A stretch of DNA of 64,000 nt from Nocardioides jiangsuensis (GTDB lineage: Bacteria; Actinomycetota; Actinomycetes; Propionibacteriales; Nocardioidaceae), in NCBI RefSeq assembly GCF_019679455.1, contig NZ_JAIEZQ010000001.1, positions 930,001 to 994,000 of the forward strand. The letters run 5' to 3'. The stretch's first letter is position 1, and every line of letters starts with the position of its first letter. Below are positions 1-64,000 of this stretch, piece by piece. The position numbers and the translations under genes are program-made. The notes under the pieces are model-generated. The model was not told the DNA's origin. It made no database searches and worked only from the letters and a program-made list of their open reading frames with translations.

Positions 1-153
1 ACCATCGACACCCATGCGGCGCTTTCCGAGGTGGAGAACGTGGACATCGCCAAGGCGATCGTCGACCTGCAGCTGCAGGAGGTCGCCTACCAGGCGGCGC
101 TCGGCGCGACGGCCCGCGTGATCCAGCCGTCCCTGCTGGACTTCCTCCGGTGA
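1..153 (+). CDS. flgL: Flagellar hook-associated protein FlgL, C-terminal fragment
   Basis: Only the last 50 codons are inside the window; the gene starts upstream. The translated end carries the typical C-terminal D0/D1 helix of flagellin-family proteins, with a VENVDIAKAIVDLQLQE stretch and the terminal IQPSLLDFLR. This ending is characteristic of FlgL (the HAP3 hook-filament junction protein) in actinobacteria rather than of flagellin itself. The stop TGA overlaps a possible GTG start of fliW, and csrA follows. This is the usual end of a flagellar filament block in Gram-positives. FlgL rather than another flagellin-like protein is an inference from this tail and the order flgL-fliW-csrA. 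Confidence 0.8.
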   Translation, partial: TIDTHAALSEVENVDIAKAIVDLQLQEVAYQAALGATARVIQPSLLDFLR

Positions 154-245
154 GCACCCTGGCAACCCAGGCACCCGGCGAGGTGCCGGCCCAGGCGAGA
201 GTCCGGGCACCCGACGAGGCCGACACGATGCGAGGGACCCCCACG

Positions 246-680
246 ATGCCCGACGCCACCACCCCCGACAGCGGCCCGGGCGCGATCCCGGTGCTCGACA
301 TGGTCAGCCCCATGCTGGGCTTCCCGGAGCACCGCCGGTTCGCCCTGGCCCGCCTCGACGAGGAGGGCACGGTCTGCGACCTGCGCTCGCTGGAGGACAC
401 CGACCTCCGTTTCGTGGTCGTGCCGCCCTCGCTGTTCTTCGACGACTACACCCCGGAGGTCGCCGACACCGTCGCCGAGTCGCTCCGCGCCGAGTCCGGC
501 GACGACCTGGTGGCGCTGGTCGTGGTGACCCTCGGCGAGGCCTCCGGCGACGCCACCGCGAACCTGCTCGCCCCGGTCCTGGTCAACCCCCGCCACCGGC
601 TCGCCGCCCAGGTCGTGCTCGACGACGCCGACCTCCCCGTGCGCGCTCCCCTGCTCCCCGCCGGTGCCGCCGCGCGCTGA
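246..680 (+). CDS. fliW: Flagellar assembly factor FliW
   Basis: FliW is the protein antagonist of CsrA: free FliW sequesters CsrA and relieves translational repression of flagellin, while flagellin binds FliW. The protein shows the FliW core, with IPVLDMVSPMLGF near the N-terminus, an LRFVVVPPSLFF segment and ANLLAPVLVNP near the end. ATG 246 is chosen because a GAGGGA ribosome site lies 8 bases upstream and it gives 144 residues, the normal FliW length. An alternative GTG at 150 overlaps the flgL stop codon and would add 32 poorly conserved residues. It sits directly before csrA, the expected partner. Confidence 0.9.
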   Translation: MPDATTPDSGPGAIPVLDMVSPMLGFPEHRRFALARLDEEGTVCDLRSLEDTDLRFVVVPPSLFFDDYTPEVADTVAESLRAESGDDLVALVVVTLGEASGDATANLLAPVLVNPRHRLAAQVVLDDADLPVRAPLLPAGAAAR

Positions 681-728
681 CCGGGCAGACTGTGCCCCGT
701 CCGCCGAGCGAAGAGTAGGGAGTAGCCC

Positions 729-986
729 ATGCTGGTGCTGAGCCGTCGCGTCGGCGACAGCGTCGTGATCGGCGACGACGTCGTCGTCACCGTGCTCGAG
801 GTCCGCGGGGACGTGATCCGGATCGGCGTGGACGCGCCCCGTTCGGTCGCCGTACGCCGCCAGGAGCTGCTCGCCGAGCTGACCGAGAACAACCGGGCCG
901 CGGCCTCGCCCAGCCCGGCCGCGGTGGACGGGCTCGCGGACCTGCTGCAGCGGCGACAGCGGCGGGACGACGGCCCCACGGCCTGA
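729..986 (+). CDS. csrA: Translational regulator CsrA
   Basis: CsrA is a small dimeric RNA-binding protein that represses flagellin translation by covering the ribosome site on the mRNA. The 85-residue product begins MLVLSRRVGDSVVIGDDV, a near-canonical CsrA start, followed by the VRGDVIRIGVDAPRSVAVRRQEL beta-strand region. The last 30 residues (Ala-, Gln- and Arg-rich) form an extension past the compact 55-60-residue core. A purine-rich GAGTAGGGAG precedes the ATG. The 48-base gap to fliW suggests one transcript. The extension is not part of the known RNA-binding surface and its role is unknown. Confidence 0.93.
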   Translation: MLVLSRRVGDSVVIGDDVVVTVLEVRGDVIRIGVDAPRSVAVRRQELLAELTENNRAAASPSPAAVDGLADLLQRRQRRDDGPTA

Positions 987-1640
987 GATCGCCCCATGAC
1001 ACGCCGCCGGTCTAGACCATCTGAGGTCTCGACGGGACGTTTCGGCACAGGATCGGACAAAGAACGCCGACCCCAGTAGTCACAACGGGCCACGACCCTG
1101 GGGTGTTGGCGCGCCATTCGCCACGAAGTCCGTTGTTTTGACTCGGATCCGCTACGCATCCGCCCGGGCGTCGTCCACCATGGACTCAGCGGCAGCCTGA
1201 CCGGGAGGGGATTCTCAGGTCGCGCCGTCGCGAGCACCAAGGCGGTTTCGAGCCAGCATCCGCTGGGGGGACTCGAACCTGTCTCGGCCAGGGGTCGAAC
1301 GACGCGCTCACCGCGCGTGGGGGGATTCACTGGGCGCCACCTTGGGGCCAGGGTGGGGGGACCACCGTGTCGGCCCCGGCGAGACCACCGCGTCGCGCCG
1401 GGGCCGGACGCTGTGTCCGTGTCACCGCCGGCCCGACCGGGGGGCCGGGCTCCCGCGCGACCCACCCCTCGACCGCAACGGTTCACCTGCGCGGTCGTGG
1501 CCCCGCCCCCGGCGGTTGCGGGGGCCGCAGCGGCTCACGTGACCGGCTCGGGCCCCACGCCGCGACGACCGCCGCGCGTGCGTCCGCGTGCGGTTGCGCA
1601 CGGGATCGGCAAGCATCACCCCGTCTGGCAGTATCGAGGC
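987..1640. other. Long non-coding stretch between csrA and the next gene
   Basis: About 650 bases without a convincing gene. Open frames here are shadows with no family resemblance and no ribosome site. The stretch is G-run rich (several runs of 5-6 G between about 1265 and 1460). At 1265-1310 there are two TCGAAC/ACTCGAACC-like pieces reminiscent of a T-loop on the minus strand, but they do not fold as a tRNA. A TTGACT hexamer occurs near 1137 without a clear -10 partner. I see no riboswitch or terminator I can defend. Confidence 0.5.
1629..1640 (+). promoter_or_regulatory. Candidate -10 box for a leaderless transcript
   Basis: CAGTAT at 1629-1634 fits the actinobacterial TAnnnT -10 pattern loosely and is followed after six bases by the GTG start at 1641. 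There is no ribosome site in front of that GTG, so transcription would begin at the start codon itself. The -35 region is not recognisable. Confidence 0.35.
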
Positions 1641-2009
1641 GTGAAGTTCCTGATCTGGGTCGTCGTCAACGCTCTCGCCCTGGCCGCCGCGGCCTGGCTC
1701 CTCGACGGTATCCGGGTCACCGGGGCGACCACCGAGGAGCGGGTGATCACCCTGGTGCTGGTGGCGCTGATCTTCGGCGTGCTCAACGCCGTGATCGCGC
1801 CGATCATCAAGCTGCTGTCGCTGCCGTTCATCATCCTCACGCTGGGGCTGTTCCTGCTGGTGATCAACGCGGGGATGCTCATGTTCACCAGCTGGCTCTC
1901 CCTGCAGCTCGGCCTCGGCTTCCACGTCGACGGCTTCTGGACCGCCGTGGGCGGTGCGATCATCGTGACCCTGTCCACCTGGCTGCTCGAGGCGGTGCTC
2001 CATGACTGA
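1641..2009 (+). CDS. Phage-holin superfamily IV membrane protein (YvlD-like)
   Basis: A 122-residue, very hydrophobic protein of the PF04020 family (YvlD, mycobacterial four-TM phage holin superfamily IV). Four membrane segments are visible: near residues 3-18, 30-50, 55-75 and 95-115. The conserved FGVLNAVIAPIIKLLSLP loop sits between the second and third. Despite the family name, members are ordinary chromosomal membrane proteins of unknown role. In Bacillus the relatives are tied to cell-envelope stress. The GTG start at 1641 directly precedes the first hydrophobic segment; upstream in-frame starts would add an unlikely GC-rich leader. Its stop overlaps the next gene's ATG. Confidence 0.75.
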   Translation: MKFLIWVVVNALALAAAAWLLDGIRVTGATTEERVITLVLVALIFGVLNAVIAPIIKLLSLPFIILTLGLFLLVINAGMLMFTSWLSLQLGLGFHVDGFWTAVGGAIIVTLSTWLLEAVLHD

Positions 2010-2559
2010 CCCGGACCGGCCCGGCGCCACGCCGACCCACCGCACGCCGCTGCCGCCGCCGCGCACCGGCGGCCGCTACCGGATCGCGGTCGTCTGCCTC
2101 GGCAACATCTGCCGCTCCCCCATCGGCCAGGTGGTCCTCACCGAGCACGTCGACCGGGCCGGACTGTCCGACCGGGTCGAGGTGGTCAGCGCCGGCACCG
2201 GCGGCTGGCACGTCGGGCACCCGATGGACCGCCGGGCCGCGACCGTGCTCACCGCGCACGGGTACGACGCCTCGCAGCACCGCGCCACCCAGTTCGAGGC
2301 CACCTGGTTCGACGAGCACGACCTGGTCCTGGCCATGGACGGCAGCAACCACGCCGACCTCACCGACGTCGCCCCCGGCGGGGACGTCTCCCGGCTGCGG
2401 ATGTTCCGCGACTTCGACCCCCGCGCCGACGACGGGGACCGCGACGTGCCGGATCCCTACTTCGGTGACGAGGACGGGTTCGGGTCGGTCCTGGCCACCG
2501 TCGAGCGCACCGCGGCGGCCCTGGTGGCCGCGCTGGAAGCCGAGCTGGGCCGGGGCTGA
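2002..2559 (+). CDS. Low-molecular-weight protein tyrosine phosphatase
   Basis: The phosphatase P-loop C-x5-R is clear: Cys32-LGNIC-Arg38 followed by Ser, preceded by a hydrophobic strand. The general-acid motif DPYFGD lies near residue 150, as in LMW-PTPs such as mycobacterial PtpA. It hydrolyses phosphotyrosine in the cytoplasm. The first 27 residues are a Pro/Thr/Arg-rich extension not found in the core family. An internal start is possible but none has a good ribosome site. The ATG overlaps the stop of the preceding membrane protein (ATGACTGA), so the two are translationally coupled. Confidence 0.92.
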   Translation: MTDPDRPGATPTHRTPLPPPRTGGRYRIAVVCLGNICRSPIGQVVLTEHVDRAGLSDRVEVVSAGTGGWHVGHPMDRRAATVLTAHGYDASQHRATQFEATWFDEHDLVLAMDGSNHADLTDVAPGGDVSRLRMFRDFDPRADDGDRDVPDPYFGDEDGFGSVLATVERTAAALVAALEAELGRG

Positions 2560-2560
2560 C

Positions 2561-3427
2561 GTGGCGCGGATGGGCACGATCGCGAACCGGGCGGAGACGC
2601 TGCTCGGCGCGACGGTCGTGGCCACCACCCCGGTCGCCGGCGGCGACATCTGCACCTCCACGAGGCTCCGGCTCTCGGACGGCTCCTCGGCGCTGGTGAA
2701 GACCCGCCCGCACGCACCCGACGACTTCTTCACCACCGAGGCCGAGGGGCTGCGCTGGCTGGCCGAGACCCCCGGCGCCGCCGTACCCGAGGTCCTCGCG
2801 GCCGAGCCGGACTGCCTGATCCTGTCCTGGGTGGACACCGCCCGCCCGTCGGTGGACGTCGCGGAGCGGTTCGGCCGGCAGCTCGCCGCGACCCACCGTG
2901 CCGGGGCGCCGGGGTTCGGCACCGTGTCCGGGCGAGACGGCTACATCGGCACCCTGCCGCTGCCGAACCGTCCGGCCCCCTCATGGCCGGAGTTCTTCGC
3001 CACCCGCCGCATCCTGCCGTACCTCAAGCTGGCCTGGGACCGCGGCAACATCGCCCCGGAGGACGCCGCCGCGGTGGAGGGCGTCGTCCGCCGGATCGTC
3101 GACCTCGCGGGGCCCGCGGAGCCGCCGGCGCGGATCCACGGCGACCTCTGGTCGGGCAACGTGCTGTGGGGGCAGGACGGCCGGGGCTGGCTGGTCGACC
3201 CGGCCGCGCACGGCGGCCACCGCGAGTCCGACCTCGCCCTCCTCGCGCTGTTCGGCCTGCCGCAGCTGCCCCGGGTGCTCGACGCCTACACCGAGGAGGC
3301 GCCGCTCGCCGACGGCTGGGAGGAGCGGGTGCCGCTGCACCAGCTGTTCCCGCTGCTGGTGCACGCGTGCCTGTTCGGGGGTGGGTACGGCGCCCGCGCC
3401 GCCGAGGCCGCGCGCAGCCTCGTCTGA
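2561..3427 (+). CDS. Fructosamine kinase family protein
   Basis: A 288-residue aminoglycoside-phosphotransferase-fold kinase of the fructosamine/ketosamine-3-kinase group (PF03881). These phosphorylate sugar adducts on lysines so that they fall off (protein deglycation). Visible motifs are the catalytic loop HGDLWSGNVLW (about residues 197-207) and the Mg-binding DPAAHGGHRESDLA. The GTG at 2561 starts two bases after the phosphatase stop; ATG 2570 is an equally plausible start. Coupling to a tyrosine phosphatase gene is seen in several actinobacteria. The true substrate is not shown by the sequence. Confidence 0.85.
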   Translation: MARMGTIANRAETLLGATVVATTPVAGGDICTSTRLRLSDGSSALVKTRPHAPDDFFTTEAEGLRWLAETPGAAVPEVLAAEPDCLILSWVDTARPSVDVAERFGRQLAATHRAGAPGFGTVSGRDGYIGTLPLPNRPAPSWPEFFATRRILPYLKLAWDRGNIAPEDAAAVEGVVRRIVDLAGPAEPPARIHGDLWSGNVLWGQDGRGWLVDPAAHGGHRESDLALLALFGLPQLPRVLDAYTEEAPLADGWEERVPLHQLFPLLVHACLFGGGYGARAAEAARSLV

Positions 3428-3436
3428 CCGGGCGCG

Positions 3437-3455
3437 GCTCAGGACGATCTCAGGT
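3437..3455 (+). promoter_or_regulatory. MprA-box-like direct repeat upstream of mprA
   Basis: Two copies of CTCAGG start at 3438 and 3449, exactly 11 bp apart, so they fall on the same face of the helix. With flanks they form two 8-bp direct repeats separated by 3 bp, the published architecture of the mycobacterial MprA box. The site lies 21 bases before the mprA start and suggests autoregulation. A very similar pair lies before pepD. Confidence 0.5.
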
Positions 3456-3475
3456 CGGGGTGGCACCCTAGACCT

Positions 3476-4195
3476 GTGGTGACCACGAACTCCCGGAGCG
3501 ATCAGGCCCCCCGTGTCCTCGTCGTCGACGACGACCGGGCGGTGCGCGAGTCCCTACGGCGCTCCCTGGAGTTCAACGGCTACACGGTGACCCTGGCCCA
3601 CGACGGCGCCGAGGCGCTCGCGTCGATCGGCCAGCTGGCCCCCGACGCGCTGGTGATCGACGTGATGATGCCGCGGCTCGACGGGATCGAGACCACCCGC
3701 GTGCTGCGCAGCGCCGGCAACGACCTGCCGATCCTGGTGCTCACCGCCCGCGACTCCGTCGGCGACCGGGTGGAGGGGCTCGACGCGGGGGCCGACGACT
3801 ACCTGACCAAGCCGTTCGCGCTCGAGGAGCTGCTCGCGCGGCTCCGGGCGCTGCTGCGTCGCAGCCATGCCCCCGCCGAGGAGGACACCGAGCGCGAGTC
3901 GCTGGCCTTCTCCGACCTCACGCTCAACCCGGCGACCCGGGAGGTGCACCGCGGCGACCGGCTGATCGACCTGACCCGCACCGAGTTCACCCTGCTCGAG
4001 ATGTTCATGCGCCGGCCCCGCCGGGTGCTGGACCGTTCCTTCATCCTCGAGGAGGTGTGGGGCTACGACTTCCCGACCACCGCGAACTCCCTCGAGGTGT
4101 ACGTCGGGTACCTGCGTCGCAAGACCGAGGCCGGCGGTGAGCCGCGGCTGATCCACACGGTGCGCGGCGTCGGCTACGTGCTCAAGGAAGGCTGA
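3476..4195 (+). CDS. mprA: Response regulator MprA (OmpR family)
   Basis: A 239-residue DNA-binding response regulator. The receiver domain (about 12-125) has the acidic pair VVDDD, the phospho-acceptor Asp62 in [11 protein letters not shown], and the KPF lysine. The winged-helix domain (about 140-237) ends in the OmpR-type [13 protein letters not shown]. Its neighbours mprB and a membrane-anchored HtrA protease reproduce the mycobacterial mprA-mprB-pepD order, which is the main reason for the name. In mycobacteria MprA answers cell-envelope stress. GTG 3476 is chosen; the adjacent in-frame GTG 3479 cannot be excluded. The stop overlaps the mprB start. Confidence 0.88.
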
Positions 4196-5619
4196 TGACC
4201 GGGCTGCACTACAAGCGGTCGCTCGCGAGCCGGGTCACCCTCCTCGCGACCCTGGCGGTCGGCCTCTCGGTGGCGATCGTGGCGCTGGCCGCGTTCGCCA
4301 CCGTCCGGATGCAGATGATGGCCTCGCTCGACGAGTCGCTGCTCGACCGGGCGGCCGCGGCGGGGCAGTCCCGCGCGCTCAGCGTGCTCACCGAGCAGCA
4401 GATCCCGTCGTGGACCCTGGGTGCGGCCGACGTACACATCGGGTTCGTCGACGCCTCCGGCGCGATCTCCACGGTCGACCGGGACTCCGACTCCATCGAG
4501 ATCGGCGAGCCCGAGCTCGAGGTGGCCCGGGGGCAGGCCGGCTACTCGCTGCGCACCGTCTCGACCGACGAGGGCCGCTACCGGGTGGTCGCCGTGCCCA
4601 CGCGCGACGGCGGGGTCGCCCTGGTGCTCGCCCAGTCGCTCCTGCCCACCGAGCGCACGCTGGAGAGGCTCGGCCTGGTGCTGCTGATCTTCGGCCTCGC
4701 CGGGGTCGTCGGCGCGACCCTGGCCGGCTGGGGCGTGGCCCGCAACGGGCTGCGGCCGGTACGCCGGCTGACCGAGGCCGCGGAGGAGATCGCGCGGACC
4801 GAGAAGCTCGACCCGATCGCGTTCGAGGGCAACGACGAGCTCGCCCGTCTCGCGCTGGCGTTCAACGCGATGCTCACCGCGCTCGCCGCCTCCCGCGACC
4901 GGCAGCGCCAGCTCGTCGCCGACGCCGGCCACGAGCTGCGCACCCCGCTCACGTCGCTGCGCACCAACCTCGACCTGCTCGCCCAGGCGGACCGCCGCGG
5001 CGGGCTGTCCGAGGATGCCCGCGCCGAGCTGCTCGCCGACGTCCGCTTCCAGATCGAGGAGCTCACCACGCTGATCGGGGACCTCGTCGAGCTCGCCCGC
5101 GACGAGCCGCTGCCGGTGACCGTCGAGCCGGTCGACCTCGCCGAGATCACCCAGCGCGCGGTGGAGCGGGTACGGCGCCGCGCCCCCGGCCTGGAGTTCG
5201 ACGTGCACACCGAGCCGTGGTGGGTGACCGGGGAGGGCGCCGCCCTCGAGCGCGCGGTGACCAACCTGCTCGACAACGCCGCCAAGTGGAGCCCCCCGAC
5301 CTGCGTGGTCACGGTGGCGCTCGAGGAGGGCAGCCTGCTCGTGGCCGACCAGGGTTGCGGGATCTCCGACGAGGACCTGCCGCACGTCTTCGACCGCTTC
5401 TACCGCTCGAAGGAGTCCCGGACGATGCCCGGCTCCGGACTCGGCCTCTCCATCGTGCGGCAGGTGGCCGAGCGGCACGGCGGGTCGGTGCGCGCGGGAC
5501 GGATGGCCGACTGCGGAGCGGCCTTCTGGTTCGAGGTCCCGGGCTCCGCCGTACAGCCGTCCGCTCCGGCCGCGGAACCGGACCATCGGGCGGCGGGGTC
5601 ACTCTTGGCAGGGTCGTAG
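4195..5619 (+). CDS. mprB: Sensor histidine kinase MprB
   Basis: A 474-residue membrane kinase. It has a transmembrane helix near residues 15-38, an extracytoplasmic sensor domain of about 120 residues, a second helix near 157-180, a HAMP linker, a HisKA domain with the phospho-accepting His246 in AGHELRTPL, and an HATPase domain with N-box NLLDNAAKW and G-boxes DQGCGIS and GSGLGLSI. It would phosphorylate MprA on Asp62. The ATG overlaps the mprA stop (TGATG). The C-terminal 25 residues are Ala/Pro-rich. In mycobacteria the sensor domain monitors envelope stress together with PepD. Confidence 0.88.
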   Translation: MTGLHYKRSLASRVTLLATLAVGLSVAIVALAAFATVRMQMMASLDESLLDRAAAAGQSRALSVLTEQQIPSWTLGAADVHIGFVDASGAISTVDRDSDSIEIGEPELEVARGQAGYSLRTVSTDEGRYRVVAVPTRDGGVALVLAQSLLPTERTLERLGLVLLIFGLAGVVGATLAGWGVARNGLRPVRRLTEAAEEIARTEKLDPIAFEGNDELARLALAFNAMLTALAASRDRQRQLVADAGHELRTPLTSLRTNLDLLAQADRRGGLSEDARAELLADVRFQIEELTTLIGDLVELARDEPLPVTVEPVDLAEITQRAVERVRRRAPGLEFDVHTEPWWVTGEGAALERAVTNLLDNAAKWSPPTCVVTVALEEGSLLVADQGCGISDEDLPHVFDRFYRSKESRTMPGSGLGLSIVRQVAERHGGSVRAGRMADCGAAFWFEVPGSAVQPSAPAAEPDHRAAGSLLAGS

Positions 5620-5624
5620 CGGGC

Positions 5625-5643
5625 TCTCAGCCCGGGTTCAGGT
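5625..5643 (+). promoter_or_regulatory. MprA-box-like direct repeat upstream of pepD
   Basis: CTCAGC at 5626 and TTCAGG at 5637 are again spaced by exactly 11 bp, matching the CTCAGG pair upstream of mprA. The site is 21 bases before the pepD start, the same distance as for mprA. This indicates that pepD is a direct target of the regulator and can be transcribed apart from mprAB. Confidence 0.5.
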
Positions 5644-5663
5644 TGCCTGCCCACACTGGAAAC

Positions 5664-6986
5664 ATGAACGACCAGACCCCGTACCGACCCCAGAACGACC
5701 CGTCCAGCGACGGCCCCGGCGAGCGGCCCACGACGCAGCGGCCCGCAGCCGAGCAGGACGTGGAGCACACCCAGCCGCTGCACACCGCCCCCACGCAGCA
5801 CCGGTACGAGACCGGCCCGGGGCCGTTCGGCTTCGCCGGCGAGCGCCCGGCGACCGAGGCGCCGGCCCGCAGGCGGGGCGGCGCGGTGACCGCGGGCGTG
5901 CTCGTCGCGGCGCTGGCCGTCGGCACGCTCGGTGGGATCGCCGGGGCCGCCGGCTTCCGGGCGCTCGCACCGGCCGAGGACGCGGCCGTGTCGACCGCCT
6001 CCCCGACCACCACCTCGCCGGTGGTCACCGGTGCGGACCGCGCTCCCGCCGAGGGCTCGGTCGAGGCGGTCGCCAACTCCGTGCTGCCGTCGGTGGTGAA
6101 GATCACCGTGCAGGGCCAGCAGGGCGAGGGCTCCGGATCCGGTGTGATCCTCAGCTCGGACGGCGTGATCCTCACCAACAACCACGTGGTCGAGGTCGCG
6201 GAGGGCGGGGGCACCCTCTCGGTCAGCTTCGACGACGGTTCTTCGGCCGAGGCGGAGGTGGTCGGCACGGACCCGCTCACCGACCTCGCGATCATCCAGG
6301 CCAAGGACGTCTCCGGGCTCACGCCGGCCACCCTCGGCAGCTCGGACAACCTCGACGTCGGCGAGGAGGTGGTCGCGGTCGGCTCGCCGTTCGGGCTCGA
6401 GGCCACCGTCACCACCGGCATCGTGTCGGCGCTCGCGCGTCCGGTCTCGGCCGGCGACTCCACCAGCACGTCCACCGACACCACCTACCCCGCGATCCAG
6501 ACCGACGCCGCGATCAACCCCGGCAACTCGGGCGGTCCGCTGGTGAACATGCAGGGCCAGGTCGTCGGCATCAACTCCTCGATCCGCACCTCCTCGTCGA
6601 TGGGCGAGGGCGGCTCGATCGGGCTCGGCTTCGCCATCCCGCTCGACCAGGTGCTGCCGATCATCGACCAGCTGCGCAACGGCGAGACCCCCACCCACGC
6701 CCGCCTCGGGGTCACCGTCACCGACGCGTCGAGCCGGGACGGCCTGCTCACCGGCGCCGGCATCAGCAGCGTCTCCGACGGCTCGGCCGCCGCCGACGCC
6801 GGGCTGGAGGAGGGCGACGTGGTCACCGAGGTCGACGGCCGGCTCGTCTCGGGGTCGGAGTCGCTGGTGGCCACCATCCGCGGCTACCGGCCCGGGGACA
6901 CGGTCACGCTCACCGTCCAGCGCGACGGCGAGGAGCGGACGGTGAAGGCCACCCTCGACAGCGACGAGGGCGAGCCCACCTCCTAG
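5664..6986 (+). CDS. pepD: Membrane-anchored HtrA/DegP-like serine protease (PepD)
   Basis: A 440-residue protein. A cytoplasmic Pro/Gln-rich tail (1-70) is followed by one transmembrane helix (about 76-100), a trypsin-like protease domain and a C-terminal PDZ domain (about 345-430). The catalytic triad is His174 (TNNHVVE), Asp207 (LTDLAI) and Ser289 (NPGNSGGPL). HtrA proteases degrade or refold misfolded envelope proteins. In mycobacteria the PepD PDZ domain also tunes MprAB signalling. It has its own putative MprA box. Its TAG stop overlaps the stop of the convergent pabB gene at the sequence CTAG. Confidence 0.9.
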   Translation: MNDQTPYRPQNDPSSDGPGERPTTQRPAAEQDVEHTQPLHTAPTQHRYETGPGPFGFAGERPATEAPARRRGGAVTAGVLVAALAVGTLGGIAGAAGFRALAPAEDAAVSTASPTTTSPVVTGADRAPAEGSVEAVANSVLPSVVKITVQGQQGEGSGSGVILSSDGVILTNNHVVEVAEGGGTLSVSFDDGSSAEAEVVGTDPLTDLAIIQAKDVSGLTPATLGSSDNLDVGEEVVAVGSPFGLEATVTTGIVSALARPVSAGDSTSTSTDTTYPAIQTDAAINPGNSGGPLVNMQGQVVGINSSIRTSSSMGEGGSIGLGFAIPLDQVLPIIDQLRNGETPTHARLGVTVTDASSRDGLLTGAGISSVSDGSAAADAGLEEGDVVTEVDGRLVSGSESLVATIRGYRPGDTVTLTVQRDGEERTVKATLDSDEGEPTS

Positions 6987-8377
6987 AGCGGCCCCTCCCG
7001 GACCGGCTCCGGGTCCGGTTCCGGGTGGGACTGCGGGCCGGCGTTCCCTGCGGGGGGTTCCGGCCCGTCGTCGTCCCGAGGACGCTCGGCCCCGGCCCGG
7101 TCGGCCACGGGGTCGAGCGCCATGAGCAGCCGCGCGGCCTTCCACCGGGTCTCGTCGTACTCCGAGGCGGCATCGGAACGCACCGTGATGCCGCCACCGG
7201 TGCCGAGCGTGTAGCGGCCCTCGTGCCAGGTCAGCGTCCGGATCACCACGCCGAGGTCGGCCCGGCCGTCGCCGCTGACCCAGCCCAGCGCGCCGGCGTA
7301 CACCTCCCGCGGCGACGTCTCCACGTCGGCGATGACCTCCATGGTGCGGAGCTTCGGGGCGCCGGTCATCGAGCCCGCCGGGAACAGCGACCGCAGCGCG
7401 GCCATCGTGGAGATCCCGTCGCGCAGGTGGCCGCGCACCGTGGACACGAGCTGGTGCACCGTGGCGTAGGACTCCACCTCCATCAGCTGCGGGACGGTGA
7501 CCGTGCCCGGCTCGCAGACCACCGACAGGTCGTTGCGGAGCAGGTCGACGATCATCAGGTTCTCGGCGCGGAACCTCGGGTCGGTCCGCAGCGTCTCCTG
7601 GTGCGCGTGGTCCTCCGCCGCGGTGCGGCCGCGCGGTGTGGTGCCCTTGATCGGCTTGGTCTGCACCCACCGGTTCCGGTCCACGGTGGCGAACCGTTCT
7701 GGGCTCGAGCTGAGCACGCTGACCCCGTCGTGCTGGAGGTAGCCGGCGTACGGCGCCGGGTTCACCTCGCGCAGCCGCAGGTAGGCGGTGACCGGGTCGA
7801 CGGCGGAGGCGACCTCCTCGCGGTAGGTCAGGTTCACCTCGTAGGAGTTGCCGAGCCGGAGCTGCTGCTGGACTCGGACGAACCAGTCGTCGTACTCCTC
7901 CCGGCCGACCTGCGGCACGTGCGGCGCGGGCCGGCCCGTCAGTGCGGCCTCGGCGGCCTCGGCACCGGGCTGGTCGGCGGGTTCGTGGACGAAGGCCACG
8001 GTCCGCGCGGTGCGCATCCACATCGCGTCGGGTACCCGGTGCGGACCGGCGGGCCGCACGAGCGCCGGCAGGTCGGGCCGCGCGGCGTACCCGAGGTAGC
8101 CCACCCAGCTGACCGAGGGGTCGTCCGCGTCGCGCGCGGTCTCCTGCTCGAGCGCCGCGAAGACGTCGTCGCCGACGAGCTCGCGGTCACCGCCGACGTG
8201 CCGCCAGACCTCGCGGGTCGCGGCGTCGTAGGTCAGCGAGACGTCGTCGTCCGCGAGCCAGCCGAGGATCGAGCGGCGCCCGGACCACTCCCGTGACCCG
8301 CCGCCGTCGAGCCAGAACATCCGCGGGTGCGCGCCGGCCAGGTCGCGGAACGCCGAGACCGGGTCGGGCCAGCTCAC
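6983..8377 (-). CDS. pabB: Aminodeoxychorismate synthase component I (PabB-like)
   Basis: A 464-residue chorismate-binding enzyme that aminates chorismate to 4-amino-4-deoxychorismate for folate synthesis, using ammonia from a PabA glutaminase. Motifs are SSSPERF, IKGTTPRG, DLLRNDLS and the terminal PAGSMTGAPKLRTMEVI and GALGW. The lysine in PIKGT is the nucleophile typical of PabB enzymes, whereas anthranilate synthases have PIAGT. The GTG start at 8377 overlaps the pabA stop (GTGA). Residues from about 425 form a Pro/Glu-rich tail without family support. It is the last gene of a three-gene operon. Confidence 0.88.
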   Translation of the reverse strand: MSWPDPVSAFRDLAGAHPRMFWLDGGGSREWSGRRSILGWLADDDVSLTYDAATREVWRHVGGDRELVGDDVFAALEQETARDADDPSVSWVGYLGYAARPDLPALVRPAGPHRVPDAMWMRTARTVAFVHEPADQPGAEAAEAALTGRPAPHVPQVGREEYDDWFVRVQQQLRLGNSYEVNLTYREEVASAVDPVTAYLRLREVNPAPYAGYLQHDGVSVLSSSPERFATVDRNRWVQTKPIKGTTPRGRTAAEDHAHQETLRTDPRFRAENLMIVDLLRNDLSVVCEPGTVTVPQLMEVESYATVHQLVSTVRGHLRDGISTMAALRSLFPAGSMTGAPKLRTMEVIADVETSPREVYAGALGWVSGDGRADLGVVIRTLTWHEGRYTLGTGGGITVRSDAASEYDETRWKAARLLMALDPVADRAGAERPRDDDGPEPPAGNAGPQSHPEPDPEPVREGPL

Positions 8378-8967
8378 GCCTGCTCCAGGAAGTTCGCGAC
8401 CAGGGTGGCACCGTGCTCGCTGAGCACCGACTCCGGGTGGAACTGCACGCCCCACAGCGGCCTCTCCCGGTGCGCGACGCCCATCACCACCGGGCCGTCC
8501 TCCCCCGCGCACCAGGCGGTGGCGGCGAGTACGGCGGGCAGGGTGACCGCCGCGAGCGAGTGGTACCGCACCGCGTGGAACCCCTGCGGCACGCCGCGGA
8601 AGATCCCGCTCCCGTCGTGGGTCACCTCCGCCACGTCACCGTGGGACGGCGCGACCGCGGCCACTCGGCCGCCGTACACCGAGACCAGGCCCTGCATGCC
8701 GAGGCAGACGCCGAGCACGGGCACCGTCGCGTCGAGGAGCACCGCGCGGCCGACCGAGAAGTCGCGCTCGGTGTCCGGGTTGCCCGGGCCGGGCGAGAGC
8801 ACGACGTGGGTGAACCCGCGGCCGAGCACGTCGTCCTCGGTGACCTCGTCGTGCTCGACGACCACGGGCAGCTCGCCGGTCACGGACGCGAGGAGGTGGA
8901 CCAGGTTCCAGGTGTAGGAGTCGTGGTGGTCGACCACGACGACACGTGGGACCACCGGCGGGGTCAT
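8374..8967 (-). CDS. pabA: Aminodeoxychorismate/anthranilate synthase glutaminase subunit (PabA-like)
   Basis: A 197-residue class I glutamine amidotransferase that passes ammonia to a chorismate-aminating partner, most likely PabB encoded immediately downstream. Visible are the N-terminal VVVDHHDSYTWNLV strand, the oxyanion LSPGPGNP, the nucleophile Cys88 in GVCLGMQG and the His-Glu dyad in GVQFHPESVLSEHG. It overlaps both neighbours by 4 bases. The subunit could also serve a TrpE encoded elsewhere, since many bacteria share it. Confidence 0.88.
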   Translation of the reverse strand: MTPPVVPRVVVVDHHDSYTWNLVHLLASVTGELPVVVEHDEVTEDDVLGRGFTHVVLSPGPGNPDTERDFSVGRAVLLDATVPVLGVCLGMQGLVSVYGGRVAAVAPSHGDVAEVTHDGSGIFRGVPQGFHAVRYHSLAAVTLPAVLAATAWCAGEDGPVVMGVAHRERPLWGVQFHPESVLSEHGATLVANFLEQA

Positions 8968-10865
8968 GTCAGGAGCTCGAGCACGAGGTCGTGGATCAGC
9001 TCGTAGCCGTGCTCGGTGAGGATCGACTCGGCGTGGAACTGCACCCCGCGGAAGTGCGGGCCCGAAAGCATGTGGATGTCCCCGCTCTCCGGGTCGGCGG
9101 CGACCTCGACGCCCTCGGGCAGGCCCGTGCCGTCGACCCGGCCGACGAAGGTGTTGTAGAAGCCGACGTTCTCCTCGCGGCCGGCCAGGCTGACCGGCGA
9201 CTGGGTGCCCTGGAACACGATGTCCTTGTAGCCCAGGTCGATCCCGAGCCTGCTGCACAGCACCTGGTGGCCGAGGCACACCGCGAGGAAGGGCTGCCCG
9301 GCGGCGAGCAGCTCGTCGACGGCGGCGCGGAAGGCCGCGATCTTCGGGTGGTCCCCGTCCCGCGGGTCGCCGGGCCCGGGGCCGACGACGACCAGGTCGA
9401 AGCCGTCGAGCGCGCCGGGGGTCCAGTCCTCGTGCCGGACGACGGTGCTGGTCATGCCCATCACCGCCAGCACGTGGCGGAGCATGTTCACGAAGTCGTC
9501 CTCGCCGTCGAGGATGACCGCGCTGCGGCCCTTGAGCTCGGGTGCGGGCGCGGAGCCGCCCTGGTCGGTGAGCCAGAACTTGCTGAGCCGCTGGTTGCGG
9601 GAGTTCAGCGCGATCAGCACGTCCTCGTCCTGGGCGAGCTCCGCGACCCCGCCCGGGGCGGTGCCGACCGGCGGGACCAGCCCGAACGCGGTGAGGATGC
9701 CGCCCGCCTTCGCGTGCGTCTCGGCCACCTCGTACGCCGCCTCGGAGTCACGCACCAGGGTGGCCCCGGCGGTGACCTTGAGCGCACCGTCCGGGGAGAC
9801 CTCCGCGGTGCGGATCACGATCGGGGAGTCCGCGGTGGGCCGGCCCTGGGTGTCCCGGCCGAGCAGCGCGAGCGCGGCGCCGTAGTAGCCGCGGCCCTCG
9901 GACTCGTACTTCTTGATCAGGCGGCAGGCGTTCTCGACCGGCGAGCCGGTGACGGTGGCGGCGTACATGGTGTCGCGCAGCACCGTGCGGACGTCGCGGT
10001 TGGTCCGGCCGGCGAGCAGGTACTCGGTGTGCACGAGGTGCGTCATCGGCTTGAGGAACGGGCCGAGCACCTGGCCGCCCTCGTTGCAGATGTCGCACAT
10101 CATCTTCAGCTCCTCGTCGACGACCATGAAGAGCTCGTAGATCTCCTTCTCGTCGGCGAGGAACTCCAGCAGCCGCTCCTTGCGCTCGGCGGGGTCGTCG
10201 AGCCCCTTGAGCCGGAACGTGCCGCTGATCGGGTTCATCCGGACGTCGCCGCCGTGCACGCTCACGTGCCGCTCCGGGCTCGCCCCGACCAGGAACCGGT
10301 CGCCGGTGAAGAGGCAGAAGGTCCAGTAGGCGCCGCGCTCGCGCTCCAGCAACCGGCGGAACACGGTCAGCGCCTTGCGGGTGTCCCAGTCGGCCAGCTG
10401 CGCCCGGTAGTGCCGGCCCACGACGAGGTTCGCGCCCTCGCCGTTGCCGATCTCGTCCTCGATGATCCGCTCCACCACGACGCCGTACTCGTCGTCGGAG
10501 GTCTCGAAGCCACCGCGGTCCTCGAACTCGACCGGCTCGTCCGGCAGCGCCTCGAGCAGCTCGGCGAGCGGGACCTCGGCCTCGAGGTCGATGTCGACCA
10601 CGACCAGCGGGGCGCCGTCGTCGTGGGCCTCGAAGCCGCGCTCGGCGACCTGGCGGAACGGGACCGCGAGCAGCCGGTCGAAGCGGCGGCCGTCCGCCGG
10701 GACGCCGTCCTCGAGGGGCACGTCGAGCAGGCTCTCCACGACCGAGCGGCGACCGCCGACGAGGGTCACCGTGGCGGAGTCACGCAGCCGGATCGCCGCC
10801 CAGGCCTCGTGCCCCGCCATCGCGTCGAGCGCGGCGGATGCAGGGGAGGCGGCAGGCGTGTTCAT
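8964..10865 (-). CDS. PhzE-like fused chorismate aminase and glutaminase
   Basis: A 633-residue single chain. The N-terminal chorismate-binding domain (about 1-420) is followed by a class I glutaminase domain (about 440-633) with nucleophile Cys530 (AVCLGHQV) and HAESILTEHG. The internal segments MNPISGTFR, MMVDEELKMMCDICN-type and TVTGSPVENACR, and the glutaminase stretch VGFYNTFVGR, match the PhzE (2-amino-2-deoxyisochorismate synthase) branch rather than classical TrpE. PhzE-type enzymes feed phenazines and other antibiotics. No phzD, phzF or phzG lies nearby, so the product may be ADIC or anthranilate. ATG 10865 has no ribosome site; a TAGCGT box about 9 bases upstream suggests a nearly leaderless mRNA. 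Confidence 0.75.
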   Translation of the reverse strand: MNTPAASPASAALDAMAGHEAWAAIRLRDSATVTLVGGRRSVVESLLDVPLEDGVPADGRRFDRLLAVPFRQVAERGFEAHDDGAPLVVVDIDLEAEVPLAELLEALPDEPVEFEDRGGFETSDDEYGVVVERIIEDEIGNGEGANLVVGRHYRAQLADWDTRKALTVFRRLLERERGAYWTFCLFTGDRFLVGASPERHVSVHGGDVRMNPISGTFRLKGLDDPAERKERLLEFLADEKEIYELFMVVDEELKMMCDICNEGGQVLGPFLKPMTHLVHTEYLLAGRTNRDVRTVLRDTMYAATVTGSPVENACRLIKKYESEGRGYYGAALALLGRDTQGRPTADSPIVIRTAEVSPDGALKVTAGATLVRDSEAAYEVAETHAKAGGILTAFGLVPPVGTAPGGVAELAQDEDVLIALNSRNQRLSKFWLTDQGGSAPAPELKGRSAVILDGEDDFVNMLRHVLAVMGMTSTVVRHEDWTPGALDGFDLVVVGPGPGDPRDGDHPKIAAFRAAVDELLAAGQPFLAVCLGHQVLCSRLGIDLGYKDIVFQGTQSPVSLAGREENVGFYNTFVGRVDGTGLPEGVEVAADPESGDIHMLSGPHFRGVQFHAESILTEHGYELIHDLVLELLT

Positions 10866-10965
10866 GGTGCTGAAACGCTATCAGCGGCGGGTACGGCGTC
10901 CGCCCACGTCTTACCTCCCGGGAGCCGGGCGGCGACGTCCCGACGGGCGCGGACGGTCGCCCCGG

Positions 10966-13116
10966 TCAGCCGGCGGAGACGGTGACCATCTGCTGGGTGG
11001 CGCGGGTGAGCACGACGTACAGCGTCGCGCGTCCGGTCGCGGACTCCGACTCGATCTCCTGCGGCTCCACGACGACGATCCCGTCGAACTCCAGGCCCTT
11101 CGTGTCGAGGCCGGTCAGCACCGCGATGCGGGCGTCGGCGCCGCCGAGGCGGTCCTCGCCGAGCTCGTCCCAGGTGTCCAGCCAGCCCTGCACGGAGGCG
11201 CGCCGGGCCGCCGGCACGACGATCCCGACGGTGCCCTCGACGGCGCCGGCGAGCCCCACGACGGCCGCGCGGACCCCCTGCTCGAGGTCGTCGACCCGCC
11301 GCTCCTCGGGGTCCAGCCCCGTGGAGCGGACCGCGTTCGGCAGGTCGGCGTCGAGGCCCACCCGGGCGGCGTACGCGGCGGCGAAGTCGTAGATCTCCTT
11401 GCTGTTGCGGTAGTTCGTGGAGAGGTGGAACTCGTGGCGCGGCTTGTCGCCGAGCGCCTCCTCGCGGGCCCGGCTCGCCTCCCGCGGGACCGGCCACGAC
11501 GACTGCGCCGGGTCGCCGACGATCGTCCAGCTGGCGGCGCGGCCGCGACGGCCCACCATCCGCCACTGCATCGGGGTCAGGTCCTGTGCCTCGTCGACCA
11601 GCACGTGGGCGTACCCGTCGTCCTCGGTGCGGACCGAGGTGCGCGGGCCGGTGGCGTACTCGCGGTCGGACACCGTGGTGACCTCCGGCCGTCCCTCGTC
11701 TACGAGGTGCGCGAGCGGGTCCGGCTCGTGGTCGCGGTCGTGCTCGTGGCTCTCCGGGACGTCGCCGAGCTGGTAGCGCAGCTCGTCCAGCAGCGCGACG
11801 TCCTCGACCGAGTAGTCCCGGGCGCGGTCGCCGGCGCCGCTCCACGACTTCGAGAGCAGCGCGATGTCCTCCTGCGACACGACGCCCTCGCCCACCCGGG
11901 CCAGGAGGTCGGGGTCACGGAGCCAGCCGAGGACGTCGGTGGCGTCCAGGGCCGGCCACCAGGCGCGGGCGAACTCGACGAAGTCGACATTGCCCATCAT
12001 CGTGTCGACGAACTCCTCACGACCGCGGTCGCGGCCACGCTCACCGCGCACCTGGCGCCACATCGCGTCGACCAGCGCGGAGAACACCCGCGGCAGCTGC
12101 CGGTTGCGCTTGCCCCCGGACAGCAGCTGGCGGCGCAGCGCGGACAGGTCACGCCCGGTCAGCACGATGGTGTCGTCGCGGTAGAACACGCGGAAATCGC
12201 GGGGCGCGCCGGGCACCGCCTGCCGGGCGGTACGGCGCATCAGCTCGGCCATCCGCGCCGCGCCCTTGACGTCCGCGACCGCGGGGTCGTCGTGCCGCGT
12301 GCCCTTGACACCGTCGACGACCTCGCCGAGCGAGCGCAGCGCGACCGCGGTCTCGCCCAGCGAGGGGAGCACCCGCTCGATGTAGCGCATGAAGACGCCC
12401 GAGGGGCCGACGATGAGCACGCCGCCGCTCTCGTACCGGCGCCGGTTGGAGTAGAGCAGGTACGCCGCCCGGTGCAGCGCGACCACGGTCTTGCCGGTGC
12501 CGGGACCGCCCGAGATCGACACGACGCCGCGGCCCGGCGCCCGGATCGCCTTGTCCTGCTCGGCCTGGATGGTCGCCACGATCGAGTGCATGGACCGGTC
12601 GCGGGCCCGGGAGAGCTGCGCCATCAGGGCGCCCTCGCCGACCACGACGAGGTCCTCGCCGCGCTCGGCGTCGAGCAGGTCGTCCTCGACGGCGACGACC
12701 TTGTCGGCGGCGCAGCGCAGCACCCGGCGCCGTACGACGCCCTGGGGGTCGGCCGCGGTCGCCTGGTAGAACACCGCCGCCGCGGGGGCGCGCCAGTCGA
12801 CGAGCATGGAGTCGCGGTTGTCGTCTCGCAGGCCGATCCGGCCGATGTAGCGCGGGCCATCGGCGGCGTCGCCCAGGTCGAGCCGGCCGAAGACCAGCCC
12901 CTCGTGCGCGGCGTTCAGCGTGGCCAGGCGCTTGGCGGCCTGGAAGACCATCGCGTCGCGCTCGACCAGGCCCCCCTCGTGCCCGAGCCGGCCGCGGCCG
13001 TGGCCCTCCTTGGCGAGGGCCTCGGCGTTGCGCGCCGACTGCTCCAGCTGCCGGTAGACCCGGTCGACGAACTCCTGCTCGTGAGCGATCTCCTGCTCAG
13101 CGATCTCTGCGGACAA
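10966..13116 (-). CDS. helR: HelR/HelD-type RNA polymerase recycling helicase
   Basis: A 716-residue UvrD/Rep-like superfamily 1 ATPase. It has an N-terminal coiled-coil arm (1-65), Walker A SGGPGTGKT at about 202-210 and Walker B HVLVDEAQD, followed by GDPAQSSW and a C-terminal VVLTRATQQM motif. Actinobacterial HelD/HelR proteins push into RNA polymerase channels to release stalled enzyme. The HelR branch can also dislodge rifamycins. The start is TTG at 13116 with GAGGAG about 13 bases upstream. I looked for the rifamycin-associated element upstream and did not find a convincing copy. A divergent exporter gene follows. Confidence 0.82.
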   Translation of the reverse strand: MSAEIAEQEIAHEQEFVDRVYRQLEQSARNAEALAKEGHGRGRLGHEGGLVERDAMVFQAAKRLATLNAAHEGLVFGRLDLGDAADGPRYIGRIGLRDDNRDSMLVDWRAPAAAVFYQATAADPQGVVRRRVLRCAADKVVAVEDDLLDAERGEDLVVVGEGALMAQLSRARDRSMHSIVATIQAEQDKAIRAPGRGVVSISGGPGTGKTVVALHRAAYLLYSNRRRYESGGVLIVGPSGVFMRYIERVLPSLGETAVALRSLGEVVDGVKGTRHDDPAVADVKGAARMAELMRRTARQAVPGAPRDFRVFYRDDTIVLTGRDLSALRRQLLSGGKRNRQLPRVFSALVDAMWRQVRGERGRDRGREEFVDTMMGNVDFVEFARAWWPALDATDVLGWLRDPDLLARVGEGVVSQEDIALLSKSWSGAGDRARDYSVEDVALLDELRYQLGDVPESHEHDRDHEPDPLAHLVDEGRPEVTTVSDREYATGPRTSVRTEDDGYAHVLVDEAQDLTPMQWRMVGRRGRAASWTIVGDPAQSSWPVPREASRAREEALGDKPRHEFHLSTNYRNSKEIYDFAAAYAARVGLDADLPNAVRSTGLDPEERRVDDLEQGVRAAVVGLAGAVEGTVGIVVPAARRASVQGWLDTWDELGEDRLGGADARIAVLTGLDTKGLEFDGIVVVEPQEIESESATGRATLYVVLTRATQQMVTVSAG

Positions 13117-13291
13117 GCGGTTTCACCGTCTCCTCGACGTCCTGGTGCGCTTTCCCGTCGTTGGAAAAAGCGAGTCGTCAACTCTACCCCGGCGCTGGGG
13201 GGCTCCCGGACCGTTTTCCGGCTGTTCCCCCGCGAGGGCGTCCGAGGGTCGTTCCTTCGCCCCTCCGCTGGGGACATCGGCCGCGTCGGGC

Positions 13292-13322
13292 TTGACCTCA
13301 AGTGAGCTTGAACTTGCAGCAT
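13292..13322 (+). promoter_or_regulatory. SoxR-like (MerR-family) operator and promoter of the MFS gene
   Basis: CCTCAAGTGAGCTTGAAC at 13296-13313 matches 14 of 18 positions of the enterobacterial SoxR box, with a perfect TCAAG-N4-CTTGA dyad. It lies in a 19-bp spacer between TTGACC (13292-13297) and CAGCAT (13317-13322), the overlong spacer that MerR-family activators untwist. Transcription would start at about 13329-13330, the A of the ATG, giving a leaderless mRNA. No MerR-type gene is adjacent, so the regulator would be encoded elsewhere. Confidence 0.55.
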
Positions 13323-13329
13323 CGTCGCC

Positions 13330-14757
13330 ATGACGACCACAGCCGCACCGGCTCCCCCGACCCCTGCCCCGACCACGTCCGCGAGCCTGTTCCGCGGGCC
13401 GCACCTGCCCCTCGCACTCGGCGCGGTCGCCCTGGTCACGCTCGGCGCCTTCGAGGCCCGGGCGGTGAGCACCGCGCTGCCGTCGATGGTGCGCGAGCTC
13501 GACGCGGTCGGGGCGTTCGGGGTGGCCGCCGCCGCACCGGCCGCGAGCTATCTCGTCGCGCTGGCGGTGACCGGCCTGTGGGCGGACCGCCGGGGACCCG
13601 TGCCGCCGCTGCGTCTCGGCATCGCGACGTTCGCGCTCGCCCAGCTCGTCGTCGGCCTGGCGGTGTCGATGCCGGTGGTGGTGGTCGGCCGGCTGCTCGG
13701 CGGCCTGGCCGAGGGGCTGCTCGACGTCGCGCTGATGGTGCTGGTGGCGCGGACGCTGCCCGCGGAGCTGCGGCCGCGGATGTTCTCGCTGTTCGCCGCG
13801 GCGTGGATCCTTCCCTCGGTGCTCGGTCCGGTGGTCACCGGCGTGGTCACCGAGCAGGCGGGGTGGCGCTGGGTCTTCCTCGGGGCGCTCGCCCTCCTGG
13901 TCCCGGCGTGGCTCCTGCTGCGGCCCGCCGTACGCCTGGCCGCCGCCGAGCCGGCCCGTGACCCGTCGCCGGACGCGGCCGCCCGGCCGGAGCGGGCGTT
14001 GGTGCCCTGGGCGGTGACCGCGGCCGCGGCCGTGCTCGTGCTCACGGTGGCCGGTGAGCAGCTCGACTCCCGCACCGGCCCGGCGCTCCTCGCGATCGCC
14101 GGCGGGGCCGCGCTGCTCGCGGCGAGCGCGACCCGGGTCCTCCCCGCCGGGACGCTGCGTGCGGAGCGGGGCATACCGGCGGTGACCCTGGTCCGCAGCC
14201 TCACCGGCGCGGCGTTCAGCGGGGTCGGCGCGTTCCTCCCGCTGCTGCTCACCGTGCTGCACGGGTTCCCGCCCTCGCTGGCCGGCGTCAGCCTGACGAT
14301 CACCGGGGTGACGTGGGCGGCCGGGTCGTGGGCCCAGGGCCGGGACCACACCGTGCCGCGGGTGCTCGTGCTGCGCGCCGGGCTGGCGCTGATGAGCACC
14401 GGGCTCGCGGTCACCACGCTGCTGGCCTGGCCGGGCCTCACGCCCTGGGTCGGCCTCGCCGGCTGGTGCGTGGCGGGGCTCGGGATGGGGCTGGCCTCGC
14501 CCTCGCTCTCGGTGCTCACCCTCGACCTGTCCGCCGACCACGAGCAGGGCCGGAACAGCAGCGCCCTGCAGATGGCCGGCTCCACGAGCATGGCGCTGAC
14601 GCTCGCGGCGGGTGGGACGCTGCTCGCGCTGTCCGCGCCCGACCCGGGACCGCTCGCGTTCGGCTCGACCCTGCTCGGTGGCTTCCTCGCGGCTGTGACC
14701 GGGCTGCTGGTGGCGGGCCGGGTCACGCCGCGGGCGGCGGTTACTTCCGGCGGTTGA
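13330..14757 (+). CDS. MFS transporter (drug-exporter type)
   Basis: A 475-residue major facilitator protein with about 14 hydrophobic segments. The first begins near residue 28, and there is an MFS loop 2-3 motif GLWADRRGPVPPLR, though with a changed G-x-L-D-R core. Similar proteins are annotated as multidrug exporters. There is no ribosome site; the ATG sits at the predicted transcription start of a SoxR-like promoter, so it may respond to redox-active or antibiotic compounds. It is divergent from helR, and its 3' end overlaps the convergent enoyl-CoA hydratase gene by 17 bases. Its substrate is unknown. Confidence 0.8.
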   Translation: MTTTAAPAPPTPAPTTSASLFRGPHLPLALGAVALVTLGAFEARAVSTALPSMVRELDAVGAFGVAAAAPAASYLVALAVTGLWADRRGPVPPLRLGIATFALAQLVVGLAVSMPVVVVGRLLGGLAEGLLDVALMVLVARTLPAELRPRMFSLFAAAWILPSVLGPVVTGVVTEQAGWRWVFLGALALLVPAWLLLRPAVRLAAAEPARDPSPDAAARPERALVPWAVTAAAAVLVLTVAGEQLDSRTGPALLAIAGGAALLAASATRVLPAGTLRAERGIPAVTLVRSLTGAAFSGVGAFLPLLLTVLHGFPPSLAGVSLTITGVTWAAGSWAQGRDHTVPRVLVLRAGLALMSTGLAVTTLLAWPGLTPWVGLAGWCVAGLGMGLASPSLSVLTLDLSADHEQGRNSSALQMAGSTSMALTLAAGGTLLALSAPDPGPLAFGSTLLGGFLAAVTGLLVAGRVTPRAAVTSGG

Positions 14758-15487
14758 GGAAGGCGGTCATCGCGGCCTTGGCCTCGTCGGAGCCGAAGAG
14801 GCGGGCGGAGAGCTTCGCGAGGTCGTCGCCGTGCCGGTCGATCCGGTCGACGAGCGGCCCGCCGAGGAGCTGCTTGGTCTCCCGCAGGCCCTGCGGGTTG
14901 CCCTTCACCAGCGCCGCGCACACCTGGCGCAGCTCGAGGTCGAGCTCGTCCTCGGGGACCGCCTTGGTGACCAGACCCATCTCGGCGGCCGAGGTGCCGT
15001 CGAAGACCTCGCCGGTGAGGAAGGTCAGCGCGGCCGACCGGTCGGTCATCCGGGGAAGCACGCTGAGCGAGATCGCGGCGGGGGTGAGCCCGAGCCGCAC
15101 CTCGGTGAAGGCGTACGTCGCGTCGTCGGCACTGAGCGCGATGTCGGACGCGGCCACGATCCCGATGCCTCCGGCGCGGACGTTGCCGTGCAGCCGGGTC
15201 ACCACCGGCTTGGCCAGGGTGGCGATCCGGCGCTGGAGGTCGACGAGCACCCCGGCCGCCTGCTCCATCCCGTCCGCGCTGGCCTCGGACAGGTCGGCCC
15301 CGGAGCAGAAGGTGCGGCCCTCCGCGCGGACCACCACCACCTTCACCTCGTCGTCGGCCTCGGCGGTCGCGAGGTGCGCGACGAGCTCGCTCACCAGGCC
15401 GCGGGACAGGGCGTTGCGGTTGTGCTGTGAGTCCAGGGTCAGCGTGGCGACGCCCTCGGCGACGTCGTAGTGCACGAGCTCGGTCAT
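14741..15487 (-). CDS. Enoyl-CoA hydratase/isomerase family protein
   Basis: A 248-residue crotonase-fold enzyme. It shows the oxyanion-hole motifs GRTFCSGADLSE (about 57-68) and GNVRAGGIGIVAASDIALS (about 100-118), then FTEVRLGLTPA. Crotonases hydrate 2-enoyl-CoA. In leucine or acyclic-terpene pathways the equivalent step hydrates the carboxylated enoyl-CoA (LiuC/AtuE role). It is the last gene of the eight-gene operon, 24 bases after the acyl-CoA dehydrogenase. The usual second catalytic Glu after LGLTP is not obvious, so the exact reaction is uncertain. Confidence 0.85.
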   Translation of the reverse strand: MTELVHYDVAEGVATLTLDSQHNRNALSRGLVSELVAHLATAEADDEVKVVVVRAEGRTFCSGADLSEASADGMEQAAGVLVDLQRRIATLAKPVVTRLHGNVRAGGIGIVAASDIALSADDATYAFTEVRLGLTPAAISLSVLPRMTDRSAALTFLTGEVFDGTSAAEMGLVTKAVPEDELDLELRQVCAALVKGNPQGLRETKQLLGGPLVDRIDRHGDDLAKLSARLFGSDEAKAAMTAFLNRRK

Positions 15488-15511
15488 GTGGCTCCTCGGT
15501 AGGACGGCGGG

Positions 15512-16693
15512 TCAGTAGGACTTGGGCAGGCCGAGCGAGTGCGACCCGACGAAGTTCAAGATCATCTCGCGCGACACGGGGGCGATCCGCGTGGCCCGGG
15601 CGGCGACGAGCAGGCCGGCCATTCCGTACTCGGTGGTGATCCCGTTCCCGCCGTGCACCTGCACCGCCCGGTCGGCCGCGGCACAGGCGGCCTCCCCCGC
15701 GGCGTACTTCGCCATGTTCGCGGCCTCGCCGGCGCCGGTGTCGTCCCCCGCGTCGTACAGCGCGGCGGCCTTCTGCGTCATCAGCCGGGCCAGCTCGATC
15801 TCGATCTTGGACTGCGCGAGCGGGTGCGCGACGCCCTGGTGCGCGCCGATCGGGGCACCGAAGACCTCGCGGCCCTTGACGTACTCCGTGGCCTTGTCGA
15901 GGGCGAAGCGGCCGATCCCGGTGGCAAACGCCGCGGCCATGATCCGCTCGGGGTTGAGGCCGGCGAAGAGCTGCGCGATCCCGGCGTTCTCGTCGCCGAC
16001 CAGGGCGTCCGCGGGCAGTCGGACGTCGTCGACGAAGAGCGTGAACTGCCGCTCGGGGCTGACGATCTCCATGTCGATCGGCTGGTACTCCAGGCCCTCG
16101 GCGTCGGTCGGGACGACGAACAGGGCGGGCTTGAGCCGGCCGGTGCGCGCGTCCTCGGTGCGGGCCACCACCAGGACGGCACCGGCCTCGTCGACCCCGG
16201 AGATGTAGATCTTGCGGCCCCGCAGCACCCAGCCGTCACCGTCGCGGCGGGCGGTGGTGGTGATGTCGTGGGAGTTCGAGCCGGCGTCGGGCTCGGTGAT
16301 CGCGAACGCCATCGTGAGCGTGCCGTCGGCGATGCTCGGCAGCCACCGCGCCTTCTGCTCCTCGGTGCCGAACCGCGAGATCACGGTGCCGCAGATCGCC
16401 GGCGAGACCACCATCATCAGCAGCGGGCAGCCCTGCGCGGCGAGCTCCTCACAGACCGCGGCCAGGTCGCCGATCCCACCGCCCCCACCGCCGTACTCCT
16501 CGGGCAGGGCCACCCCGAGGTAGCCGTGCTTGCCCATGTCGAGCCACAGGTCGGTGGTCTTCTCGCCGTTGCGTGCCTGGCGCACGAAGTACTCCCGGCC
16601 GTAGCCGGAGGCGAGCTTCGCCACCTCCCTGCGCAGGCTCCTCCGCTCGTCGGCCTCGGTGAACGGGACGGTGGTGTCGGTCTCGGCGCTCAT
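15512..16693 (-). CDS. Acyl-CoA dehydrogenase
   Basis: A 393-residue flavoprotein that introduces an alpha-beta double bond in an acyl-CoA and passes electrons to ETF. The ACAD signatures are MAFAITEPDAGSNSHDI (substrate/FAD loop), YISGVDEAGAVLVVA, and the C-terminal QVHGGNGITTEYGMAGL region where the catalytic base lies in many family members. The ATG at 16693 overlaps the stop of the biotin carboxylase gene by 4 bases. It is the second of two dehydrogenases in the operon, which suggests two different substrates (for example isovaleryl-CoA-like and citronellyl-CoA-like), but the sequence does not settle this. Confidence 0.9.
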   Translation of the reverse strand: MSAETDTTVPFTEADERRSLRREVAKLASGYGREYFVRQARNGEKTTDLWLDMGKHGYLGVALPEEYGGGGGGIGDLAAVCEELAAQGCPLLMMVVSPAICGTVISRFGTEEQKARWLPSIADGTLTMAFAITEPDAGSNSHDITTTARRDGDGWVLRGRKIYISGVDEAGAVLVVARTEDARTGRLKPALFVVPTDAEGLEYQPIDMEIVSPERQFTLFVDDVRLPADALVGDENAGIAQLFAGLNPERIMAAAFATGIGRFALDKATEYVKGREVFGAPIGAHQGVAHPLAQSKIEIELARLMTQKAAALYDAGDDTGAGEAANMAKYAAGEAACAAADRAVQVHGGNGITTEYGMAGLLVAARATRIAPVSREMILNFVGSHSLGLPKSY

Positions 16694-18729
16694 GCCTGGT
16701 CTCCTTCGGACGGTGCTTCCCGGGGGTGTACGACGGCCAGGACGGCCCCCGCTGCGACCTGGTCCCCGACGGACACGGGGAGGTCGGTGACCGTGCCGTC
16801 GTACGGCGCGGCCACGGTGTGCTGCATCTTCATCGCCTCGAGCACGAGCACGGGCTGGCCGGTGGCCACGGGCTGTCCCTGCTCCACGGCCACCCGGACC
16901 ACGCTGCCCGGCATCGGCGCGAGGAGCGAGCCGGTCGCGACCTGGTCCGCGGGGTCGACGAACCGGGGCAGCCGGGTGAGGGCGACGTGGCCGTGCACCG
17001 AGTCGACGTCGACGACGTCCCCGCGCACGGAGACCTCGAAGGCGGTGTCCACCCCGTCGACCTGGAGGGTCACCCGGTCCGGGGCCACCCGGACCGCCCG
17101 GACGCTGGTCGCGCCGAGGGCAGGTGCGTCCTGGTGCGCGAACCGGTAGCCGTCGCGCCCGGCGTACCACTCGACGTCGAGCACGTCGTCGTCCGCGGTC
17201 CGCGAGCCGTCCGGGTAGCCCTCGACGAGCCGTGTGACCTGGGGCTGTGACGCGACGTTGCGCCAGGCGGCGGGGACCCGCCGCTGCACCCGCCGCCCGG
17301 CGGCGTGCCGCTCGGCCAGTGCCAGCGCGGCCGCGTGGGCGCTCACCTCGGCCGGGTCGACCGCGCCCCGGCCGCGGTGGGCCCCACCCCGCGCTCGCAG
17401 CTCGTGGCGCTCGAAGAAGTCCGTGCTCACGTCGCCGCTGACGACGGCGTCGTGCCTCAGGACCTCGACGAGCAGGTCGCGGTTGGTCCTCAGCCCGTGG
17501 ATGCGGGCACGGGACAGCGCGCCCGCGAGCCGGCGAAGTGCCTCCTCACGGGTCGGTGCCCAGGCGACCACCTTCGCGAGCATCGCGTCGTAGTGGGTGC
17601 CGACCTCCGAGCCGGTCTCGACGCCGGAGTCGAGCCGGAGGCCGTACGACGCCGGGTTCGCGAACCTCGCCGAGACCCCGGGGACGTCGAAGCGGGTGAG
17701 CCGGCCGCTCTGGGGCTGCCAGCCGGCGGCGGGGTCCTCCGCGTAGAGGCGCACCTCCACCGCGTGCCCCCGCGGCGCGTCGGCCGGGGCTTCCAGCGTC
17801 CGCCCCTCGGCCACGGCGACCTGCAGCGCCACGAGGTCCGTGCCCGTGACCAGCTCGGTGACCGGGTGCTCCACCTGGAGCCGGGTGTTCATCTCCAGGA
17901 ACCAGAAGCGGTCCCCGGAGAGCAGGAACTCCACCGTGCCCGCGCCGACGTAGTCGATCGCCTCGGCGGCCCTGCGCGCGGCGTCGTGCAGCGCCGCCTG
18001 CGTCTCCCGGGAGAGGCCCGGCGCCGGGGTCTCCTCCACGACCTTCTGGTGGCGACGCTGGATCGAGCAGTCGCGCTCGCCGAGCACGAGCACGTGGCCG
18101 TGGCCGTCCCCGACCACCTGCACCTCGACGTGCCGGCCGTGCTCGACGTACGGCTCGCAGAAGACCGTCGGGTCGCCGAAGGCGGAGGCGGCCTCGTGCG
18201 CGGCGAGCTCGACCTGGCTCGCGACGTCGGCTAGCGCCCGGACGACGCGCATGCCGCGGCCGCCGCCGCCGGCGGACGCCTTGACCAGCAGCGGCAGGTC
18301 GGCCTCGGTCGCCGAGGCGGGGTCGACCTCGCCCAGCACCGGGACGCCGGCCTTCTCCATCAGCTTCTTGGCCTCGACCTTGGAGCCCATCGCGTCGATC
18401 GACTCCGGCCGGGGGCCGACCCAGGTCAGCCCGGCGTCGCGCACCTGCCGGGCGAAGTCGGCGCTCTCGGAGAGGAAGCCGTAGCCGGGGTGGACCGCGT
18501 CGGCGCCGGCGTCGCGGGCCGCCCGGACCACGAGGTCGCCGCGCAGGTAGGTCTCCGCCGGGGTGTTCCCGGGCAGCCGCACCGCGACGTCGGCCTCCCG
18601 CACGAACGGCAGGTCCGCGTCGGCGTCGGAGAACACCGCGACGGTCTCGATGCCGAGCGTGCGGCAGGTCCGGAACACCCGGCGGGCGATCTCGCCGCGG
18701 TTGGCGACGAGCAGTCGTCGGATCGTCAT
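16690..18729 (-). CDS. Acyl-CoA carboxylase biotin carboxylase/biotin carrier subunit
   Basis: A 679-residue alpha subunit. The biotin carboxylase part (1-450) starts RRLLVANRGEIA, has the ATP-grasp loop KASAGGGGRGMR, ERDCSIQRRHQKVVEE and EMNTRLQVEHPVTE. The C-terminal biotin carrier domain has the biotinylated Lys in LEAMKMQH (about residue 645). It carboxylates biotin with bicarbonate and ATP. The architecture is that of methylcrotonyl-CoA or geranyl-CoA carboxylase alpha chains (LiuD/AtuF). The gene follows the carboxyltransferase gene by 8 bases, its obvious partner. Confidence 0.92.
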   Translation of the reverse strand: MTIRRLLVANRGEIARRVFRTCRTLGIETVAVFSDADADLPFVREADVAVRLPGNTPAETYLRGDLVVRAARDAGADAVHPGYGFLSESADFARQVRDAGLTWVGPRPESIDAMGSKVEAKKLMEKAGVPVLGEVDPASATEADLPLLVKASAGGGGRGMRVVRALADVASQVELAAHEAASAFGDPTVFCEPYVEHGRHVEVQVVGDGHGHVLVLGERDCSIQRRHQKVVEETPAPGLSRETQAALHDAARRAAEAIDYVGAGTVEFLLSGDRFWFLEMNTRLQVEHPVTELVTGTDLVALQVAVAEGRTLEAPADAPRGHAVEVRLYAEDPAAGWQPQSGRLTRFDVPGVSARFANPASYGLRLDSGVETGSEVGTHYDAMLAKVVAWAPTREEALRRLAGALSRARIHGLRTNRDLLVEVLRHDAVVSGDVSTDFFERHELRARGGAHRGRGAVDPAEVSAHAAALALAERHAAGRRVQRRVPAAWRNVASQPQVTRLVEGYPDGSRTADDDVLDVEWYAGRDGYRFAHQDAPALGATSVRAVRVAPDRVTLQVDGVDTAFEVSVRGDVVDVDSVHGHVALTRLPRFVDPADQVATGSLLAPMPGSVVRVAVEQGQPVATGQPVLVLEAMKMQHTVAAPYDGTVTDLPVSVGDQVAAGAVLAVVHPREAPSEGDQA

Positions 18730-18737
18730 CTCACCCC

Positions 18738-20330
18738 TCACATCCGGAAGACGCCGAAGCGGTCGGTGCCCTCGATCGGGCAGTTGTCGATCACGGACAG
18801 GGCGATGCCGAGGACGGTGCGCGTGTCGCGCGGGTCGATCACCCCGTCGTCGTACAGGCGGCCGGAGAGGAAGAACGGCAGCGACTCCGCCTCGACCTGC
18901 TCCTCGACGTACGCGCGCAGGCCCGCGTCCGCCGCCTCGTCGTACACCTCGCCCTTCGCCTCGGACGCCGCGCGGGCCACGATGGAGAGCACGCCGGCGA
19001 GCTGCTGCGGACCCATCACCGCGGACTTCGCCGACGGCCAGGTGAACAGGAACCGCGGGTCGTACGCCCGCCCACACATGCCGTAGTTCCCGGCACCGTA
19101 CGAGGCGCCCATCATGATCGAGATGTGCGGCACGGTGGAGTTGGAGACCGCGTTGATCATCATCGCGCCGTGCTTGATGATGCCGCCCTGCTCGTACTCC
19201 GCACCGACCATGTAGCCGGTGGTGTTGTGCAGGAACAGCAGGGGTACGTCGACCTGGTTGGCGAGCTGGATGAACTGCGCCGCCTTCTGCGCCTCCTCGG
19301 AGAACAGCACGCCCTGCGCGTTGGCGAGGATCCCGACCGGGTGGCCGTGCACCCTGGCCCAGCCGGTGACGAGCGACGTGCCGTAGAGCGGCTTGAACTC
19401 GTCGAAGGCGACGCGGTTGCCGGGGCCGGCCCCGTCGCAGACCCGCGCGATGACCTCGCGGGGGTCGAACGGCTCCTTGAGGTCCTCGGGGATCAGGTCG
19501 AGCAGGCCCTCGACGTCCTCGTCCGGCTCCGCGAAGTCGTCGTGGTCGGCGGGACGTGCCTTGCGCCAGTTGAGGCGGGCGACGATCCGGCGGCCGATGC
19601 GCAGCGCGTCGTGCTCGTCCTGGGCCAGGTAGTCGGCGAGGCCGGAGGTGCGCGCATGCATCTCCGCGCCGCCGAGCGACTCGTCGTCGGACTCCTCGCC
19701 GGTGGCCATCCTCACCAGCGGCGGACCGCCGAGGAAGACCTTGGCCTGCTCCTTGACCATCACCACGTAGTCGCTCATGCCGGGCACGTAGGCGCCGCCG
19801 GCCGTGGAGTTGCCGAAGACCAGCGCGACGGTGGGGGTCTTCGCGGCCGACGCCTTGGTGAGGCCGCGGAACAGCTCGCCACCGGGGATGAAGATCTCCT
19901 TCTGGCTGGGCAGGTCCGCGCCGCCCGACTCGACGAGGTTGACCGTGGGCAGCCGGTTCTCGCGCGCGATCTGCGCGGCCCGGAACAGCTTCTTCACCGT
20001 CCACGGGTTGCTCGCGCCGCCGCGGACGGTGGCGTCGTTGGCGATCACCATGCACTCGACGCCCTCGATCACGCCGATCCCGGTGACCACCGAGGCGCCC
20101 ACCGTGTACTCCGACCCCCAGCCGGCGAGCGGGCTCAGCTCGAGGAAGGCCGACCCCTCGTCGACGAGCAGCTCGATCCGCTCGCGGGGCAGCAGCTTGC
20201 CGCGGGCGTGGTGCCGGTCGACGTACTTGGGGCCGCCGCCGGCCACCGCCCTGGCGTGCTCCTCGTCGAGGGCGGCGAGCTTGTCGAGCATCGCGGCGCG
20301 GCGCGGGCTGACGTCCGGCGGGGCGGTCAC
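18738..20330 (-). CDS. Acyl-CoA carboxylase carboxyltransferase subunit
   Basis: A 530-residue beta subunit of the methylcrotonyl/geranyl-CoA carboxylase type (LiuB/AtuC). It transfers carboxyl from biotin to an enoyl-CoA. Two crotonase-like halves are visible, with NDATVRGGASNPWTVKK, ESGGADLP and the GNSTAGGAYVPGMSDY loop in the first. The second has NTTGYMVGAEYEQGGIIKHGA and MMGASYGAGNYGMCGRAY. The GTG start at 20330 overlaps the upstream dehydrogenase stop (GTGA); an in-frame extension to 20495 has no homology. The AtuA gene in the same operon leans towards an isoprenoid-type substrate; leucine catabolism is the alternative. Confidence 0.92.
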   Translation of the reverse strand: MTAPPDVSPRRAAMLDKLAALDEEHARAVAGGGPKYVDRHHARGKLLPRERIELLVDEGSAFLELSPLAGWGSEYTVGASVVTGIGVIEGVECMVIANDATVRGGASNPWTVKKLFRAAQIARENRLPTVNLVESGGADLPSQKEIFIPGGELFRGLTKASAAKTPTVALVFGNSTAGGAYVPGMSDYVVMVKEQAKVFLGGPPLVRMATGEESDDESLGGAEMHARTSGLADYLAQDEHDALRIGRRIVARLNWRKARPADHDDFAEPDEDVEGLLDLIPEDLKEPFDPREVIARVCDGAGPGNRVAFDEFKPLYGTSLVTGWARVHGHPVGILANAQGVLFSEEAQKAAQFIQLANQVDVPLLFLHNTTGYMVGAEYEQGGIIKHGAMMINAVSNSTVPHISIMMGASYGAGNYGMCGRAYDPRFLFTWPSAKSAVMGPQQLAGVLSIVARAASEAKGEVYDEAADAGLRAYVEEQVEAESLPFFLSGRLYDDGVIDPRDTRTVLGIALSVIDNCPIEGTDRFGVFRM

Positions 20331-21469
20331 GGGGTGTACCCCAGCAGCCGCGCGGTCAGGTCGTTGAGCACTTCGGTGGCTCCTCCTCCGATTCCGAGGA
20401 TCCGGGCGTCGCGGTAGTGCCGCTCCACCTCGGTCCCGTGCATGTACCCGGCGCCGCCGTGGAGCTGGACGGCCTCGTCGACCACGAAGGCGCACGCCTC
20501 CACCGCGAACGCCTTGGCCTGCAGCGCCTCCGCGACCGGGTCCTCCCCGGCGGCGTACCGGCGGGCGACCTCGCGGGTGTAGGTCCGCGCGACGTCGACC
20601 CGGCGGTGCATCTCGACGAGCTTGTGCTGCACCACCTGGCGCGAGGCCAGCGGCCGGCCGAACGTCTCCCGCCCCTTCGCGTGGTCCACGGTCAGCGCCA
20701 GGGCGCGCGCGGCGATGCCGTAGCCGTGCACCGCCAGCGCCAGCCGCTCGGCGACGAACTGCTGCGCGATCAGCGCGAACCCGCCGTCCTCGGCGCCGAC
20801 CAGGTTCGCCGCGGGCACCCGCACGTCGGTGAAGGAGAGCTCGGCGGTGTCGGAGCAGTGCCAGCCCATCTTCGCCAGGGCGCGGGTCACCTCGAAGCCC
20901 GGCGAGCCCTTCTCCAGGACGAGCAGGCTCACCCCGCCGTACCCGGGCCCGCCGGTGCGGACCGCCGTGGTCACGAAGTCGGCGCGGACGCCGGAGGTGA
21001 TGAAGGTCTTGGCGCCGTTGACGACGTAGGAGTCCCCGTCGCGCACGGCGGTGGTGCGGATGTTCGCGACGTCCGAGCCGCCCCCGGGCTCGGTGACCGC
21101 GAGCGCGCCGATCGTCTCGCCGGCCAGGGTCGGCCGCACGAACCGGTCCACCAGGTCGGGGGTGCCGGCCGCCACCATGTGCGGCAGGGCGATCCCGGAG
21201 GTGAAGAGCCCGGCCAGCAGGCCCGAGCTCGCGCCGGCCTCGGCCATCGCCTCGCTCAGCGCCAGCGAGTCGAGGAACGTGCCGCCGCTGCCGCCCTGCT
21301 CCTCCGGCACGCCGAGGCCGAGGAAGCCCTGCTCAGCCGCGGCGAGGTGCAGCGCGCGCGGGACCTCGCCCGCGTCCTCCCACCCCTGCAGGTGCGGCGC
21401 CACCTCGCGCGCCACGAACGCCCGCGCGCTCGTGCGCAGCGCCTCCTGCTCGGGGCTGAAGAAGCTCAC
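20327..21469 (-). CDS. Acyl-CoA dehydrogenase (AtuD/FadE-like)
   Basis: A 380-residue FAD enzyme with the family signatures ALAVTEPGGGSDVANI and the C-terminal QLHGGAGYMHGTEVERHYRDARI. In between lie KTFITSGVRADFV and KMGWHCSDTAELSF. It would oxidise an acyl-CoA to the enoyl-CoA that the adjacent carboxylase uses. The GTG at 21469 overlaps the AtuA stop. Position between AtuA and the carboxyltransferase matches citronellyl-CoA dehydrogenase in Pseudomonas atu clusters, but gene order alone does not prove the substrate. Confidence 0.9.
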   Translation of the reverse strand: MSFFSPEQEALRTSARAFVAREVAPHLQGWEDAGEVPRALHLAAAEQGFLGLGVPEEQGGSGGTFLDSLALSEAMAEAGASSGLLAGLFTSGIALPHMVAAGTPDLVDRFVRPTLAGETIGALAVTEPGGGSDVANIRTTAVRDGDSYVVNGAKTFITSGVRADFVTTAVRTGGPGYGGVSLLVLEKGSPGFEVTRALAKMGWHCSDTAELSFTDVRVPAANLVGAEDGGFALIAQQFVAERLALAVHGYGIAARALALTVDHAKGRETFGRPLASRQVVQHKLVEMHRRVDVARTYTREVARRYAAGEDPVAEALQAKAFAVEACAFVVDEAVQLHGGAGYMHGTEVERHYRDARILGIGGGATEVLNDLTARLLGYTP

Positions 21470-23325
21470 AGCAGGTCCCCCGTGATGCTCACGTGCCGCG
21501 ACCGGAGCCACTCGCCGAGCGCTTTGCCCTGCGGGTCGAACCGGGTGGACGCGGCGACCCCCTCGCCGAGCAGCCCGTGGACGACGACGTTGACCGCGCC
21601 CAGGTTCGGCAGCGGGTACACCTCGACGTCGAGGCCGGCCGCCTCCGGGAGCAGCTCCTTGACCCGCTCCGGGGTGACGAACTTGGTCAGCCAGGCGGTG
21701 CGCTCCTCGGCCTTCTGGCTCCGGTCGACCCACAGCCCGATGTTCGCGTCGCCGCCCTTGTCGCCGCTGCGGGCGTGGACGAACGTGCCGAGGGGGAGGC
21801 GGCGGGTGACGGTGTCCGGCGGGGCGCTCTCGGCGACCTTCGCCGCTTCCGTGGCAGCGTCGGGCGCGGCCGCTGCGGGTGCGGGCGCGGCCGCTGCGGC
21901 CGGGCTGCTCGACGGGGCCGGCCGGCCCATCCGGCCTGACCCGACCACGGTCGGGCCGGCCCCGTCGCTCCGCCCGTCCGCTGGCGGGACGGCGTCCCCG
22001 CCCCCACCACTCGTCGCCTCGTCGGGGATGTGCTCGGTGGAGCCGTCGGGGTGGACGACGGTGTGGGTGACCTCGGCGCGGGGGACGAAAGCGGGCCGGT
22101 AGACGCCGTACGGGGTGGCGGGGGCCGGCGGGGCGGTGAGGGTGAAGCCCGGGTACGACGCCAGGCCGAGCTCGACCGCGGCGGCGGTGAACGTCCGGCC
22201 GACCACGTCGGGGCTCCGGTCCGCGACCGAGCAGCGCAGCCGGCAGCTCGCGGCCTCCTCGGTCGCGGCGTCCTCGCGGTCGGTGCGGGCGAGGGTCCAG
22301 GTGACCGAGGCCGGTGGGTGCGCGGCGAGCGCGGCGTCCATCTGCATCCGGACCCAGTCGGCCTTGGCGTCGATGTCGAGCCCGACCAGGACGAACTCGA
22401 CGGTGTTGCGGAAGCCGCCGAGCTCGTTCACGCAGACCTTGAGCCGATCCGGCGGTGCCTCACCGCGGACGCCGGAGACCCGCACCCGGTCCTCTCCGTC
22501 CGGGGTGAGCTCGACGGTGTCGAGCCGGGCGGTCACGTCGGGGCCGAGGTAGGCCTGGGCCTGTACCTCGTAGACCAGCTGCGCGGTCACGGTGTCGGTG
22601 GTGACGGTCCCGCCGGTGCCGTCGTGCTTGGTGATCACGCTGCTCCCGTCGGCGGCGATCTCGGCGAGGGGGAAGCCGAGCGGCGTGGGGTCCGGGGCGA
22701 ACGCGCGGAACCCGGAGAAGTTGCCGCCGGTGGCGTGCGCCCCGCACTCGATCACGTGGCCCGCCACCATGGCACCGGCCAGCTCGTCGTACGCCGTGCG
22801 CTCCCAGCCGAAGTGCGCGGCCGCGGGCCCGACGACCACCGAGGCGTCGGTGACCCGGCCGGTGACCACGATGTCCGCCCCGGCGCGGAGGGCGGCGGCG
22901 ATGCCGAACGCGCCGAGGTAGGCGTTCGCGGTCAGCGCGCCGGTGAAGCCGAGGTCGGCCGCACGGGGCATCAGGTCGTCGCCGTGCACGTAGGCGATCC
23001 GGGGCGCGAGGCCGAGCGCGGAGGCGGTCTCGCGCAGCCGCTCGGCGAGCCCCGAGGGGTTCAGGCCGCCGGCGTTCGACACCAGCTTCACCCCTCGCTC
23101 GAGGGCGAGGCCCATGCACTCCTCGGCCTGCCGGAGGAAGGTGCGGGCGTAGCCGAGGGTGGGGTCCTTCATCCGGTCGCGGCCCAGGATCAGCATGGTG
23201 AGCTCGGCTAGGTAGTCGCCGGTGAGCACGTCGAGCTCGCCGCCCTCGAGCATCTCCCGCATCGCGGAGAGCCGGTCGCCGTAGAAGCCGCTGCAGTTGC
23301 CGACCCGCAGCACGTCGGCGCTCAC
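21466..23325 (-). CDS. AtuA-like acyclic terpene utilisation family protein (DUF1446), fused
   Basis: A 619-residue protein. The N-terminal DUF1446/AtuA domain (about 1-440) begins [20 protein letters not shown] and contains [23 protein letters not shown] and [14 protein letters not shown] low-complexity Gly/Ala/Pro/Ser linker covers about 450-505. A second domain then runs from about 510, with [20 protein letters not shown]. In other bacteria this second part is often a separate small protein. AtuA is required for growth on citronellol and geraniol in Pseudomonas, yet its reaction is unknown. The GTG 23325 overlaps the upstream stop. Confidence 0.85.
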
Positions 23326-24203
23326 GGCGTTCCCGCTCCGGGTCCGCCGACGCCCGCGCCGCCGGGAGCACGGCCCGGCTCCCGGCCGGCACCCGGCGGG
23401 CCCGCGAACGCCTGCGCGATGTCGAGCCACCGGTCCGCGTCGGGCCCGGCGGCGACCAGGTCGAGGTCGGCGCGGTTCCGGCGCTGGGTGACGAGCAGGC
23501 AGAAGTCGTACGCCGGCCCCCGGACCGTCTGCGCCGCGTCCTCCGGCCCGTAGGCCCAGGTGCCGCCGCCCGGCGCGACCAGCTCGACCCGGAACTCCCC
23601 GCCCGGCGGGGTGAGCCGGTGCACGGAGAAGGCGAAGTCGCGGGTACGCACGCCGAGGTGCGCCACGTGCCGGATCCGGTCGGTCGGCGCGGCCGGCGCC
23701 CCGAGTGCCTCGGCCACGTCGAGCCCGTGCGCCCAGGTCTCCATGAAGCGGGCGGTGGCCATCGAGGTCGCGCTCATCGGCGGCCCGAACCAGGGGACCC
23801 GCTCCCCCTCGGGCAGCGCGGCGAGCGTGGCGGCCAGCGCCGCGCGCGAGGCGCGCCAGCGCGCGAGCAGGTCGGCGGGGTCGGCCTCGGCACCGTGCGC
23901 GGCCGCCGCGTCCACGAACCCGCCGGGGTCCTCCAGCGCCCCGACGACCACCGCCTCCCAGGCCGCCTTGTCGGTGGCGGCGGTGACCGCGACCTCGTCG
24001 GTCCACGCCAGGTGGGCCACCTGGTGGGCGACGTCCCAGCCGGCGGCCGGGGTCGGGGTGCTCCAGCCGGGCGCGGCGAGGTCCGCGACGAGCGCGTCGA
24101 GCGCGTCGCCCTCCGCGGCCAGGTCCGCGAGCACCCCGGCGAGCCGGGAGTCCGGGCTCCGGGGCGTGGCCGTCGGGGCGGTCGGTCGGGCCTGGGACGT
24201 CAT
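23322..24203 (-). CDS. TIGR03084-family (DinB/MDMPI-fold) metal-binding protein
   Basis: A 293-residue protein of the four-helix DinB/mycothiol-dependent isomerase fold. The putative metal ligands are in [15 protein letters not shown] (about 60-75), with a further His in [15 protein letters not shown]. These match the TIGR03084 family of actinobacteria. Function is unknown; members are regularly encoded beside AtuA and acyl-CoA genes. The last 25 residues are Gly/Pro-rich and probably disordered. The ATG at 24203 overlaps the TetR stop (4 bases). A mycothiol-linked role would be speculation. Confidence 0.75.
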
Positions 24204-24853
24204 CGGGTGGCCTCCTGCGGCGGGGTCTGCGGGGTCAGCCGGTCGTCCAGGACGCGGGCCCACTGGTCGAGGATCCGGCCCCGGCGGGCGGCGTCGTCGC
24301 TGATCGTGTTGGCCAGTCCGAGCCCGCGGGCCAGGTCGAGGGTGGCCTGCACCAGCTCGCGGACCCCCGGCTGACCCTCGTCGGCGCCGAGCAGCTCGAC
24401 GGTGCGCCGGTGGATCTCGCGGCCGATCCGCTGCTCGAGGGGGCCGACCGCGGCGTTCAGGTTCGGGTCGGTGCGGGCCGCGACCCAGAGCTCGAGGGCA
24501 GCGGTGAACACCTGGCTGGTGAAGTGCTCGGCGAGCATCTCCAGCACCGCCCGGGTGCGGCGCGGCCCGGTCGGCAGCCGCGTGGCGGCCTCGGCGAGCT
24601 CCTGCCCGCGGACCTCGCTCAGGTGCTCGACGGCGGCGAGGACCAGCGCGTCCTTGGTCGGGAAGTGGTGCAGCTGCGCGCCGCGGGAGACGCCGGCCCG
24701 CTTCGACACCAGCGTGGTCGACGTACCGCTCCAGCCGCGCTCGACCAGCAGCTCGACGGTGGCCTCGAGCAGCCGCTGCCGCATCGCCCGGGTGCGCTCC
24801 CCCTGCGGGACCCGGACGCGCTCGTCGGCGCCGGGGGCGGGGGTGGTCGTCAC
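24200..24853 (-). CDS. TetR-family repressor of the AtuA-like operon
   Basis: A 217-residue TetR regulator. The helix-turn-helix (about 20-65) contains [42 protein letters not shown]-type features; the variable C-terminal domain would bind the ligand, probably an acyl-CoA. It is the first gene of the eight-gene operon and overlaps the next gene. The GTG 24853 lacks a ribosome site. A TTGACT -35 (24888-24883) followed 17 bp later by CACGAT puts the transcript start almost at the start codon. A palindrome covers the -35, so it is probably autoregulated. Confidence 0.85.
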
Positions 24854-24882
24854 GTGCCCATCGTGGCCGGACACCAACAAAC

Positions 24883-24896
24883 AGTCAAGCCTGACT
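24883..24896 (-). promoter_or_regulatory. Palindromic operator over the -35 of the TetR operon
   Basis: AGTCA-AGCC-TGACT is a perfect 5-bp inverted repeat with a 4-bp centre. Read on the minus strand, its inner half forms the -35 hexamer TTGACT. Position and symmetry fit a TetR-dimer operator that blocks RNA polymerase. It is 30 bases upstream of the TetR start codon. Binding by the neighbouring TetR is inferred. Confidence 0.55.
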
Positions 24897-24971
24897 TTTT
24901 CTTGCCGTGGTACGGCGGCCGCCGCGACGTCCGTACGGCGCCCGGGCCCGCGTGCCTGGCAGGATGGGGGA

Positions 24972-25463
24972 ATGTTCCGCGAGGCCACCGAGCGCGACCT
25001 GCTGCCGCTCATGGAGCTCGAGCGGGAGGCCAACCGGTCCGCGCTCGCCCATGTCTTCCCCGCCGAGCGCTACCCGTTCCCGGCCGACGACGTGCTCGCG
25101 CGCTGGCGGCTCGTGCTCGACGAACCCTCCGCCGAGGTGCTCGTCGCCGACGATCCCGACGACGACGCGGACGGCCTGGTCGCCTACGCGGCCTACGACG
25201 ACGACACCCTGCGCCACCTCGCGGTGCGGCCCGACCACTGGGGACGCGGCCTGGCCACGGCGGCGATCGAGACCGTCCTGCACGCGATGGACCTGCGCGG
25301 GAGCACGGCCGCCTCCCTGTGGGTGCTCCAGGAGAACCACCGGGCCCGCCGGTTCTACGAGTACCTCGGCTGGCGGCCCACCGACGAGGTGCGCGAGGCG
25401 CCCTGGCCGCCGTACCCGCTGGAGATGGTCTACACCCGGCTCATCGTGCAGTCCGAGCGCTGA
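24972..25463 (+). CDS. GNAT-family N-acetyltransferase
   Basis: A 163-residue acetyltransferase. It has an N-terminal FREATERDLLPLMELEREA helix region and the acetyl-CoA loop LAVRPDHWGRGLATAAIE (R-x-x-G-x-G/A type, about 83-100). The late motif LWVLQENHRARRFYEYLGWRP is typical of GNAT enzymes. The acceptor (peptide, amine or antibiotic) cannot be told from the sequence. GGGGGA directly before ATG 24972 is the ribosome site. The gene is divergent from the TetR operon, about 120 bases away, so it could share control by the palindrome at 24883-24896. Confidence 0.88.
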   Translation: MFREATERDLLPLMELEREANRSALAHVFPAERYPFPADDVLARWRLVLDEPSAEVLVADDPDDDADGLVAYAAYDDDTLRHLAVRPDHWGRGLATAAIETVLHAMDLRGSTAASLWVLQENHRARRFYEYLGWRPTDEVREAPWPPYPLEMVYTRLIVQSER

Positions 25464-25538
25464 CCCGGACGCCCCGGCTGCGGCATCCTGGAAGACCCGG
25501 CCGGTCCGTGGCCGGGGCGCCGGACTGCGGAGGTGCGC

Positions 25539-26963
25539 ATGGCGGAGCTGCTCGCCGCGGCCAGCCCGCGCGGGCGCGGCGTGCTCACCGCGACCGTGCT
25601 CGGCTCGGGCATGGCGATGCTCGACGGCACCGTGGTCAACGTCGCGCTGCGGCGCATCGGCACCACGCTGGGCGCCTCCGTGGCAGAGCTGCAGTGGGTG
25701 GTCAACGCCTACATGCTGTCGCTGGCCTCGCTGATCCTGGTCGGCGGCGCGCTCGGCGACCGGTTCGGCCGGCGCCGCGTGTACATGGTCGGGGTGACCT
25801 GGTTCGCGGCCGCCTCGGTGCTGTGCGGGCTCGCCCGGACCCCCGAGCAGCTGATCGCGGCCCGGCTGGTCCAGGGCGTGGGCGCCGCGCTGCTCACGCC
25901 GGGCAGCCTCGCCCTGATCCAGGCCTCGTTCCGGCCGCAGGACCGGGCCGCGATGATCGGCCGCTGGGCCGGGCTCGGCGGGGTCGCCGCCGCGGTCGGC
26001 CCCGTGCTCGGCGGCTGGATCGTCGACAACGCCAGCTGGCGCTGGATCTTCTGGATCAACGTCCCGGTCGCCGTCGTGGTGCTCGTGCTGTGCCGGCGCT
26101 GCGTGCCCGAGTCGTGCGACGAGCAGGTCGACCGCGGCTTCGACGTCCCCGGTGCGGTGCTCGGCGCGGTCGGGCTCGGGGCGCTGACCTACGCGCTGAT
26201 CGAGGCGCAGGAGGTGGCCGCCGGGTACGTCGTCACCGCGGCGGCCGTGGGTACGGCGTCCCTCTGCCTGTTCGTGCTGCGCGAACGGCGCGCGCCCCAC
26301 CCGCTGGTGCCGCTGCACCTGTTCCGGTCCCGGGTGTTCTCGATCGCCAACGCGATGACGCTGCTGGTCTACGGCGCGCTGGCCGCGATGCTGTTCTTCC
26401 TGGTCCTCCAGCTGCAGGTCAGCGCCGGGTACACCCCGCTCCAGGCGGGCTTCGCCACCGTCCCGCTGACCGTGGTGATGCTGCTGCTCTCCTCCCGCTC
26501 CGGGGCGCTGGCCGGCCGGATCGGGCCGCGGCTGCAGCTCTCCGCCGGACCGGTCATCTGCGCGGCGGGGGCGCTGCTGCTGCGCGACGTGGGCGCGGGC
26601 ACGTCGTACCTCACCGGGGTGCTCCCGGGGCTCCTGGTCTTCTCGCTGGGGCTGGTCGCGCTGGTGGCGCCGCTGACCGCGAGCGTGCTGGCCACCGCGC
26701 CGGACCGGCTCGCGGGTACCGCCAGCGGGATCAACAACGCCGTGGCCCGGACCGGGTCGCTGCTCTCGGTCGCGGCGCTGCCGGCGGCGGTCGGGATCAC
26801 CGGCGCGGACTACCGCAGCGCCGAGGCGTTCACCGCCGGCTACACCGAGGCGCTGCTCGTGTGCGCGCTGCTGCTCGCGGCCGGCGGGGTGGTCAGCCTC
26901 GTCGGGCTGCGAGGCGTGCCGCGGCCCGCGCCACGAGTCCCCGCGCCGGCGCCGTCCCGCTGA
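25539..26963 (+). CDS. MFS transporter, DHA2 (14-TM) drug-exporter family
   Basis: A 474-residue exporter of the EmrB/QacA type. The signatures are LDGTVVNVALRRIG in the first helix, the loop GGALGDRFGRRRVYM, and motif C GPVLGGWIVDNASWRWIFWINVP typical of drug/proton antiporters. ATG 25539 is preferred over GTG 25533 because GGAGG at 25529-25533 is then correctly spaced. The last 71 bases overlap the convergent monooxygenase gene. The substrate is unknown. Confidence 0.88.
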   Translation: MAELLAAASPRGRGVLTATVLGSGMAMLDGTVVNVALRRIGTTLGASVAELQWVVNAYMLSLASLILVGGALGDRFGRRRVYMVGVTWFAAASVLCGLARTPEQLIAARLVQGVGAALLTPGSLALIQASFRPQDRAAMIGRWAGLGGVAAAVGPVLGGWIVDNASWRWIFWINVPVAVVVLVLCRRCVPESCDEQVDRGFDVPGAVLGAVGLGALTYALIEAQEVAAGYVVTAAAVGTASLCLFVLRERRAPHPLVPLHLFRSRVFSIANAMTLLVYGALAAMLFFLVLQLQVSAGYTPLQAGFATVPLTVVMLLLSSRSGALAGRIGPRLQLSAGPVICAAGALLLRDVGAGTSYLTGVLPGLLVFSLGLVALVAPLTASVLATAPDRLAGTASGINNAVARTGSLLSVAALPAAVGITGADYRSAEAFTAGYTEALLVCALLLAAGGVVSLVGLRGVPRPAPRVPAPAPSR

Positions 26964-28299
26964 CCCGGGCCCGCGACGCCGCGCGCTCGCGCTCGATCTC
27001 GGCGCGGTACTTGTGGAAGTCGACCTGGATCGTGTGCCGCTTCGACGCGACGTAGCGGCGGCGCAGCTGCTCGTCGTACCTCGCGATCTGGGCGCGCATC
27101 TCGTCGTACGACGGGAGCGCCCCCTCGCCGGCGACGAGGTCGCCCACCCACTCCGCCTGGGCCTCGGCGAGCGGCATGATCGCGCCGAGCGGCTGGATCA
27201 GCCCGACGAAGTACAGGCCGGGGTGCTCGGGGTCGACCACCCGCCGGTACAGGTCGACGTGGTTGTCGGCGGCGGTGACCACCGTGTCGTCGAAGAACGG
27301 GAAGGTCACCTTGTAGCCGGTGCAGTAGACGACCGTGTCGACCTCGGCGGCGGTGCCGTCCTCGAAGAAGACCTTCGACCCCTCGAACCGGTCGATGTTC
27401 GGCTTCACGGTGATGTCGCCGTGACCGAGCCGGGTGAGGAGGTCGTCGCTGACCGTCGGGTGGGCGTGCAGCACGGCGTGGTCGGGCTTCGGCAGCCCGT
27501 AGTCGGTGACCCGGCCCTGCGCGACGCGCAGCAGGGCCGCCATCGCGAGCTGCTGGACCTTGAGCGGGCCGCGGGCGAGGGCGGAGTCGGTCAGGTGGTC
27601 GGTGGGCACCCCGAAGACGAACTTCGGCACGATGTGCGCCCCGCGGCGCATCGCGAGGAACGTCTCGTCGGCGGTGCGCGAGGACTCCACCGCGATGTCG
27701 CAGGCGGAGTTGCCGATGCCGAGCACGAGCACCCGCTTGCCGGCGAAGATCTCGGGGGTCTTGTAGTAGTGCGCGTGCAGCTGGTCGCCGGGGAACGTCT
27801 CGGCCCCGGGGAACGACGGCTCGGGCCAGCGCGGGTCCCAGTGGTGCCCGTTGGCGACCACGACGTTCTCGTAGCGGCGCACCTCCGGCTCCGAGGGCGT
27901 CCCGGCCTGGTCGCGGCTCCGCAGCGTGACGTCGTACCCGCCGCCCTCCGCCGCGGGCACCGGCACCACCTTGACCACCTCGGTGCGGAAGGTGATCTTG
28001 TCGCGGAGGCCGAAGTGGTCGACGAAGGCGTCGAAGTACGCCGCGATCTGCCAGTGGCTCGGGTAGTCGGGCAGGTCGTCGGGCATCGGGTAGGCGCGGT
28101 ACTCCATCAGCTGCCGCGACGTGTTGATGTGCAGCGACCGGTAGGCCGAGCTCATCCGGTTGTCGTTGTCGTAGCGCCAGTTACCGCCGACCTCGCTGCC
28201 GATCTCGAAGCAGTCGAAGGGGATGCCGCGCGCGTGCATCACCTGCGCGGCGGTGATCCCGGACGACCCGGCTCCGATGATGCAGACCCGTGCGTGCAT
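26893..28299 (-). CDS. Flavin-containing monooxygenase (FMO/BVMO family)
   Basis: A 468-residue FAD and NADPH enzyme. The FAD Rossmann motif GAGSSG is at about 8-13, the FMO fingerprint F-x-G-x3-H-x3-Y appears as FPGDQLHAHYY (about 170), the NADPH motif is GIGNSACD, and YCTGY lies near 310. It adds one oxygen from O2 to a soft nucleophile or inserts oxygen next to a ketone; the substrate is unknown. It is divergent, with a 90-base gap, from an acetoacetate-decarboxylase-like gene. The 3' end runs 71 bases into the opposite-strand MFS gene. Confidence 0.88.
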   Translation of the reverse strand: MHARVCIIGAGSSGITAAQVMHARGIPFDCFEIGSEVGGNWRYDNDNRMSSAYRSLHINTSRQLMEYRAYPMPDDLPDYPSHWQIAAYFDAFVDHFGLRDKITFRTEVVKVVPVPAAEGGGYDVTLRSRDQAGTPSEPEVRRYENVVVANGHHWDPRWPEPSFPGAETFPGDQLHAHYYKTPEIFAGKRVLVLGIGNSACDIAVESSRTADETFLAMRRGAHIVPKFVFGVPTDHLTDSALARGPLKVQQLAMAALLRVAQGRVTDYGLPKPDHAVLHAHPTVSDDLLTRLGHGDITVKPNIDRFEGSKVFFEDGTAAEVDTVVYCTGYKVTFPFFDDTVVTAADNHVDLYRRVVDPEHPGLYFVGLIQPLGAIMPLAEAQAEWVGDLVAGEGALPSYDEMRAQIARYDEQLRRRYVASKRHTIQVDFHKYRAEIERERAASRARVSGTAPARGLVARAAARLAARRG

Positions 28300-28389
28300 G
28301 GGGTGAGGACCTTTCGGCGAGACGCCCGGTGGCGTGGAGGGGTCTCAGGTTGTCATATCGGCGCAAGCCCGGCGGTCTATTGTTCTCGG

Positions 28390-28983
28390 GTGCCGTTCCC
28401 CTCTCCGCCCTGGAACCTGCAGGGAGACCTGTGGTGCTCGCTCTTCGCGGTGCGCACCGGCACCGAGGACCGCCCGGCCGGGTTGTACGGCGCCGCCTTC
28501 GTCGACTACCGCGAGGGCGGGGTGCTCTCCTACCAGGAGCTGCTCGTGGCCCGGCTGGTGCGTGACGGCGCGGTCCCCCGCGTGCACGTCACCGACATCT
28601 GGGTGAACACCGCGCCGTCGCGCGACGGCGGCCGGACGCTGTGGGCGATCCCGAAGGAGCTCGGCGACCTGCACGTGCGCGACCGGCGGCTGTGGCCCGC
28701 GGCGCGGACGGAGTGGAGCGCGCACGTCGCGGGGACCCCGATCGCGGCAGCCACCTTCGCGGGGACGCCGGGGGTCGGGCTGCGGACGCCGTACGTGTTC
28801 ACCCTCCTGCAGCAGCGCGAGGACGGTACGCCGGCGGTGACCAAGGTGTCCGGGACCGCGCGGAGCCTGCCGTGCCTCGGGTCGTGGCGCTTCGGCACGG
28901 ACGGGCCGCTGGCGTGGATGCACGGGCGGCCCGCGGTGGCGTCGTTCCGGATGAGCGACTTCCGGATGACCTTCGGCGCCTGA
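28390..28983 (+). CDS. Acetoacetate decarboxylase family protein
   Basis: A 197-residue protein of the PF06314-like fold. It begins with the family start PFPSPPWNLQGDLW, and has IWVNTAPSRDGGRTLWAIPKELGDLHV in the middle, the region that carries the Schiff-base lysine in true acetoacetate decarboxylases. Lys near residue 93 (IPKELG) is a candidate. Many actinobacterial members are shorter than clostridial Adc and have unknown function, so decarboxylation is not certain. The GTG 28390 has no clear ribosome site. Confidence 0.7.
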   Translation: MPFPSPPWNLQGDLWCSLFAVRTGTEDRPAGLYGAAFVDYREGGVLSYQELLVARLVRDGAVPRVHVTDIWVNTAPSRDGGRTLWAIPKELGDLHVRDRRLWPAARTEWSAHVAGTPIAAATFAGTPGVGLRTPYVFTLLQQREDGTPAVTKVSGTARSLPCLGSWRFGTDGPLAWMHGRPAVASFRMSDFRMTFGA

Positions 28984-29099
28984 GCCGCCCGCCGACCGTC
29001 GCGTCCCGGCAGGGTTTTGCCGCCGACCCGTCGTCACCCGGCGGCTCCGGGGTCTACGGTCGAGAGGTCAGGGCGTACGGCGGACTCCAGGAGGTCGTG

Positions 29100-29477
29100 A
29101 TGAGCGGTCGGGTGGTGCACTTCGAGATCCCGTTCGAGGACGGGGACCGGGCCAGGTCGTTCTACGAAGGCGCGTTCGGGTGGCGGATGACCCCGCTTCC
29201 GGACATGGGCTACACGCTGGTGATGACCGGGCCGACCCCGGAGCAGGGGCCGCCGAGCGAGCCCGGGTTCATCAACGGCGGCATGATGAAGCGCGAGGCC
29301 CCGTTCGGATCGCCGGTCGTCACCGTCGACGTCGAGGACATCGACGGCGCGCTCGAGTCGATCGAGAAGCTCGGCGGCACGACGGTGATCGCGAAGCAGA
29401 CGGTCGGTGACATGGGCTTCACGGCGTACTTCAAGGATCCCGAGGGGAACCTGATCGGGCTCTGGCAGACCGCCTGA
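29100..29477 (+). CDS. VOC-family (glyoxalase/bleomycin-resistance fold) protein
   Basis: A 125-residue single-module VOC protein. It begins VVHFEIPFEDGDRARSFYEGAFGW and ends AYFKDPEGNLIGLWQ, the paired beta-alpha-beta3 ends of this fold. Candidate metal ligands are His8 and Glu in the FEIP strand region. Such proteins act as lyases, dioxygenases or resistance factors, and this one cannot be narrowed further. ATG 29100 is preferred over the adjacent GTG 29097 because AGGAGG lies at a normal distance. Confidence 0.8.
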   Translation: MSGRVVHFEIPFEDGDRARSFYEGAFGWRMTPLPDMGYTLVMTGPTPEQGPPSEPGFINGGMMKREAPFGSPVVTVDVEDIDGALESIEKLGGTTVIAKQTVGDMGFTAYFKDPEGNLIGLWQTA

Positions 29478-29499
29478 GCCCCCCACGGCGACGCCTGCC

Positions 29500-30249
29500 T
29501 CAGCCCATGAGCCTTCTGGCCAGCGGCAGCGGGAGGTGGCGCATCGCGACACCGAGCGGCACCCACGGCCACGCCGGGACGCGGGCGTGCGGCTTCTCCT
29601 TCTCGATGGCCTCGACCATCGACCGCACGCCCTTCTCGGTGGACACCATGAACGGGGCGTTCTTCACGCGCTCGTTCATCTCCGACCGGATGTAGCCCGG
29701 GTAGATCACCGAGACGGCGATCGGGCCGCCGGCCAGCTCCGCCCGCAGCCCCTCGGCGAGGTGCGCGACCCCGGCCTTCGTCGCGGCGTACGTGGTCACC
29801 GTCCTCGGCATCCCGCGCATCGCGGACATGGACGAGATCATCACGAGGTGGCCGGCGTGCTGGGCGCGGAAGATCTCCATCGCGGCCTCGGTCTGCGCCA
29901 GCGCGGCGACGAAGTTCGTCATCGCGGTCGCCTTGTTCGCGTCGTAGCCGCCGGTGCCGATCGGGGCGCCCTTGCCGAGCCCGGCGTTCACCACGACCCG
30001 GTCGATCGTGCCGAAGTCGGCCTGGAACGCGCGGAACACCGCGAAGACCGCCTCGTCGTCGTTCACGTCGAGCGCGCGCACCTCGAACCGCTGGCCCGGG
30101 TGCCTGGCGACGAGCTCGGCCCGCAGCGCGTCGAGGCGGTCGGTACGGCGCGCGCACAGGGCGAGGTCGTGGCCGAGCGCGGCGAACTGGCGCGCCATCT
30201 CCTCGCCCAGCCCGGAGCTCGCGCCGGTGATCAGGATCGTCTTGCGCAT
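29500..30249 (-). CDS. Short-chain dehydrogenase/reductase
   Basis: A 249-residue classical SDR. The cofactor motif TGASSGLG is at about 8-15, NAGLGKG near 88, the catalytic Ser in VMISSMSAMRG, and Y-x3-K in YAATKAG. It has a C-terminal helix of about 40 residues that may be membrane-associated (PWVPLGVAMRHLPLPLARRLMG). Arg after the first strand (CARRTDRL) suggests NADP(H). It is 11 bases downstream of the phosphatase gene on the same strand, so probably co-transcribed. Confidence 0.87.
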   Translation of the reverse strand: MRKTILITGASSGLGEEMARQFAALGHDLALCARRTDRLDALRAELVARHPGQRFEVRALDVNDDEAVFAVFRAFQADFGTIDRVVVNAGLGKGAPIGTGGYDANKATAMTNFVAALAQTEAAMEIFRAQHAGHLVMISSMSAMRGMPRTVTTYAATKAGVAHLAEGLRAELAGGPIAVSVIYPGYIRSEMNERVKNAPFMVSTEKGVRSMVEAIEKEKPHARVPAWPWVPLGVAMRHLPLPLARRLMG

Positions 30250-30260
30250 GCCAGGGGCTC

Positions 30261-30926
30261 CTACCGGTAGGTGATGTGGCCGCCACCCGCGGCCTCGAGG
30301 TGGCTGTGGTCGTTGAAGCTGACCAGGGTCGCGCCGCGACGCCCGACGACGATCTTGGTGACCGAGGAGTTCACGGTGACCGGGTTCAGCTGGGTCCACA
30401 GGTCGGCGCCCCCGGCGAGCAGCGACGCCGCGACCCAGGACACCGGCCCGCCGGAGGTGAGCACCACCGCGGTCTGCTTGGGCTCGAGCCGCTCGACGGT
30501 ACGGCGCAGCGCGGCGTCGACCCGCGCGCCGAAGGCGGTGAACGACTCGTCGTAGTCCTCGTCGTAGGCGCCACCGGTCCAGCGCAGCGTGGCCTCCTCG
30601 AACCAGGCCTGGAACTGCTCCCGGGTCAGCTCCTCGCCCTCGCCGTACGCCGGCGGGTGCATCGCGAGCATCTGCACGTGGTCGAACTCGTTCCAGCCGT
30701 CGTCGACGACCACGTCGGCGGCCCAGCCCGCGCCGGCGACGGCCTGCTCGGCAGTCTGCCGGTGCCGCCGCATCGCGCCCCGCACGACCAGGTCGGGGAC
30801 CACCCCGCGGGCCGCGAGCGCCTCGCCGAGCAGCCGCGACTGCCGTTCGCCGAGGTCGGAGAGCACGTCGTAGTCATCGCTGCCCCACGACGCCTGGCCG
30901 TGGCGGACCAGCAGGACCTGGCTCAT
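30261..30926 (-). CDS. Histidine phosphatase family protein
   Basis: A 221-residue phosphoglycerate-mutase-like phosphatase. The catalytic LVRHGQASW is at the N-terminus (His9), a second Arg lies in GAMRRHRQTAE, and TSGGPVSWVAASLLAG carries the late motif, where the usual His (SHG) is replaced by Gly. This change raises doubt about full phosphohydrolase activity. The C-terminus FNDHSHLEAAG is typical of the actinobacterial branch. It is the first gene of the phosphatase-SDR pair and divergent from the FAD oxidoreductase. Confidence 0.82.
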   Translation of the reverse strand: MSQVLLVRHGQASWGSDDYDVLSDLGERQSRLLGEALAARGVVPDLVVRGAMRRHRQTAEQAVAGAGWAADVVVDDGWNEFDHVQMLAMHPPAYGEGEELTREQFQAWFEEATLRWTGGAYDEDYDESFTAFGARVDAALRRTVERLEPKQTAVVLTSGGPVSWVAASLLAGGADLWTQLNPVTVNSSVTKIVVGRRGATLVSFNDHSHLEAAGGGHITYR

Positions 30927-31092
30927 CGGTGGTTCCTCTCGCTCGGTTCCCCGGACCGCCGCGGTCCCGGCCGAGCAGGCTCCGGCGGGCGGTCCGTGCC
31001 CCGACCCTAGGGGCTCCCCGGTCCGCCGTCGGCAGCAGCCCGGCCCCGCCGGGGTCTGGCGTAGCGCCGGGGAAAGGGGGTACGACGGTCGC

Positions 31093-32703
31093 ATGACCCG
31101 CACCGACGCCGTCGTCATCGGCAGTGGACCCAACGGCCTCGTCGCGGCCAACCTGCTCGCGGACGCGGGTTGGGACGTCGTGCTGCTCGAGGCGCAGGAC
31201 GGGGTCGGCGGCGCCGTCCGCAGCGACTCCGGGGTGCGGGACGGCTTCGTGCACGACACGTTCAGCTCGTTCTACCCGCTCGCGGCGGTCTCGCCGACGA
31301 TCCAGCGGCTCGGGCTCGAGCGGCACGGGCTCGCCTGGTCGCACGCGCCAGCGGTGGCCGGCACGCCGTTCGCCGACGGCAGCTGGGCGCTGCTGCACCG
31401 CACCGCCGAGGAGACCGCCGCCGGTCTGGACGCCCTGGCGCCCGGTGACGGCGACGCCTGGCTGGAGCTGTGCCGCGGCTGGGACGCGATCGGCGACCAG
31501 GTCGTCGGCGCGCTGCTCTCCCCGTTCCCGCCCGTCAGGAACGGCCTGGGTGCGCTCGCGAAGGTCCGGGCGGCGGGCGGGCTCTCGTTCCTGAAGCTGG
31601 CGCTCTCGCCGGCCCGGAGCGTCGCGGACCGGTACTTCTCCGGCGACGGCGCCAAGATGCTCCTCGCCGGCAACGCCGCCCACGCCGACATCTCCATGGA
31701 CGCGCCCGGCTCCGGGATGATGGGCTGGATCCTCATCATGATGGGCCAGCAGGCGGGCTTCCCCGTCCCCACCGGCGGCGCCGGCATGCTGACCGCGGCG
31801 ATGGCACGCCGCTTCGAGACGGCCGGCGGCACGGTCCGGCTCGGCTGCCGCGCCACCGAGGTCGTCGTTCGCGACGGTCGGGCGGTCGGCGTACGCACCG
31901 AGCACGGCGACGTGGTCGAGGCCACGCGGGCGGTGGTCGCCGACGTGGCGGCGCCCGCGCTGTACGGCGGCCTGGTGGCCTGGCACCACCTCCCGGACCG
32001 CCTGCGCCGCCGGATGCGCGGGTTCGAGTGGGACCCCGGCACGGTCAAGGTCGACTGGGCGCTCGACGGGCCGGTCCCCTGGCGCCACCAGCCCGACAAG
32101 ACGCCGGGCACCGTGCACCTCGGCGAGTCCGTCGACGAGGTGGCGCTGGCCGGCGCGCAGGTCTCCGCGGGCGCCGTACCCGAGCGGCCCTTCGTCCTGG
32201 TCGGCCAGATGGCCGCCGCCGACCCCACCCGGGCCCCCGCGGGCGCGGAGTCCGTGTGGGCCTACAGCCACGTCCCGCAGCAGGTCCGCTCCGACGCCGG
32301 CGGGGCCGGGATCCGCGGGGTGTGGGACCACGACGACGTCGAGCGGATGGCCGACCGGATGCAGGCCCGGATCGAGGAGTACGCCCCCGGCTTCGGCGAC
32401 CGGGTGCTCGCGCGCAGGCTGCTCGGGCCCCGGGAGATGCAGGAGCGTGACGAGAACCTCGTCGGCGGTGCGCTCAACGGCGGCACCGCGTCGCTGCAGC
32501 AGCAGCTGGTCTTCCGGCCCGTCCCCGGGCTCGGCCGCGCGGAGACCCCCGTGCCGGGGCTCTACCTCGGCTCGGCCTCCGCCCACCCGGGCGGCGGGGT
32601 GCACGGGGCCTGCGGCTCCAACGCCGCCCGCGCCGCACTCGCCCACGACCGTGTCCGGCGGCTCCGCCCCGGATCCCGCACGACCCAGGAGGGAACCCCA
32701 TGA
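31093..32703 (+). CDS. FAD-dependent oxidoreductase of the phytoene-desaturase (CrtI-like) group
   Basis: A 536-residue protein. It has the FAD dinucleotide motif VIGSGPNGLVAANLLADAGWDVVLLEA at the N-terminus (about 7-33) and the second FAD-contacting end LYLGSASAHPGGGVHGACG near 490-510, characteristic of NAD(P)/FAD-dependent desaturase/isomerase-like proteins (pyridine nucleotide-disulphide oxidoreductase domain 2 relatives). The substrate is unknown; no carotenoid genes are near. Its stop overlaps the start of a SRPBCC gene (ATGA), implying a functional pair. Confidence 0.82.
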   Translation: MTRTDAVVIGSGPNGLVAANLLADAGWDVVLLEAQDGVGGAVRSDSGVRDGFVHDTFSSFYPLAAVSPTIQRLGLERHGLAWSHAPAVAGTPFADGSWALLHRTAEETAAGLDALAPGDGDAWLELCRGWDAIGDQVVGALLSPFPPVRNGLGALAKVRAAGGLSFLKLALSPARSVADRYFSGDGAKMLLAGNAAHADISMDAPGSGMMGWILIMMGQQAGFPVPTGGAGMLTAAMARRFETAGGTVRLGCRATEVVVRDGRAVGVRTEHGDVVEATRAVVADVAAPALYGGLVAWHHLPDRLRRRMRGFEWDPGTVKVDWALDGPVPWRHQPDKTPGTVHLGESVDEVALAGAQVSAGAVPERPFVLVGQMAAADPTRAPAGAESVWAYSHVPQQVRSDAGGAGIRGVWDHDDVERMADRMQARIEEYAPGFGDRVLARRLLGPREMQERDENLVGGALNGGTASLQQQLVFRPVPGLGRAETPVPGLYLGSASAHPGGGVHGACGSNAARAALAHDRVRRLRPGSRTTQEGTP

Positions 32704-33185
32704 GCACCACCACCCGTGTCATGCACTGCACCCCCGAGGACGTGTTCGACGTGCTCACCGACGGCTGGAGCTACGCGACCTGGGTGGTCGGGGCGGCCCG
32801 GATCCGCGAGGTCGACGAGGACTGGCCGGCCGTCGGCACCCGGATCCACCACTCCGTCGGTGCCTGGCCGGTGCTGATCAGCGACACCACCGTGGTCGAG
32901 GAGGTGGACGCGCCGCACCGGCTCCAGCTGCGGGTCAAGGCGTGGCCCACCGGCGAGGGCCGGGTGATCCTCACCTGCACCCCACAGGGCGACGACACCG
33001 AGGTGACCATCGAGGAGCGCGCGGTCTCCGGGCCCGCCACCCTGATCCCCACCGCGGCGCAGGACTTCATGCTGCACCAGCGCAACGTCGAGGCGCTGCG
33101 CCGGCTCGGCTACCTCGCCGAGAGCCGGGCCCGCGGGCACGAGGACGACGGCGACGTGGCACGCACCCGGCCCCAGGGCGGCTAG
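32700..33185 (+). CDS. SRPBCC-family (START-like) protein
   Basis: A 161-residue helix-grip-fold protein of the polyketide cyclase/dehydrase type. It shows the N-terminal PEDVFDVLTDGWSYATWVVGA segment, an alternating strand pattern, and the terminal helix AQDFMLHQRNVEALRRLGYLAE. These bind hydrophobic ligands in a central cavity, sometimes catalysing their conversion. The 4-base overlap with the FAD oxidoreductase suggests that it handles that enzyme's substrate or product. The last 20 residues are charged and unconserved. Confidence 0.82.
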   Translation: MSTTTRVMHCTPEDVFDVLTDGWSYATWVVGAARIREVDEDWPAVGTRIHHSVGAWPVLISDTTVVEEVDAPHRLQLRVKAWPTGEGRVILTCTPQGDDTEVTIEERAVSGPATLIPTAAQDFMLHQRNVEALRRLGYLAESRARGHEDDGDVARTRPQGG

Positions 33186-33192
33186 GCCGGAC

Positions 33193-33921
33193 TCAGCCGG
33201 CGACCTGCCCGCGCGAGCGTCGGGTCACCCGGGTGCCGCCGAGGTCGGCGCGCTGCCCGGCGATCCACCCGGAGCGTCCGCCGCTGCCCGACAGCGTGCG
33301 GCCGGCCGCCTTGCCCAGGGAGGGGTACTCCTCCTCGACGGCCTGGCTCACCGCGAGCGACCGGTCGGCGAGCACCAGGGCCACCGACCTTCCCCTGGTC
33401 GCGGCCGACTCGGCGTGGGTCTGGGCACGGTCCTCGGCCTCCGCGAGCCGGCGGCTGACCGCGGCGGTGAACCCCGCGAGCCAGGAGCGTCGATAGGCCG
33501 CGACGTGCTCGCCGTACGGCACCGGGGTGCGTGCCAGGGTGCTGGTCGCCTGGAGCAGCAGGCTCGTGTAGAGCACCTCGGCCCGGACCAGGTCCGAGTC
33601 GTAGCCGAACAGGTGGAGCGAGATCTGCTTCTCGCCGTCGACGTACCGCACCCGCTGCACCGCCCGGCACCGCAGCCGGTAGGCGACGCTGCTGAGCAGC
33701 CCGGCCTTGTCCAGCGCGTACGGCGGGTCGAGCAGGACCACCCGGTCGCCGACCACGTCGGACCCGGGCTCGGTCTGGGCGAGCAGGGCCCGGTCGATGC
33801 CGTAGGCCGCGACCAGCTCGGCCGCCTTGGCGGTGTAGGTCTCCGCCTCCTCGGGCGTGGCCGCCGGGTCCTCCGCCTTGGCCAGGATCTTGCGGACCTT
33901 GGCGAGGATGTCGTCGCTCAT
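33193..33921 (-). CDS. DUF2786 domain-containing protein
   Basis: A 242-residue protein with an N-terminal DUF2786 domain, SDDILAKVRKILAKAEDPAATPEEAETY-type, and a C-terminal region with RSWLAGFTAAVSRRLAEAE. DUF2786 proteins occur in bacterial chromosomes and phages; no function is established. The Arg/Gly-rich end suggests nucleic-acid contact, but that is only a guess. It ends 7 bases from the convergent SRPBCC gene. Confidence 0.7.
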   Translation of the reverse strand: MSDDILAKVRKILAKAEDPAATPEEAETYTAKAAELVAAYGIDRALLAQTEPGSDVVGDRVVLLDPPYALDKAGLLSSVAYRLRCRAVQRVRYVDGEKQISLHLFGYDSDLVRAEVLYTSLLLQATSTLARTPVPYGEHVAAYRRSWLAGFTAAVSRRLAEAEDRAQTHAESAATRGRSVALVLADRSLAVSQAVEEEYPSLGKAAGRTLSGSGGRSGWIAGQRADLGGTRVTRRSRGQVAG

Positions 33922-34016
33922 CGCGTGCCCCTTGTCGTCGTGCTCCCGGGTCGTCGCGCCGTCGCACCCACGGCGCTGTGACGACCCTCGCACCGGGGAC
34001 GGACAAACACGAAACC

Positions 34017-34039
34017 CCGGTCCACAGGGGACGGACCGG
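34017..34039 (-). terminator. Hairpin terminator after the ABC permease gene
   Basis: Read on the minus strand, CCGGTCC and GGACCGG form a perfect 7-bp stem with a 9-base loop, followed by GGGTTTCGTGTTTG, which is T-rich for this genome. It begins 8 bases past the permease stop codon and would end the ABC operon transcript. Confidence 0.55.
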
Positions 34040-34046
34040 ACCGAGG

Positions 34047-35669
34047 TCAGCCGGCGACGGTGGCGATCACCAGGGAGCGGCGCTCCGGGTCGGCCCACTC
34101 GCCGGAGACCCGGACCAGCCGGTAGGCCGAGAACAGCACGAGGGGCAACGCGAGCAGCACCGACCAGCGCCAGTCCGGGGCCCGCGAGGTGGCGATGAAG
34201 ACCATGCCGGTGAAGGTGGTGGCGAAGGCCAGCCGCGCGGAGTAGCCCACCATCACCAGCGGCGGCGCCGGGGTGGCCCGCGCGCTGCGCATGTCGACCG
34301 CGAACGGGCGCCGCACCGACCACCGCAGCGACCCGGAGACCGCCTGCATCGTGACCACGACCGCCGCGCAGAGCACCGCGACCAGCTCGGGGAGCGTCGG
34401 CAGCCCGGCCCGGAGCGAGGCGAGGACCAGGGTGCCCGCGGTGGCGAGCAGCAGCACCTCGAGCAGCACCAGCACCCGGGAGGTGAACACGAGCAGCGGC
34501 GAGACCGGCAGGCTGTCGCGCCACAGCGCGCCCCGCCCGTCGAGGCACCAGGAGTTCACCCCGAACAGCAGCGCGCCGCCCGAGGCGACCAACCCGGGGA
34601 GGATGGTGAGCATCTGCCAGTCGAGGGCGCCGGCCAGCGAGACCAGACCGGGCAGCAGGGCGAGGACCGCCATCCCGCGGCGCAGCGGCACCGACCGCCA
34701 GATCCCGGCCCGGTCGGTGCGCAGCAGCGCGACCAGGTCGGAGGCAGGGTGCGCGCGCGGCGGACGGACCGAGCTCTCCACGCGCAGCTCGTCGCGGGCC
34801 GGCCGGCGGGAGACCGCCCGGGCGAGCACTGCGCCCAGCACCACGGCCGCCAGCCCGGCGGCGGCGAGGATCGCGACCGTCCGCAGCCAGAGCAGCCAGC
34901 GGCCCTCGGACCCGTCGAGGGCGGCGAGCAGGACCCGCACCGTGGGCGCCTCGTCGAGCAGCGGGACCAGCCGGTCGGTGGCGACCAGGACGGCGGCGGC
35001 CGCGGCCAGCCCCGCGACGGTCCCCCGCACCACCCAGGCGCCACGGGGCCCCCGTCGTACCCACTCCGCCGCCCACGAGATCACCTGGGCCAGCGCGGTG
35101 GCCACGAACAGCCAGAGCAGCACCGGCACCTGCGCCGCGAGCAGCCCGGTCGGCCCGACCACGAAGGCGGTCGCGCCGAGCACCACCCAGCTCTGCAGCA
35201 GCCAGGCGATGTTCAGCGGCGCCATCAGCAGCGCGCCGAGGTGGTCGGTGGTCGAGCTCACCGGGAACGCGACGCCCTGCTCGCGGGTCATCAGCTCGCG
35301 CCCACCGCCGGACGCCGCCGACGACACGACGGCGATGACCAGCACACCGAGGTACGCCGACGGCAGCAGCAGCATCACCTCGGTGGACTCGAGCACGCCC
35401 GAGCCGGCAGAGCCCGCGGCACCGGCGAGGTACGCCGGCAGCCACGCGGCCAGCACGGTCAGCGTGCCGATCAGGAGGAACCCGAGGGCGGCCACCCGCT
35501 TCGCACCGCCGCGCAGGCCCGCCGCGCGGAACCGGAGCAGCGGCAGCACGTCCCGGGTCGCCTCGACCCCGCCGGAGAGCACGCGCCGGGGCGCGAGCCG
35601 CCGGGTCCGCGCCGCGCGAGGCACCGGCTCAGTCGAGGAGGGCACGGTAGGCACCGGCACCTGCCTCAC
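34047..35669 (-). CDS. ABC transporter membrane protein (large, 540 residues)
   Basis: A polytopic membrane protein with about 12 hydrophobic segments spread over 540 residues and no nucleotide-binding motifs. It overlaps the upstream ATPase gene by 41 bases, which indicates the permease part of an ABC exporter. The architecture looks like two ABC-2-like halves joined by a basic cytoplasmic region around residues 265-300. No named family is recognised from the residues alone. GTG 35669 is the start. The transported substrate is unknown. Confidence 0.7.
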   Translation of the reverse strand: MRQVPVPTVPSSTEPVPRAARTRRLAPRRVLSGGVEATRDVLPLLRFRAAGLRGGAKRVAALGFLLIGTLTVLAAWLPAYLAGAAGSAGSGVLESTEVMLLLPSAYLGVLVIAVVSSAASGGGRELMTREQGVAFPVSSTTDHLGALLMAPLNIAWLLQSWVVLGATAFVVGPTGLLAAQVPVLLWLFVATALAQVISWAAEWVRRGPRGAWVVRGTVAGLAAAAAVLVATDRLVPLLDEAPTVRVLLAALDGSEGRWLLWLRTVAILAAAGLAAVVLGAVLARAVSRRPARDELRVESSVRPPRAHPASDLVALLRTDRAGIWRSVPLRRGMAVLALLPGLVSLAGALDWQMLTILPGLVASGGALLFGVNSWCLDGRGALWRDSLPVSPLLVFTSRVLVLLEVLLLATAGTLVLASLRAGLPTLPELVAVLCAAVVVTMQAVSGSLRWSVRRPFAVDMRSARATPAPPLVMVGYSARLAFATTFTGMVFIATSRAPDWRWSVLLALPLVLFSAYRLVRVSGEWADPERRSLVIATVAG

Positions 35670-36336
35670 CGCTCATCTCCCGCGCGGGGACCGCCGCCAC
35701 TGCCGAGCCGCCGCGCAGCACGATCGCGTGCTCGCAGGCCTCGACCGCGAGCTCCCGCAGGTGGGTGGAGACCAGGACCGCCGCGCCGCGCGCCCGGGCG
35801 TCCGCGATCACTTCCATGGTGGCCTCGACGCCGAGGGGGTCGACGCCGTCGAAGGGCTCGTCGAGCAGCAGCACCCGCGGCTCGTGGAAGGCGGCGAGCA
35901 CCACCGACATCCGGCGGCCCATGCCGTGGCTGAACCCGGCGGTCACCCGGTGCGCGGCGCCGCCGAGGTCGAAGCGCTCGAGCAGGTCGCGGGCCCGCTC
36001 CTCCCAGCCGTCCGGGAGCCGGCGCAGGCGCGCGGCGAGCTGGAGGTGCTCCCAGGGTGTGGCCCGGGGGACGAGCCCGCCCACGTCGGGGCAGTACCCC
36101 GTCAGCCGCTTGACCGCGAGCGTGTCGGTGCGGACGTCGTGGCCGGCCACCTCGACCAGCCCGCCGGTCGGTGGGATGACGCCGGCCAGCACGCGCATCG
36201 TCGTGGACTTGCCGGCGCCGTTGCGGCCGAGCAGGCCGGTGGAGCTGCCGGCGGGCACGCGCAGGTCGATGCCGCGCACGGCATCGACCTGGCCGAACCG
36301 CACCCACAGGGCGGAGACGTCGACGAGAGAGCTCAC
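35629..36336 (-). CDS. ABC transporter ATP-binding protein
   Basis: A 235-residue ABC ATPase. Walker A GRNGAGKST (about 38-46), Q-loop replaced by GYCPDVGGLVP, signature region FSHGMGRRMSV instead of LSGGQ, Walker B VLLLDEPFDGVD and switch His in STHLRE. It would power the membrane protein encoded in the overlapping downstream gene. The signature is degenerate (SHGMG), as is common in DrrA/CcmA-like exporters. The gene starts 49 bases from the SpoIIE-type gene stop. Confidence 0.9.
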   Translation of the reverse strand: MSSLVDVSALWVRFGQVDAVRGIDLRVPAGSSTGLLGRNGAGKSTTMRVLAGVIPPTGGLVEVAGHDVRTDTLAVKRLTGYCPDVGGLVPRATPWEHLQLAARLRRLPDGWEERARDLLERFDLGGAAHRVTAGFSHGMGRRMSVVLAAFHEPRVLLLDEPFDGVDPLGVEATMEVIADARARGAAVLVSTHLRELAVEACEHAIVLRGGSAVAAVPAREMSGEAGAGAYRALLD

Positions 36337-36385
36337 CCGTCCGATTGTCCCTACTCGCCCGGCGAAGTACGACGAATCGGTGAAA

Positions 36386-38824
36386 TCACCCGGCCGGGGT
36401 GACCCGGATCGCCAGCACCGCCATGTCGTCGGCCTGCGGGCCGGGGGCGAAGTCGCCGACGAGACGGCGGATGCGTTCCGCCACCGCCTGGGCCGGCAGG
36501 TTCCCGGCCTCGGTGAGGTCCGCGGCCAGCCCCTCCTCCTCGAGCATGCGGCGCCCCTCGCGCCGCTCCAGCACGCCGTCGGTCACCGCCACCAGGAGGT
36601 CGCCGCGGTCGAGGACGTACTCGTCGGCCAGGAAGGTCACCTTCTCGATGACGCCCAGCAACGGCTGGGGACGGCCGACCTGGCCGACCTCCCCCGTCCG
36701 CCGTACGACGAACGGCAGCGGGTGCCCCGCGCTGACCAGGCTCATCCGGAGCCGCCCACCGCCGTTCTCCTCGAGCGTCCCGCAGACCAGGGTGAGGAAG
36801 CGCGACCGCTCCCCCTCCTCGAGGATCGCCGCGTTGAGCCGCTCGAGGATGTCGGCGACCGGGAACCCCGCGAGGCCGAGCGCCCGAATGGTGTGCCGGG
36901 CCAGGCCGGTGACCGCGGCCGCCTCGGCACCGGTGCCGCAGACGTCGCCCACGGCGAAGCACCAGCGTCCTCCGCCGAGCGGGAACACGTCGTAGAAGTC
37001 GCCCCCGGCCAGGCTCCGCTCGCCGGCGGCCTCGTACACGACGCCGACGTCGAACTGGGGCGCCGAGGGCAGCGCCGCCGGGAGCAGGCTGCGCTGGAGC
37101 GCCTCACCGACGGCCTGGAGCTCGCCGTGCGCGCGGGCGTTGTCGATCGCCAGCGCCGCGCGGCGGGCCACCGACTCCGCGACCACGCGGGCCTCCCCGT
37201 GCAGCGGGTCCCCGGGCGGACGTCCCAGGGTGAGCTGGCCGATGCGCCGGCCCCGGGCGACCAGCGGGATGCCGAGCACCGCCGCCCGGAGCCGCTCGTC
37301 CCGGGATTCGCCGATCCGCGCGGGAGGCGTCTCCTCCAGCACGGCCCGCAGCGACGCCACGGCCCGTTCGTCGCGGTGCCAGACCTGCTGGAGGACGGGG
37401 TGGCCGCGGACGTCGTCGAGGTGGACCGCGCACCAGGTGGCGAGCCGAGGTACGACCACCTGCCCCGTGATCGCCATCGTCATGTCCTGGTCCAGGGAAC
37501 CGGCCAGCAGGTCTCCGGTCTCGGCGAGGAAGGTGAGCCAGCCACGTCGTTCGCGCTCCGAGACCCGCAGCCGGGCGCGGTCGGCGGCTCCCGCCACGGC
37601 CGTGCCGATGCGCTGGAGGAGGACGGCCTCCTCGTCGCTGAAGCCGGCGACCCGGTCCGACGCGACTCCCAGGGCACCGACGACCCTGCCCTCGGTGACC
37701 AGAGGCGCCAGCAGGAGCGAGCGCAGGCCGTTCTCGCCGAGCCACGACCCGCCGTTCGCGGCCAGGTCGGGCAGGACCACCGGGAGGTGCGGGTTCCGGG
37801 GGTCCGGCGCCCCGGTGACGCCCGGCTCGAGCCGCGTCCCCCGGAGACCGGCGTCCAGGCCGCTCACGGTGGTGACCTCGAAGTCGGTGTCGGGATCCCG
37901 GGCGAGGAGCAGGTACGCCGCCTGGGCGGACAGCCGGTCGCGCGCCCGCTCCACGACCAGCTCGAGGTAGGGCTGGATGCCGAGCCGGTCCAGCGCGTCC
38001 TCGCGCAGGCCCAGCGGGTCGCCCCCTGCCGGCGCCGTACGGGCCCGCGGCTCCGGCCACTCCACCAGGGCGCGCCGGGCGGCGGGCACGAGCAGCATCA
38101 CCGACCCCTCGCGGGGTGCGAGCGCAGTCCGGGAGACGAAGACCCGGGCGTGTGCCCCGGACCTCCGACGCACGGTGCACAGTCCCTGCCACCGCTGGTC
38201 GGCCCAGGAGGGTACGTCGGAGCGTGCCCCGGCCGTCGACCCCCGGTCGTCGGCCGCCACGAGCTCCCGCCATGGCCGGCCCCGCACCTCCTCCGCCGTC
38301 CAGCCCAGCATCCGCTCGGCATCGTGGCTCCAGGACGTCACCTCGCCGGCAGGGGACAGCGCGACCACCGCGACCCCGACGTCGTCCGGCTCCGCCGCCC
38401 GCCCGCGCTGCGACGGGGCCGCCGGAGCCGGGGTCTGGGGCGGGACGCTGCTCCGCTCGATCCTCACCCAGACCCGTTTCGCCCCCGCCGAGTAGTCCAC
38501 GCCCCAGGCCCCCGCCAGCGCGGCCGCGATGAACAGGCCCCGGCCGTGCTCGGCGTCGTCCGAGGGCCCGTCCACCCCCAGGGGCAGGGCACGGCGCGGG
38601 TGGAGGTCCTCCACCTCGAGCCGCAGCCCCTGGACGTCGAGCTCCAGGGCGACCCGCACCGGCGTGCCCGCGTGGACGACGGCGTTGGTGACGAGCTCGC
38701 TGGTCGCCAGGACCGCCTCGTCGGTGAGGTCTTCGGCGCCCCAGTCCTCCAGGGCCCGCCGGACGAACCGACGGGCCTGGGCGACGGACTGCCCCTCCGG
38801 GGCGAACGTGCGCTGAGTGTGCAT
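36386..38824 (-). CDS. Multidomain SpoIIE-type serine phosphatase with kinase-like ATPase, PAS and GAF domains
   Basis: An 812-residue cytoplasmic protein. An anti-sigma-type HATPase domain (about 1-130; N-box SELVTNAVVHAG, GRGLFIAAALAG) is followed by a PAS-like domain (about 150-255), two GAF-like domains (about 290-440 and 455-580) and a PP2C/SpoIIE phosphatase domain (about 595-812). The phosphatase metal motifs are GDFYDVF, GDVCGTG, VTDGVLE and ADDMAVL. Such proteins both phosphorylate and dephosphorylate anti-anti-sigma factors in partner switching. No STAS or sigma gene is nearby. ATG 38824 is chosen; GTG 38839 is possible. It is divergent from the giant histidine kinase across 74 bases. 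Confidence 0.85.
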   Translation of the reverse strand: MHTQRTFAPEGQSVAQARRFVRRALEDWGAEDLTDEAVLATSELVTNAVVHAGTPVRVALELDVQGLRLEVEDLHPRRALPLGVDGPSDDAEHGRGLFIAAALAGAWGVDYSAGAKRVWVRIERSSVPPQTPAPAAPSQRGRAAEPDDVGVAVVALSPAGEVTSWSHDAERMLGWTAEEVRGRPWRELVAADDRGSTAGARSDVPSWADQRWQGLCTVRRRSGAHARVFVSRTALAPREGSVMLLVPAARRALVEWPEPRARTAPAGGDPLGLREDALDRLGIQPYLELVVERARDRLSAQAAYLLLARDPDTDFEVTTVSGLDAGLRGTRLEPGVTGAPDPRNPHLPVVLPDLAANGGSWLGENGLRSLLLAPLVTEGRVVGALGVASDRVAGFSDEEAVLLQRIGTAVAGAADRARLRVSERERRGWLTFLAETGDLLAGSLDQDMTMAITGQVVVPRLATWCAVHLDDVRGHPVLQQVWHRDERAVASLRAVLEETPPARIGESRDERLRAAVLGIPLVARGRRIGQLTLGRPPGDPLHGEARVVAESVARRAALAIDNARAHGELQAVGEALQRSLLPAALPSAPQFDVGVVYEAAGERSLAGGDFYDVFPLGGGRWCFAVGDVCGTGAEAAAVTGLARHTIRALGLAGFPVADILERLNAAILEEGERSRFLTLVCGTLEENGGGRLRMSLVSAGHPLPFVVRRTGEVGQVGRPQPLLGVIEKVTFLADEYVLDRGDLLVAVTDGVLERREGRRMLEEEGLAADLTEAGNLPAQAVAERIRRLVGDFAPGPQADDMAVLAIRVTPAG

Positions 38825-38898
38825 GACTCGGGTCGGCACCCTCTCTCGACTATGCCCCCGACTCCTGACATGGTGACAGACTGACGGGACGGGGGGCC

Positions 38899-44717
<5,819 letters not shown>

Positions 44718-44721
<4 letters not shown>

Positions 44722-45368
44722 CCGAACGGGCCCGGATCCTCCTCGTGGACGACCGGCCGGAGAACCTGCTGGCGCTGGAGGCGATCCTCGGCTCGCTGAA
44801 CCAGATCCTGGTCCGGGCGTCGTCGGGCGAGGAGGCGCTCCGGGCGCTGCTCAAGGACGAGTTCGCGCTGATCCTGCTCGACGTGCAGATGCCCGGCATG
44901 GACGGCTTCGAGACCGCGGTCCAGATCAAGGCGCGGTCGCGGACCAAGGACATCCCGATCATCTTCCTGACCGCGGTCGACACCGACGAGCACAACGCCT
45001 ACCGCGGCTACGCCGCCGGGGGCGCGGACTACATCACGAAGCCGTTCGACCCCTGGGTGCTGCGCGCGAAGGTCGAGGTCTTCGTCGACCTGTGGGTCGC
45101 CGGGCGCCGGCTGGCGACCCAGGCCACCTTCCTCCGGAAACGGCTCGAGGACACCAGCCCGGTGGACGTGCTCGCCGAGCTCGGGGAGCGGCTGGCGCTC
45201 GTCGAGGAGTCGGTGCAGGAGGTCCGCGGGAGGCTCGCGGACGACGGCGAGTCGGCCGAGGAGTCGCTGGCCGTGCTCGAGCGCCGGGTCGCCTCGATGC
45301 GGCAGGCCCTCGACGTGCTGGACGAGGGCTCGCACGTCTCCGGCCTCACCCGTCGCGAGTTCGGGTGA
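44718..45368 (+). CDS. Stand-alone response regulator with coiled-coil tail
   Basis: A 216-residue protein. The receiver domain (about 5-125) has the acidic pair VDD, phospho-acceptor Asp55 in LLDVQMPGMDG, T in FLTAVD and the lysine in YITKPF. Residues 130-216 form charged helices, probably a coiled coil, with no DNA-binding or enzymatic domain. The ATG overlaps the kinase stop (ATGA), so it is almost certainly a partner of the poly-HAMP kinase, either a phosphorelay intermediate or a protein-protein output. Confidence 0.88.
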
Positions 45369-45414
45369 GGCCGGAGCGCAGAGGTAGGGGTCGGGCGGGG
45401 GCTCGGACTGCGGC

Positions 45415-47640
45415 TCAGGCGGGGAACCGCTCGCCCTTCTCCGCCTTGTCGACCACGACCGCCGGGGGCTCGAAGCGCTCCCCGTACGTCGACGCGAGCT
45501 CCCGGGCGCGCGCGACGAACCCGGGCAGGCCGCCCTCGTAGCCCTGCATGTACTGCACCGTGCCGCCGTACAGCGGGGGGAACCCGATGCCGAAGATCGA
45601 GCCGATGTTCGCCGCGGCGGAGGACTCGATGACGCCCTCCTCGAAGCAGCGGGCGGTCTCGAGCGCCATCCGGAACAGGTAGCGCTCCTGGACGTCCTTC
45701 AACGGGACGTCCGCGCCGCCGCCGGCGGTGAAGTGCTCGCGGAGACCGGGCCAGAGGCGCTTCTTCCCGCCGTCCCGGGGGTAGTCGTAGAACCCGGCGC
45801 CGGCCGCCTTGCCCTTGCGGCCGAACTCCTCGACCATCCGGTCGATGACGTCCGCGCCGGGGGCGTCCGGCACCGGCCTGCCCTCGCGCTCGGCGGCGTC
45901 GGCGGCGGCCTTGCGGATGCTCTGGGTCAGGGTCAGCGACACCTCGTCGAGCATCGCCAGCGGCGGCGCGGGGAAGCCGGCCATCGTCGCGGCGCGCTCG
46001 ATGGTCTGCGGGTCGACTCCCTCGCCGAGGAGCGCGGCGGCCTCGGTGAGCAGGGTGCCGTAGACCCGGCTCGTGTAGAAGCCGCGGCTGTCGTTGACCA
46101 CGATCGGGGTCTTCTTGATCTGCTGGACCACATCGACGGCGCGGGCGACCGCGGCGTCCGAGGTCTTCGCGCCGCGGATGATCTCGACGAGCGGCATCTT
46201 GTCGACCGGGGAGAAGAAGTGCAGGCCGATGAAGTCCTCGGGCCGGTCGACGCCCTCGGCGAGCTCGGTGATCGGCAGCGTGGAGGTGTTGGAGCACAGC
46301 AGCGCGTCGCGGTCGACCACGTCGAGGATCTCCCCGAACACCTTCGCCTTCAGACCCGGGTCCTCGAAGACGGCCTCGATCACCAGGTCGCAGCCGGCGA
46401 GGTCGGTCGGCTCCCCGGTCGGGGTGATCCGGGCGAGCACCTCGTCGCGCTGCTCGGCGGTCATCTTGCCGCGGTCGACCGCCTTGTCGAGGAGCGTGGC
46501 CGAGTAGGCCTTGCCCTTCTCGGCGTTCTGGACGCTGACGTCCTTGAGCACCACGTCGATGCCGGCGCGGGCGGCGGAGTAGGCGATGCCGGCGCCCATC
46601 ATCCCGGCGCCGAGGACGCCGAGCCTGGTGGCGGTGAACGGCGGGACGCCCTCGGGGCGCAGCGCGCCCGAGCCGATCGCCTGCAGGTCGAAGAAGAACG
46701 CCTGGATCATGTTCTTCGAGTTCTGCCCGACGATGAGGCTGGTCAGGTAGCGCGACTCGATCCGCGAGGCGGTGTCGAAGTCGACCTGGGCGCCCTCGAC
46801 GGCCGCGGACATGATCGCCTTCGGGGCCGGGTAGTCCGCGCCCTTGGCCTGCTTGCGCAGGTTGGCCGGGAACGCCGGCAGGAACGCCGCGAGCTTCGGG
46901 GTGGACGGGGTCCCGCCGGGGATCTTGTAGCCGGGGCGGTCCCACGGCTGGGTGCGGGCCTCCTCCTCGTCGCGGTGCGCCCGGATCCAGGCCTTGGCGG
47001 TCGGGAGCAGCTCGTCCTGCGAGGACACGAGCTCGTCGACGATGCCCTTCTCCAGCGCCTGGGCCGGCTTCATCTTGGTGCCGGTCAGCAGCAGGCCCAT
47101 CAGCGCGTCGGAGAGGCCCAGCATCCGCACGGTGCGGGTGACGCCGCCGCCGCCGGGCAGCAGGCCGAGGGTGACCTCCGGCAGGCCGAGGTCGTAGCGT
47201 GCGTCGACCGCGACCCGGTGGTGGCAGGCGAGCGCGATCTCGAGGCCGCCGCCGAGCGCGGCGCCGTTCACCGCCGCCACGACGGGGCGGCCGAGGGTCT
47301 CGAGCCTGCGCAGCTGCGCCTTGATCTCCTCGGCCATCGCGAAGATCTCCGGGGCGTCGTCGGGGCCGGCCTCCACCATCCGGCGCAGGTTGCCACCCGC
47401 GAAGAAGGTCTTCTTGGCGCTCGCGACGACCACGCCGGTGACGTCGTCGAGCTCGGCCTCGAGCCGGGCGACCGCGGCCCCCATGCCGTCCTTGTACAGC
47501 TCGTTCATGGTGTTGGCGCTCGAGGTGGGGTCGTCGAGGGTGAGGACGACGATCCCGTCGACCTCGCGCTCGTACCGGACCGCGCTCCGCTCACCGGGTG
47601 CCGCGCTCGTCGTGGTCCCGGTCGTGTTCTGCTCAGTCAT
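45415..47640 (-). CDS. fadJ: Fatty acid oxidation multifunctional protein (enoyl-CoA hydratase/3-hydroxyacyl-CoA dehydrogenase)
   Basis: A 741-residue bifunctional enzyme. The N-terminal crotonase part has KKTFFAGGNLRRM and GAALGGGLEIALACHHRVA with GLPEVTLGLLPGGGG. The 3-hydroxyacyl-CoA dehydrogenase part has the NAD motif GVLGAGMMGAGIAYSAARAG (about 345) and the C-terminal domain with RGFYTSRV and HFFSPVDKMPLVEII. It carries out steps two and three of beta-oxidation. It is encoded 34 bases downstream of the thiolase gene and forms a fadA-fadJ operon with it. Confidence 0.92.
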   Translation of the reverse strand: MTEQNTTGTTTSAAPGERSAVRYEREVDGIVVLTLDDPTSSANTMNELYKDGMGAAVARLEAELDDVTGVVVASAKKTFFAGGNLRRMVEAGPDDAPEIFAMAEEIKAQLRRLETLGRPVVAAVNGAALGGGLEIALACHHRVAVDARYDLGLPEVTLGLLPGGGGVTRTVRMLGLSDALMGLLLTGTKMKPAQALEKGIVDELVSSQDELLPTAKAWIRAHRDEEEARTQPWDRPGYKIPGGTPSTPKLAAFLPAFPANLRKQAKGADYPAPKAIMSAAVEGAQVDFDTASRIESRYLTSLIVGQNSKNMIQAFFFDLQAIGSGALRPEGVPPFTATRLGVLGAGMMGAGIAYSAARAGIDVVLKDVSVQNAEKGKAYSATLLDKAVDRGKMTAEQRDEVLARITPTGEPTDLAGCDLVIEAVFEDPGLKAKVFGEILDVVDRDALLCSNTSTLPITELAEGVDRPEDFIGLHFFSPVDKMPLVEIIRGAKTSDAAVARAVDVVQQIKKTPIVVNDSRGFYTSRVYGTLLTEAAALLGEGVDPQTIERAATMAGFPAPPLAMLDEVSLTLTQSIRKAAADAAEREGRPVPDAPGADVIDRMVEEFGRKGKAAGAGFYDYPRDGGKKRLWPGLREHFTAGGGADVPLKDVQERYLFRMALETARCFEEGVIESSAAANIGSIFGIGFPPLYGGTVQYMQGYEGGLPGFVARARELASTYGERFEPPAVVVDKAEKGERFPA

Positions 47641-47674
47641 CTGGTTGCTTCCTCAGGTCCGTGGTGTCCGGTGG

Positions 47675-48895
47675 TCAGATGCGCTCGACGACGGTGGCGA
47701 TGCCCATGCCGCCGCCGACGCAGAGCGTGGCCAGGCCGTAGCGCAGGTCGCGCCGCTCGAGCTCGTCGACGAGGGTGCCGAGGATCATCGCGCCCGTCGC
47801 GCCGAGCGGGTGGCCCATCGCGATCGCGCCGCCGTTGACGTTGACCTTCTCCGCCGGCAGGTCGAGGTCCCGCATGAAGCGCATCGCCACCGCGGCGAAG
47901 GCCTCGTTGATCTCGTAGAGGTCGATGTCCTCCGGGGTGAGGCCGGCCTTCGCCAGCGCCTTGCGCGAGGCGGGGGCGGGACCCGTGAGCATGATGGTCG
48001 GGTCGGCGCCGGACACGGCGGTGGCCACGACCCGCGCCCGCGGGGTGAGCCCGAGGTCCGTGCCGACCGCCTCGCTGCCGATCGCGACGAGAGCCGCGCC
48101 GTCGACGATCCCGGAGGAGTTGCCGGCGTGGTGCACGTGGTCGATCTCCTCGACCCAGTGGTACTTCTCCAGCGCGACCGCGTCGAACCCGCCCTGGTCG
48201 CCGATCGTGGCGAAGGAGGGCTTGAGGCCGGCGAGGGACTCCACGGTGGTCCCCGGGCGGATGAACTCGTCGTGGTCGAGCACGGTGACCCCGTTGAGGT
48301 CCCTGACCGGGACCACGGACTTCGCGAAGTAGCCGTTGGCCCAGGCCTTGGCCGCGCGGGCCTGGGACTCCACGGCGAACGCGTCGACGTCCTCGCGGGT
48401 GAAGCCCTCGAGCGTCGCGATCAGGTCCGCGCCGATGCCCTGCGGGACGAAGTCGGTGGCGAACGCGGTGGCCGGGTCCATCGCCCAGGCGCCGCCGTCG
48501 GAGCCCATCGGCACCCGCGACATCGACTCCACGCCGCCGGCGAGGATCAGGTCCTCGAAGCCGGAGCGGACCCGGGCGGCGGCCTGGTTCACCGCCTCGA
48601 GCCCGGAGGCGCAGAACCGGTTCAGCTGCACGCCCGCGACGGTCTCGGGGTACCCGGCCGCGAGCACGGCCGTCTTCGCGATGTCCCCACCCTGGTCGCC
48701 GAGCGGGCTGACCACGCCGAGCACCACGTCGTCCACGCGAGCCGGGTCGAGGCCGGGGTTGCGGTCCTTGATCTCGTCGAGCAGGCCGACGACCAGGTCG
48801 ACCGGCTTCACCTCGTGCAGCGAGCCGTTCTTCTTGCCCTTCCCGCGCGGGGTCCGGATTGCGTCGTACACGAATGCCTGTGGCACGTCAGCCAT
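47675..48895 (-). CDS. fadA: Acetyl-CoA C-acyltransferase (thiolase)
   Basis: A 406-residue thiolase, the last step of the beta-oxidation cycle. The acyl-accepting Cys95 is in [11 protein letters not shown], the His in [18 protein letters not shown], and the second Cys in CVGGGMG. ATG 48895 is used; the in-frame extension upstream is not conserved. It precedes fadJ in the same operon. An operator matching that of the racemase gene lies 64-83 bases upstream, between fadA and the divergent MerR gene. Confidence 0.92.
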
Positions 48896-48958
48896 GAGGT
48901 GTCCCAACTTCTCGGCGGGGGTGAGGCCGACCCCGCGGCGGGGCCAGTGGAGATACCC

Positions 48959-48978
48959 GATTGTGACACTCATACTGT
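48959..48978 (-). promoter_or_regulatory. Operator shared with the racemase promoter (fadA/merR side)
   Basis: On the minus strand this reads ACAGT-N4-GTGTCACAATC. The same motif, with the same spacing, occurs at 49815-49834 in front of the racemase gene. It lies in the divergent fadA/MerR intergenic region, upstream of the fadA start, and contains an imperfect TAACA/TGTCA dyad. It is the most likely binding site of the adjacent MerR regulator. Confidence 0.6.
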
Positions 48979-49043
48979 TAGCGTCGTCAACCGAACCGCG
49001 CATGTGATCTGCGTCGCTCCCCCACCGGAGGACTGAGCCACCG

Positions 49044-49769
49044 ATGACCGACACCGTCGACTCCGTCACCGACCTCATCACGCTCGACGAGCTGAGCAGG
49101 CGGGTCGGGATGAGCGTGCGGAACATCCGCTTCTACACGACCCGCGGCCTGGTGCCGCCGCCGATCCGCCGCGGCCGGTCGGGCTACTACACGAGCGAGC
49201 ACGTGGTCCGCCTCGACCTGGTCCGCGAGCTGCAGACGCACGGGTTCACGCTGGCCGCGATCGAGGGCTACATGGCTCGGATCCCCGCCAACGCCACCCC
49301 GGAGACGATCGCCCTGCACCGGACCCTGCTCGCGCCGTGGATGGCCGACCTGCCGGAGACCGTCTCCCGCAAGGAGCTGGTACGACGGGCGGGGCGGCCG
49401 CTGAGCGAGGACGACCTCGACACGCTGAACGCGCTCGGCATCGTCTACCCGACCAAGCAGGGGAAGTACCAGGTCGCCGTCGCCCACCTCTCGGTGGGCG
49501 TGGCGCTGCTCGACCTGGGCATGCCCTTCGAGGCGGCCCTCGCGGCGCAGGACATCTTCACCGCGCACGGCCGGGCGATCGCCGACGAGCTCACCGAGCT
49601 GTTCCGCACCCGCGTGTGGCCGGCGTACAAGGAGACCGGCGCCCCGCCGGAGCACCTGCGCGAGCTGGTGGAGAAGTTCAAGCCGGTCACGGTGGCCGCC
49701 CTGGTCGCGGCGTACGAGAGCGCGGTCGACGAGACCAAGCGCGAGTCCGTGGCCCGCCGCTCCCGCTGA
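49044..49769 (+). CDS. MerR-family transcriptional regulator of fatty-acid catabolism genes
   Basis: A 241-residue regulator. The winged helix (about 12-80) has [30 protein letters not shown] and [31 protein letters not shown], the normal MerR DNA-binding half. The effector domain of about 150 residues lacks the metal-binding cysteines of the metal sensors and probably senses an acyl-CoA or similar small molecule. Its gene is divergent from fadA and directly precedes the racemase gene, and both of those promoters carry the same operator. GGAGG gives ATG 49044. Confidence 0.85.
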
Positions 49770-49812
49770 CCCGCCGGTGACCCGGCCGCCGGGACGGGAC
49801 CTCTCGCGACCA

Positions 49813-49834
49813 TGACAGTTCTGGTGTCACAATC
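49813..49834 (+). promoter_or_regulatory. MerR-type operator/promoter of the racemase gene
   Basis: A perfect dyad TGACA-N7-TGTCA spans 49813-49829, followed by CAATC. It repeats the motif at 48959-48978 with 16 fixed positions and identical spacing. The CACAATCAT end lies 7 bases before ATG 49841, the position of a -10 box for a leaderless mRNA, so the operator would overlap the promoter core. Confidence 0.6.
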
Positions 49835-49840
49835 ATCGGC

Positions 49841-51001
49841 ATGACTGACTACGCACTCGGACAGGGGACGGGACCGCTGCGCGGCCTCCGCGTCGTGGAG
49901 CTCGCCGGGATCGGACCCGGCCCGCACGCCGCCATGCTGCTCGCCGATCTCGGCGCCGACGTGGTGCGCGTCGAGCGACCCGGGGGCGCGACGAGCGCCG
50001 GCCCGCGGGAGACGGACCTGCTCACGCGCGGGCGTCCGAGCGTCGCCATGAACCTCAAGGACCCTGACGCGGTCGCGACCGTGCTGGACCTGGTGGAGGG
50101 TGCCGACGTGTTCCTCGAGGGGATGCGCCCCGGGGCGGCCGAGCGGCTCGGGCTCGGGCCGGAGGAGTGTCACGCCCGGAACCCCCGGCTCGTGTACGCG
50201 CGGATGACCGGCTGGGGCCAGGACGGCCCGCTCGCCCCGACCGCCGGGCACGACCTGAACTACATCGGGCTCTCCGGGTCGTTGCACGGCCTCGGACAGA
50301 GCCCGGAACGGCCGATGTTCCCGTCCAACCTGCTCGGGGACTTCGGCGGCGGGTCGACGTACCTGGTGATCGGCGTCCTCGCCGCGCTCCTCGAGGCACG
50401 CGCCAGCGGACGCGGGCAGGTGGTGGACGCCGCGATCGTCGACGGCTCCGCGCACCTGAACGCGATGCTGGCGAGCATGATCGCCAGCGGCGGCTGGCGG
50501 GAGGAGCGCGCGGCCAACCTGCTCGACGGCGGGATGCCGTTCTACGACGTCTACGAGACCGCCGACGGCCGGCACATGGCGGTCGGGTCGCTCGAGCCGC
50601 AGTTCTACGCCGAGCTGGTCGAGCGGCTCGGGCTCGCCGACGCCCTCCCGGACCGGTACGACGTCGCGCAGCACGACACGCTGCGCACCGCGCTCGCGGA
50701 GCGTTTCCGGGAGCGCACCCAGGCCGAGTGGGCCGAGGTGTTCGACGGCAGCGACGCCTGCTGCACGCCGATCCTCCCGCTGACCGAGGCGGCGGAGCAC
50801 CCGCACCTGAAGGCCCGGGGGACGTACGTGGAACGGGACGGGCTGCTGCAGCCCGCCCCGGCTCCGCGGTTCTCGCGGACCGCGCCGACGCTCAGCACGG
50901 GGCCGAGCGTCCCGGGCGGCCAGTCACGGGCCGCCCTCGAGGCGTGGGGGGTGTCCGGCGTGGACGCCCTGATCGAGTCCGGGGCCGTCGTCCAGCCCTG
51001 A
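49841..51001 (+). CDS. Alpha-methylacyl-CoA racemase (CaiB/BaiF CoA-transferase family)
   Basis: A 386-residue class III CoA-transferase-fold enzyme. The GHDLNYIGLSG motif (catalytic His), the Asp in LLGDFGGGS and the Glu in GSLEPQF match the racemase subgroup (AMACR/MCR). Those enzymes interconvert 2R- and 2S-methylacyl-CoA so that branched chains, including isoprenoid and sterol side chains, can enter beta-oxidation. It starts directly at a likely leaderless promoter carrying the same operator as fadA, linking it to the fadA-fadJ operon. Confidence 0.85.
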   Translation: MTDYALGQGTGPLRGLRVVELAGIGPGPHAAMLLADLGADVVRVERPGGATSAGPRETDLLTRGRPSVAMNLKDPDAVATVLDLVEGADVFLEGMRPGAAERLGLGPEECHARNPRLVYARMTGWGQDGPLAPTAGHDLNYIGLSGSLHGLGQSPERPMFPSNLLGDFGGGSTYLVIGVLAALLEARASGRGQVVDAAIVDGSAHLNAMLASMIASGGWREERAANLLDGGMPFYDVYETADGRHMAVGSLEPQFYAELVERLGLADALPDRYDVAQHDTLRTALAERFRERTQAEWAEVFDGSDACCTPILPLTEAAEHPHLKARGTYVERDGLLQPAPAPRFSRTAPTLSTGPSVPGGQSRAALEAWGVSGVDALIESGAVVQP

Positions 51002-51009
51002 CCGACCGG

Positions 51010-51654
51010 TCAGCTGCGGGCGATGTCCTCGAGCTGCTCGATCTCCCGGGTCTGCGCCTCGATGATGTCGCGGGCCAGCTGGTGCGCCTCGGGGTTGACC
51101 CCCTTCTCGAGCTCCACCTCGGCCATCTCGATCGCGTCCTCGTGGTGCTCGATCATCATCAGCGCCCACATCGAGTCGAAGTCGTCGGGCCGCACGTCCT
51201 CGAGCCGTTCGAGCGCCTCGCCGTCCATGCCGGACATCCCGTGGCCCATCAGCCCGGAGTCGGGCAGGTCCTCGCCCCAGGTCTCGAGCATCTGCTCCAT
51301 CAGGCCGATCTCCCGCTCCTGCGCGGTCTCCATCCGGGCCGCGAGGTCGGCCAGCTCGTCGGAGGCGCCGTGACGCTCGACCATCTCGACCATCCGCAGC
51401 GCCTGCGCGTGGTGCGGGATCATCTCCTGGGCGAAGGCGACGTCGTCCTCGTCGTGCCTCTCCGAGACCTCCACCGCCGGCCCCGACGGCTCGGACCGCT
51501 CGGACCGGTCGGAAGGTCCGGGGCCCATCCCCATCCCGCCGTCGCCCATGCCCATCCCGCCGGGGTCGTCGCCGCCGCACCCGGCGGCCCCGAGGGCCAG
51601 GACCACCGCGGCCGCGGTCGCCGCGACCACCCGGGCCGTTCCTCGTGCTCTCAT
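51010..51654 (-). CDS. DUF305 lipoprotein
   Basis: A 214-residue exported protein. The signal peptide ends in a lipobox LGAAGC (Cys near residue 26), so it is a lipoprotein. A Gly/Met-rich segment with repeated GMGMGDG-type motifs follows, possibly binding copper through methionines. The DUF305 domain has two HH pairs, in MIPHHAQAL and MMIEHHEDAIEMA. ATG 51654 is preferred over GTG 51663 because GAGAGG is then 8 bases upstream. Such proteins are often found beside copper-resistance genes. It is downstream of the DUF4396 gene on the same transcript. Confidence 0.85.
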   Translation of the reverse strand: MRARGTARVVAATAAAVVLALGAAGCGGDDPGGMGMGDGGMGMGPGPSDRSERSEPSGPAVEVSERHDEDDVAFAQEMIPHHAQALRMVEMVERHGASDELADLAARMETAQEREIGLMEQMLETWGEDLPDSGLMGHGMSGMDGEALERLEDVRPDDFDSMWALMMIEHHEDAIEMAEVELEKGVNPEAHQLARDIIEAQTREIEQLEDIARS

Positions 51655-51692
51655 CGCACTCACCTCTCCACGTCCTCAGCGCCCGACCGGGC

Positions 51693-52226
51693 TCAGTGGT
51701 GGTACTCGTGGACGACGGCGTGGCCCTTGCCGCGCCCGATCATCGCCTTGTTCACCGGCACGGTGACCACGAAGGCCACCGCCAGCGAGAACGCCAGCGC
51801 CGCCCAGAACACCCAGTTCGCCAGGCCGGCGCCCATCGCGCCGGGGACGGTCACCATCACCGCGTTGTCGACGATCTCCATCACCAGGATCGACACCGTG
51901 TCGGCGGCGAGGGCGACCTTGACCGCGCTGCGCAGGTCCAGGCCCGCCCGCCGGACCGAGGTGACGGTCAGCAGGTAGCCGAAGAAGAACGCCAGGGCGA
52001 CCGCCAGGGCCACGCTCGGGACCGCGGACCAGCCCCACCAGGTGGCCAGGACCATGCCCAGCACCTCACCGATCGCACACCCGGTGAGGCAGTGCAGGGT
52101 CGCCGAGATCGCGGTCCCCCAGGAGGAGTCCGCGCCGTGCCGGGCGTGGGCGCTCATCGCGTCGTGACCGTGCGGCTCGTACGCCGCGTCCGTGCCGTGC
52201 TCGTGCTTCGTGTCCGTGGGTTCCAT
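51693..52226 (-). CDS. DUF4396 His-rich membrane protein
   Basis: A 177-residue protein (179 if the GTG at 52232 is used). The N-terminal 30 residues are rich in His, Glu and Asp and could bind metal. Four membrane segments follow: about 38-60, 65-85, 100-120 and 135-155. The first carries CLTGCAIGEV, two cysteines suited to copper. A TATACC -10 box lies 7 bases before ATG 52226, indicating a leaderless mRNA. A CsoR-like palindrome overlaps that box. The operon continues with a DUF305 lipoprotein gene. Function is not established; copper handling is an inference from context. Confidence 0.75.
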   Translation of the reverse strand: MEPTDTKHEHGTDAAYEPHGHDAMSAHARHGADSSWGTAISATLHCLTGCAIGEVLGMVLATWWGWSAVPSVALAVALAFFFGYLLTVTSVRRAGLDLRSAVKVALAADTVSILVMEIVDNAVMVTVPGAMGAGLANWVFWAALAFSLAVAFVVTVPVNKAMIGRGKGHAVVHEYHH

Positions 52227-52233
52227 GCGCACA

Positions 52234-52254
52234 GGTATACCCCCTGGGGGTACC
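52234..52254 (-). promoter_or_regulatory. CsoR-like copper operator overlapping the DUF4396 promoter
   Basis: TACCCCCTGGGGGTA (52238-52252) is a perfect 7-bp inverted repeat around one base, flanked by GGTA and TACC. G-tract palindromes of this type are bound by Cu(I)-sensing CsoR repressors. On the minus strand the -10 hexamer TATACC (52239-52234) lies inside it, so a bound repressor would block transcription. No csoR gene is in the window. Confidence 0.6.
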
Positions 52255-52317
52255 TGGACGCAAGGGTCTTCCGACCGTGAAGTCCCCTCGCCGGGCCGCA
52301 GTGAACACCGTCACGTC

Positions 52318-52338
52318 TGCAACTAGTTGCACATGTGC
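52318..52338 (+). promoter_or_regulatory. Compound palindrome upstream of the PadR gene
   Basis: TGCAACTAGTTGCA (52318-52331) is a perfect 14-bp palindrome. It overlaps a second perfect palindrome, GCACATGTGC (52329-52338). Both lie 25-45 bases before the PadR start, where an autoregulatory operator is expected; PadR proteins often bind ATGT/ACAT dyads. Confidence 0.5.
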
Positions 52339-52362
52339 CGCGGGCCCGCCACGCTGTCCTGC

Positions 52363-52974
52363 ATGGCACTCGAGCACGCGATCCTGGTCTCGCTGCGGGA
52401 GCGTCCCGCGGCCGGGCTCGATCTCGCGCGCCGGTTCGACCGCTCCATCGGCTTCTTCTGGAGCGCCACGCACCAGCAGATCTACCGGGTCCTCGCGCGC
52501 ATGGAGGCCGACGGCTGGGTCAGCTCGGTCGGCGTCGCGCAGCGCGGGCGGCCGGAGAAGAAGGTGTACGACGTGACCACCGCCGGCCGCGCGGAGCTGG
52601 CCTCCTGGCTCGCGCGGCCGATGCCTCCGGAGAAGTTCCGCAGCGAGCTCGCGGTGCGGCTGCGCGGCGCGGCGTACGGCGACCGGCAGGCAGTCCTCGA
52701 CACGGTCCGGGAGCAGCTCGCCGACCACCGCACCCGGCTGGCGCACTACGAGCAGCTGGCCGCCCGCGACTTCCCGGACCCCGCCGGGCTCACCGGCCGC
52801 GAGCTCGACGTCCACCTGGTGCTCCGCGGCGGCATCCGCCTCGAGCGGTTCTGGGTCGACTGGCTCACCGAGTACCTCCAGGCCCACGGCGCCGCCCCCG
52901 AGCCCGGGCACGGCACCGACCACGACACCGACCCCGGCCCCGCCGCCCCCGACGTCGAAGGACCCGACCGATGA
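52363..52974 (+). CDS. PadR-family transcriptional regulator
   Basis: A 203-residue regulator. The winged helix at the N-terminus (ALEHAILVSLRERPAAGLDLARRFD, then IYRVLARMEADGWVSS and GRPEKKVYDVT) is a typical PadR start, and helices about 95-175 would form the dimer arm. The tail is Asp/His/Pro-rich. ATG 52363 is preferred; the longer frame from TTG 52327 adds residues inside the putative operator. The stop overlaps the ATG of the reductase gene (ATGA), so the two are co-expressed. Confidence 0.85.
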   Translation: MALEHAILVSLRERPAAGLDLARRFDRSIGFFWSATHQQIYRVLARMEADGWVSSVGVAQRGRPEKKVYDVTTAGRAELASWLARPMPPEKFRSELAVRLRGAAYGDRQAVLDTVREQLADHRTRLAHYEQLAARDFPDPAGLTGRELDVHLVLRGGIRLERFWVDWLTEYLQAHGAAPEPGHGTDHDTDPGPAAPDVEGPDR

Positions 52975-55001
52975 CCGACTTCCCCCACCTACTCGAGCCG
53001 ATCACCCTCGGCGGCACCACCCTGCGCAACCGCGTCGTGATGGGCTCGATGCACACCGGCCTGGAGGACCGCGCGAAGGACCTGCCCGCGCTCGCGGCGT
53101 ACTTCGCCGAGCGGGCCCGCGGCGGCGTCGGGCTCATCGTCACCGGCGGCTACGCCCCCAACGTCCGCGGCTGGCTCACGCCGTTCGGCTCGATGATGAC
53201 CCGCTCGCGGCAGGCCGACCGGCACCGCGCGGTCACCGACGCGGTGCACGCCGAGGGCGGCGCGATCGCGCTGCAGGTCCTGCACGCCGGGCGGTACGGC
53301 TACACCCCGCTGAACGTCTCGGCTTCGGCGGTCAGGTCGCCGATCACCCCGTTCAAGCCGAGCGCGCTGTCCACCCGGGCGGTCGACCGCACCGTCGACG
53401 ACTTCGTCCGCGCGGCCACCCTGGCCCGCCGGGCCGGGTACGACGGGGTGGAGATCATGGGCTCGGAGGGCTACCTGATCAACCAGTTCCTCACCGCGCG
53501 CACCAACCACCGCACCGACGCCTGGGGCGGCACCGCCGAGAAGCGGATGCGCTTCCCCGTGGAGGTGGTCCGCCGCACCCGCGAGGCGCTCGGCGACGAC
53601 TTCCTGGTGATGTACCGGCTCTCCCTGCTCGACCTGGTCGAGGGCGGCCAGACCTGGGACGAGGTGGTCGCCCTGGCGAAGGCGCTCGAGGAGGCCGGCG
53701 CCTCGGTCCTGAACACCGGGATCGGCTGGCACGAGGCGCGGGTGCCCACGATCCTCACCCAGGTCCCTCGCGGCGCCTGGGCCCGGACCACCGGCCGGCT
53801 GCGCCCCGAGGTCGGCATCCCGGTGTGCGCGTCGAACCGGGTGAACACCCCCGACCTCGCCGAGCAGATCCTCGCCGAGGGCCAGGCCGACCTGGTCTCG
53901 ATGGCCCGGCCACTGCTGGCCGACCCCGAGTTCGTCGCCAAGGCGGCCGCCGGGCGCGCGGACGAGATCAACACCTGCATCGCGTGCAACCAGGCCTGCC
54001 TGGACCACGTCTTCGCCAACAAGCACGTAAGCTGCCTGGTCAACCCCCGCGCCGCGCGCGAGACCGAGCTCGTGCTGCTGCCGGTGCCCAGGCCGCGGGC
54101 GCGCCGGGTCGCGGTGGTCGGCGCGGGCCCGGCCGGTCTGGCCACGGCGGTGTCCGCGGCCGAGCGCGGCCACGAGGTCACCCTGTTCGAGGCCGCCGCC
54201 GAGGTGGGCGGACAGTTCCGGCTCGCGATGCGGGTCCCCGGCAAGGAGGAGTTCGCCGAGACGCTGCGCTACTTCTCGCGGCGGCTCGAGGTGCTCGGCG
54301 TCGACGTACGCCTCTCCACCCGGGCCACCGTCGACGACCTGACCGGGTTCGACGACGTGGTGGTCTCGACCGGCGTGCTCCCCCGCGTTCCGGAGCTCGA
54401 CGGGATCGACCACCCGAAGGTGGTGTCGTACGCCGCCGTGCTCGACGGCTCGGTGGTGCCCGGCCGGCAGGTCGCGGTGATGGGGGCAGGGGGTATCGGG
54501 GTGGACGTCAGCCATTTCCTCACCCACGACCTCGACGAGGACCTCGACGCGTGGATGGCGCACTGGGGCGTCGGCGACCCGGCCCTGCACCCGGGCGGCC
54601 TCACCGAGAAGAAGCCGCGGACCCCGGCCCGCGAGGTGCACCTGCTCCAGCGCAAGTCGTCCGCGATCGGCCGGAACCTCGGCAAGACCTCGGGCTGGGC
54701 GCACCGCGCGGTACTCAAGGACTCGGGCGTGCGGATGGTCACCGGCGTGACCTACGAGCGGGTCGACGACGCCGGGCTCCACGTCCGCGTGGGCGGCGGG
54801 GACGGCGACCCGGGCGAGGCCCTCGTCCTCGACGTGGACCACGTGGTCGTGTGCGCCGGACAGGAGTCGGAGCGGTCCCTGTACGACGCCCTGGTGGCCG
54901 CCGGGGTCCGGGCCCACCTGGTCGGCGGGGCCGACGTGGCGGCGGAGCTCGACGCCAAGCGGGCGATCCTCCAGGGGACCGAGGTGGCCGCACGCCTCTG
55001 A
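52971..55001 (+). CDS. fadH: 2,4-dienoyl-CoA reductase-like flavoprotein
   Basis: A 676-residue multidomain enzyme of the old-yellow-enzyme family. The N-terminal TIM barrel with FMN (about 1-340) has GSMHTGLED, LQVLHAGRYG and YLINQFLTARTNHRTDAWGG. A 4Fe-4S cluster is formed by C-x2-C-x3-C-x11-C in CIACNQACLDHVFANKHVSC. The C-terminal half binds FAD (GAGPAGLATAVSAAERG) and NADPH (GAGGIGVD). It removes double bonds at even positions of unsaturated fatty acids. It may instead act on another enone, since PadR regulators often respond to phenolics. It is co-transcribed with the PadR gene. Confidence 0.88.
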   Translation: MTDFPHLLEPITLGGTTLRNRVVMGSMHTGLEDRAKDLPALAAYFAERARGGVGLIVTGGYAPNVRGWLTPFGSMMTRSRQADRHRAVTDAVHAEGGAIALQVLHAGRYGYTPLNVSASAVRSPITPFKPSALSTRAVDRTVDDFVRAATLARRAGYDGVEIMGSEGYLINQFLTARTNHRTDAWGGTAEKRMRFPVEVVRRTREALGDDFLVMYRLSLLDLVEGGQTWDEVVALAKALEEAGASVLNTGIGWHEARVPTILTQVPRGAWARTTGRLRPEVGIPVCASNRVNTPDLAEQILAEGQADLVSMARPLLADPEFVAKAAAGRADEINTCIACNQACLDHVFANKHVSCLVNPRAARETELVLLPVPRPRARRVAVVGAGPAGLATAVSAAERGHEVTLFEAAAEVGGQFRLAMRVPGKEEFAETLRYFSRRLEVLGVDVRLSTRATVDDLTGFDDVVVSTGVLPRVPELDGIDHPKVVSYAAVLDGSVVPGRQVAVMGAGGIGVDVSHFLTHDLDEDLDAWMAHWGVGDPALHPGGLTEKKPRTPAREVHLLQRKSSAIGRNLGKTSGWAHRAVLKDSGVRMVTGVTYERVDDAGLHVRVGGGDGDPGEALVLDVDHVVVCAGQESERSLYDALVAAGVRAHLVGGADVAAELDAKRAILQGTEVAARL

Positions 55002-55347
55002 CCGGGTGTGTCCTTCTTGAGTGCGACCGCGGAGCAGCCGCGGCTTCGGGCGCACAGCCGGAGGTGGACACCAGATTCCTGGTCGCCCCCGCCGTGGTCA
55101 GCTGGAGGAGTCGTGCCCCCGCTGGTGTGGGCGGTCAAAGGTCGCCTTGGGGTCCCGAAGTCGGTGGAGCGTCCTCGACGAATGAACTCGGCGGCAGAGC
55201 CGCTGACCCATTCGGGGCGCGGCTCAAAGAGTCCTGGCGCGGTCCGGACGAACATTCGGACACCGAAGCCCACGCGTTAGCCGCATGCGACAAACCAATC
55301 CAGTCCTGTAACCGGGCGAGGGCCGTCATTCCGGCTCCCCTCTGTTG
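55002..55347. other. Non-coding stretch between fadH and the IS110 element
   Basis: About 345 bases with lower coding quality than the surroundings. A GC-rich hairpin at 55021-55055 (GTGCG...CGCAC outside, CCGCGG pairing with CCGCGG inside) may end fadH transcription. The open frames here show no family and no ribosome site. Part of it probably belongs to the insertion element's transposase-distal end, whose border I cannot place. Confidence 0.4.
55021..55055 (+). terminator. Possible hairpin terminator after fadH
   Basis: Outer GTGCG (55021) pairs with CGCAC (55051); inside, CCGCGG (55027) pairs with CCGCGG (55038) around a 5-base loop. There is no T-run, so it may act only as an mRNA-stabilising structure. 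Confidence 0.35.
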
Positions 55348-56583
55348 TCAACCGGTCGCCGGGAGAGGTTGCTTCAACGTGCTCTTCCGGCGCCGGAGGG
55401 GGCGTTGTAGCGTCGACTGCGCGGGTCCGGGAAGTGGCTGATCCGAAGTGTCGATGTGCGGGGGAAGGTCGACCGCGCTGGATTCTAGAGACGCCCCGCA
55501 GTGCCCTCCCGGGCCCGCGCTTCCCGTCTCAGCAGCTGCGTCCGGCTCGGCGGCTGTTGTCGCGGCTTGGGCGTCGGTGACGAGCTGCCGGTAGACGGCG
55601 TCGGAGATCCGCCGCTTCAGGCAGCGCATGGCTTCCATCCGGGACTTCCCGGCAGCGAGCTTGCGGCGGTAGTAGGCACGACCCTCGGTGTCGAGCCGGA
55701 TCTGGGTCGTTGCCGCGATGTGCAGCACCCGGTTCATCCGACGGTTCCCGGCGCGGGACAACCGGTGGCGGGTCTGCTCTCCGGAGGACGCGTCGAGCGG
55801 CGCGGTGCCGGTCCAGGACGCGAAGCGGTTGCGGTCGGCGAAACGGGTCACGTCGCCGACGTCGGCCAGGATGCGTGCGGCCACGATGGGACCGACGCCG
55901 GGGAGGTCCATCAGGTGGGAGCCGCGCTCCTTGACGATGGCCCTGATCTCGATGGTCAGCGCTTTGACCTTCTTCTCGGTCGCGACCAGGTCGGCCAGCT
56001 CCTCGGCAGCGAGTTGGCGACGGGTCTTCCCGGCAACGTCGCGGGGACGCACGCTGGCGAGGATCGCCCTGGCCTGCAGGGCTGTGAGGTCTTTCTTCGC
56101 CTTGCCGGGGGTGAGCTCGGCAAGCAGGCGATGCAGACGGTTCACGGTCTGCACTCGTCGACTCGACAGCTGGTCGCGGTGGTCCACGAGCATCCGCAGT
56201 GCCTCGAGCTGCCCGTCCGGGGCCAGTACGCGCAGGTTCTTCGCGCGGACCGCGGCGACCGCTACCGAGTGGGCGTCATGGGCGTCAGTCTTGCGACCGT
56301 GGCCGGTGTCCAACAGCCGGGCACGGGCGGCCAGCTTGGCCGGGATATCAACGACGCGCTCGCCGGCCTCCAGCAGACGCTGCGCCAGCGGACGGCCCAC
56401 CCCAAGGCCGCCCTCGACGGCCCACTCCCGGTCTGGCCACTGGCTGACGTACTTCCGCATCGCGGCGTAGCCGGCCTTGTCGGTAGTGAACCTGCCCGAC
56501 CCGAGAAGGTTCTCGTGTCGGTCGACAACCTCGATGGTCACTGACAGTTTGTGGGGATCGACCCCGATAACGACTCTCTCCAT
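55348..56583 (-). CDS. IS110-family transposase
   Basis: A 411-residue recombinase. The N-terminal RuvC-like domain carries the DEDD tetrad: Asp9 (VIGVDPHK), Glu57 (WAVEGG), Asp100 and Asp103 (KTDAHDAHS). A helical linker follows. The C-terminal Tnp domain has LMDLPGVGPIVAARILADVGD and SWTGTAPLDASSGEQTRHRLSRAGNRRMNR, where the catalytic serine of the family lies. All key residues are present, so the enzyme looks functional. The last 65 residues are Ala/Pro-rich and outside the family core. It would act with a bridge RNA from the element's own non-coding end. Confidence 0.92.
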   Translation of the reverse strand: MERVVIGVDPHKLSVTIEVVDRHENLLGSGRFTTDKAGYAAMRKYVSQWPDREWAVEGGLGVGRPLAQRLLEAGERVVDIPAKLAARARLLDTGHGRKTDAHDAHSVAVAAVRAKNLRVLAPDGQLEALRMLVDHRDQLSSRRVQTVNRLHRLLAELTPGKAKKDLTALQARAILASVRPRDVAGKTRRQLAAEELADLVATEKKVKALTIEIRAIVKERGSHLMDLPGVGPIVAARILADVGDVTRFADRNRFASWTGTAPLDASSGEQTRHRLSRAGNRRMNRVLHIAATTQIRLDTEGRAYYRRKLAAGKSRMEAMRCLKRRISDAVYRQLVTDAQAATTAAEPDAAAETGSAGPGGHCGASLESSAVDLPPHIDTSDQPLPGPAQSTLQRPLRRRKSTLKQPLPATG

Positions 56584-56820
56584 GTGATGCACCCGCACTC
56601 TGCCGTGGACGGAATGGACGGCGAGGTGGGCATCGCTACTACGAGCAGGGCAGTCCCCTCTTGAGCCACGCCTCGTCACGGCGCTCGGCGGTCCGCACAC
56701 CGGAATAGAGCCACACCCCAACAGCGGGGTGGGCAGCCCAAAATAGAGCGTCCCGCCGAGCACCTGGACCGAGTCTGGCCTGACACCGATCCTGACCGGA
56801 ATCTTCTAGTAGCCCACAAT
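56584..56820 (-). ncRNA. Candidate bridge RNA region of the IS110 element
   Basis: The region immediately upstream of an IS110-subgroup transposase encodes the bridge RNA that pairs with target and donor DNA. Here it contains a perfect 6-bp hairpin, CACCCC/GGGGTG (56714-56731), bracketed by two copies of AATAGAGC (56704 and 56742), besides other GC-rich dyads. The RNA boundaries and loops cannot be set without folding and a comparison of copies. Confidence 0.4.
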
Positions 56821-57047
56821 GACGCACGAACGGCCGAAGACGCGACCGCGCTGCTTTACGCCATAGAACGCCAGTCAGGCAGGACCATCGTCCCTAGCGG
56901 CCAGGGCCAATCGGCGCTGGAGTGGAACGGTAAACGCCGCGGCACCGCCCCAGAACGCCATCGAAGCGAGAGGCGAGTGGGTGGGCACGAAGCCGCTGGA
57001 TCGGATGGGCGGCGCAGACATCTGTTGCCTGTTGGTTGGAGAAGGCC
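56821..57047. other. Gap between the IS110 element and the oxidoreductase gene
   Basis: About 225 bases with lower GC than the neighbours. On the plus strand one frame is open from about 56701 to 57053 but has no start codon, no ribosome site and no recognisable family. It could be a remnant of a gene cut by the insertion. GGAG at 57038 serves the downstream gene. Confidence 0.35.
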
Positions 57048-58088
57048 ATGAAGCGTGTGGTCGTGGAGCACTACGGCGGGCCAGAGGTCTTGAGGGTGGT
57101 GGACGAGGAGGATCCCCGACCGGGTCCGGGTGAGGTTCGCGTCCGGGTTCTGGTTGCGGGCGTGTCGTTCACCGACGCGCTCTTACGCGCCGGGGCGTAC
57201 TTGGGAGGTCCTAAGCCGCCGTTCACGCCCGGCTACGAGCTGGTCGGCATCGTCGACGAGCTCGGTCCGGGCTGCGCGAGGCTCAAGGAGGGAGATCGAG
57301 TCGGCGCTCTGACCGTGTGGGGCGCCAACGCCGAGCTGGTCTGCGTGCCGGAGAAGTACGCGGTCGAGGTCCCCGACGATCTCGACCCGGCCGAAGTAGT
57401 GAGCCTGATCTTCCCGTACATGACCGCCTACCAGATGCTGCACCGGACGGCGCGAGTCAGCAGCGGCGAGACGGTGCTCGTGCACGGCGCTGCCGGCAGG
57501 GTGGGAACTGCGGCCCTCGAGCTGGGAGCCGTGGCCGGGCTTCGACTCTTCGGCACCTGCGCGGGCGAAGACAAGGCCGCAGTCGAGCGGCTCGGGGCGG
57601 TGGCGATCGACTACAAGAGAGAGGACTTCCTGGCTCGGGTGCGGGAGCTGACCGGCGGTGAAGGCGTCGATGTCGTGCTGGACGGCATCGGTGGCCAGGT
57701 GGCGCTGCGCTCCTTCCGCGGGCTGCGACTCGGGGACCCAGTCAAAGGAGATCCCGGCGGCCGGCTCATCACCATGGGCAACTACAACACGATGAGCCAC
57801 GGGCACAAGAGCTGGCAAGGATGGCTTGAGTGGTGGCCGGCGACCGTGCTCACTGTTCTTTGGGGCACCCTTTCGCCTCGCAGGAAGGTCATGGGATACC
57901 GGGTACAGAAGCTGCGGATCGGTCATCAGGGTTGGTTCGCGGAGGACTTCCAGGCGCTGCTCAAGCTGCTCCGCGAGCGCAGGATCCACCCGGTCGTGGC
58001 GGAGCGCATACCTCTGTCCGAGGCTCGTCGTGCGCACGAGCTCCTCGACATCTCGGCGTCGAAGGGCAAGCTCGTGCTGGTGCCGTAA
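57048..58088 (+). CDS. Zinc-type medium-chain dehydrogenase/quinone oxidoreductase-like protein
   Basis: A 346-residue MDR-family oxidoreductase. The N-terminal GroES-like domain has YGGPEVLRVVDEEDPRPGPGEV, and the cofactor domain has ETVLVHGAAGRVGTAALELGAV (about 140-160), the quinone-reductase form of the NADPH-binding motif, and GVDVVLDGIGG. No structural zinc cysteine cluster is seen, so it belongs with the zinc-less quinone oxidoreductases despite automatic names. GGAG precedes ATG 57048. Coding quality is good although the adjacent DNA is IS-disturbed; codon use is slightly less GC-biased than in the neighbours. Confidence 0.82.
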   Translation: MKRVVVEHYGGPEVLRVVDEEDPRPGPGEVRVRVLVAGVSFTDALLRAGAYLGGPKPPFTPGYELVGIVDELGPGCARLKEGDRVGALTVWGANAELVCVPEKYAVEVPDDLDPAEVVSLIFPYMTAYQMLHRTARVSSGETVLVHGAAGRVGTAALELGAVAGLRLFGTCAGEDKAAVERLGAVAIDYKREDFLARVRELTGGEGVDVVLDGIGGQVALRSFRGLRLGDPVKGDPGGRLITMGNYNTMSHGHKSWQGWLEWWPATVLTVLWGTLSPRRKVMGYRVQKLRIGHQGWFAEDFQALLKLLRERRIHPVVAERIPLSEARRAHELLDISASKGKLVLVP

Positions 58089-58395
58089 GCGGGCGAGGAT
58101 CGGACCCGATGACGCTCGACGGACAGCCAGCTCCAGACTCCGCCGCGTCTGACGGAACGGGCGGCTGTCGAGGAACCTATATCTACCGATCGCGGAACAT
58201 GGCCTGCCGCATGGCAGCTCAGTGCTTCCAAGCATGACACGGCCCCGGTCGTGGAGCAGTCGGTCCCCTAGCCGCGACCTCGCGCCGTTCGAAGACCTCC
58301 TGCAAGTCGGGGCTCGTGCTTTGCGTCGTGGAGGTCACGACCGGCGCGTGGTGGCCGGAGCGCTCTGCCTCGGGGCGCCGTGTCAGGCTTGGCCC
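58089..58395. other. Intergenic stretch without recognised features
   Basis: About 305 bases. A TATATCT-like AT-rich patch near 58180 (rare in this genome) could be a -10 region, but nothing in front matches a -35. The upstream in-frame extension of the next gene lacks family support. No terminator or repeat is convincing. Confidence 0.35.
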
Positions 58396-58734
58396 ATGTC
58401 CGCGAGCAGCCCCCGTCCCCGCAAGCACCTGATGACCCCGGGGGCTCCGCGCCAGCAGCGGGCGGACTCGATGAGCCTCTCGCGGGTGCAGAAGTGGGTG
58501 ATGTCGACGCTGGCGGTGACCACCATCGGTCACCTCGCCGCGGGGCTGGTGCTGGCCGCGATGTACGTCGACGAGGACCGCCTCGACGCCCGGATCGGCC
58601 TGCTGGTGATCGCGGGCGCCTTCGGCGTCATCTCCGTGGTGGTGGCGCTGCTCATCCACGGCCGGAAGCCGCTCAGCCCCTGGCTGGCCCTGGGCCTGCT
58701 GCCCACCGCGGTCGGGGCGTTCCTGGTCTTCTGA
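58396..58734 (+). CDS. Small two- or three-helix membrane protein
   Basis: A 112-residue protein of unknown function. A basic N-terminal tail (1-32) precedes hydrophobic helices at about 35-58, 66-86 and 91-112. It has no recognised domain. ATG 58396 is chosen because upstream in-frame codons give a non-membrane, Arg-rich leader. It ends 9 bases before the convergent efflux gene. Confidence 0.6.
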   Translation: MSASSPRPRKHLMTPGAPRQQRADSMSLSRVQKWVMSTLAVTTIGHLAAGLVLAAMYVDEDRLDARIGLLVIAGAFGVISVVVALLIHGRKPLSPWLALGLLPTAVGAFLVF

Positions 58735-58743
58735 GCGGCAGAG

Positions 58744-59682
58744 CTAGTCGTGCGTGACCTCGCCGAGGTCCTCGTGCTCCCGGTGTGACTCCGGCTCGAT
58801 CTGGAACGTCGTGTGCGCGACCTCGAAGTGTCCCGCGACGCAGTCGCTGAACTCGTCGAGCAGCGATCCCACGCCGCGTTGGGCGAGCACCGCGTCGGTG
58901 ACCGTCACGTGCACCGACAGCGACGGCATCCCGCTGGTGATCGTCCACGCGTGCAGGTCGTGCACGTCCACCACGCCAGGGACCTCCCGCAGGTGCTCCC
59001 GGACGGCGGTGAGGTCCACGTGCCGGGGCGCCGCCTCGAGCAGGACGTCGACCGCCTCCCGCAGCAGGGTGAAGGACCGGGGCAGTATCAGCGCCGCGAT
59101 CAGCAGCGACACGATCGGGTCCGCCCGGGTGAACCCGGTGGCCAGGACCACCACTGCGGCGACCACGACGGCCACCGAGGTGAGCAGGTCGCTGAGCACC
59201 TCCAGGTAGGCGGCCCGCATGTTGAGCGAGGACTCCCGGCGCCGGGCCAGCACCGCCAGCGAGGCACCGTTGGCGACGAGTCCGACCGCGGCGAACCCGA
59301 GCATGAGCCCGCCGTCCACCTCGACCGGGTCCAGCAGCCGCCGTACCCCCGACCAGGCCAGGTAGGTGCACACCACCAGCAGCACCACCGCGTTCACCAG
59401 CGCGGCCAGGATCTCGGCGCGGTGCAGGCCGAACGTGCGGCGCGACGTGGGCGGCAGCGCGGCGACGTACGACGCGGAGAGGGCCAGCGCGACCGCCGCG
59501 CCGTCGGTGACCATGTGCCCCGCGTCGGCGAGCAGCGCGAGCGAGCCGCTGAGCCAGGCGCCGACCAGCTCGACCGCGACCACCAGCACGGTCACGGCGA
59601 GCACCAGCTTCAGCCGGCCACGGTCCTCGGCCCGCCCGGCGGCGTGCCCGCCGACGTGCCCGTGGTCGTGTCCGGCGCCCAT
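58744..59682 (-). CDS. Cation diffusion facilitator (CzcD/ZitB-like)
   Basis: A 312-residue metal/proton antiporter exporting Zn(II), Co(II) or similar. A His-rich N-terminus (HDHGHVGGHAAG) is followed by six transmembrane segments. The TM2 metal site is HMVTD (DAGHMVTDG). The TM5 partner is EVLSD, with Glu in place of the usual His, as in many actinobacterial members. The C-terminal cytoplasmic domain includes VHDLHAWTITSG. It is divergent from the hydrolase gene. Confidence 0.9.
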   Translation of the reverse strand: MGAGHDHGHVGGHAAGRAEDRGRLKLVLAVTVLVVAVELVGAWLSGSLALLADAGHMVTDGAAVALALSASYVAALPPTSRRTFGLHRAEILAALVNAVVLLVVCTYLAWSGVRRLLDPVEVDGGLMLGFAAVGLVANGASLAVLARRRESSLNMRAAYLEVLSDLLTSVAVVVAAVVVLATGFTRADPIVSLLIAALILPRSFTLLREAVDVLLEAAPRHVDLTAVREHLREVPGVVDVHDLHAWTITSGMPSLSVHVTVTDAVLAQRGVGSLLDEFSDCVAGHFEVAHTTFQIEPESHREHEDLGEVTHD

Positions 59683-59756
59683 GCCGGGATCCTAGCCACG
59701 CCGCTCCCCGACGCCCCGGGCCGGCGACGACCCTCGCCAGCGGCGTCCGCAGTGGC

Positions 59757-59768
59757 TACGTTGTCCCG
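59757..59768 (+). promoter_or_regulatory. -10 box of a leaderless transcript
   Basis: TACGTT at 59757-59762 matches TAnnnT and is followed by six bases and the GTG start at 59769, with no ribosome site between. Transcription would begin at the start codon. Confidence 0.45.
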
Positions 59769-60554
59769 GTGAGTCCAGAAACCGTTGCACTCAACCACTA
59801 CACGTCCGGCGACCCCGATGCGCCCGCCGTCTTCCTCGGCGCCTCGCTGGGCACCACGCTGTCCATGTGGGACTCCCTCGCGGACCACCTCGCGCACCGC
59901 TACCACGTGGTCCGCTTCGACACCCGCGGCCACGGCTCCTCGCCGGTCCCGCCCGGGCCGTACACGATGCGGGCCCTCGCCGCCGACGTGGTGGCCCTCG
60001 CCGACGAGCTCGAGATCCGGCGGTTCGCCTACGTCGGCCTCTCCCTGGGCGGGGCGATCGGGCTCACCCTGGCCGTCGAGCACGGCGACCGGCTCACCTC
60101 GCTGGTGCTGTGCTGCACCGCCGCGAAGTTCGGCGACCCGTTCACCTGGCTCGACCGCGGCGCCCGCGTCCGCGACGAGGGGATGCGCTGGCTGGTCGAC
60201 GCCACCCGCGAGCGGTGGTTCACCCCCGAGTTCCTCCGCGAGCACCCGCGCGAGGCCGACGACGTCCTGCGGATGCTCGGCGACACCGCGCCCCAGGGGT
60301 ACGCCGCGTGCTGCGACGCGCTCGCGGCGTACGACCTCTCCGACCGTCTCGGCGAGGTGAGCACCCCGACCCGCCTGATCCTCGCCGCGCAGGACCCGGT
60401 GACCCCGCCGGAGGCCGCGCGTCCGCTGGTCGAGGGGATCGCCGGTGCCGACCAGGTGGTCATCGACGGCGCCGCGCACATCGCGAACATCGCCCGGCCC
60501 GACCGCTTCAACGCCGCCGTCGCGGAGCACCTCGACCGCACCGTGCAGGAGTGA
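59769..60554 (+). CDS. Alpha/beta hydrolase, 3-oxoadipate enol-lactonase-like
   Basis: A 261-residue hydrolase. The nucleophile elbow GLSLGG (Ser near residue 96), FDTRGHGSSPVPPGPYTM, Asp in LILAAQDPVTPPE and His in DGAAHIANIARPD make the catalytic triad. The sequence is closest to PcaD-type enol-lactonases of the beta-ketoadipate pathway, but no other pca gene is in the window, so the activity is tentative. It is leaderless with GTG start, and is followed after 13 bases by a 2H phosphoesterase gene. Confidence 0.85.
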   Translation: MSPETVALNHYTSGDPDAPAVFLGASLGTTLSMWDSLADHLAHRYHVVRFDTRGHGSSPVPPGPYTMRALAADVVALADELEIRRFAYVGLSLGGAIGLTLAVEHGDRLTSLVLCCTAAKFGDPFTWLDRGARVRDEGMRWLVDATRERWFTPEFLREHPREADDVLRMLGDTAPQGYAACCDALAAYDLSDRLGEVSTPTRLILAAQDPVTPPEAARPLVEGIAGADQVVIDGAAHIANIARPDRFNAAVAEHLDRTVQE

Positions 60555-60567
60555 GGGCGGCTCGACG

Positions 60568-61107
60568 ATGGCGCACTCGCTGCTGATGATCCCGGTGCCC
60601 GAGGCCGAGGACGTGGTGCGCCCCCGGCTCGCCCGCCGGTCCCCCGCCCACCTCCCGGCCGGGCCCGAGGGCGAGGAGGTGGTCGTCGCCCACGTGACCC
60701 TGCTCGGGCCGTTCGCCGACCTCGCCGCCCTCGACGACGGCGTGCTCTCCGAGCTGCACACGTTCTTCGGCGACGTGGTCCCCTTCGGCTTCGAGCTCAC
60801 CGGGGTCTCGCAGTTCCCCGACGGGGCGACGTACCTGACCCCCGAGCCCGCGGCGCCGTTCCACCAGCTCACCCTCGAGCTCGCCCGCCGGTTCCCGGAG
60901 TACCCGCCCTACGAGGGCGCCTTCGACGACGTGGTCCCGCACCTGAGCGTGCCGCTGCCCGACGACGAGGACCCGGACGCGCTGCGCCACCACCTCGCGC
61001 GGCGCCTGCCGATCCGGGCCTACGCCCGCGAGGCGGTCCTGTACTGGTGGGAGCCCGGCGCGAGCCGGGTGCTCGAGACCTTCCCCTTCGGCACGACCGC
61101 CGCCTGA
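60568..61107 (+). CDS. 2'-5' RNA ligase family (2H phosphoesterase) protein
   Basis: A 179-residue protein with the two catalytic H-x-[ST] motifs of 2H phosphoesterases, HVTLLGPF (about 42-49) and HLSVPLP (about 129-135). Members cleave or join 2'-5' RNA linkages or hydrolyse cyclic phosphates; the specific role here is unknown. ATG 60568 is supported by GAGTGAGGGCGG upstream. Likely co-transcribed with the hydrolase gene. Confidence 0.82.
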   Translation: MAHSLLMIPVPEAEDVVRPRLARRSPAHLPAGPEGEEVVVAHVTLLGPFADLAALDDGVLSELHTFFGDVVPFGFELTGVSQFPDGATYLTPEPAAPFHQLTLELARRFPEYPPYEGAFDDVVPHLSVPLPDDEDPDALRHHLARRLPIRAYAREAVLYWWEPGASRVLETFPFGTTAA

Positions 61108-61408
61108 CGCGGTCGCCGCGCCCCCTCCCACGGGGGCTCCGGCCGACGGTTCCGACCGGCGGCTCCGACCGGGCCGACACCCCTCCCGCCCCACAGGTCA
61201 CACGGGCCCCGAGCCGGGCGCAACCTTCCACGATGGCACCGAATGTGCCGAAAGCCCGAACAACACGCCCAAAGCGGACCTATGCTCCCGCTGACGGTTT
61301 TACCTTTTTTGACCCTTATGGGTGCAGGTGCCCGTCCTGTCCGACCGTCCGCCGACGCACGAGAGCCCCGCCCCGGACCCGCACCCAGACCCCGCACCTG
61401 GACCCGTC
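61108..61408. other. Upstream region of the secreted M15-like protein gene
   Basis: About 300 bases. A TATGCT box near 61291 could be a -10 region with CGAACA-like bases upstream. A T-rich run TTTTACCTTTTTT follows near 61297. The in-frame GTG 61322 could be the true start, extending the next protein by 29 Pro-rich residues. I looked for a c-di-AMP riboswitch, common before cell-wall hydrolase genes, and saw no match. Confidence 0.35.
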
Positions 61409-63496
61409 ATGCACCTGCCGCCCGCCCGCCCGCTGCCGAGACTCCTCACGCTGCTCGCCGCCCTCGTGGCGCTCAGCCTCGTCTCCTCGACGCCCGCGTC
61501 GGGCATCCCGATCGAGGACTACCCGCAGTACGTCCCGCAGAGCACCTGCAGCCCCACCCCCAAGCGGGGGACGGTGATCCTCGCGGAGTACCTGGTGAAG
61601 CGGTACCCCGGCTCGGGATCCTCCGGGATCGCCCGCTCGTGCACCGCGTCGGGCACCTCCGAGCACAAGGAGGGCCGCGCGTTCGACTGGCGGCTCAGCG
61701 CGGAGAAGGGGCGCGACCGCCGGTACGCCACGCACTTCCTCAACCGGCTCCTCGCGACCGACGGGTTCGGCAACAAGGCGGCCCTCGCCCGGCGGATGGG
61801 CGTCATGTACGTGATCTGGAACGACCACATCTGGTCGGCCTCCTCGCACTACGCCAAGCGGTCCTACCTGCACAGCGCCTGCGCGACGGTGAAGGGCTGC
61901 GGGGTCACCCTGCGGCACCGCGACCACATGCACATCTCGCTGACCTGGGCGGGCGCCCGGGCCCGGACGAGCTGGTACGACCGCCGGAAGGGCGAGACCA
62001 CGACGCCGGTCGCCACCCCGAAGCCGGCCCCGAAGCCGAAGCCGGCGCCCAAGCCCGCACCGAAGCCGAAGCCCAAGCCCAAGCCGGCCGCCAAGCCCGA
62101 CCCGGAGCCGGCCCCCAAGCCCAAGCCCGCGCCGAAGCCCGAGCCGAAGAGCGACGACAACGTCCTGGACCTCCGGCGGCGCCCCTACGCGCGCGTCGTG
62201 GTCCCCGCGGACGGGACCACCACGGTCACCTCGTTCAACCTGCGCGAGGGCGCGTCGTACAAGCTGACCGCCGCCGGTCTCTACAGCTACGGCGCCCCGG
62301 ACGAGGTCGCCGACCCCGTCTGCGCCTGGGCCCGGCGGTCCGCGCAGTGGTCGGCCACCCCGGGCCGAGCCCGGAAGAGCACGGGCTCGCTGGACCTGAG
62401 CGTCAACGGCAAGCGGGTCTTCGGCAGCGCCTGCAGGACCCGCGGCCACGCCTACACCGCCGCGTTCACCGCGACGGCGTCCAAGCCGCTGCGCCTGCGC
62501 GTGGTCAACCAGCGCCGCGAGGCGTCGGGGTCGCTGGTCGTGGTGGTCTCCCGCCGCGGCACGGACGTGTCCCGCGCCCTCCCGTCGTACCCGTCGCTGG
62601 TCCCGGCGCCCGCCGCGACCCCGACCGCGCCCCGCGGGTACGGCCTGGTCGCCGAGACCGTCACCGTGCCCGCCGACGCCGACGGCGTGTGGACCAGCAA
62701 GGCGACCGAGCCCGGGGCGGAGTACCGGCTGACCGTCTCCGGGGTCGCCGACCTCGGCGGCGGCGTGCGCACCGACGGGCAGTGCCTGTGGACGCGCGGC
62801 GCCTGGTACCCCTCGGCCTCGATGGACCTGCGCGTGCCCGGAGAGGACCACGGCAACCTGTACGTCGACGGCGTGCCGTTCTCCGGCGCCCCCGCGTCGC
62901 CCGGGGACACCTGCGCGAGCCGCACCCACGCGGCGACGTACACCGCCGACGCCGACGGCCGGCTGCGCCTGGCCCTGTGGGACCCGCTCGGCCGCAGCGG
63001 CAACTCCGGCGCGCTCACCGTGCGCGTGCAGCGGCTGACCGCGCTCGCCGAGCCCACCGCGGCCCCCTCGGAGCGGGTGCGCAAGCGCCGGCCCGAGTGG
63101 AGCCAGGGACACGACTGGTTCCAGGTCGGCACCGACCGCCCCGAGGGCACGGTCTCCACGATGAAGCTGCGCCGGGGCGAGCGGGTGCAGGTCACCGTCC
63201 GCGGCACGCAGCGCTCCAACGGGTACGACGCCGACGCGACCTGCGTGCGCACGGCGGCCGGCTGGCTGCCACGCGACCCGGAGAACACCCTGGCCCAGGA
63301 CCCGCTCGAGCTGTGGGTCGACGGGCAGGAGGTCCGCTGGCGCGCCCTGGGTCGCTTCGAGACCTGCTCGGAGGACGTGCACAGCTACACGACCTGGTTC
63401 ACCGCCACCAAGAACGGGCCGGTCCGGCTGGCCGTGCTCGACCTGGACCACCGGGACAACAAGGGCACGTTCGACGTCACCCTGCTCCGCGACTGA
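61409..63496 (+). CDS. Secreted M15/VanY-like domain protein with Lys-Pro linker and three C-terminal repeats
   Basis: A 695-residue exported protein. A signal peptide (about 1-33) is followed by a domain (about 45-195) with S-x-H-x2-G-x-A-x-D (His86 to Asp93) and HRDHMHISL (His170-His175), the zinc signature of VanY-like peptidases. It matches the actinobacterial ARB-07466-like domain. A Lys-Pro linker (about 205-248) leads to three related modules of about 125 residues, each with two Cys and a late H-x-Y. It may cut peptidoglycan and bind the wall. ATG 61409 is chosen because the signal peptide begins there. Confidence 0.78.
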   Translation: MHLPPARPLPRLLTLLAALVALSLVSSTPASGIPIEDYPQYVPQSTCSPTPKRGTVILAEYLVKRYPGSGSSGIARSCTASGTSEHKEGRAFDWRLSAEKGRDRRYATHFLNRLLATDGFGNKAALARRMGVMYVIWNDHIWSASSHYAKRSYLHSACATVKGCGVTLRHRDHMHISLTWAGARARTSWYDRRKGETTTPVATPKPAPKPKPAPKPAPKPKPKPKPAAKPDPEPAPKPKPAPKPEPKSDDNVLDLRRRPYARVVVPADGTTTVTSFNLREGASYKLTAAGLYSYGAPDEVADPVCAWARRSAQWSATPGRARKSTGSLDLSVNGKRVFGSACRTRGHAYTAAFTATASKPLRLRVVNQRREASGSLVVVVSRRGTDVSRALPSYPSLVPAPAATPTAPRGYGLVAETVTVPADADGVWTSKATEPGAEYRLTVSGVADLGGGVRTDGQCLWTRGAWYPSASMDLRVPGEDHGNLYVDGVPFSGAPASPGDTCASRTHAATYTADADGRLRLALWDPLGRSGNSGALTVRVQRLTALAEPTAAPSERVRKRRPEWSQGHDWFQVGTDRPEGTVSTMKLRRGERVQVTVRGTQRSNGYDADATCVRTAAGWLPRDPENTLAQDPLELWVDGQEVRWRALGRFETCSEDVHSYTTWFTATKNGPVRLAVLDLDHRDNKGTFDVTLLRD
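62020..62155 (+). repeat. Low-complexity Lys-Pro-Ala coding repeat
   Basis: An irregular array of AAG-CCG/CCC and GCG-CCC codons encodes a KPAPKPKP-type linker between the peptidase-like domain and the C-terminal modules. Such linkers span the actinobacterial wall. Length may vary between strains by slippage. Confidence 0.8.
62176..63493 (+). repeat. Three divergent C-terminal protein modules (about 125 residues each)
   Basis: Modules at about 62176-62560, 62638-63035 and 63110-63493 share a pattern: a V-x-A/V-G strand start, C-x8-9-W, an L-D/E-L-x-V strand with G, then C-x4-H-x1-2-Y and a final L-R-L/V-R-L-x-V/L-x-x with a G-x-L/F-x-V end. Overall identity is low. The cysteine pair would form one disulphide per module. 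It resembles a lectin-like beta-sandwich but no family is certain. Confidence 0.6.
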
Positions 63497-63555
63497 CCGG
63501 TGCGCCGGCCGGCGGGCCTCCGGGACTCACGACCCGGCGGCCGCGGCCGGCGGGC

Positions 63556-64000
63556 TCAGGCCAGCGCGGACATCAGCGGCGGCAGGATCAGCAGCATGCC
63601 GAGCGACCAGGTGACGTGGGTGAGCATCGGCGCGAGCACGCCGCCGCTGACCCGGCGCTGGGCCCCGACGAGCAGGCCGAGCAGCAGCGCGGCGAAGACG
63701 AGCATCACGTTGCCGGTGGCGACGGTGGTCAGCGTGTAGACCACCGTGGTCACCAGCACCGGCCGGCGTACCCCGACCGCGGCGTAGAGCGCGCCGCGGA
63801 AGAAGAGCTCCTCGGCCAGCCCGTTGACCAGCGTGATCAGCGCGATCAGCGGCAGCGAGCCGTAGCGGGCGTGGTCGAGGACCGTGTCCACGCTGGCGCT
63901 CAGCAGCGGCACCTGCGCGACCAGCAGCGCGCCGACGGTGAACACCGCGACCGCGACCAGGCCCAGCGCGATCGGCTGGACGACCGGGCGGTGCAGCCGG
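63556..64000 (-). CDS. CPBP family intramembrane metalloprotease (5' end outside window)
   Basis: The visible 147 residues are the C-terminal part of an ABI/CPBP membrane protease, with the glutamate motif EELFFRGALYA and the late HVTWSLGML. Several transmembrane helices are present. The frame stays open to the window edge, and the GTG at 63945 cuts into a hydrophobic helix, so the real start is beyond the window. Family members process proteins in the membrane or confer bacteriocin immunity; the role here is unknown. Confidence 0.8.
   Translation of the reverse strand, partial: RLHRPVVQPIALGLVAVAVFTVGALLVAQVPLLSASVDTVLDHARYGSLPLIALITLVNGLAEELFFRGALYAAVGVRRPVLVTTVVYTLTTVATGNVMLVFAALLLGLLVGAQRRVSGGVLAPMLTHVTWSLGMLLILPPLMSALA

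Follow-up and report, generated by a model that had tools for sequence, protein, structure and literature searches.

Within a 64,000-nt stretch of DNA (hereafter the window), we identified a CsoR-type operator at the promoter of a DUF4396-DUF305 gene pair, and we consider it quite probable that the pair is a copper operon under CsoR control, with a Cu(I)-handling role for DUF4396. CsoR very likely regulates the pair, as predicted from the sequence, and the DUF4396 subfamily that carries an HCxxGC motif is likely to have a role in copper.

The operator, the promoter and the two genes

The CsoR operator of S. lividans was defined by experiment as TAC-X9-GTA inside ATATACCCCTNAGGGGTATAT, and base swaps in its TAC/GTA ends led to the loss of detectable CsoR binding (PMC3902906). 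In the window, the palindrome TACCCCCTGGGGGTA (52238..52252, not assigned to a strand) is perfect and occurs as a single exact copy. Read as TAC-CCCCTGGGG-GTA, it fits this TAC-X9-GTA dyad with G-tracts exactly, as a CsoR type-2 operator of the form TACCC-N5-GGGTA (hereafter the N5 site). On the minus strand, the palindrome is bracketed by a predicted promoter, TTGCGT-N18-TATACC, composed of a probable -35 box (52258..52263) and a probable -10 box (52234..52239), both assigned by reading the sequence. The operator shares two bases with the -10 box, as the sequence-only reading had noticed when it placed the palindrome over TATACC. Relatives share this layout, and since their aligned sites have a TTG-type -35 box 5' of the operator and a TATNNGGT-type -10 box 3' of it, the promoter spacer is filled by the operator. 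The DUF4396 ATG (52226) begins 7 nt past the predicted -10 box, which makes a leaderless transcript plausible for this gene.

Downstream on the minus strand, the DUF4396 gene (51693..52226; 177 aa from the ATG, with an alternative GTG at 52232) matched Pfam PF14342 at full length (profile 1-141; E 3.3e-41; 141 bits vs a gathering cut-off of 27). It is followed on the same strand by a gene for a predicted lipoprotein of the DUF305/CopM family (51010..51654; 214 aa from the ATG, with an alternative GTG at 51663; PF03713, E 1.4e-38), whose ATG is preceded by GGAGAGG. The gap between the two genes is 38 bp at the likely ATG and 29 bp at the alternative GTG.

DUF305 proteins have established copper roles, which include the copper-binding CopM of Synechocystis (PMC4335983). 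The window DUF305 passed the NCBIfam CopM model NF049983 (98 bits vs a cut-off of 90) and matched the CopM structure 5fej by sequence (E 3.8e-15). The sequence-only reading had tied two proteins of unknown function to copper; the tie to copper stood, but DUF305 does not belong among the unknown, because its family includes CopM and the window protein lies above the CopM cut-off. The likeness to Synechocystis CopM (PMC4335983; 5fej) consists of these sequence matches to the model and the structure. In Synechocystis, copM is encoded together with CopRS, which controls it, whereas the window DUF305 is a predicted lipoprotein behind a CsoR-type operator.

Genomic specificity and conservation of the operator

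We searched the whole 3.97 Mb host genome for the operator. The results showed that exact TACCC-N5-GGGTA occurs in four copies at three promoters, those of csoR1-copZ-copA (two sites), csoR2-copA and DUF4396-DUF305. With at most one mismatch allowed, matches to the pattern TACCCCCNNGGGGTA were confined, genome-wide, to the DUF4396 promoter and the two csoR promoters, and the reversed control of this pattern gave no match in the whole genome. One-mismatch scans of TACCC-N5-GGGTA picked up 34 more places in the genome, compared with 24 for the reversed control, and were left unused.

The host genome encodes three DUF156 (CsoR-family) proteins, two of which carry the copper ligand set C-H-C (pattern C...HxxxC). 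The csoR1 gene is followed by copZ (HMA) and copA, and csoR2 by copA; in the alignment of CsoR1 to S. lividans CsoR (4adz, E 6e-28), the C-H-C ligands are conserved. The third DUF156 protein lacks the His and adjoins thioredoxin, rhodanese and MBL-rhodanese genes, and is therefore CstR-like. Its operon carries TACCC-N4-GGGTA (TACCCCCTGGGGTA; L010:8239-8252). A Streptomyces plasmid with both gene sets (L138) showed the same split between N4 (CstR) and N5 (CsoR) sites, with its N4 sites (11366 and 14306) beside MBL/rhodanese genes. Spacing therefore separates CstR from CsoR sites, and the window operator, which has N5 and not the CstR-type N4 spacing, falls in the CsoR group. As a separate observation, this one-base spacing rule (N4 for CstR vs N5 for CsoR) may set both regulons apart wherever they coexist.

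We then collected DUF4396 loci in 395 genomes of the class, as well as on named genome contigs, and scanned 106 non-redundant actinobacterial loci, each with at least 250 bp upstream, over the 400 bp before the conserved domain. TACCC-N5-GGGTA was present upstream in 86 of the 106 loci, which share ancestry, so that the counts are non-independent events. The N0-N4 and N6-N11 spacings were found in 0/106 upstream scans and N12 in 1/106; the missing alternative spacings are a strong internal control. Shuffled upstream sequences of these loci gave a mean of 0.03 N5 matches, and the rest of the same loci (590 kb) contained eight. Among the 20 loci without an exact upstream N5 site, three carry an exact copy at another position of the locus, and a further three contain a one-mismatch site. 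Within the window's own family and order, the exact site lies upstream of DUF4396 in 12/20 loci, with a one-mismatch site in two more.

A motif-first test was performed with the Streptomyces genome G626, which holds the exact S. lividans copZA1 operator. Throughout its 8.6 Mb, the exact N5 site occurred at five places, namely csoR, copZA1 (two), copZA2 and DUF4396 (identified by tblastn); this set is that of the experimentally bound CsoR operators plus DUF4396. A motif-only search of the window's family returned 30 loci (L186-L215), of which 19 have csoR/copZ/copA neighbours, six have DUF4396 and five have neither; three of the six DUF4396 loci carry DUF305 downstream on the same strand. Two of the returned loci, from one genus (L186 and L188; genomes G026 and G104), conserve the exact N5 site TACCCCATGGGGGTA or its complement with no recognised copper gene in the fetched flanks, and may represent an additional CsoR target. 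The earlier proposal that TACCCCCTGGGGGTA is a CsoR operator was thus upheld by the match to the published consensus, by the genome-wide confinement of exact sites to copper promoters, by conservation 5' of DUF4396, and by motif-first searches that return csoR/copZ/copA together with DUF4396.

The same data bear on other origins of the palindrome. It could be an operator for CstR (persulfide) or for another DUF156-family protein, with the operon answering sulfide/persulfide or another signal, and the host does have a CstR-like DUF156 protein beside rhodanese/persulfide-type genes, with a site (TACCCCCTGGGGTA) of similar arms. However, CstR-linked sites in the host and on the Streptomyces plasmid have N4 spacing vs N5 at the copper csoR sites, N4 was found in 0/106 DUF4396 loci, and the neighbours are copper genes; we regard this reading as very improbable. 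Still less credible is control by the divergent PadR/Vir_act_alpha_C regulator (52327-52974, plus strand) with the palindrome as a bystander. This gene is adjacent to and divergent from DUF4396 in the window and in a few related loci, but PadR-type neighbours occur in about 6/80 DUF4396 loci vs an N5 palindrome in 86/106, and the csoR promoters bear the same palindrome. A functionless chance palindrome in GC-rich DNA could draw on the 34 one-mismatch places in the genome, yet exact sites are confined to copper promoters, the window site sits inside a predicted promoter, and the upstream conservation contradicts chance, which we consider next to negligible. Control by CsoR is the reading retained below.

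The DUF4396 protein and its copper-gene neighbourhoods

Hydropathy and charge predicted four TM helices in DUF4396 and put the positive loop, as well as the two termini, on the inside; the N- and C-termini are His-rich. Together with the PF14342 match, this agrees with the initial description of a His-rich four-TM DUF4396 protein. The HCxxGC motif in TM1 was present in 110/110 DUF4396 loci. Across 57 aligned members, H45, C46, G49, C50 and E54 in TM1 and D109, M116, E117, D120 and N121 in TM3 are invariant, and H169, H173 and H176 at the C-terminus are near-invariant. Potential metal ligands conserved in the TM helices are H45, C46, C50, E54 and M58 (TM1) and D109, M116, E117, D120 and N121 (TM3). 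An AlphaFold model (pLDDT 79.5, pTM 0.65) placed helices at residues 23-64, 68-93, 98-126 and 138-164, in agreement with the TM prediction. A PDB sequence search gave no significant match, and Foldseek on this model returned none under 0.001; Foldseek with VIA-align found generic helical bundles only (best Z 7.9), and none of the known structures matched convincingly. These sequence features suggest that DUF4396 is a Cu(I)-handling membrane protein.

Copper genes recur around DUF4396 elsewhere. On the Kineococcus radiotolerans plasmid pKRAD01, the genes run DUF305-csoR-copZ-copA-DUF4396-F510_1955, and csoR is preceded by two N5 sites; the accessible part of a Kineococcus copper proteomics paper contains nothing on this plasmid cluster. 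Several Streptomyces plasmids carry DUF6153-DUF305-(F510_1955)-DUF4396, in some cases followed by a four-helix-bundle copper protein (Csp), and an N5 site lies 5' of DUF4396 in these cassettes wherever scanned. In Ensifer canadensis, DUF4396 is flanked by genes for an HMA chaperone (copZ) and a CopA-type ATPase, with a MerR regulator gene next in the row, and the copper link of DUF4396 is therefore independent of CsoR. Distant DUF4396 genes on haloarchaeal plasmids have a copper-related neighbour within about 6 kb in 5/6 loci, where heavy-metal/copper ATPase, HMA protein, copper storage protein and plastocyanin were counted. On Streptomyces chromosomes, many DUF4396 genes have no recognised copper gene as a neighbour. 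Their recurrent neighbours (ferritin-like, small BFD-like, Ser/Thr kinase and others, named by sequence) look like conserved local gene order and were set aside as indicators of function.

Two further observations concern genes around or related to these cassettes. F510_1955 'glycosylhydrolase' genes recur in the DUF305/DUF4396 copper cassettes (L008:2601-3455 on the minus strand; L136; L138; L178), and the host genome has a homologue too, about 5 kb away from csoR1. In Streptomyces, distant DUF4396 paralogs (L150 and L152, from G626) carry an additional hydrophobic stretch at the N-terminus together with an SHCGAGC motif, and probably form a separate subfamily. No N5 site was found near the distant paralogs L150-L152, and the copper link therefore spans one DUF4396 subfamily rather than the entire family.

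How DUF4396 might handle Cu(I) was considered in two forms. Transport of Cu(I) is put forward tentatively, at a little under an even chance, and we favour it slightly over buffering on account of the conserved acidic and sulfur-containing residues inside the membrane. Under the same regulation, DUF4396 might instead be anchored in the membrane as a buffer for Cu(I) or a docking partner that receives copper from CopZ and hands it to CopA, or relays it out of the membrane to extracytoplasmic copper proteins, DUF305 among them. The predicted cytoplasmic His-rich tails, the position of HCxxGC near the cytoplasmic end of TM1, the small four-helix size and the place of the Ensifer protein between copZ and copA are all in keeping with such a role. 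Against it, the invariant E54, D109, M116, E117, D120 and N121 inside TM1/TM3 are more like a permeation path, and DUF4396 lies apart from copZ and copA in many loci; we therefore rate buffering or docking as possible but rather unlikely.

Proposed mechanism and relation to known systems

In the mechanism that we propose, apo-CsoR (one or both of the C-H-C CsoR proteins) would bind TACCCCCTGGGGGTA between the -35 and -10 boxes and block transcription. Binding of Cu(I) would free CsoR, and copper would then induce a DUF4396-DUF305 transcript alongside the csoR-copZ-copA operons. DUF4396, a small inner-membrane protein of four helices whose two termini are predicted to lie inside, would most likely capture cytosolic Cu(I) through HCxxGC...E (TM1), D...ME..DN (TM3) and the His-rich tails; working alongside CopZ/CopA, it may then transfer the metal into the membrane or across it. 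The DUF305 lipoprotein (CopM type), presumably co-transcribed, would buffer copper on the outer face.

In Streptomyces, experiments have shown csoR and the operons copZA1 and copZA2 to be CsoR targets (PMC3902906). The present system resembles the S. lividans regulon in its TAC-X9-GTA site with G-tracts at the promoter and in a host CsoR with the copper ligand set; it differs in that the targets there are csoR/copZA, whereas here the predicted target is the DUF4396-DUF305 operon. In S. coelicolor, SCO3280 was described as 'putatively repressed by CsoR' and SCO3281 as a cytosolic copper storage protein (PMC6414726); that paper assigns SCO3280 no family or function. In G626, a Csp gene and a DUF4396 gene that has an N5 operator are arranged tail to tail, and from this gene order SCO3280 is probably the same gene as DUF4396. 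If so, it is partial prior art for the regulation, not for the function. The S. coelicolor pair has a Csp neighbour, whereas the window pair has DUF305. Csp copper storage proteins are often found beside DUF4396 on Streptomyces plasmids and on one Halomarina plasmid; they are Cys-rich soluble four-helix bundles, a family distinct from the membrane protein DUF4396, and none adjoins the window operon.

Across 5.39 million open-access papers, DUF4396 was named in one, as a protein at the edge of an Acidihalobacter metal-resistance cluster, and it is absent from the accessible part of the paper on the Firmicutes CsoR meta-regulon. DUF4396 is essentially unstudied in the literature, while DUF305 is already linked to copper.

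These results indicate that DUF4396 is a recurring extra predicted CsoR target across actinobacteria, beyond csoR and copZA, and that it also occurs in copper clusters governed by a different type of regulator, as well as in those of archaea. We see about an even chance that HCxxGC DUF4396 proteins constitute a hitherto unrecognised family of membrane proteins that transport or chaperone Cu(I) and act beside CopA, CsoR-controlled in actinobacteria and present in copper cassettes of an alphaproteobacterium and of haloarchaea. A specific, testable function is now proposed for DUF4396, and the findings suggest that actinobacterial copper defence may include a membrane component besides the P-type ATPase.
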